A stretch of 46,863 nt of DNA from the NCBI GenBank assembly GCA_903837555.1, contig CAILUV010000081.1, forward strand, positions 1-46,863, in the 5' to 3' direction. The DNA is from an uncultured Alphaproteobacteria bacterium (GTDB lineage: Bacteria; Pseudomonadota; Alphaproteobacteria; Micropepsales; Micropepsaceae). Made by a program: the position numbers and the translations under genes. Positions within the stretch are counted from its first letter, which is position 1; every line of letters begins with the position of its first letter. A model generated the notes under the pieces. It did no database searches. It worked only from the letters and a program-made list of their open reading frames with translations, and had not been told where the DNA came from. Positions 1-46,863 of the stretch are shown piece after piece.

Positions 1-457
<457 letters not shown>

Positions 458-489
458 TCAGTTGTTTGGATTGTGAGTGTGCGAAGCGC

Positions 490-798
490 TTACTTCTTCG
501 AAGCCTTGCGGCCTTCCAGCACGCCCATGATGTCGCTCTCCTTCATGATGAGGAGTTCTTCGCCATCGAGCTTCACTTCGGTGCCCGACCACTTGCCGAA
601 CAGCACATAGTCGCCAGCCTTCACGGTGGTGGGGACCAGCTTGCCGTTATTGTCGGGGGCGCCGGGGCCAACCGAGATGACTTCGCCTTCCTGGGGCTTT
701 TCCGCGACAGTGTCGGGAATGATGATGCCGCCTGCGGTCTTCTGATCTTCCTTGATGCGGCGGACCACGACGCGGTCGCCAAGCGGACGGAACTTCAT
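490..798 (-). CDS. groES: Co-chaperonin GroES
   Basis: A 102-residue lid subunit that caps the GroEL ring. The sequence reads [12 protein letters not shown] at the start and has the [16 protein letters not shown] mobile loop and a C-terminal half typical of the family. The start at 798 is preferred over an upstream in-frame ATG at 843 because AGAGG lies at normal distance and the family begins MxFRPLxDRV. The longer start would also place the hairpin at 829-844 inside coding sequence. It is the first gene of the groESL operon. Confidence 0.97.
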
Positions 799-828
799 GA
801 GAATCCTCTTTCTAAGAGATTGAATTTG

Positions 829-844
829 CTTGGTTTTAACCAAG
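829..844 (-). promoter_or_regulatory. Hairpin in the groES leader
   Basis: A perfect inverted repeat, CTTGGTT-TT-AACCAAG, lies between the CIRCE operator and the groES start codon, so it would be in the 5' untranslated RNA. It is AT-containing and only 7 bp long, so it could melt with heat or protect the message. Its function is not known to me. Confidence 0.4.
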
Positions 845-846
845 TT

Positions 847-873
847 TCAGCACTCGCCCCTCTTGAGTGCCAA
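847..873 (-). promoter_or_regulatory. CIRCE operator (HrcA binding site) of groESL
   Basis: The inverted repeat TCAGCACTC-N9-GAGTGCCAA matches the CIRCE consensus TTAGCACTC-N9-GAGTGCTAA with one difference in each arm and the exact 9-base spacer. CIRCE is bound by the heat-shock repressor HrcA. Its position directly downstream of the -10 box and upstream of groES is the usual arrangement. hrcA itself is not in this window. Confidence 0.92.
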
Positions 874-886
874 GCGCCGTGACCGG

Positions 887-915
887 TATTTAGGAAGGCC
901 TGGGGGCTGGGTCAA
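887..915 (-). promoter_or_regulatory. groESL promoter
   Basis: Reading on the minus strand, TTGACC (910-915) and TAAATA (887-892) are separated by exactly 17 bases and sit just upstream of CIRCE. This matches a housekeeping-type -35/-10 pair. Transcription would start a few bases before or inside the operator, consistent with HrcA repression. Confidence 0.65.
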
Positions 916-1012
916 GGAGGGGGCCGGGGTTTGGAACCTGAACGGCTGCTCATCTTCGGGGCAATTTGGGGGTATTTGGACCCCTCGCGGCAACGTGGAT
1001 GCCGGCTTAACG

Positions 1013-1032
1013 TTGTTCATCTGTGGTTCAGC
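1013..1032 (+). promoter_or_regulatory. Direct-repeat motif upstream of the 118-residue exported protein
   Basis: TTGTTCA-N5-GGTTCAGC occurs here and again at 1640-1659, upstream of the next gene. The inner GTTCA repeats are 11 bases apart, about one DNA turn, as in binding sites of OmpR/PhoB-type response regulators. The regulator is not identified. Confidence 0.45.
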
Positions 1033-1093
1033 CAGCCCTTCTCATGATCGCGTCCAGCAGAGGGGAAGACTGCGAGATCAAAGGAGTGACCAG

Positions 1094-1450
1094 ATGAACA
1101 AATTTGCCAAATTCGTCTTCGGGGCGCTGATGCTGACCGGCATCGGCACCGTGGGCAGCGTCGCCGTCGCCACCCCCGCCGCCGCCCAGGTGTCGATCGG
1201 GTTGGACTTCGGCTATCCGGGCTACGGCGGCTATTACGGCCCGCGTTACGGCTATGCCGGCTATTACGACCCGTACTACTACCGCCCGTACTATTATGGC
1301 CGCCCCTATTATCGCGGCTATGGCCCGCGTTACGGCTATCGCGGCGGCTACTATCGCAGCGGATACTACGGCCGCCCCAACTACTATCGCGGCTATCGCG
1401 GCGGGTATGGATACCACGGTGGCTATCGCGGCTATCGCGGCCGCTGGTAA
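1094..1450 (+). CDS. Exported Tyr/Gly/Arg-rich small protein
   Basis: A 118-residue protein with a Sec signal peptide of about 31 residues: a short basic N-terminus (MNKFAKF), a hydrophobic stretch, and a likely cut after ATPAAAQ. The mature part is almost entirely Tyr, Gly, Arg and Pro in repeats such as YYRPYYYGRPYYRGYG. It has no recognisable catalytic fold and is probably disordered or surface-associated. The start at 1094 has an AAGGAG ribosome site 7 bases upstream, unlike the longer in-frame ORF. A strong terminator follows at once, so it is monocistronic. Similar Tyr/Gly-rich exported proteins are common in alphaproteobacteria, but I know no assigned function. Confidence 0.82.
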   Translation: MNKFAKFVFGALMLTGIGTVGSVAVATPAAAQVSIGLDFGYPGYGGYYGPRYGYAGYYDPYYYRPYYYGRPYYRGYGPRYGYRGGYYRSGYYGRPNYYRGYRGGYGYHGGYRGYRGRW

Positions 1451-1472
1451 CAGCAGCACGATCTGACATGAG

Positions 1473-1504
1473 AACGGCGCCGGAGATCTCCGGCGCCGTT
1501 TTTC
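1473..1504 (+). terminator. Intrinsic terminator after the 118-residue exported protein
   Basis: A perfect 14-bp palindromic stem, AACGGCGCCGGAGA and its complement, is followed by a T-run (TTTTTC). It begins 22 bases after the stop codon. Confidence 0.9.
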
Positions 1505-1528
1505 TTTGTATTTGATGAGCCCCTCCGA

Positions 1529-1605
1529 TTTCAGCTTTCGCGAAGCTTTGCTTCGCACGCTGAAACCACCTCCCCTTTCTGTGTGCTGCGAGCACAAAGG
1601 GGAGG
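1529..1605. repeat. Paired-hairpin element (REP-like)
   Basis: Two hairpins lie side by side. The first nests TTTCAGC/GCTGAAA around GCGAAGC-ttt-GCTTCGC (1529-1565). The second pairs CCTCCCCTTT with AAAGGGGAGG around GTGCT-gcg-AGCAC (1569-1605). There is no T-run and no coding sequence. Short, extragenic, paired palindromes of this kind resemble dispersed REP elements in alphaproteobacteria. A second pair of hairpins with 3-base loops is at 22074-22112, but the sequences differ. Confidence 0.5.
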
Positions 1606-1639
1606 CGGGTCTGCATGTGTGGGAACTCTTGGACTTAAT

Positions 1640-1659
1640 TTGTTCAGATACGGTTCAGC
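1640..1659 (+). promoter_or_regulatory. Direct-repeat motif upstream of the 327-residue exported protein
   Basis: TTGTTCA-N5-GGTTCAGC, the same 15 fixed bases and spacing as at 1013-1032. It lies 83 bases before the start codon at 1743. Shared operators would make the two exported proteins co-regulated. Confidence 0.45.
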
Positions 1660-1742
1660 GACGAAGCCTCACCTTGCTCCTCAAGCGCGAAAGAATCGCG
1701 CAGCGGCCCATGGATGCGGCGGGCCTAGCGGAGTGAAACGAG

Positions 1743-2726
1743 ATGAAGACCATTGCCCAGAAAACAAAGTTGGCAGCCATCGTCGCCTTCGGCGTCACCG
1801 GCGTCTTCGCCGCCGCCCCGGCCAGCGCCCAGTCCTATGATCCCGGTTATGACGAGCCCTATTATGACGAGGGCGCCTACGATCCCGGTTACGAGCAGGG
1901 CTATGACCAGTATGCCTATGACGACAGCTATTATGGCGACGACGCCTATGGCTATTGCGATGCCTATGGCTGCCCGGAAGACTATTACGATCTGCCGGTG
2001 TTCTACGGCGACGTCTTCTATGACAATTCCTGGCTGACCGGCCCGATCTACTATCGCGACTGGGGCGGACGCCGTCAGTTCTGGATTCGCGGCAGCTGGC
2101 GCAGCAGCCAGTATCGCGGCGTACGCTTCGGACCGGCGCTGGGCCGTGGCTGGTATCGCCAGAACCAGGCGTTCCGTCCCGGCTTCAACCGCAATGCCTA
2201 TCGCGGCAACGGTTATCGCTCGCGCGGCAGCTATGGCCAGCGCAGTTACGGCCAGCGCAACTTCGGCCAGCGCGACGGTGGCTATCGCCAGCGCAGCTTC
2301 AGCGGCAACTCGAACTTTGCGCCGAACAATGCGCAGAGCTTCCGCGGCGGCAGTGACGGCTTCCGTTCGCAATGGAGCAACCGCCAGGGCTTCGGCCAGA
2401 ACGGTTTTGGCGGCGGACGTCAGCGCAGCTTCCAGAGCCAGCAGCAACAGCCGCAGGCCCTGGCCGCGCCGCAAGCGCAGCAACCCTCCTTCGAAGGCCG
2501 CCGTGGCTGGCGTCAGCGCGGTGACGATGGTCAGGGCTTTGCCGCGCGTCAGCAGCGTTCGTTCGGCGGCGGCGATGGCGGTGGACGCCAGCGCAGTTTC
2601 CACGCGCAGCAATCCGCGCCCCAGCAAGTCGCGCCGCAGGGTGGCGGGCGCAACTGGGGCAACCGCGGTGGTGACGGCGGTGGCCGTGGCGACCGGGGTG
2701 GGCGCGGTCGGCGCGACCGGGACTAG
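1743..2726 (+). CDS. Exported Gln/Arg/Gly-rich protein
   Basis: A 327-residue protein with a Sec signal peptide (MKTIAQKTKLAAIVAFGVTG start, likely cut after APASAQ near residue 30). It next has an acidic Tyr/Asp-rich segment (about 31-95) and a short folded-looking block with GPIYYRDWGGRRQFWIRG (about 100-130). A long basic Arg/Gly/Gln/Ser-rich tail with repeated QRSF, RSYGQR and GGGRQRSF units follows. The charge therefore switches from strongly acidic to strongly basic along the chain. The start has GGAG upstream and an intrinsic terminator follows. It shares an upstream direct-repeat motif with the previous gene. Function unknown; low-complexity envelope or matrix protein is an inference. 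Confidence 0.8.
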   Translation: MKTIAQKTKLAAIVAFGVTGVFAAAPASAQSYDPGYDEPYYDEGAYDPGYEQGYDQYAYDDSYYGDDAYGYCDAYGCPEDYYDLPVFYGDVFYDNSWLTGPIYYRDWGGRRQFWIRGSWRSSQYRGVRFGPALGRGWYRQNQAFRPGFNRNAYRGNGYRSRGSYGQRSYGQRNFGQRDGGYRQRSFSGNSNFAPNNAQSFRGGSDGFRSQWSNRQGFGQNGFGGGRQRSFQSQQQQPQALAAPQAQQPSFEGRRGWRQRGDDGQGFAARQQRSFGGGDGGGRQRSFHAQQSAPQQVAPQGGGRNWGNRGGDGGGRGDRGGRGRRDRD

Positions 2727-2746
2727 GCTTTAAGTGGAGCGTGATG

Positions 2747-2781
2747 AAAGCCTCGGCTGAAAAGCCGGGGCTTTTGTTTTT
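2747..2781 (+). terminator. Intrinsic terminator
   Basis: AAAGCCTCGGCT pairs with AGCCGGGGCTTT (one G:T pair) around a GAAA tetraloop, followed by TTTTGTTTTT. It begins about 20 bases after the stop of the 327-residue gene. Confidence 0.85.
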
Positions 2782-2925
2782 GCGCGCGACCCGAGCGACC
2801 GCGAACCCGCAGCGCAGCGCGTGCCTCGCGGCGCGACCATTAAATAAGCCAAGTTCCCGCCCGCAATTCGCCATTTTTGAACGTCCTCATGCTCGCGGGC
2901 TGGGTGCGTATCCGAGGAGATAACG

Positions 2926-3393
2926 ATGTATCGAGCCCTTGTTCCTGCGCTGCTGGGTGCGGCCGTGCTTTCCGCCTGCTCTCACGAAACCAAAACCGCC
3001 GCTGCCCCCGACATTGCGCCGTATGTCTCGACCCGCGAGGCCGATCGCATCGAATATGCGGTGCCCAACCACCTGCTGTTCGCGACCGACTCCTCCGAAG
3101 TGCTGCCCACCGGGCACAAGATTCTGGAAGCCATTGCTGGCGCCGCCAAGCGCCGCGGGGCCGCGCCCATCGAAGTGGCGGGCTATGCCGACACGGTTGG
3201 CCGCAAGACCTACAACCAGAAGCTTTCCGAGGAGCGCGCGCAGGCGGTGGCCAGCGAACTGGCCGGCAACGGCGTGGAAGCGGCGCGCATCACCACGCGC
3301 GGCTATGGCGAGAGCGAATTGGCGGTGGCGACCCCCAACAACACCGACGAGGCCAAGAACCGCCGCGTCGTCGTGCGCATCGCCAGCAATTAA
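2926..3393 (+). CDS. OmpA-family peptidoglycan-associated lipoprotein
   Basis: A 155-residue lipoprotein. The signal peptide ends in lipobox LSAC with the lipidated cysteine at residue 18. The C-terminal OmpA domain (about 48-155) has FATDSSEVLP, the D in GYADTVG and the R in LSEERAQAV, which in this family contact meso-diaminopimelate of peptidoglycan. It would tether the outer membrane to the wall. It resembles Pal, but there is no tol cluster nearby, so I do not call it pal. A GAGGAG site precedes the start. The stop codon overlaps the CtrA box of the following gene. Confidence 0.9.
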   Translation: MYRALVPALLGAAVLSACSHETKTAAAPDIAPYVSTREADRIEYAVPNHLLFATDSSEVLPTGHKILEAIAGAAKRRGAAPIEVAGYADTVGRKTYNQKLSEERAQAVASELAGNGVEAARITTRGYGESELAVATPNNTDEAKNRRVVVRIASN

Positions 3394-3405
3394 CCTTCTC
3401 TTAAC
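3390..3405 (+). promoter_or_regulatory. CtrA box upstream of the tipF-like gene
   Basis: TTAA-CCTTCTC-TTAA followed by C is an exact match to the CtrA consensus TTAA-N7-TTAAC. It lies 88 bases before the EAL-protein start and overlaps the stop codon of the OmpA-family gene. CtrA is the cell-cycle and flagellar master response regulator of alphaproteobacteria. Confidence 0.7.
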
Positions 3406-3492
3406 CGGCGGGGCGCCTTGGAATAATCAAGCGGCCCCGCCGGATTTTCATAGTTAAGGAATTGGAAACGGTGGGCGGTGAGAATCACCGTC

Positions 3493-4752
3493 ATGACCGA
3501 CCGCATTTCCACCATCACCCGGATTCTGCTGAATCTCAGCATGTTCTTCGTCTGCGCCACCATCGCGGCGGCGCTGGCGCTGTTCGCCGGCTGGCCGGTG
3601 GCCATCCTGTCGGGGATTGTGAGCTTCATCGCCATCCAGCAGGTCATGACCGGCTTCGCCCGCCGGCGCGACAAGCGCGCGGTGGCCCGGGAGCTGGCGC
3701 ATCTGCGCAAGAGCCATCTGGAATTTGAAACCGCCATCCACGAGACCCGTTCGCGCCTGAACGATCTGGGCGGGCTGATCGAGGAGCGCACCTCCAGCCA
3801 GAGCAAGAAGATTGTCGCCGAGCTGAAAGTGCTGGAAAGCCTGATGCGCGATTTCGCGGGCAAGATTTCACGCACCGCCGCCACCACCGCCGCGCCGGAA
3901 CAAAAGCCGCAGCGCGGTCCCGCATCCGCGTATCTGAATACGCTGGGGGAAAAGGGCGAGCTGCTGGAAACCATCCGCGCCAGCCTGGAAGAAAACCGCG
4001 TCGACCTTTGCCTGCAGCCCATCGTCAGCCTGCCGCAGCGCAAGCTGCGCTATTACGAAGCGCTGTCGCGCCTGCGCGCCGAAAATGGCGACGTCATCAT
4101 GCCTGCCCAGTACATGCAGGTTGCGGGCGCCGCCGGCTTGATGAGCGTGGTGGACAACCTGCTGCTGTTCCGCTGCGTGCAGATCGTGCGCCGCCTGACC
4201 CAGAAGAACCGCGACATCGGCATCTTCTGCAACATCTCCGGCGAGACTCTGGCCGACAAGGAGTTCTTCCCGCAGTTCATTGAGTACATGCAGACCAACC
4301 GCGACCTGGCGGGACAGATAATTTTCGAATTCAGCCAGGATGCGGTGCTGCAGGCCGGCATCGAGGGCGAGAAGAACCTGACCTCGCTGGCGACCATGGG
4401 CTTTGCCCTCAGCATGGATCATGTCGAAAGCCTGAAGCTGGATTTCTTGCGCCTGAAGGCGATCGGGTTCCGCCACCTGAAAGTGCGCTCCTCGACCCTC
4501 ACGCGCGGCATGACCGGCGCGGGCGCCTATGTGGCCGCCGAAGACTTCAAGAAGCTGCTGACCCGCCACGGCCTGAACCTGATCGCCGAGCGGGTGGAAG
4601 ACGAAAAGACCGTAGTGCAACTGCTGGATTACGCCGTGGACTATGCCCAGGGCTATCTGTTCGGCGAGCCGCGCGCGGTGCGCGAGGATTCGCTCAAGCC
4701 CATCAGCGCGCTGGAACCGGCGGCGATTATTCCCTTCCGGAAGGCGGGCTGA
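3493..4752 (+). CDS. Membrane-anchored, degenerate EAL-domain protein, TipF-like
   Basis: A 419-residue protein with two N-terminal membrane segments (about 12-32 and 36-52), a coiled coil (about 60-125) and a C-terminal EAL domain (about 165-400). This is the layout of TipF, the c-di-GMP-binding flagellar assembly factor of Caulobacter. EALSR (189-193), N248, E279, D309, K330 and QGYLF (386-390) are present. The usual DDFG has become DHVE, so the second Asp is His310 and hydrolysis is doubtful; binding rather than cleavage of c-di-GMP is likely. A perfect CtrA box lies upstream. I chose the ATG at 3493; a GTG at 3478 adds five residues, and neither has a strong ribosome site. It heads a housekeeping run. 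Confidence 0.82.
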   Translation: MTDRISTITRILLNLSMFFVCATIAAALALFAGWPVAILSGIVSFIAIQQVMTGFARRRDKRAVARELAHLRKSHLEFETAIHETRSRLNDLGGLIEERTSSQSKKIVAELKVLESLMRDFAGKISRTAATTAAPEQKPQRGPASAYLNTLGEKGELLETIRASLEENRVDLCLQPIVSLPQRKLRYYEALSRLRAENGDVIMPAQYMQVAGAAGLMSVVDNLLLFRCVQIVRRLTQKNRDIGIFCNISGETLADKEFFPQFIEYMQTNRDLAGQIIFEFSQDAVLQAGIEGEKNLTSLATMGFALSMDHVESLKLDFLRLKAIGFRHLKVRSSTLTRGMTGAGAYVAAEDFKKLLTRHGLNLIAERVEDEKTVVQLLDYAVDYAQGYLFGEPRAVREDSLKPISALEPAAIIPFRKAG

Positions 4753-4800
4753 TTTGCGGCATTGACGGCTGCGGACCGCTATGCGACCCGTTGAGCCGTT

Positions 4801-5643
4801 ATGCCGCTTCCCCGCCTGATTTCCGGACTTTCCGAAATAGCCTCCGGCCACGACGCCCTGATCTGCGATGTCTGGGGCGTGGTGCATGACGGCACGCGCC
4901 ATCATCCCGCCGCCGCCGAGGCGCTTTACCGTTTCAAGGAAAAGCATGGCCCGGTGGTGCTGCTCACCAACGCGCCGCGCGTGCCCGCCGAAGTCGCCGC
5001 CCAGTGCGCGTCCTACGGCCTGCCGCCCGACTGCTATGACGCCATCGTCAGTTCGGGCGGCGCGACCCGCGACGAGCTGACCCGGCGCAGCGCCACCGGC
5101 ACGCTCTGTCTTTATTATATTGGTCCCGACCGCGACCTGCCGATGATCGAAGGCCTCAACATCCGCCGCACCGGCATCGCGGAAGCCGATGTGGCCCTGT
5201 GCATCGGCCTGGTGGACGACATGACCGAGACGATCGCCGACTATGCCGGTGTGCTGGCGGCGATGAAGGCGCGGGGGCTGGTGATGCTCTGCGCCAATCC
5301 CGACCTGGTCGTACATCGTGGCCCCCGGCTGGTCTATTGCGCCGGATCGCTGGCCCAGGCCTATGAAACGCAGGGCGGCGAGGTGGTCTATTATGGCAAG
5401 CCGCACCTGCCGATCTATGCCGCCGCGCTGGCCGCGGCAGGCAATCCCAAAGCGCCCCTGGCGGTGGGCGACGGGCTGGTGACCGATATCCGGGGCGCCA
5501 ATGCCGCAAATCTGGATGTGCTATTCATCGCCGACGGGGTTCATGGCGAGGACGTCACGCCTTATACTCCCGAACATCTCGCCGCCCTGTTCGCGCGGTA
5601 CGGGGCGCATGCCGCCACCGTCACGCGCGCCCTGAAATGGTAA
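4801..5643 (+). CDS. HAD-superfamily class IIA hydrolase (TIGR01459-like)
   Basis: A 280-residue cytoplasmic phosphatase-like protein. Motif I is CDVWGVVHDG with the presumed nucleophile D23; motif II is LLTNAPR; the late Lys is in YYGKPH, and motif IV is AVGDGLVTDIRGA. The second motif I residue is Trp instead of Asp, which is normal for this subfamily as I remember it. Class IIA relatives include NagD. The substrate is unknown. The gene sits between the EAL gene and maoC/ribF with tiny gaps, so it is probably co-transcribed with them. Confidence 0.85.
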   Translation: MPLPRLISGLSEIASGHDALICDVWGVVHDGTRHHPAAAEALYRFKEKHGPVVLLTNAPRVPAEVAAQCASYGLPPDCYDAIVSSGGATRDELTRRSATGTLCLYYIGPDRDLPMIEGLNIRRTGIAEADVALCIGLVDDMTETIADYAGVLAAMKARGLVMLCANPDLVVHRGPRLVYCAGSLAQAYETQGGEVVYYGKPHLPIYAAALAAAGNPKAPLAVGDGLVTDIRGANAANLDVLFIADGVHGEDVTPYTPEHLAALFARYGAHAATVTRALKW

Positions 5644-5647
5644 TGTC

Positions 5648-6070
5648 ATGACCAGCGTCTATCTCGACGAACTCAAGCCCGGCCTGTCCGCGCAGATGGA
5701 ACGCACCGTCACCGAACACGACGTCCAGCTTTTCGGCGAAGCCACCGGCGACATGAACCCGGTGCATTTCGACGAGGAATTCGCCAAGAGGACCGTGTTC
5801 CGGGGCCGGGTGGCGCATGGCGCGCTGTCCATCGGCTATATCTCGGCGCTGCTGGGCACCCAGTTGCCGGGCAACGGCTCGATCTTCCTGTCCGCCAGCA
5901 TCGTCTTCAAGACGCCCGTGCGGATCGGCGATGTCGTCACCACCACGGCCACGGTGCGCGAGGTCAACGGCCGCTCCGTGGTTCTGGACTGCGTCTGCAA
6001 GGTCGGCGACCGGCTGGTGCTGGAATCGGAAGCGCATGTGCTGGCGCCGCGCCGTCCGGCGAAAGAATAG
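5648..6070 (+). CDS. MaoC-like (R)-specific enoyl-CoA hydratase
   Basis: A 140-residue single hot-dog domain. It contains the hydratase-2 signature: D35 and H40 in GDMNPVHFDEEFA, then RVAHG at 54-58. PhaJ-type enzymes of this length hydrate trans-2-enoyl-CoA to (R)-3-hydroxyacyl-CoA, linking fatty-acid oxidation to other uses such as polyhydroxyalkanoate. The context (HAD hydrolase before, ribF after, 4- and 2-base gaps) does not reveal a pathway. Confidence 0.87.
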   Translation: MTSVYLDELKPGLSAQMERTVTEHDVQLFGEATGDMNPVHFDEEFAKRTVFRGRVAHGALSIGYISALLGTQLPGNGSIFLSASIVFKTPVRIGDVVTTTATVREVNGRSVVLDCVCKVGDRLVLESEAHVLAPRRPAKE

Positions 6071-6072
6071 CA

Positions 6073-7032
6073 TTGAAGATATTCCGTCATTTTGACGATG
6101 TGCCGGCGGCGCTGCGCGGCGCGGTTGTGGCGATCGGCAATTTCGACGGCGTGCACCGGGGCCATCGCGCCCTGATCGCGGAAGCCAAGGTGCAGGCCGA
6201 GGCGCGCAAGGCGCCGCTGGCGGTGCTGTCGTTCGAGCCGCATCCGCAGGAATATTTCCGCGCGCTTCGGGGTGAAAGCACCGAGTCCTTTCGCCTGACG
6301 CCGCTACGCGCAAAGGCGCGGCTGCTGGCGGATCTGGGCGTGGACGCGCTGTTCGCGCTGACCTTCGATGCCGAGATGGCGGGCCGAAGCCCGCAGGATT
6401 TCGTGCAGACCGTGCTGCTGGACGGCCTCAGCATCGGCGGCATCGTGGTCGGCCATGATTTCGAATTCGGCAAGGGCAGGGCGGGCAACCTGGCTGCGCT
6501 GTCCTATATGGGCGAGATGGAAGGTTTCACCGTCACCGCCTTCGACACGGTTACGGCGGCGGGCGACGAGAAGATTTCCTCCACCCTGATCCGCCAGCTT
6601 CTGAAAGACGCGCGCCCCGAAGACGCAGCAAGGCTGCTGGGTCACTGGTGGGCGGTGGAGGCGCGCGTCGAGCATGGCGATGCGCGCGGCCGCACCATGG
6701 GCTTTCCCACCGCCAACATGCATCTGGGCCACTGCCTGGCGCCGGCCTTCGGCGTCTATGCGGTGCGGGTCAGCATCCTGGACAATGACAAGGTGGTGTC
6801 GCGCCATGACGGCGTCGCCAATTTCGGCATCCGCCCCATGTACCAGGTGAATGTGCCGCTGATGGAAACCCATCTGTTTGATTTCGACGGCGATCTCTAC
6901 GGCAAGTATCTGTCGGTCGAGCTGGTGCGCTGGATCCGGTCCGAAGCCAAATTCGACAGCCTGGACGCCCTGATCGTCCAGATCGGCGCCGACGCCGCCA
7001 AGGCGCGGGAAATCCTCGCCAAAACCGCCTGA
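6073..7032 (+). CDS. ribF: Bifunctional riboflavin kinase / FAD synthetase
   Basis: A 319-residue enzyme converting riboflavin to FMN and then FAD. The N-terminal adenylyltransferase half has IGNFDGVHRGHRAL (residues 21-34) and ISSTLIR (168-174). The C-terminal flavokinase half has GRTMGFPTAN (206-215). The length is normal. The start is a TTG two bases after the maoC stop; no in-frame ATG precedes the first conserved block, so the rare codon is well supported. No FMN riboswitch is visible, consistent with its place inside an operon. Confidence 0.95.
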   Translation: MKIFRHFDDVPAALRGAVVAIGNFDGVHRGHRALIAEAKVQAEARKAPLAVLSFEPHPQEYFRALRGESTESFRLTPLRAKARLLADLGVDALFALTFDAEMAGRSPQDFVQTVLLDGLSIGGIVVGHDFEFGKGRAGNLAALSYMGEMEGFTVTAFDTVTAAGDEKISSTLIRQLLKDARPEDAARLLGHWWAVEARVEHGDARGRTMGFPTANMHLGHCLAPAFGVYAVRVSILDNDKVVSRHDGVANFGIRPMYQVNVPLMETHLFDFDGDLYGKYLSVELVRWIRSEAKFDSLDALIVQIGADAAKAREILAKTA

Positions 7033-7075
7033 AACTGGACGGTTCCGGGGACCCCTGTTAGAAGCGGTCACCCCC

Positions 7076-9985
7076 ATGACAAACACGCCCGAAAAGCCCG
7101 AAAAAGCCGCCGATTCCCCCGATTACCGGGCGACTCTGTTCCTGCCCGCCACCGACTTCCCCATGAAGGCGGGGTTGCCCGAGGCCGAGCCCAAATGGCT
7201 GGCCCGCTGGGCGCAGATGGACCTGTACGGCAAGCTGCGGGCCAAGGCCAAAGGCCGCCCCTTGTTCGTGCTGCATGACGGCCCGATCTATGCGAATGGC
7301 GACATTCATTCCGGCCATGCCGTCAATCACATCCTGAAGGACTTCGTGGTCCGTTCGCAGGGCATGCTGGGCAAGGACGCGCCTTACGTGCCGGGCTGGG
7401 ACTGTCACGGCCTGCCCATCGAATGGAAGGTGGAAGAAGCCTTCCGTGCGCAAGGGCGCAACAAGGATGAAATTCCGAAAGACGAACTGCGCCGCGAATG
7501 CCGCACCTTCGCCGCCCACTGGCTGAACGTGCAGAGCGCGCAGATTCAGCGCCTGGGCCAGATCGGCGACTTCGCCCATCCCTACAACACGATGAACTTC
7601 AAGGCCGAGGCGGCGATCGCCCGCGAGGCGATGAAGTTCGTGGAAAATGGTTTGCTGTATCGCGGCTTTAGGCCCGTGATGTGGTCGCCGGTGGAAAAGA
7701 CCGCGCTGGCCGATGCCGAGGTCGAGTATCACGAGAAACAGTCGCCCACGATCTATGTGAAGTTTCCGCTGGTGAAGTCGTCGCCCGAACTGGCGCACAC
7801 TTTCATCGTGATCTGGACCACCACGCCCTGGACCATTCCGGGCAACCGCGCCATCGCCTTCTCGCCCGAGATTTCTTATGGCCTGTATGAAGTGGCCGAT
7901 GCTGCCGACGGCAGCATGGCGCGTCCCAGCGAACATCTGCTGCTGGCCGATACGCTTGCCGAACAGGTCGCCAAGCACGCCAAGATGATGATCAGCCGCG
8001 TGCGCACGGTGCCTGCGGACGAGCTCAAGACGCTTGTGGCCGCGCATCCGCTGCGCAGCGTGGGATATGATTTCGAAGTGCCGGTGCTGCCGGCCGCGTT
8101 TGTCACCGCCGATACCGGCACCGGCTTTGTTCACAATGCCCCGGGCCATGGCGAAGACGATTTCGAGCTGATGGTCGGCGCCGACCGCGACTATCCGCGC
8201 AAGAATCCCGACGCCTTCAATCTGGTGCTGCCCGATGGCTCCTATGCGCCGAACGTGCCGGTGTTCGCGGGCAAGCGCATTCTGACCCCCGAAGGCAAGG
8301 ACGGCGACGCCAATGGCGCGGTGATCAAGGAACTGATCGCGCATGGCAAGCTGCTGGCCAAGGGCTCGCTGCGCCATTCCTATCCGCATAGCTGGCGTTC
8401 CAAGGCGCCGGTGATTTTCCGCGCCACGCCGCAATGGTTCGTGGCGATCGACAAGGTGTTTCACGATGGCAAGACCCTGCGCGAACTGGCGATGCAGGCG
8501 ATCGGCGAAACCGCATGGTATCCGCCGCGCGGCCAGAACCGCATCGGCGCGATGGTCGAAAGCCGCCCCGACTGGGTGCTGTCGCGCCAGCGCGCCTGGG
8601 GCGTCCCGCTTGCGATCTTTGTCGATAAGAAATCCGGCGAAGTGCTGAACGATCCGGCGGTGTTCGACCGCATCGAAAAAGCGTTCGAAGCCGAGGGCGC
8701 GGATGCCTGGTTCACATCGCGTCCCGAGCGCTTCCTGGGTGAGGGGCGCAATCCCGACGATTACGAACAGGTCACGGACATTCTCGACGTGTGGTTCGAC
8801 TCCGGCTCCACCCATGTCTTTGTGGTGGAAAAGCCCATCGATCCCAACTGGCCCAAGGCCGAGCGCGCCGACCTGTATCTGGAAGGCTCCGATCAGCATC
8901 GCGGCTGGTTCCAGTCCTCGCTTCTCGAAAGCGTCGGCACCACGGGCCATGCGCCCTATCGCGGCGTGCTGACCCACGGCTTCGTTCTCGACAAGGACGG
9001 CCGCAAGATGTCCAAGAGCCTGGGCAACACGCTGGCGCCGCAGGTGATCGCGGAAAAGAATGGCGCCGAAATCCTGCGCATGTGGGCGGCCAATTCCGAT
9101 TTCACCGAAGACATGCGCATCGGCGACGACATCATCAAGGCGAATGTCGAAGCCTATCGCCGCCTGCGCAACACCATCCGCTTCATGCTGGCCAACCTGG
9201 CAGGCTTTGACGAAAGCGAGCGCATCGCGCATGACCAGATGCCGGAGCTGGAGCGCTTCATGCTGGCGCGCCTGGCCGAGCTGGATGTCACGGTGCGCAA
9301 GGCCTATGAGGCGTTCGACTTCGGGCTGGTGAATTCCACCCTGTTCAATTTCTGCACCAACGACCTGTCGGCTTTCTATTTCGATATCCGCAAGGACGCG
9401 CTGTATTGCGACGCCAAGGGCAGCATCCGTCGCCGCAGCACCCGCACCGTCACTGACGAAATCTTCCGCCGCATCGTCACCTGGTTCGCGCCGATCCTGT
9501 GCTTCACCATGGAGGAAGCCTGGACCACGCGCTTCGGCATGGATCAGAGTGTGCACCTGAACGATTTCCTCCCGGTGCCCGCGGCATGGGCCGATGCGGA
9601 GCTGATCAAGAAGTGGACTCGCCTCCGCGACTTGCGCCGCGTCGTGACCGGTGTGCTGGAAGTGGCGCGTGCCAACAAGGACATCGGCTCCAGCCTGGAG
9701 GCCGCGCCGGTCCTGTATGTCACCGATCCGGCTGACAAGGCGCTGTTCGACAGCGTCAGCCTTTCGGAAATCGCCATCACCTCGGGCGCCCGTGTCGAAG
9801 TGGCCGCGTCGCTGGAGGATTTCTATGCCGTGACCGGCATTGCCGGCGCCGGCTCGAAGTTCGTCGCCGCAGCGGGTGACAAATGCGCCCGTTGCTGGAT
9901 GGTGCTGGAAGAAGTCAAAGCGCCGACCCATCTTTGCAAGCGCTGCACCGACGCTGTCGCCACCCATGAGGCCGCGCCCGCATGA
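7076..9985 (+). CDS. ileS: Isoleucyl-tRNA synthetase
   Basis: A 969-residue class I aminoacyl-tRNA synthetase. The HIGH-type motif appears as HSGH (78-81) and KMSKS lies at 644-648. The CP1 editing insertion with the TTTPWT block sits between. A C-terminal zinc finger uses C937, C940, C954 and C957, as in bacterial type enzymes. It overlaps lspA by four bases, so translation is likely coupled. The ileS-lspA order is widely conserved in bacteria. Confidence 0.97.
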   Translation: MTNTPEKPEKAADSPDYRATLFLPATDFPMKAGLPEAEPKWLARWAQMDLYGKLRAKAKGRPLFVLHDGPIYANGDIHSGHAVNHILKDFVVRSQGMLGKDAPYVPGWDCHGLPIEWKVEEAFRAQGRNKDEIPKDELRRECRTFAAHWLNVQSAQIQRLGQIGDFAHPYNTMNFKAEAAIAREAMKFVENGLLYRGFRPVMWSPVEKTALADAEVEYHEKQSPTIYVKFPLVKSSPELAHTFIVIWTTTPWTIPGNRAIAFSPEISYGLYEVADAADGSMARPSEHLLLADTLAEQVAKHAKMMISRVRTVPADELKTLVAAHPLRSVGYDFEVPVLPAAFVTADTGTGFVHNAPGHGEDDFELMVGADRDYPRKNPDAFNLVLPDGSYAPNVPVFAGKRILTPEGKDGDANGAVIKELIAHGKLLAKGSLRHSYPHSWRSKAPVIFRATPQWFVAIDKVFHDGKTLRELAMQAIGETAWYPPRGQNRIGAMVESRPDWVLSRQRAWGVPLAIFVDKKSGEVLNDPAVFDRIEKAFEAEGADAWFTSRPERFLGEGRNPDDYEQVTDILDVWFDSGSTHVFVVEKPIDPNWPKAERADLYLEGSDQHRGWFQSSLLESVGTTGHAPYRGVLTHGFVLDKDGRKMSKSLGNTLAPQVIAEKNGAEILRMWAANSDFTEDMRIGDDIIKANVEAYRRLRNTIRFMLANLAGFDESERIAHDQMPELERFMLARLAELDVTVRKAYEAFDFGLVNSTLFNFCTNDLSAFYFDIRKDALYCDAKGSIRRRSTRTVTDEIFRRIVTWFAPILCFTMEEAWTTRFGMDQSVHLNDFLPVPAAWADAELIKKWTRLRDLRRVVTGVLEVARANKDIGSSLEAAPVLYVTDPADKALFDSVSLSEIAITSGARVEVAASLEDFYAVTGIAGAGSKFVAAAGDKCARCWMVLEEVKAPTHLCKRCTDAVATHEAAPA

Positions 9986-10488
9986 AAAACCTTCTGCCGC
10001 GCGAGATCGGCATGATCGCCGCCATTCTCGCGCTCGCCGCCGACCAGGGTTCCAAGCTCGTCATGCTTTATGGCCTGGGCTTTGCCCAGATGGGGCCGGG
10101 CGAGAGTGTCCCGGTGTTGCCGTTTTTTAATCTGGTCATGGTGTGGAACCCGGGCATCTCCTACGGTCTGTTTCCCGCCTCCGGGCGGACGGGAAGTTTG
10201 GTGCTGATCGGCCTGTCGGTGGTCGCGGTGACCGTGCTGAGCTGGCTTTTGTGGCGCGCCACCAGTCGTTCCTTGGCGATCGGCTATGGCCTGATCATCG
10301 GCGGAGCGCTGGGGAACAACCTGGTGGACCGGGTGATCTACGGGAAGGTGGCGGATTTTTTCCACTTTTACGGCTTCGGGTATGACTGGTATGTATTCAA
10401 TATTGCCGACCTGGCGATCACCTTTGGCGCGATGGCCATCATTTATGATGTGGTCAAGCCCGAAACGCCGCCGGAACCGGGTCCATGA
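9982..10488 (+). CDS. lspA: Lipoprotein signal peptidase II
   Basis: A 168-residue inner-membrane aspartyl protease with four predicted membrane spans. It cuts prolipoproteins before the lipidated Cys. The catalytic pair is D116 (NNLVDRV) and D143 (FNIADLAI); the conserved VWNPGISYG block is at about 54-62. It starts inside the ileS stop (ATGA) and its own stop overlaps the next start the same way. It would process the lipoproteins at 2926, 10485 and 26129. Confidence 0.95.
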   Translation: MKNLLPREIGMIAAILALAADQGSKLVMLYGLGFAQMGPGESVPVLPFFNLVMVWNPGISYGLFPASGRTGSLVLIGLSVVAVTVLSWLLWRATSRSLAIGYGLIIGGALGNNLVDRVIYGKVADFFHFYGFGYDWYVFNIADLAITFGAMAIIYDVVKPETPPEPGP

Positions 10489-11042
10489 GGTTTGAAATGA
10501 GACGGATGAACGCGGCCCTGGTGGCGGCCTTGTGCGCAATTGCCTTGTCGGGATGCAGCTCCATCCGCGACCTGGCGGGCCTGCAGAAAAAGTCCCCCGA
10601 CGAATTCGCCGTCACCACCAAGGCGCCGCTGGTGATTCCGCCTGACTTCAACCTGCGTCCGCCAATGCCCGGCGCGCCGCCGGCCAACACGCTGGACCCG
10701 TCCAGCAATGCCCAGCAGGCGCTGTTCAACAATTCCGATCCCCAGACCGTGGCCAACGGCATGCGGGGCAATTACAGCCCGGCCGAAAAGCTGCTGCTGG
10801 CCCATGCCGGCAGCCAGAATGCCGATCCGGCCGTGCGCGCGCGCCTGAGCGCCGAAGAGCGCGCCCGCCAGAACGCCGACCGCACATTCACCGACCGCAT
10901 CCTGCGCGCCAATGCCACGCGCGACACCGGCGAGCCGGTCAATGCCGATGCCGCGGTGAACCGAACCCGCAGCGGCCGCAAGCCCGCCGCGGCCGCTGCT
11001 GCCCCCAAGCAAGAAAGCGGCGGCTGGTTTGACTGGTTCTAG
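10485..11042 (+). CDS. DUF3035 lipoprotein (BamF-type)
   Basis: A 185-residue lipoprotein: LSGC lipobox with Cys24 from this start, then the conserved SPDEFAVTTKAPLVIPPDF block that defines DUF3035. Alphaproteobacterial proteins with this domain include BamF, an outer-membrane lipoprotein found with the BAM complex in Caulobacter. Naming it BamF here is by family resemblance. The start overlaps the lspA stop by four bases (ATGA). ATGs at 10497 and 10506 are alternatives, the former with GAGG upstream. The C-terminal half is Ala/Arg-rich with no known motif. Confidence 0.85.
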   Translation: MRFEMRRMNAALVAALCAIALSGCSSIRDLAGLQKKSPDEFAVTTKAPLVIPPDFNLRPPMPGAPPANTLDPSSNAQQALFNNSDPQTVANGMRGNYSPAEKLLLAHAGSQNADPAVRARLSAEERARQNADRTFTDRILRANATRDTGEPVNADAAVNRTRSGRKPAAAAAAPKQESGGWFDWF

Positions 11043-12420
11043 GCTTGCCGCCTTCACTGCCGCCTGCCTGATCGCCGCCGCGTCCGTCACGGCGCTGGCG
11101 CAGTCGGGCGACCGCAGCAAATTGTCGGCGCCGCCGCCGGTCAATCCGCGCCAGACCGGCAACAACACGTTCCAGTTCGCGCTGCAGAACGGCATGCAGG
11201 TGCTGGTGATCCCCGATCACCGTGCACCGGTTGTGACCCAGATGCTGTGGTTCCGGGTCGGCGCGGTGGACGATCCGCCGGGTATTTCCGGCATCGCGCA
11301 TTTCTTCGAGCATATGATGTTCCGCGGCACCAAGTCGGTGCCGGGCGACCAGTTTTCGCAGACTGTTTCCAAGAATGGCGGTGAACTGAACGCCTTCACC
11401 AGCCATGACTACACCGCCTATTACGAGCAGATTGCCAAGGACCGCCTGCCGCTGGTGATGCGGCTGGAAGCCGACCGCCTGGTCAACCTGATCCTGACCG
11501 ACGCCAGCGTGGGGCCGGAGCGGGACGTGGTGCTGGAAGAGCGCCGCATGCGGGTCGAAAACGATCCCCAGTCGCTGATGAGCGAGCAGATGCGCGCCGC
11601 GCTGCATCTCACCCATCCCTATGGCCGCCCGGTGATCGGCTGGGCCGAAGAGATCCGCCGCATCGACCGCGTGTCGGCGCAGCGCTTCTACAATCGCCAT
11701 TACGCGCCCAACAACGCCATTCTGGTGGTGGCGGGCGATGTGACGCCCGATGAGGTGCGCAAGCTGGCGCAGGACACCTATGGCAAGCTGCCGGCCCGCA
11801 ATCTGGAGCCGCGTTCGGAAAGTGCCGAGCCGCCGCGCATGGCCGAAACCCGCATGACCATCACCCGCCGCGATGCGCGGGTGCCGATCTTCTCGCGCCT
11901 TTACCGTGTGCCGTCCTATTCCCAGGCGCGCCCGGGACAGGCCCAGGCGCTGGAAACCTATGGCCAGCTTTTGGGCGGCGGACAGACCTCGATGCTTTAT
12001 CGCGTGCTGGTGGAACAGAAGAAGCTCGCCAGCGATGCGGGCGCCAGCTACGACGGCAACAACCGCGATGCCGGCGAATTCTCGATCTATGCCGTGCCGC
12101 GCCCCGGCGTGACCCTGCAGGCGCTGGAAAAAGCGGTTGATGAGGTTTTGCTGTCGACCCGCAATGCGCCCCCCCAAGCCGCCGATCTCACCCGCGCCAA
12201 GACCGGGCTGATCGCTTCGGTCACCTATCGCCGTGACAGCCAGATGTCGCTGGCGATGGCCTATGGCCAGGCGCTGACGATCGGGCTGACGGTGGACGAT
12301 GTGAATGAGTGGCCGGCGCGCATCCGCGCCGTCACCGCCGACAATGTGCGCCGCGCGGCGCAGAGCCTGTCGCGCAATCAGGCGGTCACCTGCTATCTGC
12401 TGCCGGGAGGCTCGAAATGA
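11029..12420 (+). CDS. M16 zinc protease, catalytic subunit
   Basis: A 463-residue exported peptidase. A signal peptide (about 1-25, ending TALAQ) is followed by the inverted zinc motif HFFEH (H91, E94, H95), and the third ligand is E171 in VLEERRMRV, 76 residues on as in family M16. It probably acts in the periplasm with the next gene product as a two-chain clam-shell enzyme. The start is a TTG that overlaps the DUF3035 stop by 14 bases; no other start would keep the signal peptide. It ends ATGA into the partner gene. Confidence 0.92.
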   Translation: MTGSRLAAFTAACLIAAASVTALAQSGDRSKLSAPPPVNPRQTGNNTFQFALQNGMQVLVIPDHRAPVVTQMLWFRVGAVDDPPGISGIAHFFEHMMFRGTKSVPGDQFSQTVSKNGGELNAFTSHDYTAYYEQIAKDRLPLVMRLEADRLVNLILTDASVGPERDVVLEERRMRVENDPQSLMSEQMRAALHLTHPYGRPVIGWAEEIRRIDRVSAQRFYNRHYAPNNAILVVAGDVTPDEVRKLAQDTYGKLPARNLEPRSESAEPPRMAETRMTITRRDARVPIFSRLYRVPSYSQARPGQAQALETYGQLLGGGQTSMLYRVLVEQKKLASDAGASYDGNNRDAGEFSIYAVPRPGVTLQALEKAVDEVLLSTRNAPPQAADLTRAKTGLIASVTYRRDSQMSLAMAYGQALTIGLTVDDVNEWPARIRAVTADNVRRAAQSLSRNQAVTCYLLPGGSK

Positions 12421-13871
12421 TCCACCGCGCGCTTGCTGCCTGCGCCTTTGCGTTGATCGTCATGTCGGTCCCGTCGCAGGCCGCCGACATCCAGAATATA
12501 GACCTGGGCAAGAATGCCACCGTCTGGTTCGCCGAGGATCACACGGTTCCGATCATCGCCTTCAACATCTCGATGCCGGCGGGCTCGGCCTATGATCCGG
12601 CGGGCAAATCGGGGCTGGCGTCTTTTGCGGCTTCGATGATGGACGAGGGGGCGGGCGATCTGTCGTCCAAGGCTTTCCACGAAGCCATCGAGAACCGCGC
12701 CATCGGCTTTTCGGCCCGCGCCGAACGCGATCACCTCGTCATCTCCATCACCACTCTGAAAGAAAACGCGCCTGAGGCGATGCGCCTGTTGCAGATGGCG
12801 CTGATGAAGCCGCGCTTCGAGGCCGATGCGCTGGCGCGCGTGAAAACCCAGATCATCCAGTCGCTGCAGCAGGACCAGGTGGAACCGCCGCGCGTGGCGG
12901 GCCGCGCCTTTGCCAGCGCCTTTTTCGGCAATCACCCCTATGCCCAGTCCTCGATTGGCACCATCAAGTCGGTTTCGTCCATTACCGCCGCCGACCTGCG
13001 CGCCTTCGCCCGCCGCCATTGGGTGACCAACGGCATCAAGGTGGCGGTGGCAGGTGACATCACCAAGCCCGAACTGACCAAGCTTCTGGCGGACACCTTC
13101 CGCCCCGTCCCCAACACCGCGCCGCCGGCGCTGCCCAATATCGGCCGGCTGGGCAAGCCGGGCGTGCACGTCATGCCGCTCCCGGTGCCCCAGCCCACCG
13201 CCGTGTTTGGCCTGCCGGGCATCATGCGCGACGATCCGGATTTCATTCCGGGTTATGTCGCCAACTATATTCTGGGCGGCGGCGGCTTTTCCTCGCGCCT
13301 GACCAATGAAGTGCGCGTCAAGCGCGGGCTGACCTACGGCGTTTCCACTTCGCTGACGGCGTACAGCAAAGCCAGCGTGATGATGGGATCGGTTGCCACC
13401 CGCGCAAATGCCATCCGCCAGACCGTGCAGGTGGTGCGCGACACGATGAGCACCTTCGCCAAGGAAGGCCCCACCCAGCAGGAACTGAATGACGCCAAGA
13501 CCTATCTGACGGGTTCCTTCCCGATGGCCTTCGCCTCCAATCGCGGCACGGCCTCGCAGCTCGGCACCTTCCAGCGGCAGAACCTCGACATCGGCTATGT
13601 CGCCCGGCGCAATTCGCTGATCCAGGCCGTTACGATTGCCGACGTGCAGCGGGTGGCCAAGCGTCTCTACGATCCCGCCAGGCTGACCGTGGTGATCGCG
13701 GGCACGCCCTCCGACGGCCGTCCGGCGCCGCAGGTGCCCCGTCCGCCGGTGCCGCCCAGCGAAGCGCCCAAGCCGCCCGCCAGCGTTCCGGCCACGGCCA
13801 AGCCGCCCGCCACGCCGGAAAAGCCGGTGCCTGGCCCGGTGACGGCCCCGCAGGACACCCAGAAGCCCTGA
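12417..13871 (+). CDS. M16 family protein, non-catalytic partner
   Basis: A 484-residue exported M16 homologue (signal peptide about 1-22, ending SQAAD). Where the zinc motif should be it reads LASFAASMMDEG, so no metal can bind there. It keeps the rest of the fold, including the GGGGFSSRL region used for substrate binding. A proline-rich tail of about 45 residues (PRPPVPPSEAPKPP and onward) is extra. It overlaps the catalytic gene by four bases. A longer in-frame ORF exists upstream, but the ATGA start with a signal peptide is clearly right. Confidence 0.92.
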   Translation: MIHRALAACAFALIVMSVPSQAADIQNIDLGKNATVWFAEDHTVPIIAFNISMPAGSAYDPAGKSGLASFAASMMDEGAGDLSSKAFHEAIENRAIGFSARAERDHLVISITTLKENAPEAMRLLQMALMKPRFEADALARVKTQIIQSLQQDQVEPPRVAGRAFASAFFGNHPYAQSSIGTIKSVSSITAADLRAFARRHWVTNGIKVAVAGDITKPELTKLLADTFRPVPNTAPPALPNIGRLGKPGVHVMPLPVPQPTAVFGLPGIMRDDPDFIPGYVANYILGGGGFSSRLTNEVRVKRGLTYGVSTSLTAYSKASVMMGSVATRANAIRQTVQVVRDTMSTFAKEGPTQQELNDAKTYLTGSFPMAFASNRGTASQLGTFQRQNLDIGYVARRNSLIQAVTIADVQRVAKRLYDPARLTVVIAGTPSDGRPAPQVPRPPVPPSEAPKPPASVPATAKPPATPEKPVPGPVTAPQDTQKP

Positions 13872-13932
13872 ATCTGTTGATAGGCATGCCGCCCGCTGCC
13901 GCCTCTGGCCGCGTGGCTGCTAGGTTTGGCCG

Positions 13933-15729
13933 ATGAGCAGAATCCGCCAGCTTTCCGAAGGCACCATCAACCGCATCGCCGCAGGCGAGGTGGTCGAGCG
14001 CCCGGCTGCAGCCATCAAGGAACTGGTGGAGAATGCGGTCGATGCCGGCGCCACCCGCATCGACATTTCCGCCTCCGGCGGCGGCGCCGACCTGCTGCTG
14101 GTGGAGGATGACGGCATCGGCATGAATGCCGATGATCTCAAATTGGCCGTGCAGCGCCATGCCACCTCCAAGCTGCCCGTGCTGGGCGGCGAAGACGATC
14201 TTTCGCATATCGTCACCATGGGATTTCGCGGCGAAGCGCTGCCGTCGATCGGCGCGGTGGCCCGGTTGTCGCTGGCCAGCCGCACCAAGGACAGCGAGGC
14301 GATGGAAATCCGCGTCGATGGCGGCCGGGTGCAGGGGCCGATGCCCGCGGGCTTTCGCGGCAAGGGTCAGCATGGCACTCGCGCCGAAGTGCGCGAGCTG
14401 TTTTACGCCACGCCGGCGCGGCTGAAGTTCCTGAAGTCGTCGCGTTCGGAAGACCTGGCCATCACCGACATGGTCAAGCGGCTGGCGATGGCCCGGCCCG
14501 ACATCTCGTTCACGCTGACGCTCGACGGACGCAAGGCGCTGGATCTGGCGGCGGAGCCTGACCTGATGGACGGCCGCCTGCCGCGTCTGGCGCGTATCAT
14601 GGGCCGCGAGTTCGGTGACAATGCCGCGCTGGTGGAAGCGCGGCGCGAAGGCGTCAGCCTGTCGGGCTATGCCGGGCTTCCCACCTACAATCGCGCCAAT
14701 TCGGCGATGCAGTTCCTGTTCGTCAACGGCCGCCCGGTGCGCGACAAGCTTCTGGTGGGCGCGGTGCGCGGGGCTTATGCCGACTTCCTGGCGCGGGACC
14801 GTCATCCGGCGCTGGCGCTGTTCCTGGAATGTGATCCCGATTTCGTGGATGTGAACGTACATCCCGCCAAGACCGAAGTGCGCTTTCGCGATGCCGGGCT
14901 GGTACGCGGTCTGATTGTGGGTGCTTTGAAACACGCGCTGAGTGAAGCAGGCCACCGGGCCTCCACCACTGTGGCGGGAAGCGCGCTGTCCGCCTTCCAG
15001 CGGCAATCGCCATCGCCGTTCCAGTCGCCCAACATCTTTTCCGCGGCCCACTTCCCAACAACCGGCGTGCGGGAAGCACCGACACCATACAGCGCTGCCC
15101 TGCCAATGTCGGTGCGGATGGAAGAGGCGCCGGTCGATGCCGTCCCCGACACGCCGCTGGGTGTCGCGCGTGCACAGCTTCATGAGACCTATGTCGTGGC
15201 CCAGACCGCCGACGGCATCGTGATCGTCGACCAGCATGCCGCGCATGAGCGGCTGGTCTATGAGCGGATGAAAAAGGCGCTGGCCAATGGCGGGGTGGCG
15301 CGCCAGCCGCTGCTGATCCCCGAAGTGGTGGACCTGGACCCCAGCGAAGTGACGCGAGTGTCCGAACGCGCCGAAGAACTGGCGGAACTGGGGCTGGTAA
15401 TTGAAGCCTTCGGACCTGACGCCGTGGTGGTGCGCGAAGTGCCCGCCATGTTGGGCAAACTGGATGTGAAGGGGCTGGTGCGCGACCTGGCGGATGAAAT
15501 CGCTGAAAGCGGCAACGCCCTGTCGCTGAAGGAACGGCTGGAGGATGTCTCCGGCACGCTGGCCTGTCACATGAGCGTGCGGGCTGGGCGGCGTCTCAAC
15601 GCCGAGGAAATGAATGCGCTACTGCGCGAGATGGAAGCGACGCCCCATTCCGGCCAGTGCAATCACGGCCGCCCGACTTACGTGGAATTAAAACTTGCCG
15701 ATATCGAGAAGCTATTCGGCAGGCGTTAG
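13933..15729 (+). CDS. mutL: DNA mismatch repair protein MutL
   Basis: A 598-residue GHKL ATPase that couples MutS recognition to strand removal. ATP-site motifs: [11 protein letters not shown] (30-40), DDGIGM and [10 protein letters not shown]. The C-terminal domain has the metal-binding endonuclease motif DQHA-x2-E-x4-E (D433, H435, E439, E444) plus ACHMSVRAG and GQCNHGRPT. This is therefore the nicking type used by bacteria without MutH. The 3' end overlaps the convergent rsmD by 18 bases. Confidence 0.97.
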
Positions 15730-16281
15730 AAAGCGCAGCTTGGTTTCGCCATAGTCGCGCTCGTCCAGCAGCGTGAAGCCGGCCAGATCGATTTCTTCTC
15801 CGGCATTGCTTTCCGCGATGATCAGCGCCTTGTCCGCCAGCCAGCCGCCGTCTTTAAGGCTTTTCAGCGCGGGCGGGATCAGATTCTTGCGATAGGGCGG
15901 ATCCAGGAACACCAGGTTGAACGGCCCCCCGGCGCTGGGTCCCAGCGGCCCCAGATCGGTGGCGTCGCGCCGCCAGATCCGGGTCACCCCAGTCAGGCCC
16001 AGCGCCTCGACATTTTCGCGCTGGAGGGCGCGGCTGTCGGCGCTGTCATCCACCAAAAGGCACCAGCGCGCCCCTTGTGACAAAGCCTCAATCCCCAGTG
16101 CCCCGGTTCCGGCGAACAGGTCGGCCACCGCCGCACCCTCCAGCTCGAAGCCGATGTCGAAATCCTTGTGCCGCAGCATGTTGAAAATGGCCTGGCGGGT
16201 GCGGTCGCTGGTGGGCCGCACGCTGGCATCCTGCGGCGTCACAAGCCGCCGTCCGCCCAATTTTCCGCCCGTTATTCTCAT
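15712..16281 (-). CDS. rsmD: 16S rRNA (guanine966-N2)-methyltransferase
   Basis: A 189-residue SAM-dependent methyltransferase modifying G966 of 16S rRNA. Visible motifs: [13 protein letters not shown] start, [16 protein letters not shown]-binding [11 protein letters not shown] (56-66) and catalytic DPPY (127-130). The start at 16281 fits the family's MRI(I)xG N-terminus; the longer in-frame ORF to 16323 adds unconserved residues. It is divergent from dsbD across a 64-base gap and converges on mutL. Confidence 0.93.
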
Positions 16282-16345
16282 AGTCTGCCTATGTAACCAT
16301 TTGCCGTAACTGGCGAATAGCACGGGATACCGCTATAGGGCAGGC

Positions 16346-18379
16346 ATGAAACATCTCTTTCTCTTTCTGGCGTTGCTGGTCGCCGCGCCGGCCTGGGCGC
16401 AGGACGACAGCCCCAAGGTGCAGGCCCGTCTGGTCGCGGAAGACACAGCGGTGGCGCCGGGCGGCGGCATCACCATCGCGCTGGAAGAGCTGATTGCGCC
16501 CGAATGGCATACCTATTGGAAGAACCCCGGCGATGCCGGCGCTCCCACGACAATCGAATGGACCTTGCCGCCGGGCTGGATGGCCGAGGCGATCCAGTGG
16601 CCACGTCCCAAGCGGGTGCCCGTCGGCCCGCTGATGGATTACGGCTATGAAGGCAAGCTCTGGCTGCTGAGCAGGATCAACGCGCCCGCAGACGCCAAGC
16701 CGGGTGAGACCGTCACCATCAAGGCGGCGGCAAGCTGGCTGGTATGCAAGAACATCTGCATTCCCGAAGAACGCAACCTGAGCATCACGGTGCCGGTCGG
16801 CGCTTCCGCGCCTGACCCCGCCGTGGCGAAGGATTTCGCCGATGCGCGCGCCCTGCTGCCTGCGCCATCGCCCTGGAAAATCGTCTATGCCCATGGCCAA
16901 ACGCTGGACCTGTATGTCGCCGCACCAAGCCTGGTGGCGGCGCGGCCCAAAAGTGCGGACTTCTTTCCGGCGCGCGCGGGCCTGATCAAGAACCCCGCGC
17001 CGCAGCTTGTCGGCTTTGCCAAGGACGGGCTGGTGCTGCGTCTGACACCCGGCAACAAGGTCGCTGCGCCGGTGGAAGGGCTGCTGGTTCTCACCTCCAC
17101 CGATGGTTCGGTGCAGGCGCTGGAGGTGAATGCGCAAGCTGGCACAGTACCGGCGGCGGAATTTGTCGCGCCGGCCGCGGCGGAAGGCGATCTCACACTG
17201 TGGCTGGCGATCCTGTTCGCGGTGCTGGGCGGGCTTATCCTGAACGTGATGCCGTGCGTGCTGCCGATCCTGGCGATGAAAGCGCTGGCATTGGCCCAGC
17301 ATGGCACCGAAGGCCGCCGCGAAAGCTTTTCGTATGCGATGGGCGCCATCGTTAGCTTTGCTGCGCTGGGCGGGGCGCTGTTGATTTTGCGCGCGGGCGG
17401 CGAGGCGATCGGATGGGGCTTCCAGTTGCAATCGCCGGTGGCGGTGGCGGGTTTCGCGCTGCTGGTGTTCGCGGTCGGTCTCAATCTGTCGGGCCTGTTT
17501 GAAGTCGGATCGATCACGGCGGGCGAAGGGCTGACGCGCAAGAGCGGAGTCGCCGGCGCCTTCTTCACCGGTGTCTTGGCCGTGGCGGTCGCCGCGCCCT
17601 GCACCGCGCCTTTCATGGCGGCGGCACTCGGTTTCGCGTTGGCGCAAAGCGCGCTGGCAGCCTTGGCGATCTTCGTGGCGCTGGGCGTGGGCTTTGCGCT
17701 GCCCTTTATCTTGCTGGGCATCTGGCCGCGCGCCTTGTCCTTCCTGCCCAAGCCGGGCCCCTGGATGCTGCGGCTTAAGCAGTTCCTGGCCTTCCCGATG
17801 TACATGGCCGCCGCCTGGCTGGTCTGGGTGCTGGCGCAGCAGGCCGGTCCACGCGGCGTCGCCATCATTTCGGCGGCGATAATTTTCGTGGCGCTGGCCG
17901 CCTGGCTGTGGAGCACAACCCGCGAATTTTCGGCGCGTGGCCGCATGATCGGCGCCGTCGCGGCAGCTCTGGTTTTGATGGGGGCGCTTTGGGGTGTCAG
18001 TCAGTTAAGCGGTGCCACGCCTGCGGTGGCTACGGAAGTGGCGCGCGGTGAGGCCTATAGCGCCGCCAAGCTGGCGTCGTATCGGGCGGAAGGGCGCCCG
18101 GTGTTCCTTGACGCCACCGCCGCATGGTGCATTACCTGCCTGGTCAATGAAGAGGCCGTGCTGTCCAAGGCTCCAGTGCAAAACGCCTTTGCCGCGAAGA
18201 ATGTCGTCTACATGGTCGCCGACTGGACCAACCGCAATCCGGAGATCACGGCGTTGCTCAAGGAGAATGGCCGATCGGGCGTTCCGCTCTATCTCTATTA
18301 CGCGCCCGGCAGCGCCAAGCCGCAGATCCTGCCACAGATCCTCACTGACAACATCGTTCTCAGTGCGCTGAACGGCTAG
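16346..18379 (+). CDS. dsbD: Thiol:disulfide interchange protein DsbD (ScsB-like)
   Basis: A 677-residue inner-membrane protein moving electrons from cytoplasmic thioredoxin to the periplasm. There is a signal peptide (to about AWAQ, 19), then a periplasmic N-terminal domain with a Cys pair (C134, C138 in VCKNICIPEE). A multi-span membrane core carries C304 (MPCVLP) and C419 (APCTAPF), and a C-terminal thioredoxin domain has WCITC (C595, C598). All three redox centres are complete. The large N-terminal domain resembles ScsB-type DsbD more than the E. coli alpha domain. The stop shares a CTAG with the convergent sciP stop. Confidence 0.9.
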   Translation: MKHLFLFLALLVAAPAWAQDDSPKVQARLVAEDTAVAPGGGITIALEELIAPEWHTYWKNPGDAGAPTTIEWTLPPGWMAEAIQWPRPKRVPVGPLMDYGYEGKLWLLSRINAPADAKPGETVTIKAAASWLVCKNICIPEERNLSITVPVGASAPDPAVAKDFADARALLPAPSPWKIVYAHGQTLDLYVAAPSLVAARPKSADFFPARAGLIKNPAPQLVGFAKDGLVLRLTPGNKVAAPVEGLLVLTSTDGSVQALEVNAQAGTVPAAEFVAPAAAEGDLTLWLAILFAVLGGLILNVMPCVLPILAMKALALAQHGTEGRRESFSYAMGAIVSFAALGGALLILRAGGEAIGWGFQLQSPVAVAGFALLVFAVGLNLSGLFEVGSITAGEGLTRKSGVAGAFFTGVLAVAVAAPCTAPFMAAALGFALAQSALAALAIFVALGVGFALPFILLGIWPRALSFLPKPGPWMLRLKQFLAFPMYMAAAWLVWVLAQQAGPRGVAIISAAIIFVALAAWLWSTTREFSARGRMIGAVAAALVLMGALWGVSQLSGATPAVATEVARGEAYSAAKLASYRAEGRPVFLDATAAWCITCLVNEEAVLSKAPVQNAFAAKNVVYMVADWTNRNPEITALLKENGRSGVPLYLYYAPGSAKPQILPQILTDNIVLSALNG

Positions 18380-18657
18380 TGCAGCGTGCTTTCGCCGCGC
18401 CGCGGACTGGCGGATGCGCGCAGGCCTGCCAGCCCTTCGCTTTCATAGTGACGCTCCCATTCCAGAAATTCGTCGCTGGAAATGGAATAGCGGGCACAGG
18501 CTTCCGGCATCGTCAGCAATCCGCCTTTGACGGCGGCGATCACCTCGGCCTTGCGGCGGGCAACCCAGCGTTTGAGATGTACGGGTGGCAGGTTTGCCAG
18601 TGTCAGGATCGAGCCATCCGGTCCGATCACATGCGCGGGCTGTTTGTTCTCTCTCAT
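18376..18657 (-). CDS. sciP: CtrA inhibitor SciP (DUF1153)
   Basis: A 93-residue helix-turn-helix protein. The conserved features are VIGPDGSILTLANLPP, then WVARRKAEVIAAVKGGLL and the HTH ACARYSISSDEFLEWERH. This matches SciP, which binds CtrA in Caulobacter and blocks it from activating its promoters in G1 cells. The start at 18657 is chosen because GGAG lies just upstream and the length equals the family's; an in-frame ATG at 18684 would fall inside the upstream palindrome. The leader carries nested inverted repeats and a CtrA-like box. Confidence 0.9.
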   Translation of the reverse strand: MRENKQPAHVIGPDGSILTLANLPPVHLKRWVARRKAEVIAAVKGGLLTMPEACARYSISSDEFLEWERHYESEGLAGLRASASPRRGESTLH

Positions 18658-18661
18658 GCGG

Positions 18662-18720
18662 CTCACTCCAGAGTGCCGCCCCAACCCCGCAAGCTTAAAG
18701 CCTGCGGGGTTAAGAGTGAG
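18662..18720 (-). promoter_or_regulatory. Nested inverted repeats upstream of sciP
   Basis: An outer pair, CTCACTC (18662-18668) and GAGTGAG (18714-18720), encloses a 29-base palindrome, AACCCCGCA (18683-18691) and TGCGGGGTT (18703-18711), with inner GCTT/AAGC. It starts five bases before the sciP start codon and includes its ribosome site. There is no T-run, so it is not a simple terminator. It may be an operator or a leader RNA structure. Confidence 0.5.
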
Positions 18721-18724
18721 TCAA
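18709..18724 (-). promoter_or_regulatory. CtrA-like box upstream of sciP
   Basis: On the minus strand it reads TTGA-CTCACTC-TTAAC, one mismatch from TTAA-N7-TTAAC. It lies about 52 bases before the sciP start. sciP is a CtrA-activated gene in Caulobacter, so a site here is expected. Confidence 0.5.
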
Positions 18725-18772
18725 AAGATAGCGGCACTTTGTGCGGAACCGACGGAACCTTGCACAATGAAA

Positions 18773-19057
18773 TCAGTAGGTGGCGGTTTTCTTGGCGTCG
18801 CCTGTTTTGACTTTCTTTTCCGCCGCCACCACTTCGGGCGCGTCAGCGGTGGGGGATTCGCTTTCGCGGTCGGCCGGCGCACCGATGATGTGGTTGCCGC
18901 CCGAGAAGGACGGCGGATCACTGGCCGGGAAAGAATCTTCCATCTGGGCGTCGATCTTTTCTTCCTTGGTCACAGGCTGTTTGTCGGTGCTGTGATGCTC
19001 CGGCATTTGCTCGTGGGGTTTCGACTTTTGATTCTTGGTGCTGTTATGCGTGCTCAT
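18773..19057 (-). CDS. Small acidic protein with a SFPASDPPS motif
   Basis: A 94-residue hydrophilic protein, no signal or membrane segment. It starts MSTHNSTKNQKSKP, carries EDSFPASDPPSF near residue 45 and ends in a Lys/Ala-rich tail. The SFPASDPPS motif recurs in many small bacterial proteins of unknown function; I know no assigned role. AAGGAG precedes the start at 19057. It lies 20 bases downstream of the DUF3096 gene on the same strand, so the two are probably one unit. A longer in-frame ORF upstream is rejected because it overlaps the DUF3096 gene. Confidence 0.75.
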   Translation of the reverse strand: MSTHNSTKNQKSKPHEQMPEHHSTDKQPVTKEEKIDAQMEDSFPASDPPSFSGGNHIIGAPADRESESPTADAPEVVAAEKKVKTGDAKKTATY

Positions 19058-19077
19058 GTCATGCTCCTTGCGGTGGG

Positions 19078-19242
19078 TTACGTCGCGGTGGTGACGGTAA
19101 AAAGCTGCGGGAAAAGCCCCGGTAGCCCGATGAAGATCAGATAGATCGCGATCAGGTAGTTCAGCAGTCGCGGCAGGATCAGAATCAGGATTCCGAAGAT
19201 CAGCGCGACCAGGGGCTGAATCATGACGATATTGGCGGTCAT
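19078..19242 (-). CDS. DUF3096 small membrane protein
   Basis: A 54-residue protein, nearly all hydrophobic, with two predicted membrane helices. The sequence MIQPLVALIFGILILILPR followed by LLNYLIAIYLIFIGLPGL is characteristic of DUF3096. The start is supported by GGGAGG at normal distance. Its function is unknown; the family is often found with stress-related small proteins, which is a weak hint only. It overlaps nothing and is followed by the SFPASDPPS protein. Confidence 0.8.
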   Translation of the reverse strand: MTANIVMIQPLVALIFGILILILPRLLNYLIAIYLIFIGLPGLFPQLFTVTTAT

Positions 19243-19384
19243 CGGGCCCTCCCAGGCCGTTCATTCGTGGAATCAAGGGAACGCGCGAAAAGCCGTGGCG
19301 GTGGCAACAAAAGTTCCGCCCGCTTAAAAATCGTGGGAAAACCAAGGTTTGCGCGGTGGCGGGAGCCTGTGTTAGTGCCGCGCC

Positions 19385-20809
19385 ATGGTCCTTGGTTCCC
19401 TTTTCCGGCGTCTGCCGGCGCCCGGTGGCAAGATTCTGGTGGCGTATGCCAGTCAGACCGGCGCTGCTGAAACCATCGCCTGGCGCACCGCCAACGCGCT
19501 AGCGGGCTCCAGCCTGGTCAAGGTCGCGGCGCTGGGCAGCCTGACGGCGGCCGAGATGGCCGAGGCCGGGACGCTGCTGGTGGTGACCAGCACCTATGGC
19601 GCGGGCGAATCGCCTGACTCGGCGCGGGCCTTCGAGCGCAAGACCATGGCCCAGCCGCAAGCCTTCAAGGGCCTGAACTATGCGGTGCTGGCGCGGGGCG
19701 ACAAGAAATACGACGGCACCTTTTGCGGCTTCGGCAAAAGCGTCGATCGCTGGCTGGCGGCCAGCAAAGCCAGGCGCATGTTCGACGTTATCTGCGTCGA
19801 TGGCGACGATGACACCGAGGCGATGACCCGGTGGGCGGAACAGATCGTCAAGCTGGGCGGCGCCACGCGCGTCGAGCAGTTGATGCCCGGTCCGGCGCAG
19901 GACTGGTTCCTCACTGAGCGCCGTCTTCTGAACGCGGGCAGCGCGGGCGGCGAAACCTGGCACATCGCGCTGACCCCGCGCGACGCCGAGCATCTGAACT
20001 GGACCGCGGGCGACATCGCCGAAATCTGGCCGCGCAATGCGGATACGGTGGTGGATGAATTCCTGACGCAGCACAATCTCAACGGCGAGCTCAGTTTCCG
20101 CTGGCGCGGCCACTGGACATTCCTGCGCGACATCATCGCCCACAGCCGCCTGCCCAAGCCGCATGAAGTGGAAGGCATCGCGCTGAGCTGGCTGGTGGAG
20201 CGGCTGGAAGGCTTTCCGGCGCGCGAATATTCCATCGCCTCCCTGCCGCAAAGCGGGCGGATGGAGCTTCTGGTGCGCAAGGCGGTGCGCGAAGACGGCT
20301 CGCTGGGGCTGGGCTCGGGCTGGCTGACCCATGTGGTGGCGCCCGGCGGCGTCATCAAGCTGCGGCTGCGGCCCAATCCCAATTTCCACCCGCCGCGCGA
20401 TGGCGCGCAGATACTGATCGGTGCGGGCACCGGCATGGCCGGATTGCGCGCGCATCTGCAATATCGCCAGATGAAGAAGCTGCGCGAGGCCTGGCTGTTG
20501 TTCGGCGAGCGCGGCGAGAAGACGGACCTGTATTATACAGACGATATCAAGGCGTGGCAGGCGGATGGCACGCTGGCCAGAACCGATCTGGTGTTCTCGC
20601 GCGATGCTTCGCCCAAGCGCTATGTTCAGAATCTGGTGTCGGAGCAGGGGGCGGACATCGCCCGCTGGATCGAAGGCGGCGCCTCCATCCTGGTGTGCGG
20701 CGGCCTCCAGATGGCGGCCGGGGTGCAGGCGGCGCTGGTAAAGATCGTCGGCCAGGAAAAACTCGACCAGATGACCCAGGACGGTCTTTACCGCCGCGAC
20801 ATCTACTGA
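19385..20809 (+). CDS. Diflavin reductase (flavodoxin + FAD/NADPH domains), CysJ-like
   Basis: A 474-residue cytoplasmic flavoprotein. The N-terminal flavodoxin domain has YASQTGAAET for FMN phosphate and STYGAGESPD. The FAD domain has REYSIASLP (RxYS), and the NADPH domain has IGAGTGMAGLRAHL and FGERG, ending YRRDIY. The plan is that of sulfite reductase flavoprotein or P450 reductase, passing NADPH electrons to a haem partner. No sulfite reductase haem subunit, P450 or other acceptor lies nearby, so the partner is unknown. At 474 residues it is shorter than E. coli CysJ (599). It overlaps the convergent GntR gene by seven bases. Confidence 0.87.
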   Translation: MVLGSLFRRLPAPGGKILVAYASQTGAAETIAWRTANALAGSSLVKVAALGSLTAAEMAEAGTLLVVTSTYGAGESPDSARAFERKTMAQPQAFKGLNYAVLARGDKKYDGTFCGFGKSVDRWLAASKARRMFDVICVDGDDDTEAMTRWAEQIVKLGGATRVEQLMPGPAQDWFLTERRLLNAGSAGGETWHIALTPRDAEHLNWTAGDIAEIWPRNADTVVDEFLTQHNLNGELSFRWRGHWTFLRDIIAHSRLPKPHEVEGIALSWLVERLEGFPAREYSIASLPQSGRMELLVRKAVREDGSLGLGSGWLTHVVAPGGVIKLRLRPNPNFHPPRDGAQILIGAGTGMAGLRAHLQYRQMKKLREAWLLFGERGEKTDLYYTDDIKAWQADGTLARTDLVFSRDASPKRYVQNLVSEQGADIARWIEGGASILVCGGLQMAAGVQAALVKIVGQEKLDQMTQDGLYRRDIY

Positions 20810-21690
20810 GCCGGACTGTCTTTTTGTGACTGCGACGCGCTGGTGGTGAGATGGTGCAGCATCAGCGCTGCGGCCTTGTCGGCATAGCCGGCTTCGAGCG
20901 CCGCCAGGATTTCCAGGTGATCGTCGATGGCGCTGTGCACCTGGTCCACAGGATAGTCCCACTGGCCACTGAGAAAATCGCGCAACTGGTTCTGGTGCCG
21001 CACCGCCTGCAACATGGCGCGGTTGCCGCAGCAGCGCGCAAGCTGTTCGTGGAAATCGGCATTGATGGCGTGAAAGTCGGCGCCATCGCCGGGGCGCCAG
21101 GGTTTCCGGCGCAGCTTTTCATGCGCGGCGCGCGATTTTTCCGACCAGGCGCGATCCAGCTTGAATGCAGGCTGCAGCAGCATTTGCGGCTCCAGCGCCC
21201 GGCGGAAGGCATAGCTTTCATGCAGCACCCGCGCGCCATCTGATATGAAAGCCCAGCCATTGCCGGGCCGCCGTTCCACCAGCCCCAGTTCTGCCAACAG
21301 CCGCAGCACACGCATCACAGCGGGGAGGCGCGCATCGAAACGGCGCATGATTTCCTGCTGGGTGAACTGATCGGGCAGGTTTCCATCGGCGCGCGCGCTC
21401 GCCAGTGCGGCGAACAGCCGGTCGTCCTCTTCGTCTTCCTGCGCATCGTCGGGAACGGCCTGCACAGCCCTGGTCAGGACATAGCCGCGGCCTTCGCGCG
21501 GGGCGATCACGCCATCGGCAGCCAGCAACTGCAAGGCGCCGCGTACCGGGGTGCGCGAGACGTTGAAAGCGGCGCAAAGATCCAGTTCGACCAGCCGATG
21601 TCCCGCCTGAGCCTTTTCCTCCTTCAGCGCACGCAAAATTCGCCGCGCCAGTTCGGCTTGCAAACGGCTGGGAGCGGTTTTGGCGACCAT
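20803..21690 (-). CDS. GntR/FadR-type regulator with a probable second winged helix
   Basis: A 295-residue regulator. An N-terminal GntR winged helix (about 8-75, with FNVSRTPVRGALQLLAADG) is followed by what looks like another winged-helix module (about 90-150, FTQQEIMRRFDA then LRLLAELGLVERRPGNGW). A C-terminal FCD ligand domain (about 155-285) comes last. FadR-type proteins are usually about 220-250 residues with one winged helix, so the extra module explains the length. The ligand is unknown. It might control the exported-enzyme genes beyond 24347, but that is a guess. Start ATG at 21690 has only a weak ribosome site. Confidence 0.85.
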   Translation of the reverse strand: MVAKTAPSRLQAELARRILRALKEEKAQAGHRLVELDLCAAFNVSRTPVRGALQLLAADGVIAPREGRGYVLTRAVQAVPDDAQEDEEDDRLFAALASARADGNLPDQFTQQEIMRRFDARLPAVMRVLRLLAELGLVERRPGNGWAFISDGARVLHESYAFRRALEPQMLLQPAFKLDRAWSEKSRAAHEKLRRKPWRPGDGADFHAINADFHEQLARCCGNRAMLQAVRHQNQLRDFLSGQWDYPVDQVHSAIDDHLEILAALEAGYADKAAALMLHHLTTSASQSQKDSPAQ

Positions 21691-21740
21691 GCTTAAGTTT
21701 GGTCTTCTGCCACCATAAAAACAATCACAACAGGCAAAGA

Positions 21741-21769
21741 AAAAGGCCCGGCAAGGCCGGACTTTTTTC
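21741..21769. terminator. Bidirectional terminator between the GntR and Gln-rich genes
   Basis: A stem of AGGCCCGGC and GCCGGACTT with loop AAG is flanked by A-runs on one side and T-runs on the other. On the minus strand it ends the 55-residue gene, whose stop codon lies 17 bases before it. Confidence 0.8.
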
Positions 21770-21785
21770 TCTCCCGCAGCGACGC

Positions 21786-21953
21786 TTAGCGCTGCTGCTT
21801 GTTCTGCTGGGTCGACTGGTTCTGCTGGTCGCGGTCCGGCTTCTGCTGGTCCTGCTGACGCTGCTGCTGACCGGACTGCTGGCCGGGCTGCGGCTGGTTC
21901 TGGTGCTTCTGCTGACCGCTCTGCTTGTTCTGGTCGTTTTGGTTATTCGCCAT
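21786..21953 (-). CDS. Glutamine-rich 55-residue protein
   Basis: Starts MANNQNDQNKQSGQQKH and ends STQQNKQQR. About 40 percent of residues are Gln and much of the rest is Asn, Lys, Asp, Ser and Pro; there is no hydrophobic core, Cys or signal. It should be fully disordered. A ribosome site (AAAGGA) precedes the ATG and a clean intrinsic terminator follows, so it is a complete small transcription unit rather than a chance reading frame. I know no characterised homologue. Confidence 0.72.
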   Translation of the reverse strand: MANNQNDQNKQSGQQKHQNQPQPGQQSGQQQRQQDQQKPDRDQQNQSTQQNKQQR

Positions 21954-22073
21954 GGTTCGTCACGTCCTTTCAAACGGTTATTCCCAGCCGCCCTTTAAAA
22001 AAACCAAAGGCACAGCGCATCGTTCCGAAAAAGATGGCGAGTTCCTGGAGTTTCTTCGTTCCGCGCCGAATTT

Positions 22074-22112
22074 GCACGCGCTTCGCGCGTGCCTTGTTCC
22101 GTGGCACGGAAC
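22074..22112. repeat. Paired hairpins with 3-base loops
   Basis: Two perfect hairpins, GCACGCGC-ttc-GCGCGTGC (22074-22092) and GTTCCGT-ggc-ACGGAAC (22096-22112), lie directly after the stop of the GT41 gene. They have no T-run. The organisation resembles the element at 1529-1605, so they may belong to a family of extragenic palindromes or protect the 3' end of the message. Confidence 0.45.
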
Positions 22113-22113
22113 T

Positions 22114-24225
22114 TCACTTTCGGCGCAGCATATCTTCGTAAAGCGCTTCGATATCGCGGGCGAAACGCGGCGTGTCGAACAGGGGGGATGCGCGGGTTCC
22201 CAATCTGTCGCGCAGGCTCTGAAGCCGTGCCGGATCGCGCGCCAGTTCCAGAGCCAGAGTTTCATAGGCCTGCGCATTGTCTGTCACCAGTTCCGACAAT
22301 CCCGCAGTCAGCAACATGCTGGCCGCGACGCGCCCCGCATAGGAAGTGCCCAGGCAGGTCAGCACCGGCAATCCCGCCCACAGCGCGTCGCAGGCGGTGG
22401 CATGGGCATTGTAGGGCAGGGTGTCGAGAAAGAGATCGGCCAGCGCATGGCGGGCGAAATGCACGTCCAGCGGCGCGCCGGCCGCGAACACCAGCCGCTG
22501 CGGATCGATGCCGTGCGCCTGCGCGGCCTGTTTCAGGTTTTTCGCCGCCGCTTCGCCGGGCTTTTTCAGCCATAACACGCTGCCCGGAAGATCGCGCAAC
22601 AGCCGCATCCATATGGCGAAAACGGGCGCCGTGATCTTCCAGTTGTTGTTGAACGAGCAAAAGACGAAGCCGGCCTGCGGCAGACCGGCCTGCGCCCGCG
22701 ATGGCGCGGTGCCGATAAGATTGCCGGTGTCGGTGGGAAAAAAGCAGCCCGGCAGATAGGCCAGCTTTTCCGAAAACGCTTCGGCATTCGGCGCCACCAC
22801 CCGGTCGGCGATCAGATAATCGACAAAGGATGCGCCGGTCGTACCGGCATAGCCCAGCCAAGTCGCCTGCACCTGCGCGGGGCGGTGCGCGAGGATGTCG
22901 AAATTGTCGCCCTGGGTATGGCCGTTCAAATCGACCAGAACATCCACTTCCAGTTTGCGGATCATCTGTGCCACGGCGTGCGGGTTTTGATCCTTCACAT
23001 CGTGAAACAGGTCGAACGCCGCCATCAGCCGCCGTCGCTGGGCGCTGCCGTCATCGGGTCCGGTGGAAATACCCAATACTTCAAAGCGGGCGCGGTCGTG
23101 GGTTTCGATCAACTGGCTGATCTGCGCCGCCACCGGATGATGGACAAAATCCGAGGAGATATAGGCCAGCCGTATGTGGTCATGCGGGTGCCGCGCGGTG
23201 GCCATGGCCGGCGGCAGAACCGCAAAGCGGCGCGCGATGACATTGCGGGCACAGGCGAGCTGCAACGCCTCGTCACCGCTATAGCCCAGCAGCACCCAGG
23301 GCGGCACGGCTTCGCCCGCAGCGATGCGGCCGGGCATCTGCGCGCCGATTTTCGCCGTGCGCTCCCAGTCGCACAGGTTCAGCGCCGCCATGGCCGCGCC
23401 GCCAAAGGCATGTGGCTGGCCGCCGGCGCTTTCAAAACTGGCCAGCGCCTCGTCATGGCGCTTGAGCTGTTGCAGCGCGCCGCCGCGATTGCTCTGGGCT
23501 TCGGGATAATCGGGCCGCAGCGTCAGGGCTCGGTCATAGCTGGCGACAGCCTCGTCATAGCGCATCAGCCCCTGCAGGGCGTTGCCGCGATTGTTGAAGG
23601 CTTCGGCATCGTCGGGGCGAAGCTGCAGGGCGCGGTCGAAACAGCCCAGCGCGTCGGCGAAGCGCTTGAGGTCGAGCAGGGCGCTGCCGCGATTGTTGAA
23701 AGCGGCGGCGTATCCCGGCGCGAGTCGCAGCGTCTGGTCATAGGATGCCAGCGCCTCGGCGGGACGTTTCAGATCCTGCAGCACGCTGCCACGATTGTTC
23801 AGCGCCTCGACATAATCGGGCGCCGAGGCCAGCGCCGCGTCATAGTCCGCCAGCGCGGCGTCAAAACGACCCTGCGACTGCAACACGGTGCCGCGATTGT
23901 TGAGCGCCTGGGGCCAGCCTGGGCGCGCTTCAAGCGCGCGGGTAAATCCGGCTATCGCTTCGTCCGCGCGGCCCAGCATCTTGAGGATGTTGGCCTGGTT
24001 GAGCAGCGCTTCGGCATCGCCGGGCTTGATCGTCAGCGCCGCGGCGATCTCGGCGAGCGCCGCTTCGCCGCGGCCCTGCTGGGCATACACCACGCCCAGC
24101 AAATGACGGGCGGCGAAGGCTTGCGGATCGGCCGCCAGCGCCTCGCGGTACAGCCGTTCGGCCTCAGCCAGGTTGCCGCTGCGGTGCAGCGATACCGCCT
24201 GGTCGATCAAGGATTGTGTGTTCAT
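22114..24225 (-). CDS. TPR-GT41 protein glycosyltransferase, FlmG-like
   Basis: A 703-residue cytoplasmic protein. Residues 1-270 are tandem 34-residue TPR units (repeated ALNNRGxxLQ and EALASYD patterns). Residues about 350-700 form a SPINDLY/O-GlcNAc-transferase (GT41) catalytic domain. This has HIRLAYISSDFVHHPVA, DLNGHTQGDNFDILAHRPA, WLGYAGTTG, VLWLKKPG and the late LFLDTLPYNAHATA and GLPVLTCLG blocks. The same plan is found in FlmG, the flagellin glycosyltransferase of Caulobacter, and in other alphaproteobacterial GT41 enzymes. No flagellin or pseudaminic acid gene is in the window, so the substrate is inferred. It is divergent from the next gene. Confidence 0.87.
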   Translation of the reverse strand: MNTQSLIDQAVSLHRSGNLAEAERLYREALAADPQAFAARHLLGVVYAQQGRGEAALAEIAAALTIKPGDAEALLNQANILKMLGRADEAIAGFTRALEARPGWPQALNNRGTVLQSQGRFDAALADYDAALASAPDYVEALNNRGSVLQDLKRPAEALASYDQTLRLAPGYAAAFNNRGSALLDLKRFADALGCFDRALQLRPDDAEAFNNRGNALQGLMRYDEAVASYDRALTLRPDYPEAQSNRGGALQQLKRHDEALASFESAGGQPHAFGGAAMAALNLCDWERTAKIGAQMPGRIAAGEAVPPWVLLGYSGDEALQLACARNVIARRFAVLPPAMATARHPHDHIRLAYISSDFVHHPVAAQISQLIETHDRARFEVLGISTGPDDGSAQRRRLMAAFDLFHDVKDQNPHAVAQMIRKLEVDVLVDLNGHTQGDNFDILAHRPAQVQATWLGYAGTTGASFVDYLIADRVVAPNAEAFSEKLAYLPGCFFPTDTGNLIGTAPSRAQAGLPQAGFVFCSFNNNWKITAPVFAIWMRLLRDLPGSVLWLKKPGEAAAKNLKQAAQAHGIDPQRLVFAAGAPLDVHFARHALADLFLDTLPYNAHATACDALWAGLPVLTCLGTSYAGRVAASMLLTAGLSELVTDNAQAYETLALELARDPARLQSLRDRLGTRASPLFDTPRFARDIEALYEDMLRRK

Positions 24226-24346
24226 ATGCTCTGCCGTCCACCCCGAAGCAGCAGTATCACTTGCGCCAGAGCAAAGGTTAAGCCGTATTTGCCGCCGCTT
24301 TTGGGCGTGGTATCTGTGTGGTCAAAGCAAAAGAACGGGAAACGGC

Positions 24347-25234
24347 ATGGCGACGAACAGGCGGGATGTTTTGGGCCTTATGGGCGGCGCGGCGCTGGCG
24401 TCTGCGACCCCGGCTTGGGCGCAAGGCTCGCCGGTCGTGGAATGGAACGCCCACATGTTCAGTTCCGACACCAAGCGTTTTCCCTTCCATTCCCGCGCCA
24501 CCTACAAGCCGGATGCGGCGACCTTTCCGGCCGATCCGCTGGCCACCTATCAGCGCCATCTGAAGGAATTCGGCATCGACAAGGCGGTGGTGGTCCAGCC
24601 CGAGCCGTATGGCGACGATCACAGCCTGGTGCTGGATTGCCTGCGCCGGGCGCCGGCGTCGCAGCTCAAGGCCACCAGCCTGTTCTATCCCAAGGATCCG
24701 GCCGCGCCCAAAAAGCTGGCGGCGCTGGTCAAGAAGGAACCGCGCATTGTCGCCACCCGCATCCATGCCCATCGCGGCAAGGAAATGTATGTCGAGTCTT
24801 TCTCCGCGCCCTATGTCCGCGCCTTGTGGAAACAGGCTGCTGACCTTGGCGTGATCATGGAGCTGCATATCGGCCCCAATTATGCCCGCCAGGCCGGTGC
24901 CGCGATCCGCGCGTTTCCAGGCTGCAAGGTTCTGATCGACCACATGGCCGAGCCCAAGCTGGGCAATCCGTATGAGTTCGCCGACGTGCTCGAACTGGCC
25001 AAGCTGCCCAACGTCTATATGAAATTGTCGGGCGTGGATTACATCGCCACCGACAAACCCTATTTCGAAAGCGTGCGGCCTTTCACCAGCCGGCTGATCA
25101 AGGAATATGGCCCCGACCGCATGGTGTGGGGTGGCGGTTCGCCCCGCATCGTCGATGTCCATATGCAGGGCTATTCGGCCGCGGACATCGCCAAGGTCAA
25201 GGGCGGCAATCTGCAAAAACTTCTGAACTGGTAG
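24347..25234 (+). CDS. Tat-exported amidohydrolase-2 family protein, metal site unclear
   Basis: A 295-residue TIM-barrel protein. A Tat signal (NRRDVLGLMGGAALASATPA, cut near AWAQ) sends it folded to the periplasm. It aligns with amidohydrolase family 2 (PF04909): IHAHRG, MELHIGPN, VLIDHMAEP and RMVWGGGSP. The usual metal ligands are only partly kept: the first DxHxH is WNAHMF and the late GSDWP is GGGSP. It may be a metal-free decarboxylase/lactonase relative or lack activity. ATG at 24347 is the first start in front of the Tat signal; a longer ORF upstream adds unlikely residues. Confidence 0.83.
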   Translation: MATNRRDVLGLMGGAALASATPAWAQGSPVVEWNAHMFSSDTKRFPFHSRATYKPDAATFPADPLATYQRHLKEFGIDKAVVVQPEPYGDDHSLVLDCLRRAPASQLKATSLFYPKDPAAPKKLAALVKKEPRIVATRIHAHRGKEMYVESFSAPYVRALWKQAADLGVIMELHIGPNYARQAGAAIRAFPGCKVLIDHMAEPKLGNPYEFADVLELAKLPNVYMKLSGVDYIATDKPYFESVRPFTSRLIKEYGPDRMVWGGGSPRIVDVHMQGYSAADIAKVKGGNLQKLLNW

Positions 25235-25245
25235 GAGCGATCCCG

Positions 25246-25812
25246 ATTCGCCGTCTGTTTTTCTTGCCGGTGATGATAGCGCTCGCATCTTCGCCTGCCT
25301 TAAGCGAACCCACCCGCGAAGAGGTGATGGCGGGCGCCGAACGCTGCGACGGCATCGCCGACAACCGCGTCTGGCTGGATTGCTTCTACGGCTCGGCCCA
25401 GCCGATGCGCTCGCTGCTGAACCTGCCGCCGGCCAATCCGGCCCAGGTGCGGCTGGTGCCGCCGCGCGGCGCCGAGCCGCTTTACCAGTCACGCCATACG
25501 GCCAGCGCGCGCGCGGCAAAGGAGGAAACGGGCGGGTTCTGGAGCGCGGTCGTCGGCAACACCCGTCCCGAGGCGTCCAATATCGCGCTGACAAAATATG
25601 AATTCGACCGCAGCGGCGCTGTAACGGTGTCGCTGGCCGATGGCCAGGTGTGGCGGCAGATTTCGTCCGACCTGACGCGCGCCAGATGGAAGGCGCCGGC
25701 GGGCAATTACCGGGTGGATATCAGCGCCGGCCTGGGTGACACATTCGACATGCGGGTGCGCGGCGAAAAGGGCGCGATCTACCGGATGCGCCGGGTTACG
25801 GCGCGGCCTTAA
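25246..25812 (+). CDS. Exported protein of unknown function, probable ATT start
   Basis: About 188 residues. From the ATT at 25246 it would read (M)RRLFFLPVMIALASSPALS, a textbook Sec signal peptide, and AGGAG lies eight bases upstream. ATG/GTG/TTG choices downstream (25264-25273) lack a ribosome site and lose the basic N-terminus. The first upstream in-frame ATG (25126) lies inside the previous gene. The mature part has a Cys pair (ERCDGIADNRVWLDCFYG) and a C-terminal beta-rich stretch. I recognise no family with certainty. It follows the amidohydrolase gene directly and ends sharing TTAA with the convergent lipoprotein gene. Confidence 0.65.
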   Translation: MRRLFFLPVMIALASSPALSEPTREEVMAGAERCDGIADNRVWLDCFYGSAQPMRSLLNLPPANPAQVRLVPPRGAEPLYQSRHTASARAAKEETGGFWSAVVGNTRPEASNIALTKYEFDRSGAVTVSLADGQVWRQISSDLTRARWKAPAGNYRVDISAGLGDTFDMRVRGEKGAIYRMRRVTARP

Positions 25813-26129
25813 TAGCCCGAGCCGTAATAGGAATCGTAATAGCCGTTGCCGCCGCCGACATCGACGTCGGCCTGCACGCCGCCATACCCGCCGCCGTATG
25901 CGCCGCCATAACCAGCGCCATAGCCGGCGCTGAAACCGCCGCCATAGCCCGCGTCAAAGCCGAAGCTGTTGCCGTAGGTGATCGGCCGGTCATAGCCCTT
26001 GTGGCCATAGTCATACGTGTGGTCGTAGTTGGCCCAGGCAGCATTGCCGGCGGGGCCGGTGCCGTACACGACGCAGCCGCCGAGCATCGGCAGGGCGGCG
26101 ATGGCAAGAATGGCGGCAAGTTTCTTCAT
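25809..26129 (-). CDS. Gly/Tyr-rich lipoprotein
   Basis: A 106-residue lipoprotein. The signal peptide ends in LGGC with Cys19 as the lipidated residue. The mature part is mostly Gly, Tyr, Ala and Asp (GAGYGGAYGGGYGGV, then YYDSYYGSGY at the end), without recognisable domain. Its composition recalls the exported proteins at 1094 and 1743, but this one is lipid-anchored. No promoter could be assigned. Confidence 0.78.
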   Translation of the reverse strand: MKKLAAILAIAALPMLGGCVVYGTGPAGNAAWANYDHTYDYGHKGYDRPITYGNSFGFDAGYGGGFSAGYGAGYGGAYGGGYGGVQADVDVGGGNGYYDSYYGSGY

Positions 26130-26265
26130 GGCCTGTGGTCCCGTGATGACCGTTCCAAAATGACACAGGTGGGCGGGCGCAGCGAGACAAGGCCGGAATT
26201 AGGGTAAATGCCCTTTGCCTGCGCCGCGCGGTTAACGCTAGCGTGGCGGCAAAACAGGGGTGCGC

Positions 26266-27426
26266 ATGAGCAGGAACGACCGGCGTGATTTCCTTCTCGC
26301 GGCCGGCCTGAGTTCGGCGGCCCTGGCCTTTGCACCCGGCGATGTGAAAGCCGAGGTGCTGCCACCCATCCCGCAGGTCAAACCGCAGCATCACATCCGC
26401 TTTGCGGTCTGCGGCATCAGCCACGACCATATCCACGGCATGATTGAAGCGGTGCGGCGCGGCGGCGGCGAGATGGTTGCCGCCTGGGGGCTGGAGCCCG
26501 ACAAGCTGGCGATCTTCCGACGCCGCTACCCCGATGTGACGATCGCCGCCACGCAGGACGAGATCATCGACCGCACCGACATCCAGCTTGTGCTGTCGTC
26601 CCTTGTCGCCAACCAGCGTGCGCGTATCGGCGTGCGCGTGATGAAGGCGGGCAAGGATTTTCTGGCCGACAAGCCCGGCATCACCACGCTGGAAGACCTG
26701 GCGCTGGTGCGCAAGACAATTGCAGAGACAAAGCGCATCTACGGCATCCTCTATTCCGAACGGCTGGAAGTGCGCGCCGCGGTTTATGCCGGCGAGCTGA
26801 TCAAGCAGGGCGCCATCGGCAAGGTGATCCAGACCATCAACATCGCCCCGCATCAGATCGTGCAGCGCGGCGGCCTGGCGGGTGGCGGCAGCGGTCGCCC
26901 CGACTGGTTCTGGAACGACGCGCAGTTCGGCGACATTCTTTGCGATATCGGTTCGCATCAGATTGATCAGTTTCTCTACTACACCGGCTCGACCAGCGCC
27001 GAAGTTGTCGCAGCGCAGATCGCTAACGTGCGCCATCCTGATCGTCCGCATTTCCAGGATTTTGGCGACATGACGCTGCGCGGCGATCGCGGCATGGGCT
27101 ATGTGCGCCTAGACTGGTTCACGCCGCAGGGCCTTGGCACTTGGGGCGACGGACGATTGTTCGTGCTGGGCACCGACGGCTATCTGGAAATCCGCAAATA
27201 TGTCGATGTGGCGGTCGCTCGGCGCGGCGAGAATCTCTTTCTGGTTGACGGAAAAAGTGCCCGCTATATCGACTGTGCCAACGGCCCCTTGCCGTTCGGT
27301 CACCAGTTTGTTGCCGACATTGTGCAGCGCACACATACCGCGCAGGATCAGGTTCAATGCCTGCTGGCGGCGGAATTGGCGATCCTGGCGCAGATTAATT
27401 CGACCCGCGTCACGCTAAGTTCTTGA
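26266..27426 (+). CDS. Tat-exported Gfo/Idh/MocA-family oxidoreductase
   Basis: A 386-residue NAD(P)-dependent oxidoreductase. A Tat signal (NDRRDFLLAAGLSSAALAFA) is followed by a Rossmann domain (about 40-160: IRFAVCGISHDHIHG, AATQDEIIDRTDIQLVLSS, FLADKPG). A C-terminal alpha/beta domain has DIGSHQIDQFLYYTG, the conserved His-containing block. As Tat exports folded, cofactor-loaded proteins, it probably works in the periplasm on a sugar or cyclitol. I start at the ATG 26266, with CAGGGG five bases upstream; a GTG at 26260 is an alternative. Confidence 0.87.
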   Translation: MSRNDRRDFLLAAGLSSAALAFAPGDVKAEVLPPIPQVKPQHHIRFAVCGISHDHIHGMIEAVRRGGGEMVAAWGLEPDKLAIFRRRYPDVTIAATQDEIIDRTDIQLVLSSLVANQRARIGVRVMKAGKDFLADKPGITTLEDLALVRKTIAETKRIYGILYSERLEVRAAVYAGELIKQGAIGKVIQTINIAPHQIVQRGGLAGGGSGRPDWFWNDAQFGDILCDIGSHQIDQFLYYTGSTSAEVVAAQIANVRHPDRPHFQDFGDMTLRGDRGMGYVRLDWFTPQGLGTWGDGRLFVLGTDGYLEIRKYVDVAVARRGENLFLVDGKSARYIDCANGPLPFGHQFVADIVQRTHTAQDQVQCLLAAELAILAQINSTRVTLSS

Positions 27427-27546
27427 AAATAAGCTGCCACTTATAAATTCGGGGCTTTTCAGGCTGCTTTTTTAATAGCAACCTGTCCGGACCAGGAAGG
27501 CGCAACGTCGCCAGCCGATCCACCAAATTGTGACGGGGAAGAGTAT

Positions 27547-28563
27547 ATGAAAATCAAGACCATCATGCTGGCCGGCATGGCCGCCGCCTTGCTGACCGGC
27601 CTCTCGGCAAGTGCCCAGCAGGCGGCGCAACCGGCGAATGCCGTGATCCCGGAAATGCCCAAGGAGACCACCCGGACCGGCAAGCACGTCAACCGCATCA
27701 TCGACATGTGGAAGAAGGGCCAGCCGGTCTATTACGCGCAGATCAGCGGCGGCGGCTATGAAAAGGGCAAGGAGATGGCGGCCACCAAGGCCGACTACAT
27801 CACCTATGAAATGGAACACGGCCCGCTCGACTTCAAGGAACTGCAGGAATTCATGCGCGGCCTGGTTGAAGCCGGCCCGACCCGTACCGGTCACAAGACC
27901 CCGGCGGTGATCGTCACCCTGCCGATCTCGGGCACCACAGATGCGGTGCGCGCCAATGCCTGGATGATCCAGCAGACGCTGGCCGCCGGTGTGCACGGCA
28001 TCCTGCTGTGCAATGCTGAAAGCCCGGAAGCGGCCCGCCTGATGATCGAATACTCGCGCTATCCGTTTGCGCCGCGCGTCGACGGTCTGGCCCAGGGCAC
28101 CCGCGGCAATGGCAGCCAAGCCTATGCCGCGCGCATGTGGGGCGTGACGCCGCAGGAGTATCTGCGCATCGCCGATCCGTGGCCGATGAATCCGGACGGC
28201 GAGCTGCTGTTCGGCCTGAAGATTGAAAATCCGCGCGCCGACGCCAATGTCGAAGCCTCGGTTCGTGTTCCGGGCATTTCCTTCGCGGAATGGGGTCCGG
28301 GCGATCACGGCTTCTTCATTCTGGGCCGTCCCGGCACCTATCCGGCGGGTCACCGCAGCGCCGACATGCAGGCCGTGCGTTCACGGGTGCTGGCCGCCAC
28401 CAAGGCGTCCAAGACCATGTTCCTCAACAGCTGCAGCGACAATCCCAAGAGCGACAGCTACGTGATCGACATGATCAAGGATGGCACCATGATCTGCACC
28501 GGCGGCGACTCGCCGGCGGCGGACATCGGGCGCAAGTTCACCAAGCGCACGGATCCTTTCTGA
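27547..28563 (+). CDS. Exported HpcH/HpaI-type aldolase
   Basis: A 338-residue TIM-barrel protein with a Sec signal peptide (MKIKTIMLAGMAAALLTGLS, cut after ASAQ). The body resembles HpcH/HpaI class II aldolases, with DYITYEMEHGPLDF and GILLCNAESPEAA, which supply the general acid and divalent-metal site in that family. Cytoplasmic relatives split 2-keto-3-deoxy acids into pyruvate and an aldehyde; an exported form is unusual. GGGGAAGAG precedes the ATG and a strong terminator follows. Confidence 0.85.
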   Translation: MKIKTIMLAGMAAALLTGLSASAQQAAQPANAVIPEMPKETTRTGKHVNRIIDMWKKGQPVYYAQISGGGYEKGKEMAATKADYITYEMEHGPLDFKELQEFMRGLVEAGPTRTGHKTPAVIVTLPISGTTDAVRANAWMIQQTLAAGVHGILLCNAESPEAARLMIEYSRYPFAPRVDGLAQGTRGNGSQAYAARMWGVTPQEYLRIADPWPMNPDGELLFGLKIENPRADANVEASVRVPGISFAEWGPGDHGFFILGRPGTYPAGHRSADMQAVRSRVLAATKASKTMFLNSCSDNPKSDSYVIDMIKDGTMICTGGDSPAADIGRKFTKRTDPF

Positions 28564-28589
28564 TCGGTCCGTTCTGATCTGACACTGTG

Positions 28590-28625
28590 AAGAGCCCCCG
28601 CACCGAAAGGCGCGGGGGCTTTTTT
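28590..28625 (+). terminator. Intrinsic terminator after the exported aldolase gene
   Basis: AGCCCCCGC pairs with GCGGGGGCT around ACCGAAAGGC, followed by TTTTTT. It starts 27 bases after the stop and touches the stop of the convergent PQQ dehydrogenase gene. Confidence 0.9.
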
Positions 28626-30433
28626 CATTCCGGCTCGGGCAGGGCAAAGACATAGACCATGTTGCCGCCGCTGGGCTGGTCGATGCCCACGGTCAAGGGC
28701 AGGGGATGGGGATTGTAGCCGCCGCCCGCCGTCACCGCGACATACTGACGGCCCTTGATGCGGAAGGTGGCCGCGCCGCCAAATACCTGCGAGCCCAGCC
28801 GTGTCTGCCACAGCACCTTGCCGTTCGTCTGATCGAGGGCGCGGAAGTAACGGTCCATGCCGCCGTTGAACAGTAGGCCGCCGGCCGTCGCCAGCACTGG
28901 CGAATAGTTTGACGCCATGGTTTCCCAGCTCCACAGCGTTCTGCCGGTTTCCACAGACACCGCCTCGATCCGCCCGACCTTGTCACGGCCGTCGGCGAAC
29001 ACCACCTTGCCGATCTTGTTGTACTGGTCGCGTGGCTTGGAGGGGATGTTGTCGGCGCGGACCTTGTAGTCGGCGCACAGGTTCTGCATCTGGACATAGA
29101 TCGCATTGGTCTGCGGGCTATAGGCCGAGAAAGGCCAGTCACGCCCACCCGCATGGGTGGGGCACTGGTGATAGGTCTTGGTCAGGCTGGTCATCAGCAG
29201 GTCGGGATTGACCGTGACCTTGCCGCGCGCATCGATGCTTTTGACGACATTCTGCACGCCGGTTTCTTTTGCCCAAAGGAAATCACCCTTGGCGCGGTCG
29301 AAGCTCCAGACGATGGAGGTCTTGCACGGCGCGCCGACCAGAACCTTGCGGCTTTGCGATCTGGCGCCTCGGCCCACCGCCATCATGCCGTCGGTCTTGG
29401 CGTCGGGATTGACCGGGGTTGTGACCGGCATCATCTCGAACGTGCATTCCTGATCCCAATTGTCCTGCGGCAGAACCTGGTGGCGCCAGACGATCTTGCC
29501 GGTCTTCGGCTCGACCGCATAGCGCGTGTTGGTGCCGGCCAGCGTGGCGACGCCCTTCACCCCGCGCTGCACATCCGCGGCCGGGCCGACGCCGCTGGAG
29601 CCGTAAAAGGCCATGTTCATCTCAGGGTCGTAGGTGATCGGCCCCCACACACCCGTCATCCAGCGCTGGTCGAACGGCATGCCGCCCCATGTTTCGTCAC
29701 CCGGCTCACCCTTGTTCGGGATCACATGGTTGCGCCACAGTTCCTGGCCGGTCTTGGCGTCATGGCCGGTGACGTAGCAGCCGAACGCCGCTTCCTGGCA
29801 GGTCGAACCGGCGATCACCACGCCATCCACCACGATGGGGCCTGTGGTGTTGGTGACGTAATAGTCGCCGCCGCGGCTGACTTCCCACAACTGCTTGCCG
29901 GTCCTGGCGTCCAGCGCCACCAGGGCATTGTCCCAGGTCATGGTGAAAAGCTTGTCGTCGTACAAAAAGACGCTGCGCTTTCTCTGGCCCCAATGGCTGC
30001 GCAGCACATCGCGCGCGGGGAGGTTGCGCTTGTACTGCCAGAGCAGTTCGCCGCTTGCAGCATCCAGCGCCTGGATCACGTCGCCGGGATTTCCCAGAAA
30101 CATCACGCCTTTGTAGATGACCGGGGTCGCTTCGTTGACGCCGGTTTCCATCAGCCGCGACCAGACCAGTTGCAGGCCCTTCACATTGGTCTTGTTGACC
30201 TGATCGAGCGGCGAATAGCCCCAGCCCTGATAATTGCCGCGCATCATCAGCCAGTCGTCGGGCGAAGGCGCGCGCAGCATGGCGTCGGTGACGGGCTGGT
30301 AATCGGCGATGGCGTGGGGCGTGCTGGTCGCGCCGCCAAGTGGCTTGGGCGGTGCCGGGTCTTGCGCCAGGGCCGCGCCGCCGATCAGCGCTGCTGCGGC
30401 GCCCGCCAGAATCAGTCCTTGCGAAGTCCCCAT
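28625..30433 (-). CDS. Periplasmic PQQ-dependent dehydrogenase
   Basis: A 602-residue beta-propeller quinoprotein with a Sec signal peptide (to about AALAQD, 23). Propeller repeats are visible (AALDAxxGxxxW style: QALDAASGELLWQYK, VALDARTGKQLWEV, TGHDAKTGQELWR), and the segment DNWDQEC holds the likely catalytic Asp. It has no CxxCH, so it lacks the cytochrome domain of quinohaemoproteins and must pass electrons to a separate carrier. The substrate is probably an alcohol or sugar; exact class unknown. The ATG at 30433 has CAGGA upstream and begins the signal peptide. It is divergent from sodC. Confidence 0.87.
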   Translation of the reverse strand: MGTSQGLILAGAAAALIGGAALAQDPAPPKPLGGATSTPHAIADYQPVTDAMLRAPSPDDWLMMRGNYQGWGYSPLDQVNKTNVKGLQLVWSRLMETGVNEATPVIYKGVMFLGNPGDVIQALDAASGELLWQYKRNLPARDVLRSHWGQRKRSVFLYDDKLFTMTWDNALVALDARTGKQLWEVSRGGDYYVTNTTGPIVVDGVVIAGSTCQEAAFGCYVTGHDAKTGQELWRNHVIPNKGEPGDETWGGMPFDQRWMTGVWGPITYDPEMNMAFYGSSGVGPAADVQRGVKGVATLAGTNTRYAVEPKTGKIVWRHQVLPQDNWDQECTFEMMPVTTPVNPDAKTDGMMAVGRGARSQSRKVLVGAPCKTSIVWSFDRAKGDFLWAKETGVQNVVKSIDARGKVTVNPDLLMTSLTKTYHQCPTHAGGRDWPFSAYSPQTNAIYVQMQNLCADYKVRADNIPSKPRDQYNKIGKVVFADGRDKVGRIEAVSVETGRTLWSWETMASNYSPVLATAGGLLFNGGMDRYFRALDQTNGKVLWQTRLGSQVFGGAATFRIKGRQYVAVTAGGGYNPHPLPLTVGIDQPSGGNMVYVFALPEPE

Positions 30434-30578
30434 TGTCCTGCCCCGCTTTTCGGCGCTTATTGTCGGGTACGCCGTTGTCGCCACTTTATATACGGATTCT
30501 GACGGCCGTGCGCGGTTGCGGGCAACCAACGGACGCTTTAGGCTTTATTGCGAAGGGGCTTCATTTATAGGATCATTC

Positions 30579-31094
30579 ATGCGCCCTCTTCACATCCTCG
30601 CCGCAGGCCTCTCTTTGAGCGCGGCTACCCTGCTTCCTGCCCTGGCTGGCATCAGTGACCTCAAGGGTCCGGATGGTTCGGCGCGCGGCACGGTCACCGT
30701 TTCCGCCGCACCCAAGGGCGTCGTGCTCAAGATTGAAGCCAAGGGCCTGACGCCCGGCTGGCACGGCATCCACTTCCACGAAAAGGGCAGTTGCGCCGAT
30801 CCCAAATTCACCAGCGCCGGCAGCCATGTGCACAATGCCAAGCCGGTGGTGCATGGGCTGCTGAATCCCAATGCCAACGATTCCGGCGACCTGCCCAACA
30901 TCTTTGCCGACAGCACCGGCTCGGCGACGGCGGAAATCTATTCCACCCTGGTGTCGTTCAAGGGCGGTTCGGCCATGCCGTCACTGCTGGACGCCGATGG
31001 TTCGGCGGTGGTCATTCACGCCAATGCCGACGATCACACCAGCCAGCCGATCGGCGGCGCGGGCGACCGCGTGGCCTGCGCGGTGATACGTTAG
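30579..31094 (+). CDS. sodC: Cu/Zn superoxide dismutase, altered zinc ligand
   Basis: A 171-residue exported enzyme disproportionating superoxide in the periplasm. There is a signal peptide (to about ALAG, 24), then copper ligands H65 and H67 (HFHEKG), bridging H83, zinc ligands H92 and D104 (GDLPN), and copper ligand H147 (VVIHANADD). The disulfide pair is C72 and C167. The position expected to be the remaining zinc His, three residues before D104, is D101 here. Spacing to H92 is exactly nine, as in E. coli SodC, so this is a substitution. An AGGA ribosome site supports the ATG. Confidence 0.9.
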   Translation: MRPLHILAAGLSLSAATLLPALAGISDLKGPDGSARGTVTVSAAPKGVVLKIEAKGLTPGWHGIHFHEKGSCADPKFTSAGSHVHNAKPVVHGLLNPNANDSGDLPNIFADSTGSATAEIYSTLVSFKGGSAMPSLLDADGSAVVIHANADDHTSQPIGGAGDRVACAVIR

Positions 31095-31097
31095 CGC

Positions 31098-31943
31098 ATG
31101 CGGCTCGACGACCTTCGTCCCAGCGACAATATGGACGACCGCCGGGGTCAGGGCGGGGGCTTCGGTCCCCGCCTGGCCTTTGGCGGCGGCGGACTGGGAC
31201 TGGTCGCGGTGCTGGCGATTTCGTTGGTCTTCGGCATCGATCCGCGGATGTTGCTGGACGGTGGGCCTCTGCCTGTTGAGCAAACGCAGAGCCAGGGTGG
31301 TCCCCGGGCTGATGATGCGGCCTACACCTTCACCCAGCGTGTGATCGGGTCGGCGGAAGATGTCTGGGCGCCGCTGATGCAGGAGCGCGGCGTGCGCTTT
31401 CAGGCGGCGCGCGCCACGGTCTATGATCAGGTCACACCCACCGGATGCGGCACGGGCCAGGCGGCCGCGGGGCCTTTCTATTGCCCCAGCGATGGCGGCA
31501 TCTATCTGGATCTCAATTTCTTCAATGAACTGGGCCAGCGTTTCGGCGCACCGGGCGAATTCGCCCGCGCCTATGTCATCGCCCATGAATATGGCCACCA
31601 CATCCAGAACCTGACGGGCGTGATGGACCGTCACGGCAGCCGCGAGGCCGGCGCCGACAGCGACTCGGTGCGGACCGAGCTGCAGGCCGACTGTTATGCC
31701 GGCATCTGGGCGGTGCGGGCCGACCGCCGTTTCAACATGCTGGAAAGCGGCGACATCGAAAGCGGTATGCAGGCCGCGTCGGCAGTCGGCGACGACACGC
31801 TGCAAAAGGGTGTGGGTCGGGGCTATGTGGTGCCCGATTCCTTCACCCACGGCTCCAGCGCCCAGCGCGTGCGCTGGTTCAAGCGCGGGCTGGAAAGCGG
31901 TGACATGGCTGCCTGCGATACCTTTTCGGCCCGCACGCTGTAG
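31098..31943 (+). CDS. Membrane-anchored neutral zinc metallopeptidase (YpfJ family)
   Basis: A 281-residue protein. A Gly-rich cytoplasmic N-terminus (DDRRGQGGGFGPRL) precedes one membrane span (about 33-50), and the rest is periplasmic. The zinc motif HEYGHH is at 163-168, followed by a Glu/Asp-rich helix (RTELQADCYAGIWA) that supplies the third ligand. It matches the YpfJ family of neutral zinc metallopeptidases of unknown substrate. It begins three bases after the sodC stop, so the two are probably co-transcribed. Confidence 0.9.
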   Translation: MRLDDLRPSDNMDDRRGQGGGFGPRLAFGGGGLGLVAVLAISLVFGIDPRMLLDGGPLPVEQTQSQGGPRADDAAYTFTQRVIGSAEDVWAPLMQERGVRFQAARATVYDQVTPTGCGTGQAAAGPFYCPSDGGIYLDLNFFNELGQRFGAPGEFARAYVIAHEYGHHIQNLTGVMDRHGSREAGADSDSVRTELQADCYAGIWAVRADRRFNMLESGDIESGMQAASAVGDDTLQKGVGRGYVVPDSFTHGSSAQRVRWFKRGLESGDMAACDTFSARTL

Positions 31944-31976
31944 CGGCCACGCCGCCGTCGTGGCACTTTGGCGGCC

Positions 31977-33467
31977 ATGCGCATCCTGATCGCCGGCTTC
32001 CAGCACGAGACCAACACCTTCGCGCCGTCCAAGACGGATTATGACGATTTCGTCCGTGGTGGGGCTTTTCCGGCCATGGTGCGCGGCGCCGATGTGCTGG
32101 CGATGCGGGACGTGAACATCCCTATCGGTGGGTTCATTCGCGCCATGGAAGGGCCGCGCACCGAGCTGGTCCCGGCGATCTGGGCGGGCGCGACACCCGC
32201 CGCCCATGTCACCCGCGAAGCGTTCGAGCGCATCGCTGCCGAGATTGTGGATGCCGCGCGCGGTAAGGATTTCGACGGCGTCTATCTCGACCTGCACGGC
32301 GCGATGGTCTGCGAGCATGACGATGACGGCGAGGGCGCCTTGCTGGCCGCGCTGCGCGCGGTGGTCGGCCCGCGCGTGCCGATCGTCGCCAGCCTGGACC
32401 TGCACGCCAATGTCACCCGCCGCATGCTGGAATCCGCCGACGCGCTGGTGGCCTATCGCACCTATCCGCATGAGGACATGGCCGAAGCCGGCGAACGCGC
32501 CGCGGGTCTTCTGAAACGCCTGCTGACACGCGGCACGCGGTATCATCGCGCGGCGCGACGCTTGCCATTCCTGATACCGATCAACGGCATGTGCACCATG
32601 GTGGAGCCAGCGCGCGGTACCTATGGCGCGCTGGCCCGCGCGGAAAGTGCGCAAGGCGTCGCTTTGTCCTTCGCGCCCGGGTTTCCGGCGGCGGATTTCC
32701 CCGAATGCGGCGGCGTGGTCTGGGGCTATGGCGACGATGCCCGCATCGAAGGGGTTGTGGCCGATCTGACCGATAATATCGTCAGCCGTGAAGCACAATG
32801 GGTCGTGCCGTTCCTGGAGCCGGAAGAGGCGGTACGCCAGGCCCAGGCCATCGCGGCGCGGGCGACAAAGCCGGTGGTGATCGCCGACACGCAGGACAAT
32901 CCCGGCGGCGGCGGGGATTCCAACACCACGGGCATGTTGCGGGCGCTGGTGAAGTGCGAGGCGCAGGGTGCCGCCATCGGCCTGATGGTGGATGGCGCGG
33001 CGGCGCGCGCAGCGCATGAGGCGGGCGCGGGCCATGACATCACCATCGCGCTGGGCGGACAGTCGGGCGTGGACGGCGATGCTCCCTTTCATGCCACCTT
33101 CCGGGTGGAGCAACTGTCCGACGGCTATTGCCGCTATGACGGGCCGATGATGAACGGCAAGGAGACACATGCCGGACCCTCGGCGCGGCTGTCGCTGGGC
33201 GGGGTGCAGATCGTGGTCAGCACCTACAAGGACCAGATGCTGGATCGCAATCTCTACCGCATGGCGGGCGTCCAGCCCGAAGAGATGAAAATTCTTGTCA
33301 ACAAGAGTTCGGTGCATTTCCGCGCCGATTTCCAGCCGATTGCCGAGGCGATCCTGGTTGCCAAGGCGCCGGGACCATTGCGGGCCGATCCCGCGGATTT
33401 TCCCTGGACGCGGCTGGCGCCCGGCATGCGGCTGCGACCGCTGGGGCCCGTCTTTAAGACGCCTTGA
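31977..33467 (+). CDS. M81-family metallopeptidase (MlrC-like)
   Basis: A 496-residue cytoplasmic protein with no signal peptide. The N-terminal domain carries the zinc-site blocks GFQHETNTFAP (H10, E11) and ASLDLHANVTRRM; the C-terminal domain is the MlrC-C fold with ADTQDNPGGGGDSNTTGML. MlrC (microcystinase C) is the best studied member and cleaves a linear peptide product of microcystin; most homologues have other unknown substrates. The ATG at 31977 is preferred to a TTG at 31968 because the family starts at MRI. It lies 33 bases after the YpfJ-type gene. Confidence 0.88.
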   Translation: MRILIAGFQHETNTFAPSKTDYDDFVRGGAFPAMVRGADVLAMRDVNIPIGGFIRAMEGPRTELVPAIWAGATPAAHVTREAFERIAAEIVDAARGKDFDGVYLDLHGAMVCEHDDDGEGALLAALRAVVGPRVPIVASLDLHANVTRRMLESADALVAYRTYPHEDMAEAGERAAGLLKRLLTRGTRYHRAARRLPFLIPINGMCTMVEPARGTYGALARAESAQGVALSFAPGFPAADFPECGGVVWGYGDDARIEGVVADLTDNIVSREAQWVVPFLEPEEAVRQAQAIAARATKPVVIADTQDNPGGGGDSNTTGMLRALVKCEAQGAAIGLMVDGAAARAAHEAGAGHDITIALGGQSGVDGDAPFHATFRVEQLSDGYCRYDGPMMNGKETHAGPSARLSLGGVQIVVSTYKDQMLDRNLYRMAGVQPEEMKILVNKSSVHFRADFQPIAEAILVAKAPGPLRADPADFPWTRLAPGMRLRPLGPVFKTP

Positions 33468-33510
33468 TCCGCCGCTAAGCTGGCAGCAAAAAGAATACAG
33501 GGAGGCGTGG

Positions 33511-34380
33511 ATGGTCGATCTCAGTCGCAGGACCGCACTGGCCACCGCCGTCATGGGCGCGGCGGCGGCGAACCTGACCGGCGCGCAGGCGCAACCGCGC
33601 GCCAATCTGGGCGGTTATGCCGTCAATCTGGATTGCTGGTTTCGCGATGTGCCGTTCGAGCAGCGTTTCAAGCTGGCGCGGCAGGCCGGGTTCAGAACCA
33701 TCGAATTCTGGCGGGCGCGGCGCGGACAGGGTGTGGATGCGACGGCGATCCGGCGGCTGGCGGACGAAAACGGGCTGGTGATCGAACAGTTTGCGCCCGA
33801 ATGGCCCCGACTGTCCGATCCACGTCTGCACGGCGAGCTGGTGAAGACGATCGAAGCCGCCATCGCGGATGCCAAAATCCTCGGCTGCACCCAGTTCACG
33901 CTGGTGGGCCATCACATTGTAGACGGCATGACGCGCGAGGCAATGATCGCGGGCTATACCACCGGCCTGATGCGCATCGCGCCGCTGCTGGAAGCCGCTG
34001 GTGTCACGGCGCTGGTCGAGCCGTTCAACACCGTCAATCACCTCAATCATCTGCTTAATGGTTCGCAGCCCGCTTATGCGATGGTCAAGTCGGTGAACTC
34101 GCCGCGCGTCAAGCTGCTGTGGGATTTCTACCATATGCAGCTTGAGGAGGGTGACTTGATCCAGAAGTTCAAGGCGGGCTTCGATCAGGTCGGTTACATC
34201 CAGATCGGTGATGTGCCGGGACGGCACGAGCCGGGCACGGGCGAAATCAACCACGCCAACCTGATCCACGCCATCCGGGCGAATGGCTATAACGGCAAGA
34301 TCGGGCTGGAATTCATGCCGCTGCTCGACAATTGGCGCGCCGCCGTCAAGGCGGTCGCCGGGCTGGATACCAGTGGCTGA
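33511..34380 (+). CDS. Tat-exported hydroxypyruvate isomerase-like TIM barrel
   Basis: A 289-residue sugar-phosphate isomerase/epimerase-fold protein. It starts with a Tat signal (SRRTALATAVMGAAAANLTG, cut near AQAQ). Active-site Glu residues are in ALVEPFN and IGLEFMP; metal ligands lie in LLWDFYHMQ and QIGDVPGRHEPGTGEIN. That block order is typical of Hyi-type enzymes that interconvert hydroxypyruvate and tartronate semialdehyde. An exported version is unusual. GGGAGG lies upstream of the ATG. Confidence 0.87.
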   Translation: MVDLSRRTALATAVMGAAAANLTGAQAQPRANLGGYAVNLDCWFRDVPFEQRFKLARQAGFRTIEFWRARRGQGVDATAIRRLADENGLVIEQFAPEWPRLSDPRLHGELVKTIEAAIADAKILGCTQFTLVGHHIVDGMTREAMIAGYTTGLMRIAPLLEAAGVTALVEPFNTVNHLNHLLNGSQPAYAMVKSVNSPRVKLLWDFYHMQLEEGDLIQKFKAGFDQVGYIQIGDVPGRHEPGTGEINHANLIHAIRANGYNGKIGLEFMPLLDNWRAAVKAVAGLDTSG

Positions 34381-34417
34381 CCTGTTACAGTCGCTCAATT
34401 CTGTCGGAGGAAGCGGT

Positions 34418-35383
34418 ATGAATATCGTCGCCCTGGTCCTGCTCGCGCTCGCCGCGATTATCCTGTTCCGGGCCATCAAGATCGTGCCGCAGGGCCGCGA
34501 GTTCACGGTGGAGTGGTTTGGCCGCTACACCCGCACCCTCAAGCCCGGCATTGCCTTTTTGACGCCCTTCGTCGAAGGGGTTGGCCGCCGCGTCAACATG
34601 ATGGAGCAGGTGCTGGATGTGCCGCAGCAGGACGTCATCACCAAGGACAACGTCTCGGTGCGGGTCGATGGCATCGTCTTCATCCAGGTCATGGATGCCG
34701 CCCAGGCCGCCTATCGCGTCGACAATCTGACCTTCGCCATCACGCAATTGTCGCAAACCAATCTGCGCACCGTGGTCGGTTCGATGGACTTGGACGAAGT
34801 GCTGTCGCAGCGCGACCAGATCAACACCCGCCTGCTGTCGACCATCGACCATGCCACCAATCCCTGGGGCGTGAAGGTCACGCGCATCGAGATCAAGGAT
34901 CTGGTGCCGCCGCCCGACATCACCAACGCCATGGCCCGCCAGATGAAGGCCGAGCGCGAACGCCGCGCCGTGCTGCTGGAAGCCGATGGCGAAAAGCAGG
35001 CCGCCATCACCCGCGCAGAAGGCGCCAAGCAGGCCGCCATTCTGGAAGCCGAAGGCCGCCGGGAAGCGGCCTATCGCGACGCCGAAGCCCGCGAGCGCGA
35101 GGCCGAAGCCGAAGCCAAGGCCACCGCCATGGTGTCGGACGCCATCGCCAAGGGTGATGTCAACGCCATCAACTACTTCGTCGCCCAGAAGTATGTCGCG
35201 GCATTCGCGGAACTGGCGCGCAGCCCGCAGCAGAAGACCGTCATCATTCCGGCTGACATGGCGGGCATCACCGGTTCGATCGCCGGCATCGGGGAGTTGA
35301 TCAAGACCATTGGCAGCGATGGGCCGAAGGGCGCGCCGCAGCCGCCGCGCCGCGGCTCCGCCATTCCCGCCGCCGGGGGCTGA
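34418..35383 (+). CDS. qmcA: SPFH/Band 7 membrane protein (QmcA/stomatin-like)
   Basis: A 321-residue protein: one N-terminal membrane span (about 3-20), the SPFH domain (about 22-190, with WFGRYTRTLKPG and DITNAMARQMKAERERRA), then an Ala/Glu-rich coiled coil (about 200-250). This is the layout of QmcA/YbbK proteins, which form membrane-associated oligomers. GGAGG precedes the ATG. It is paired with the NfeD gene one base downstream, the standard arrangement in bacteria. Confidence 0.9.
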   Translation: MNIVALVLLALAAIILFRAIKIVPQGREFTVEWFGRYTRTLKPGIAFLTPFVEGVGRRVNMMEQVLDVPQQDVITKDNVSVRVDGIVFIQVMDAAQAAYRVDNLTFAITQLSQTNLRTVVGSMDLDEVLSQRDQINTRLLSTIDHATNPWGVKVTRIEIKDLVPPPDITNAMARQMKAERERRAVLLEADGEKQAAITRAEGAKQAAILEAEGRREAAYRDAEAREREAEAEAKATAMVSDAIAKGDVNAINYFVAQKYVAAFAELARSPQQKTVIIPADMAGITGSIAGIGELIKTIGSDGPKGAPQPPRRGSAIPAAGG

Positions 35384-35384
35384 G

Positions 35385-35828
35385 ATGGAATGGCTGCTGC
35401 AAAACCCGCTCGCGCTGTGGCTGGTGGTGGCCGGCATCCTGCTGGCCTTTGAAGTTGGGACAGGCTCGGGCTGGCTGTTGTGGCCCACCGGGTCAGCGGT
35501 GCTGACAGGTCTGGCGGCTTCGGTGTTTCAGATCGACCTGCAGATGCAGTTGGTGATCTTTGCGCTTCTGACCATCGGCACAACGCTGGCGGGCCGCCAG
35601 TTCTTTCCCCGCACCGCATTCGTCGGCGGCGACATCAACGACAACATGGCCCGGCTGGCGGGCCTGGAAGGCGTGGCGATCGAGACCTTTCAGGCTGGAG
35701 AGGGACGCGTCACGGTCGAAGGCCAGGAATGGGCCGCCGAGCTGGAAGGCGACGGCACCTTGATCGCCGGCGCAAGGATCGTGGTTGTCGATGTCGGCGG
35801 CTCGCGCCTGACGGTGCGGGCGCGCTAG
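35385..35828 (+). CDS. NfeD-family membrane protein
   Basis: A 147-residue protein with about three N-terminal membrane segments (LWLVVAGILLAFEVG, LLWPTGSAVLTGLAASV, LVIFALLTIGTTLAG). The C-terminal OB-fold beta domain is at about 80-147 (GVAIETFQAGEGRVTVEGQ and on). NfeD proteins partner SPFH proteins. The stop codon shares CTAG with the convergent 52-residue gene. Confidence 0.88.
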   Translation: MEWLLQNPLALWLVVAGILLAFEVGTGSGWLLWPTGSAVLTGLAASVFQIDLQMQLVIFALLTIGTTLAGRQFFPRTAFVGGDINDNMARLAGLEGVAIETFQAGEGRVTVEGQEWAAELEGDGTLIAGARIVVVDVGGSRLTVRAR

Positions 35829-35983
35829 TCCGACACGATCAGCTTTCGCTGTTCCGCCAGCAATTCTTCCAGTCCCCTGCGCTTGCCCTCATTGGGTTCG
35901 CGGTCCAATTGCGCCTTGATCCGCGCGATATTGCCGTGGGTGACCCAGTCTGCCTCTACTTGCGCGCTTGTTTTGTCTGTCAT
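35825..35983 (-). CDS. Conserved-looking 52-residue protein
   Basis: A short hydrophilic helical protein, starting MTDKTSAQVEADWVTHGN, with no signal, Cys or membrane segment. A TGGAG ribosome site lies just before the ATG at 35983; the longer in-frame start at 36022 lacks one. It resembles short alphaproteobacterial proteins that end in a Leu/Glu/Lys helix, but I know no function. Confidence 0.6.
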   Translation of the reverse strand: MTDKTSAQVEADWVTHGNIARIKAQLDREPNEGKRRGLEELLAEQRKLIVSD

Positions 35984-36165
35984 CGCTCCAGACTTTGCCC
36001 CCATGGCTGGGGAGTCAAACAAGGCGCTTGGGGCTGATTAGGCCCCAGCTTGCGCAGGTGCTACTCTGCCTGTGACGGGCAGTATGCGCCCGCGACGCGC
36101 GCTTGAGATCGCGTTTATGCTCTGCTCGTCAATTCGGCGCGCCGTGAACCTCGAAAGAACCAGCA

Positions 36166-36291
36166 ATGAGCAAAGAACAGAAAAGCAATCGCGAGAAGAA
36201 AAAGCCCAAGCAGGACAAGGGCACCAAGGCGATGGCGGCTCCCACCGCCTATGCGCAGGCCAAGATGGCGGCCAAAGGCTTTCTGAAATAG
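36166..36291 (+). CDS. Small basic 41-residue protein
   Basis: A Lys-rich N-terminus (MSKEQKSNREKKKPKQDKG) is followed by an Ala-rich tail, PTAYAQAKMAAKGFLK. It recalls a widespread family of short basic alphaproteobacterial proteins, which supports it as a real gene despite a weak ribosome site. Nucleic acid binding is plausible from charge alone. It is 28 bases before the next ORF. Confidence 0.6.
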   Translation: MSKEQKSNREKKKPKQDKGTKAMAAPTAYAQAKMAAKGFLK

Positions 36292-36319
36292 GCCTTCCGC
36301 CAGTCAAAGGAATTTTCAT

Positions 36320-36751
36320 GTGAGACAGGATGACCGTCCCGGCCCCGGTTTCCGGCGCCGCAATACGGGCGTAGCGGGCCGGCTAAGCGAAGATCCGTGT
36401 CTGTTCGGCGAGCTTGTCGCCGTATTGAAGTTGCATGGCCGCGGGCTGCGACGCTGGTCCGTCATGCGGGCGATGCGGGAAAACCGCGTTCGCCAGTCGC
36501 GCGACATTCCGCAGAAATTCGAAGATGAGATCGAACGCGTCTTTCGGCGGTTCTGCGCCGACAGTGGCGATGTGGCAGGAACGGGCGGCGCGATCAGGCA
36601 GGCGCCCTTTTACCGGCCGCGTGACACTGCGGGCGAAGTCTGGGCTCTGTACCCGGAACGCGCCGATGCCTTGCTGGCTGGGGAATTGCCAACCTCATCT
36701 GAAGCGAACGGTCACGCCAGTTTGGTCGTGACCGCCTTGGTTTCCAGGTAG
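36320..36751 (+). CDS. Hypothetical protein, 143 residues
   Basis: An Arg-rich cytoplasmic protein starting at a GTG with AAGGA nine bases upstream. The central part (LHGRGLRRWSVMRAMRENR and then KFEDEIERVFRRFC) looks helical and conserved-like, possibly nucleic acid-binding, but I cannot name a family. Its last 40 bases overlap the end of the convergent aldehyde dehydrogenase gene, longer than the other convergent overlaps here, so the C-terminus is less certain. Confidence 0.55.
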   Translation: MRQDDRPGPGFRRRNTGVAGRLSEDPCLFGELVAVLKLHGRGLRRWSVMRAMRENRVRQSRDIPQKFEDEIERVFRRFCADSGDVAGTGGAIRQAPFYRPRDTAGEVWALYPERADALLAGELPTSSEANGHASLVVTALVSR

Positions 36752-38217
36752 TTCGACAGCACGGCCTGGCCCATTTCGCGGCCCCAGCCTGACTGCTTGT
36801 AGCCGCCGAACGGCAGGGCGGAATCGAACACATGGAAACAGTTGATCCACACCGTGCCGGCCTTGATCTGGTTCGCAATGCGGTGCGCCTGCGCCACGTC
36901 GCGTGACCACACACCCGCCGCCAGGCCATAAACCGTGTCGTTGGCGGCGGCGATCAGCTTGTCATCGGCTTCCTTGAAGGGTGTCGCCACCAGCACGGGG
37001 CCGAAGATTTCCTCGCGCACCACTTTCATATCGGGGTGGGTATCGACCAGCACGGTCGGCTTGACGAAATAGCCCGGCGCGTTCAGCGGGGCGCCGCCGG
37101 TCAGGGCGCGGGCGCCTTCTTCCAGCCCGGCTTTCAGATAGCCGTTGACGCGGCCATGCTGCACCGACGACACCAGCGGTCCCATCTCGGTGTCCGGGTC
37201 CATGCCGACGCCCAGCCGGATTTTCTCGGCATTTGCCGCGATGCCGGCTGCGACCTTGTCGAAAATCTTTTCCTGCACGAACAGGCGCGAGCCCGCATTG
37301 CAGCACTGTCCATGGTTGAAAAAGATTCCCGCCGTGGCGCCCGCGATGGCGGATTCGATATCGGCATCGCCCAGAATGATGTTGGGCGACTTGCCGCCCA
37401 GTTCCAAGCTGACCTTTCTAAGATCGCGCGAGGCGGCTTGTACGATCAGCTTGCCGACTTCGGTCGAGCCGGTGAAGGCGATCTTGTCCACGCCCGGATG
37501 CGCCGCCAGCGCGGCGCCAGCGGTTTCGCCAAAGCCCGGAATGATGTTGACCACGCCGTCCGGCAATCCCGCTTCCTGCAACAGCTCGCCCAGCTTCAGG
37601 GCCGACAGCGGTGTTTCTTCGGCCACTTTCAGCACGGCGGTACAGCCGGTCGCCAGCGCGGGCGCCAGCTTCCAGGCCGCCATCAGCAGCGGGAAATTCC
37701 ACGGAATGATCTGACCGACCACGCCGATGGGTTCCGGTCGGGTGTAGGACAGATACTGGCCGGGTGCCGCAAGGGTGGAAAGCGGGATATGCTTGCCCTC
37801 GATCTTGGTGGCCCAGCCGGACATGTAGTGGAACATGTCGGCGGACAGCGGCACGTCGGCGACGCGCGCCACGCTGAAGGGCTTACCATTGTCCAGGCTT
37901 TCGAGCTGCGCCAGCTCGTCCAGATGTTCCAGGATCAAATCGCCGATCTTGTGAATGATGCGGCCGCGCGCCGACGGGCTTATGCGGCCCCACGGACCAT
38001 CCAGCGCCTTGCGCGCGGCTTTCACGGCGGCATCGACATCGGCGGCATCGCCTTCGGCGACGTTGGCCAGCAGCATTTCGGTGGCGGGGTCCTGAACCTC
38101 GAAGGTCTTTCCCGACTTGGCCTGAACCCATTTGCCGTCGATCAGCATGAGGCGCGGCTTGGACAGCCAGTCGCGCAAGGATGCCGGAACGCGATCAACC
38201 GTGGTGCTGATGGTCAT
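36712..38217 (-). CDS. NAD(P)-dependent aldehyde dehydrogenase
   Basis: A 501-residue cytoplasmic enzyme oxidising an aldehyde to its acid. Signatures: PWNFPLLMAAWKLAPALA, FTGSTEVGK for NAD, the Glu of LELGGKSPNI, and the catalytic Cys in FFNHGQCCNAGSR (C306). The C-terminal FGGYKQSGWGRE block is intact. It most resembles the ALDH1/2-type group. It is monocistronic as far as visible. Its ribosome site GGGGAGAG lies inside the 3' arm of a small hairpin (38223-38244). Confidence 0.93.
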   Translation of the reverse strand: MTISTTVDRVPASLRDWLSKPRLMLIDGKWVQAKSGKTFEVQDPATEMLLANVAEGDAADVDAAVKAARKALDGPWGRISPSARGRIIHKIGDLILEHLDELAQLESLDNGKPFSVARVADVPLSADMFHYMSGWATKIEGKHIPLSTLAAPGQYLSYTRPEPIGVVGQIIPWNFPLLMAAWKLAPALATGCTAVLKVAEETPLSALKLGELLQEAGLPDGVVNIIPGFGETAGAALAAHPGVDKIAFTGSTEVGKLIVQAASRDLRKVSLELGGKSPNIILGDADIESAIAGATAGIFFNHGQCCNAGSRLFVQEKIFDKVAAGIAANAEKIRLGVGMDPDTEMGPLVSSVQHGRVNGYLKAGLEEGARALTGGAPLNAPGYFVKPTVLVDTHPDMKVVREEIFGPVLVATPFKEADDKLIAAANDTVYGLAAGVWSRDVAQAHRIANQIKAGTVWINCFHVFDSALPFGGYKQSGWGREMGQAVLSNYLETKAVTTKLA

Positions 38218-38222
38218 GCTGC

Positions 38223-38244
38223 TCTCCCCTTTTATGTTGGGAGA
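38223..38244 (-). promoter_or_regulatory. Hairpin masking the ribosome site of the aldehyde dehydrogenase
   Basis: On the minus strand TCTCCC (upstream arm) and GGGAGA (downstream arm) form a perfect 6-bp stem with a 10-base loop. The downstream arm is the Shine-Dalgarno itself, five bases before the ATG. Confidence 0.4.
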
Positions 38245-38327
38245 AGTCTAACAGCAGGCTCGCGCGGGCGTGGAGTCGTCCTGCGCAAATATTGTGCTGT
38301 GCAGTTGCGAAGCGGAGGAATTATCAG

Positions 38328-38351
38328 CAGGCCGCCACAGCGGGCGGCCTG
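38328..38351. terminator. Hairpin beyond the secDF stop
   Basis: CAGGCCGCC-acagcg-GGCGGCCTG, a perfect 9-bp stem, starts seven bases after the secDF stop. A T-run follows on the plus strand only; on the minus strand, where secDF ends, there is none, so it may act poorly as a terminator or only as a 3'-end stabiliser. Confidence 0.4.
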
Positions 38352-38357
38352 TGATTT

Positions 38358-40862
38358 TTACGGTTCCGCCGACGCAAGTGCAGCATCCTGCGGCTGTCGC
38401 GCCGCGCGCCTCGCCCGCCAGTCACCCAGGAACAGCAGGATGGGCGCGGCGATGAAGACCGAGGAGCTGGCCGCGATCAGGATGCCGAACACCATCGGGA
38501 TGGCGAAGCTTTCCACTGCGCTGCCGCCCCAGACCGCCATGGGCAGCATCGCCAGGAAGGCGGTGACGGAGGTGTACAGGCTTCGCGCCAGTGTCTCGTT
38601 GATGCTTCGGTCGATCATTTCGCGCAGCGGCATCTTTTTGTAGAGCCGCATGTTTTCGCGCATGCGGTCATAGACCACGACCTTGTCGTTGACCGAATAG
38701 CCGATCAGCGTCAACAACGCCGCGATCGCGGTAAGGTTGAACTCCAGGCCGGTAAGGGCGAAGAAGCCAACGGTCTTTGTCACGTCCAGGATCAGTGTGG
38801 CGATGGCGCCCACCGCGAACGGCCATTCGAACCGCACCCAGATGTAGATCAGCATCGCGATGCTGGCCAGAACGACTGCCAGAACACCGGCATAGGCCAG
38901 TTCACCGCTGACCTTGGGTCCGACCACTTCGGTGCGCTCCACCTTGGCGCCTGCATCCTGCGTCACCACGGCGGCACGAATTTTCTGCAAGGCGGCAGTC
39001 TGCGCCGTTTCACCGCCGGGCTGGCGTTCGGCGCGGATCAGAACATTCTTGCCGCCATCGGCTTCCTGCAGGGCAATTTCGCCCAAGTTCAGCGACTCGA
39101 AGCTTTTGCGCCAGGCGCCGATATCCGGCTGCTTGGACGTCGCGATTTCCATCTGCAAGCCGCCCTTGAAGTCCACGCCGTAATTCAGGCCCGGATTGAA
39201 GAACAGGATCACCGAGGCAATGGACAGCACAGCCGAAAAGCCGATGCCGAAGAAGCGCCCGCGCATGAAGGGAATGCTGGTGCCGTCCGGGATCAGCTTG
39301 AAGCCGAACAGGGGCTCGATGCGGAATATCTGCATGCGGCGGTATTTCACGATCAGGATCATGATGGCGCGCACCACCGACACGGCCGTGAACATCGAGA
39401 TCAGGATGCCAAGCGCCATGGTGATGGCAAAGCCGCGGACCGGGCCGCTGCCGACATAGAACAGCAGCACGGTGGCGAGCAGCGCCGTGACGTTGGAGTC
39501 CACCACGGTCGAATAGGCGCGCTTGAACCCCAGATCGAGCGCGACCACGGCCCGCGCTCCTTTGCGGGTTTCCTCGCGGATGCGCTCGTTGATCAGCACG
39601 TTGGCGTCCACCGCTAGGCCGATGCCCAGCACGATACCGGCGATACCGGGCAGGGTGAGGGTCGCGCCCATCACGCTCAGGGCGCCGAAGGTCAGCGCAA
39701 CGTTCATCGCCAGCGCCAGGTTGGCCAGAAGGCCCCAGACGCCGTACAGCACAAACATGAACAGGAATACCAGCACGAAGCCGATCAGGCCCGTGGTCAG
39801 GCCGCTTCTGATGGCGTCGCTGCCCAGGTCTGCGCCCACGGTGCGTTCTTCGATCACCGTCAGCGGCGCGGGCAGGGCGCCGGCGCGCAGCAGCGCCGCC
39901 AGGTCGTTGGCCTGTTCGGTGGTGAAGCTACCGGAGATGATGCCCGAACCGCCGGGGATCGGCTCGTTGATGGTTGGCGCGCTCAGCACCTTGCCGTCCA
40001 GCACGATGGCGAAGGGGCGGCCGACATTCTGGCGGGTGATGTCGCCGAACTGGCGTGCGCCCACCGTGTCCAGGCGGAAATTGATCGCCGGGCGGCCCTG
40101 CTGGTCGAATCCGGCGCGCGCGTCGCTGAGGCGGTCGCCCGCCATCGCGATGATGTCCTGGATCGTGTATTTCTGAGTGTCGTCGGCGCCGGGCAGCGAA
40201 CGCGTTCCGATGCCGCCTTCACCCATCAGGTGGAACGTCAGCTTTGCAGTGGAGCCCAGCAGCTCGCGGATGCGGGTGGGGTCCTGGACGCCGGGAAGCT
40301 GAACCACGATGCGGTCCGCGCCGGCGCGCTGGATGGTAGGTTCGGCGACGCCGATCTGGTCGATGCGGCGGCGGATGATTTCCAGGCTCTGTTCGGTGGC
40401 GGCGTTGACGCGGTCGCGCACGCCTTCGCGGTTCATCGACATCACGATCTGGGTCGAGCTGGGCCGGCTGAATTCGATATCGGTGGCGCCCATGGTGCCG
40501 ATCGGGTTGGCAAGCTGGCGCAGCAGCGGCAGGGCGCGGTTCGAATCGGCGACGTTGTTCAGGGTGACGTAGACGGCGGTATCGGTGCGCCGCAGGCTCA
40601 TGGGGATTTTTTCACGGCGAAGCTGCTGGCGCGCCTGGCCCAGAAGGCCCTGAATATGCTCACGCACCAGACCGCTGGAATCGACTTCCAGCACCAGATG
40701 CGAACCGCCCCGCAGGTCCAGGCCCAGCGTGACCTTGTCCTTGGGAAGGAAGTCAGGAATCGCCGCCAGCACGCGCGGCGGCAGCACATTGGGGAGAGCG
40801 GTCAGGATGCCAAACAGAATGGCAACCAGGTAAATGGCCAGTCGCAACCGCGAAATATGCAT
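38358..40862 (-). CDS. secDF: Fused protein translocase SecDF
   Basis: An 834-residue inner-membrane RND-type protein that uses the proton gradient to help Sec export. The SecD half (about 1-515) has the first span, LGLDLRGGSHL, the large periplasmic P1 domain and the SVMGATLTLPGIAGIVLGIG block. The SecF half (about 525-834) has NYGVDFKGGLQ, the second periplasmic domain and YSVNDKVVVYDRMREN. Many bacteria carry secD and secF as separate genes; here they are one reading frame with no break. A candidate promoter lies at 40908-40937. yajC is not adjacent. Confidence 0.95.
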   Translation of the reverse strand: MHISRLRLAIYLVAILFGILTALPNVLPPRVLAAIPDFLPKDKVTLGLDLRGGSHLVLEVDSSGLVREHIQGLLGQARQQLRREKIPMSLRRTDTAVYVTLNNVADSNRALPLLRQLANPIGTMGATDIEFSRPSSTQIVMSMNREGVRDRVNAATEQSLEIIRRRIDQIGVAEPTIQRAGADRIVVQLPGVQDPTRIRELLGSTAKLTFHLMGEGGIGTRSLPGADDTQKYTIQDIIAMAGDRLSDARAGFDQQGRPAINFRLDTVGARQFGDITRQNVGRPFAIVLDGKVLSAPTINEPIPGGSGIISGSFTTEQANDLAALLRAGALPAPLTVIEERTVGADLGSDAIRSGLTTGLIGFVLVFLFMFVLYGVWGLLANLALAMNVALTFGALSVMGATLTLPGIAGIVLGIGLAVDANVLINERIREETRKGARAVVALDLGFKRAYSTVVDSNVTALLATVLLFYVGSGPVRGFAITMALGILISMFTAVSVVRAIMILIVKYRRMQIFRIEPLFGFKLIPDGTSIPFMRGRFFGIGFSAVLSIASVILFFNPGLNYGVDFKGGLQMEIATSKQPDIGAWRKSFESLNLGEIALQEADGGKNVLIRAERQPGGETAQTAALQKIRAAVVTQDAGAKVERTEVVGPKVSGELAYAGVLAVVLASIAMLIYIWVRFEWPFAVGAIATLILDVTKTVGFFALTGLEFNLTAIAALLTLIGYSVNDKVVVYDRMRENMRLYKKMPLREMIDRSINETLARSLYTSVTAFLAMLPMAVWGGSAVESFAIPMVFGILIAASSSVFIAAPILLFLGDWRARRAARQPQDAALASAEP

Positions 40863-40907
40863 TCCAGTCTCCCCGCCTGCGTCCTCGTCCGGGCAGGCTT
40901 GTTACTT

Positions 40908-40937
40908 CTATAACGTGCCGTGAGTATGCGGTGACAA
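40908..40937 (-). promoter_or_regulatory. Candidate secDF promoter
   Basis: On the minus strand TTGTCA (40932-40937) and TTATAG (40908-40913) are 18 bases apart, about 45 bases before the secDF start. The leader between holds a GCCTGC/GCAGGC stem. Sequence match only. Confidence 0.4.
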
Positions 40938-41042
40938 AGAGGCAGCCGCCACATTTTCGATGTTGGGCCGTATCCGGAATATTTCAAGAAGCCCAAGGAT
41001 GTTGATGGATGCGCCGGTGCCCGCCAGAGGCGGGCATTGGAA

Positions 41043-41117
41043 TGGTGCCGTAGGAGAGAATCGAACTCTCGACCTATCCCTTACCAAGGGATTGCGCTAC
41101 CACTACGCTACTACGGC
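41043..41117 (-). tRNA. tRNA-Thr (GGT anticodon)
   Basis: A full cloverleaf reads on the minus strand. Acceptor GCCGTAG pairs with CTACGGC, the anticodon stem is ATCCC/GGGAT with loop TTGGTAA (anticodon GGT), and the T arm is GAGAG-TTCGATT-CTCTC. The discriminator base is A and CCA is encoded (41043-41045). Confidence 0.95.
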
Positions 41118-41232
41118 AACCGGAGCATTTCGGCACCGTAGCGCCGAACCCTTAACCCAAAATTGCGATGCAAATCGGGGCAAGGGAGCGCTGCTATAAC
41201 GTAAGGATTCTCCAAAGGAAAGCCGTTTAGGC

Positions 41233-41379
41233 ATGGCCAAATCCTCGCCCGAAAAGCTGGCCCAGGCGCTGCGCGCCAACCTCCTGCGGCGCAAGCAGGG
41301 GGCGCCGTCCAAGGCCCCAAAACCGGCTGCCCAGCCTGGCGCCAAGGCCGGCGAAAAACCCCCGAAAAACTCAGCCTAG
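41233..41379 (+). CDS. 48-residue basic protein upstream of murA
   Basis: Starts [20 protein letters not shown] and continues with a Lys/Pro/Ala-rich tail. The N-terminal [10 protein letters not shown] block recalls a short conserved alphaproteobacterial protein commonly located next to murA. It is preceded by AAAGGAAA, though rather far from the ATG. Function unknown. It is probably the first gene of the murA unit. Confidence 0.7.
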
Positions 41380-41462
41380 ACCTGCTTTTTGCCCGGCTTT
41401 CCCTCAGGCGCCGGGGCGGGCTACAAGTGCCCTCGGCCCACAGGGTCGACATAGAGAGAAGC

Positions 41463-42743
41463 ATGGACAGAATTCGCATCCGGGGTGGCAAGCCCCTGTC
41501 AGGGGAAATCCCCATCAGCGGCGCCAAAAACGCGGCCCTGAAACTGATGGCGGCGGCGCTCCTGACCGCCGAGCCCCTGACCCTGACCAATGTGCCGCGG
41601 CTGGCCGATGTGCGGGCCATGGCCGAGCTGCTGGCCAGCTTCGGGGTCAATATTCAGGTCACGCTGTCCGGCAATTTCGGCGAAGGCGATACCATGCGCT
41701 TGGAGGCGCAGAAGATCACCAGCGCCTTCGCCTCCTACGACATGGTCCGCAAGATGCGGGCGAGCTTTCAGGTGCTGGCCCCGCTGGTGGCGCGCGAACG
41801 CGCCGCCAAGGTATCGTTGCCGGGCGGCTGCGCCATTGGCGCGCGCCCCGTCGAACTGCATCTCAATGCGCTGGAAGCGATGGGCGCCAAGATCGAACTG
41901 GCCGAGGGCTACGTCACCGCCACCGCGCCGGACGGCCTGACAGGCGCGGAGATCGTGTTCCCGTTCGTGTCGGTCGGCGCCACCGAAACCGCAATGATGG
42001 CGGCGACGCTGGCCAAGGGCACGACCAAGATCGTCAATGCCGCGCGAGAGCCGGAAATCATCGACCTGGGCAACTGCTTGATCGCCATGGGTGCGGAAAT
42101 CTGGGGCTTGGGCTCTAGCGAAATCACCGTGCAGGGCGTCGACAAGCTGCACAGCGCCGCCCATCGCGTGATGCCCGACCGTATCGAGACCGGCACCTAT
42201 GCCATCGCGGCCGCCATCGCGGGTGGGGCGATCGAGCTGATCGGCGCCGCGCCCGACACCATTGCCTCGCTCAACGCGCTTCTGGTCAAGAGCGGCGCGG
42301 TGGTCACCACCACGCCGCGCGGCATGAAGATCGAGATGAATGGCGCCAGGCCAAAGTCGTCCGACATCACCACTGCGCCCTATCCCGGCTTTCCCACCGA
42401 CCTGCAGGCCCAGATGATGGCGCTGATGGCGGTGGCCGATGGCACGTCGGTGATCAAGGAAAAGATTTTCGAGAACCGCTTCATGCATGTGCCCGAACTG
42501 GCGCGCATGGGCGCGCAGGTGCGCATCGACGGTGATACCGCCACCGTGCGCGGCGTCGAAAAGCTGAAGGGCGCGCAGGTGATGGCGACCGATCTTCGCG
42601 CCTCGGTCAGTCTGGTGCTGGCCGGGCTGGCGGCGGAAGGCGAAACCACGGTGGGCCGCATCTATCACCTGGATCGCGGCTTTGACCGTCTGGAAGAAAA
42701 ACTGTCACGCGTGGGCGCGGATATTGCGCGGGTATCGGAATGA
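41463..42743 (+). CDS. murA: UDP-N-acetylglucosamine 1-carboxyvinyltransferase
   Basis: A 426-residue cytoplasmic enzyme for the first committed step of peptidoglycan synthesis, adding enolpyruvate to UDP-GlcNAc. It begins [20 protein letters not shown] with KNAALK at the active site. The catalytic Cys123 is in [12 protein letters not shown], so it is of the fosfomycin-sensitive type by this residue. Start ATG has AGAGAAG upstream. It overlaps the DUF2948 gene by four bases (ATGA). Confidence 0.97.
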
Positions 42744-43174
42744 GCCGGCTGAAACTGGCCGCCGCCGATGCGGAGGATCTGCAGATCCTGTCGGTGCGGC
42801 TGCAGGATGCCGTTGGGCAACTCAAGAACTTCACCTGGCTGCCGAAAAAGCGTCGCTTCGCGGCGATGGTCAACCGGCTGCAATGGGAAGATGGCGGCAA
42901 AACGCGCGTGCGCGCCGGGCTGCATTTCGACGGTGTGCTGAAGGTCCTGTCCAGCCAGGTCAAGCTGGGCGCGGGAGATGCGGTGGTGTCGATTCTGGCA
43001 CTGCGTTTTGAGCCAGCGGGCGGTGAAGACCCGGGCGGGATCATCGAGATCGTGCTGGCGGGCGGTGGCGCCATTCGCCTGACGGTGGAATGCATCGACG
43101 CGGAATTATCCGACGTGACGGAAAGCTGGGCCGCGCGTGGCCGCCCCGACCATGAGGCGGGCAATGGCGCGTAG
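42740..43174 (+). CDS. DUF2948 family protein
   Basis: A 144-residue cytoplasmic protein. [20 protein letters not shown] and [20 protein letters not shown] are characteristic of DUF2948, found in alphaproteobacteria between murA and hisD. No function is established. It starts in the murA stop (ATGA) and overlaps the hisD start by 11 bases, so it is translationally coupled on both sides. Confidence 0.9.
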
Positions 43175-44462
43175 GCTGAACGCAAGCGACGCGAATTTCG
43201 CGGCCGAATTCGACAAGCTGCTCTTCGCCAAGCGCGAGGAGGAAGAGGATGTCGCCCAGGTGGTCAAGGCGATCATCGCCGATGTGCGTGCGCGCGGCGA
43301 CGCGGCGCTGGTCGAGCTGACCAACAAGTTCGACAGGGCGAACGTCACCGCCCAGACGTTGAAATTCTCCGCCGAGGAAATCGATGCGGCGCTGGTCAAG
43401 GTCAGCAAAGCGCAGTTTGAGGCGATGGAAACCGCCGCCCGCCGGATCGAGGCGTATCACAAGCGCCAGTTGCCCGCCGACGAACGCTTTACCGACGAGA
43501 CCGGCGCGGTGCTGGGCTGGCGTTGGACCAGCGTGGACAGTGTGGGTCTGTATGTGCCCGGCGGCACCGCCTCGTATCCGTCTTCCGTGCTGATGAACGC
43601 CATTCCCGCCAAGGTCGCGGGCGTGAAGCGCATCGTGATGGTGACCCCCGCCAGCGGCGGCATCATCAATCCGCTGGTGCTGGCGGCGGCGCGCCGCGCC
43701 GGCGTGTCGGACATTTACCGCATCGGCGGGGCGCAGGCCGTGGCCGCGCTGGCCTATGGGACGCAGAGCATTGCGGCGGTGGACAAGATTGTCGGCCCCG
43801 GCAACGCCTATGTCGCGGCGGCCAAGCGCGAAGTCTTCGGCCAGGTGGGCATCGATTCCATTGCCGGACCGTCGGAGATTTTGGTCATCGCGGATGGCGA
43901 GAACGATCCGGAATGGATCGCGGCCGACCTGCTCAGCCAAGCCGAACATGACGCCTCGTCGCAAAGCATACTGATCACTGACGATGCTGGTTTTGCCGAC
44001 AAGGTGGCCGCCGCAGCGGAGCGCCAGATCGCCATTCTGCCACGCAAGGACATCGCGTCGAAAAGCTGGAACGATTACGGCGCCATCATTACCGTGGTGA
44101 CGCTGGACGACGCGGTGCCGCTGTCGGATGCCTTCGCGCCTGAGCATCTGGAAATCGCCACCGCCGATCCGGAAAGCTTTTCGCAGAAGGTGCGGCACGC
44201 CGGCGCCATTTTCCTGGGGCGCCACACGCCCGAGGCGATGGGCGATTACATCGCCGGTCCCAACCATGTCTTGCCCACTTCGCGCACGGCGCGGTTCTCG
44301 TCGGGCCTGTCGGTTCTGGATTATATGAAGCGCACGACGCTGCTGCGCCTGGATGCCAAAAGCATGGCGGCCATCGGCCCCGATGCGCTGACGCTGGCGG
44401 AATCCGAGGGGCTGGAGGCCCATGCCCGCTCCATCTCCGCCCGCCTGAACCGGAAAGAGTGA
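43164..44462 (+). CDS. hisD: Histidinol dehydrogenase
   Basis: A 432-residue zinc enzyme making L-histidine from L-histidinol in two NAD+ steps. Conserved blocks are VGLYVPGGTASYPSSVLMNA, RIGGAQAVAALAYGT, the Zn-site SQAEHDASSQ and AFAPEHLEIA. The C-terminal catalytic His lies in AGPNHVLPTSRTARF. The ATG at 43164, with GAGG five bases upstream, is preferred over the ATG at 43152 and the GTG further up. Confidence 0.96.
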   Translation: MARRLNASDANFAAEFDKLLFAKREEEEDVAQVVKAIIADVRARGDAALVELTNKFDRANVTAQTLKFSAEEIDAALVKVSKAQFEAMETAARRIEAYHKRQLPADERFTDETGAVLGWRWTSVDSVGLYVPGGTASYPSSVLMNAIPAKVAGVKRIVMVTPASGGIINPLVLAAARRAGVSDIYRIGGAQAVAALAYGTQSIAAVDKIVGPGNAYVAAAKREVFGQVGIDSIAGPSEILVIADGENDPEWIAADLLSQAEHDASSQSILITDDAGFADKVAAAAERQIAILPRKDIASKSWNDYGAIITVVTLDDAVPLSDAFAPEHLEIATADPESFSQKVRHAGAIFLGRHTPEAMGDYIAGPNHVLPTSRTARFSSGLSVLDYMKRTTLLRLDAKSMAAIGPDALTLAESEGLEAHARSISARLNRKE

Positions 44463-44463
44463 C

Positions 44464-44931
44464 GTGGATTTCCGGCTGTCGGCGATCACCCTCGACGAAG
44501 CCAGTGTGGTCTCCCGCAGCCGCGCCATCGAGCAGGAGCGCGAAGTCGCCATCAGCGACCTTCTGGAGAAGAACAGCTTCCGCCTGATCAATTCGGCGAG
44601 CGGTCCCTATGAGCTCACGCTGGGGCTGGAGGAAAACCGCCTGGTGATGGACCTGCGGCTGCACGATGGCGCGCCGCACGCCAAGGTGATGCTGTCGCTC
44701 ACTCCGTTCCGCAAGGTGGTGAAGGACTATTTCCTGATCTGCGAGAACTACTACAAGGCAATCCGCACCGCGCCGCCTTACCAGATCGAAGCGCTCGACA
44801 TGGCGCGCAAGACGCTGCACGACGAAGGCGCGACCGAGCTGCAGAAGCGGCTGGAAGCCAAGATCGAGACCGACTTCGACACCGCGCGGCGGCTGTTCAC
44901 GCTGCTGTGCGTGTTGCAGATGCGGGGCTGA
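44464..44931 (+). CDS. UPF0262 family protein
   Basis: A 155-residue cytoplasmic protein starting with GTG one base after the hisD stop. It carries the UPF0262 pattern FRLSAITLDEASV and then LRLHDG, LSLTPFRKVVKDYF and RTAPPYQIEALDMARK. It is conserved at this position in alphaproteobacteria, with no known role. Confidence 0.9.
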   Translation: MDFRLSAITLDEASVVSRSRAIEQEREVAISDLLEKNSFRLINSASGPYELTLGLEENRLVMDLRLHDGAPHAKVMLSLTPFRKVVKDYFLICENYYKAIRTAPPYQIEALDMARKTLHDEGATELQKRLEAKIETDFDTARRLFTLLCVLQMRG

Positions 44932-44933
44932 CA

Positions 44934-45371
44934 ATGGCGCCATCGAATGTCCTGTTCGCCTGTACCCTGAATGCCGTGCGCTCGCCCATGGCGGCGGCGC
45001 TGATGCGCCACTTGGCCGGGGAACGGATCTATGTCGAATCCGCCGGGGTGCGGGCTGGGGCGCTCGATCCGCTGGCGGTGGAGGCGATGGAGGAGATCGG
45101 GCTGAAGATAGGCCAGCACCAGCCCCGCTGTTTCGAAGACTTGGAAGACGGCAGCTTCGACCTGGTGATCACCCTGTCGCCCGAGGCCCAGCACAAGGCG
45201 GTGGAACTGACCCGCACGGCCGCCACCGAGGTGGAATACTGGCCCACCATCGACCCCACGGCGGTGGAAGGTTCGCGTGAGCAGCGGCTGGCGGCGTACC
45301 GGGCGGTGCGCGATCAGCTTCTGGACCGGCTGAAACAGCGTTTTTCCAGCCTTTCCGCGGGCGATAGCTGA
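44934..45371 (+). CDS. Low-molecular-weight protein-tyrosine phosphatase family protein
   Basis: A 145-residue protein with the P-loop CTLNAVRS (C10, R16; C-x5-R) near its N-terminus and a late DP at WPTIDP that could act as general acid. Family members are tyrosine phosphatases or arsenate reductases; the location after UPF0262 and before infA suggests a housekeeping phosphatase. ATG 44934 starts two bases after the UPF0262 stop. Confidence 0.88.
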   Translation: MAPSNVLFACTLNAVRSPMAAALMRHLAGERIYVESAGVRAGALDPLAVEAMEEIGLKIGQHQPRCFEDLEDGSFDLVITLSPEAQHKAVELTRTAATEVEYWPTIDPTAVEGSREQRLAAYRAVRDQLLDRLKQRFSSLSAGDS

Positions 45372-45391
45372 GGAAAAGGGGTTGAAATGCC

Positions 45392-45420
45392 TTGCTTTTC
45401 GGGCTTTTCCCCCCTATCTG
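45392..45420 (+). promoter_or_regulatory. Candidate infA promoter
   Basis: TTGCTT (45392-45397) and TATCTG (45415-45420) are exactly 17 bases apart and end 31 bases before the infA start. This is the only gap of note in the cluster. Sequence match only. Confidence 0.4.
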
Positions 45421-45451
45421 ACCGCAACCGTCACAGACCCAAGAGGACCCA

Positions 45452-45673
45452 TTGGCCAAGGAAGAATTGCTGGAGTTCGAGGGCATCGTCGAAGAACTGC
45501 TGCCCAATGCGACCTTCCGCGTGAAGCTGATCGCCAATGAACACATCATCATCGCCCACACCGCGGGCAAGATGCGCAAGAACCGCATTCGCGTGCTGAC
45601 CGGCGACAAGGTGATGATCGAGATGACGCCCTACGACCTGACCAAGGGTCGCATCACCTACCGCTTCCGCTAA
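45452..45673 (+). CDS. infA: Translation initiation factor IF-1
   Basis: A 73-residue S1/OB-fold protein that binds the A site of the 30S subunit. [39 protein letters not shown] and [13 protein letters not shown] are the family hallmarks. The start is TTG with AAGAGGA five bases upstream, and no in-frame ATG exists at the right place. Confidence 0.97.
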
Positions 45674-45677
45674 ACCT

Positions 45678-46262
45678 TTGCTGGTTCTCGCCAGCGAAAG
45701 CCCACGCCGCGTCGCGCTTCTGGCGCAGGCGGGCATCGTTCCCGATCACATTCTTCCCGCCGCCATCGATGAAGCCGTCCTGAAGGGCGAGCCGCCCCGT
45801 GTGCATGCCTTGAGGCTGGCGATGCAAAAAGCCCGGGCCGCGCAGGAAAAATGGACCGGCGCGCCCGCTTTTATACTTGCGGCCGACACGGTGGTGGCGC
45901 TGGGCCGCCGCATTCTGCCCAAGGCCGAAAATGAAGCGCAGGTGCGCGCGTGCCTGAAATTGCTGTCGGGCCGCCGCCACCAGGTGATGACGGCGGTGGC
46001 GCTGATCGCGCCATCTGATTCAAAAGAGGGCGGCAAGCTGCGCACCCGCATTGCGCTGACCCGTGTGTCGATGCTGCGGCTGACCGATGCGCAGATTGCG
46101 CGCTATGTCGAAAGCCGCGAGGGCGAGGGCAAGGCGGGCGGCTATGCCATCCAGGGCCGCGCCGAAGCCTTTGTGAAGGAAATTTCCGGCAGCTATTCCA
46201 ACGTGGTCGGGCTGCCGCTGTCGCTGACTGTTTCGCTGCTGGCGGGGGCCGGGCATGGCTAA
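45678..46262 (+). CDS. maf: Maf-family nucleotide pyrophosphatase
   Basis: A 194-residue enzyme that hydrolyses dTTP/UTP or modified nucleotides. The LASESPRRVALLAQ N-terminus and LAADTVVALG motif are diagnostic; KAGGYAIQGRAEAF holds the conserved Gln. The start is TTG, four bases after the infA stop; the conserved block begins at once, so it cannot start later. It overlaps yacG by eight bases. Confidence 0.93.
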   Translation: MLVLASESPRRVALLAQAGIVPDHILPAAIDEAVLKGEPPRVHALRLAMQKARAAQEKWTGAPAFILAADTVVALGRRILPKAENEAQVRACLKLLSGRRHQVMTAVALIAPSDSKEGGKLRTRIALTRVSMLRLTDAQIARYVESREGEGKAGGYAIQGRAEAFVKEISGSYSNVVGLPLSLTVSLLAGAGHG

Positions 46263-46434
46263 GTGCCCCCTGTGCGCGAATCCGGCCACGGACCGCTTCA
46301 AGCCCTTCTGCTCCAAACGCTGCGCCGACCTGGACCTGGGCCAGTGGCTGAAGGGTGGATATGCCATTCCCGGCGCCCCGGTAGACCCGTCAAGTCTTTC
46401 AAATCCTTCCCAAAAGGACGAAGACGAGGACTAG
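46255..46434 (+). CDS. yacG: DNA gyrase inhibitor YacG
   Basis: A 59-residue zinc protein. Cys ligands C4, C7, C19 and C23 lie in CPLC and PFCSKRCADLDLGQWL, the YacG signature; the acidic tail KDEDED is usual. In E. coli YacG binds GyrB and inhibits gyrase. It starts inside the maf end. Confidence 0.93.
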   Translation: MAKCPLCANPATDRFKPFCSKRCADLDLGQWLKGGYAIPGAPVDPSSLSNPSQKDEDED

Positions 46435-46504
46435 CCCCTAGGTGCTGGACAGGGCCGGGGCCATCGCCTAATAAGCCCGTCCCGCCAGCGCGCGGTACCC
46501 CTGT

Positions 46505-46580
<76 letters not shown>

Positions 46581-46701
46581 TCTCCCCGTTCGCCTTTGTT
46601 CGTAGCGGTACGGGATCGTCTGGATTTCTCAATCAAATCAAACCGATATAGTCTGTCGTGGTTCGGGCTTGTCCGCTCGAATTCCGCCGCAGTCACCAAC
46701 T

Positions 46702-46755
46702 TTGTTGGTATTTTTATGGATATCCGCTCCGGATTTCAGAACGAGATACCAACAA
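46702..46755. repeat. Inverted repeat in front of the integrase gene
   Basis: TTGTTGGTAT (46702-46711) and ATACCAACAA (46746-46755) are perfect inverted copies; the second ends at the integrase start codon. Such repeats upstream of P4-type integrases may bind the integrase or an excisionase. Confidence 0.5.
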
Positions 46756-46863
46756 TGGCACTCACCGACGTGGCTGTTCGAAGCGCTAAACCCTCCAACA
46801 AGCCTTGGAAGCTTGCTGATGGAAGAGGGGACGGGAATGTCAGCTTTGCGCCAAAAGCGGACA
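46755..46863 (+). CDS. Tyrosine-recombinase integrase (P4 type), N-terminus, partial
   Basis: Only the first 36 codons are present. MALTDVAVRSAKPSNKPWKL followed by ADG matches the start of the DUF4102 arm-DNA-binding domain of P4-type phage and island integrases. After ADG the usual GGLYLLV is not recognisable (RGDGNVSFAPK), so the gene may be diverged or damaged. It sits 174 bases beyond the tRNA-Phe 3' end, the expected place. The window ends inside it. Confidence 0.7.
   Translation, partial: MALTDVAVRSAKPSNKPWKLADGRGDGNVSFAPKAD

Follow-up and report, generated by a model that had tools for sequence, protein, structure and literature searches.

Which regulator drives the TipF relative of a bacterium whose flagellum was apparently lost not long ago, and through which of the elements upstream of the gene? 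The reading that we favor for this locus, with a probability of roughly 0.7, is a CtrA-dependent tipF promoter in which the proximal of two boxes activates and the distal box is a second CtrA site, an arrangement inherited from flagellated ancestors and stranded after a recent loss of the flagellum. Phosphorylated CtrA would bind the proximal box over the −35 region and would activate transcription from at or very near the ATG at 3493, giving an almost leaderless mRNA, and the distal box would act as a second, upstream CtrA site that tunes the level or timing of expression in one part of the genus. With the flagellar machinery recently lost in this species, the promoter and TipF would be a stranded remnant of a flagellar-pole programme, and CtrA, ChpT and SciP would persist for other duties. 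The features on which this reading is built are listed in Table 1; the window is the whole stretch of DNA analysed, 46,863 bases in length.

Table 1. Features of the tipF-like and sciP loci in the window
Feature	Position	Strand	Remark
OmpA-family lipoprotein gene, TAA stop inside distal box	2926..3393	+	ORF
Distal CtrA box TTAACCTTCTCTTAAC, perfect TTAA-N7-TTAAC	3390..3405	+	pattern match
Terminator-like hairpin and T run	3405..3448, arms 3405-3414 and 3434-3443	+	between the two boxes
Proximal CtrA-type box TTAAGGAATTGGAAAC, complete on the left and degenerate on the right	3454..3469	+	missed by the earlier note
Predicted −10-like hexamer GAGAAT	3480..3485	+	inferred
GAATC of the GANTC type, possibly used by CcrM/GcrA	3482..3486	+	overlaps predicted −10; not conserved
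TipF-like gene: N-terminal hydrophobic segment (by eye), linker, degenerate EAL domain	3493..4752	+	profile match
SciP-family gene, DUF1153, 93 aa	18376..18657	−	in window
CtrA-type box TTGACTCACTCTTAAC, one mismatch	18709..18724	−	5′ base 67 nt upstream of sciP ATG

The gene downstream of the boxes, which the earlier note had described as an EAL protein with the TipF plan, does encode a TipF relative: residues 12-406 align with positions 3-401 of the 421-position NCBIfam TipF model NF051880, a full-length match of 349 bits. By this match the family is that of Caulobacter and Brevundimonas TipF. The Brevundimonas pishanensis protein is 41% identical over the aligned part and scores 683 bits, and the score found here does not reach the curated cut-off of 600 bits. 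Three other family members tested, from G039, G016 and G012, score 347-358 bits even though FlhA, flagellin and rod proteins are all encoded in their genomes, so the model may be drawn too tightly. Residues E194, N252, E284, D314, K335, E371 and Q391 are invariant in 16 aligned rows. Active EAL enzymes have an Asp at the residue following the equivalent of D314; a His is found at this position, as befits the degenerate EAL domain of a TipF.

Parts of a CtrA circuit are encoded in the same genome. A ctrA homolog, whose absence would have counted against CtrA control, is found on contig C82 (NF045991, 421 bits against a cut-off of 350), and its product is 79% identical to a Caulobacter CtrA query sequence; ChpT is encoded elsewhere in the genome and a SciP-family protein in the window itself. 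The box upstream of sciP is the only other place in the window (18710-18724) that matches TTAA-N7-TTAA with at most one mismatch, 1.33 such matches being expected at that looseness. A perfect palindromic box lies 55 nt before the chpT ORF and directly precedes an inositol-monophosphatase-family ORF as well. Of boxes in the relaxed class, given as examples rather than as a controlled count, one (TTAATGACTTATCAAC) stands 162 nt ahead of ftsK in the sister genome G075 and another (TTAAATGGCGGTAAAC) 210 nt ahead of ctrA in this genome; both genes are named among CtrA-motif promoters in PMC4287350. With CtrA, a SciP-family protein and ChpT encoded, and with a TipF relative as the next gene, a CtrA target at this locus is plausible. 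Of the working CtrA circuit that had been proposed for this organism, these parts are present; that the box belongs to a working flagellar circuit is not supported, as FlhA, flagellin and rod proteins were not found and fliI is broken.

The exact TTAA-N7-TTAAC reported previously at 3390-3405 is confirmed on the forward strand and is the single match in the window, with 0.02 expected from dinucleotide shuffles. The spacing of 88 bases given for it holds to a GTG at 3478, from which the tipF-like ORF is also open, but the start common to the nearest relatives is the ATG at 3493, 103 nt away, and relative to it the box spans −103 to −88. The TAA at 3391-3393, inside the box, ends the OmpA-family ORF as had been noted. 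This overlap is kept in the nearest relatives, G075 and G083, and looks incidental because the upstream sequence differs in the next relatives; a tie between the box and the ompA stop codon was rejected on this ground. The genome scan for the perfect pattern that the earlier note had suggested (2.46 Mb, 98.4% complete) returned 11 matches, two of which come from a single palindromic place, compared with 9 for the reversed pattern used as control, and the 96 family genomes returned 1036 against 939, with 57 of the 96 above control. As neither set is clearly enriched, rarity by itself is weak evidence for the distal box, and the case for the copy at 3390-3405 rests on conservation and position over rarity. 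The lack of clear enrichment, together with the occurrence of the relaxed box pattern inside ORFs elsewhere, also counts against a CtrA-dependent promoter.

The distal box could be a chance match at a stop codon before a terminator, a reading without any role for this box and compatible with activation from the proximal one. Consistent with chance are the absence of genome-wide enrichment, the terminator-like hairpin directly 3′ of the box (fold of 3395-3460, z-score −4.1) and the absence of the box from most genus promoters, a perfect copy being found in 10 of 51 genus promoters, window counted, and in 1 of 18 from other genera of the family. Against chance, TTAA-N7-TTAA is kept in the window and in all seven other whole orthologs with at least 78% TipF identity (6 of 7 with the final C) despite changes in the spacer bases, at −72 to −88 from the position equivalent to GTG 3478. 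Within 140 nt 5′ of the proximal box, moreover, a box with at most one mismatch is found in 22 of 50 genus promoters, a count made without a shuffle control, and 13 of these lie exactly 49 bp from the proximal box; 21 of the 22 cluster in a single group of the TipF tree (support 88/81), making up 21 of its 25 rows. We consider a chance match unlikely and retain the distal box as a second CtrA site in the CtrA-dependent promoter, against which its absence from most of the genus and its variable distance to the proximal box (33 to 64 bp across promoters, 64 in the window) nevertheless speak.

By conservation, the leading element of the promoter is the proximal box and not the perfect distal one, which had been taken as the main site. 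Its 5′ base lies 39 nt before the ATG. We searched for tipF in 96 genomes of the same family and took upstream DNA from 70 loci with whole orthologs (G086 left out), of which one, L041, lacked upstream DNA and was dropped. Within a fixed stretch from −130 to +30, GTTAA-N7-NNAA is found in 65 of 69 promoters against about 0.5 in shuffles, comprising 49 of 51 in the genus (shuffle mean 0.33) and 16 of 18 in other genera of the family (0.17). It is also found at 24 of 37 more distant putative tipF loci drawn from the best 80 matches listed in a different collection (shuffle mean 0.35), and the titles of the box-positive records there include Parvibaculum, Rhodobiaceae and Hyphomicrobiales. Thirteen of 50 distant loci had been dropped as lying on the same contigs as the family set, as more than 50% identical, or as truncated or partly aligned, and 10 of these 13 likewise carry the element. 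The opposite strand matches in 12 genus, 1 other-genus and 4 distant promoters, in part because perfect boxes are palindromic, and as the promoter sequences are related all of these counts overstate independence. In an alignment of 65 rows chosen by the pattern, a choice that itself fixes the TTAA and AA columns, the genus rows are also conserved at GG before TTAA (46/50 and 49/50) and at TT at +8 and +9 (48/50 each).

The right half of the proximal box, GGAAAC in the window and mostly so in the genus, departs from TTAA or TTAAC, and another factor may use the same element. Taken further, the element would be the site of another regulator or sigma factor, for instance the −35 of an ECF sigma factor with a motif like GGAAC, and only the distal box would belong to CtrA. 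Against this, the right half in other genera is mostly TAAA, TCAA or GTAA, with GGAAAC not kept, and three distant loci among the matches listed read TTAACCATATATCAAG, which contains TTAACCAT, described in PMC6180460 as an ungapped CtrA variant. The SigT motif of PMC4287350, GGAAC with CGTT 16 bases on, was not seen by eye in the window promoter, and with GGAAAC not kept in other genera and no CGTT seen at the proper distance an ECF/SigT −35 was rejected. We regard assignment of the proximal element to a different factor as improbable.

As a site of CtrA activation, the proximal box would have a familiar geometry. According to PMC4287350, Caulobacter promoters carry full CtrA motifs and activating half motifs near −35, among them TTAA-N7-TTAA at −39 in ctrA P2 and TTAT-N7-TCAA at −32 of a leaderless start. 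In this genome and its nearest relatives transcription would start at, or a base or two from, the ATG, which would place the proximal box at −39 to −24, a position over −35 that depends on the predicted −10 and start, and on the published Caulobacter arrangement activation would fall to this box. The likeness to those Caulobacter promoters thus lies in a TTAA-N7 element whose 5′ base is at about −39 of the expected start and in a box near the sciP gene too; the differences are a degenerate right half, a start that is predicted, and tipF as the target. The Caulobacter pilA promoter (PMC11264516) likewise combines a site at −35 with upstream sites, four CtrA sites in all, but there site 1 at −35 is nearest the consensus and the upstream sites are degenerate, whereas at the present locus it is the upstream site that matches perfectly and the one at −35 that is degenerate. 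A point against the CtrA-dependent promoter is that the −10 columns of the genus are unmatched in register: counted from the box start, 34 of 50 genus promoters have A at +28 and 38 have T at +32, where the window has G and C, and a −10 can be fitted only by moving the hexamer one base upstream. In 13 of 50 genus loci the proximal box is followed by the first ATG after 22-24 nt, and in many others after about 40-50 nt (L013-L072); leader length seems to vary between lineages.

The Caulobacter precedent invoked by the earlier note for CtrA does not carry over, as tipF there depends on GcrA and a GANTC site according to PMC3667746 and PMC7987155, the latter of which places tipF in the GcrA regulon of both Caulobacter and Brevundimonas. 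That the promoter is instead GcrA/CcrM-driven through the GAATC at 3482-3486, with the TTAA elements incidental or meant for another factor, is suggested by these regulons (PMC7987155) and by the position of the GAATC within the predicted −10, both of which weigh against the CtrA-dependent promoter, but GANTC is found from 5 nt before to 45 nt after the box in only 12 of 50 genus promoters, window included, which is about the level of base composition (an estimate, not a computed value), whereas the TTAA-N7-NNAA element is near universal, and we give this alternative very little credence. On the CtrA-dependent reading, tipF seems wired differently here than in Caulobacter and Brevundimonas: a CtrA-type box is conserved and GANTC is not, and the Brevundimonas tipF locus has no TTAA-N7-NNAA box.

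Judged by titles and the openings of abstracts, none of the papers listed in our literature searches is on CtrA control of tipF outside Caulobacterales; one Rhodobacter paper (PMC9198570) contains both words. Caulobacter makes its flagellum-placing factor early via GcrA, ahead of CtrA; if relatives of the present organism use CtrA for tipF, the order of polar events differs between lineages, and such a rewiring could be tested in cultured relatives. We offer as a rather improbable conjecture that tipF was ancestrally a CtrA target in several alphaproteobacterial lineages and passed to GcrA in Caulobacterales, and that in flagellum-less relatives of Rhizomicrobium, a member of Micropepsaceae, TipF, still under CtrA, serves as a polar receptor for c-di-GMP in a role independent of the flagellum.

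A flagellar role for the gene, as first envisaged, fails for this organism. A search of the genome, 98.4% complete, did not find FlhA, flagellin or rod proteins, and beside ctrA lies a fliI pseudogene (G000:C82:2379-3242, L100) with two in-frame stops and its C-terminal part missing, followed by mnmA; the fragment aligns to residues 1-269 of the intact 443-residue FliI of G039. The fliI gene is also broken, at other points, in G083 and G074, and in G075 and G081 the homology stops close to a contig end. G075 and G083 retain flagellin and some rod genes. A genome counted as flagellated when FlhA was accompanied by flagellin or by three rod matches, or when flagellin and three rod matches occurred together. 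Among genomes with completeness of 90% or more and contamination of 5% or less, a whole tipF is found in 44 of 46 flagellated genomes, in 4 of the 10 that lack all markers and in 3 of the 4 that have a partial set, and in the remaining no-marker genomes it is truncated in two and absent in four; over all 96 genomes the counts are 63 of 72, 4 of 17 and 4 of 7. The gene thus tends to be lost together with the flagellum or later, and this genome seems to stand at an early step of that course. The genome set as a whole displays stages of flagellum loss, with broken fliI, missing flhA, and truncated or whole tipF, and may reveal the way in which a CtrA regulon is dismantled.

Three genomes without flagellar markers, G074, G078 and G076 (L091, L092 and L093), keep no more of tipF than a 3′ remnant, which adjoins the groES side at a different point in each, and the deletions are apparently separate. 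In G074 the deletion took the promoter and tipF residues 1-244, and the remnant is 97% identical. A single long flagellum-less lineage comprising G080 and G082 was not upheld, as G070, which has all flagellar markers, groups with G082 in the TipF tree, a grouping that is not strong (support 97/73). Among Caulobacteraceae, Acaudatibacter and Phenylobacterium immobile are reported (PMC12700997) to be flagellum-less and to lack tipF. Flagellar genes were there, as here, lost more than once amid flagellated relatives, but tipF is still whole in this genome and truncated or absent in some of its relatives.

Purifying selection on TipF (dN/dS 0.11-0.15 among G000, the genome studied here, G075 and G083) was rejected as proof of a flagellum-independent role, as the fliI fragments show similarly low values: 0.11 between G000 and G075, 0.13 between G000 and G083, and 0.22 between G075 and G083. 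With the fragments so near to TipF, the loss of the flagellum looks too recent for a selection test. In relative-rate counts of G000 against G075, TipF gave 14:11, 23:6, 23:7 and 15:8 with outgroups G039, G072, G054 and G069, and against G083 it was skewed with three of the four outgroups; the neighboring HAD gene was similarly skewed against G075 (20:5, 12:7) but showed no skew against G083 (11:9, 8:9). A slightly faster change of TipF in G000 is possible, and no conclusion on relaxed selection was drawn since the counts vary with the outgroup.

The window looks native to the genome. It holds the only full-length IleRS match in the assembly, and by identity G075 and G083 are closest both to it and to the ctrA contig; a misbinned window was rejected on these grounds. 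At 490-880 on the minus strand lies a groES-like ORF (490-798, named by eye) with an upstream inverted repeat GCACTC...GAGTGC, which we take to be CIRCE-like. A second groES-side neighborhood with a tipF remnant is found in the assembly at G000:C7:1-6000 (L094), where it is 93.7% identical over 2946 bp to G076, and contig C7 is probably a contaminant.
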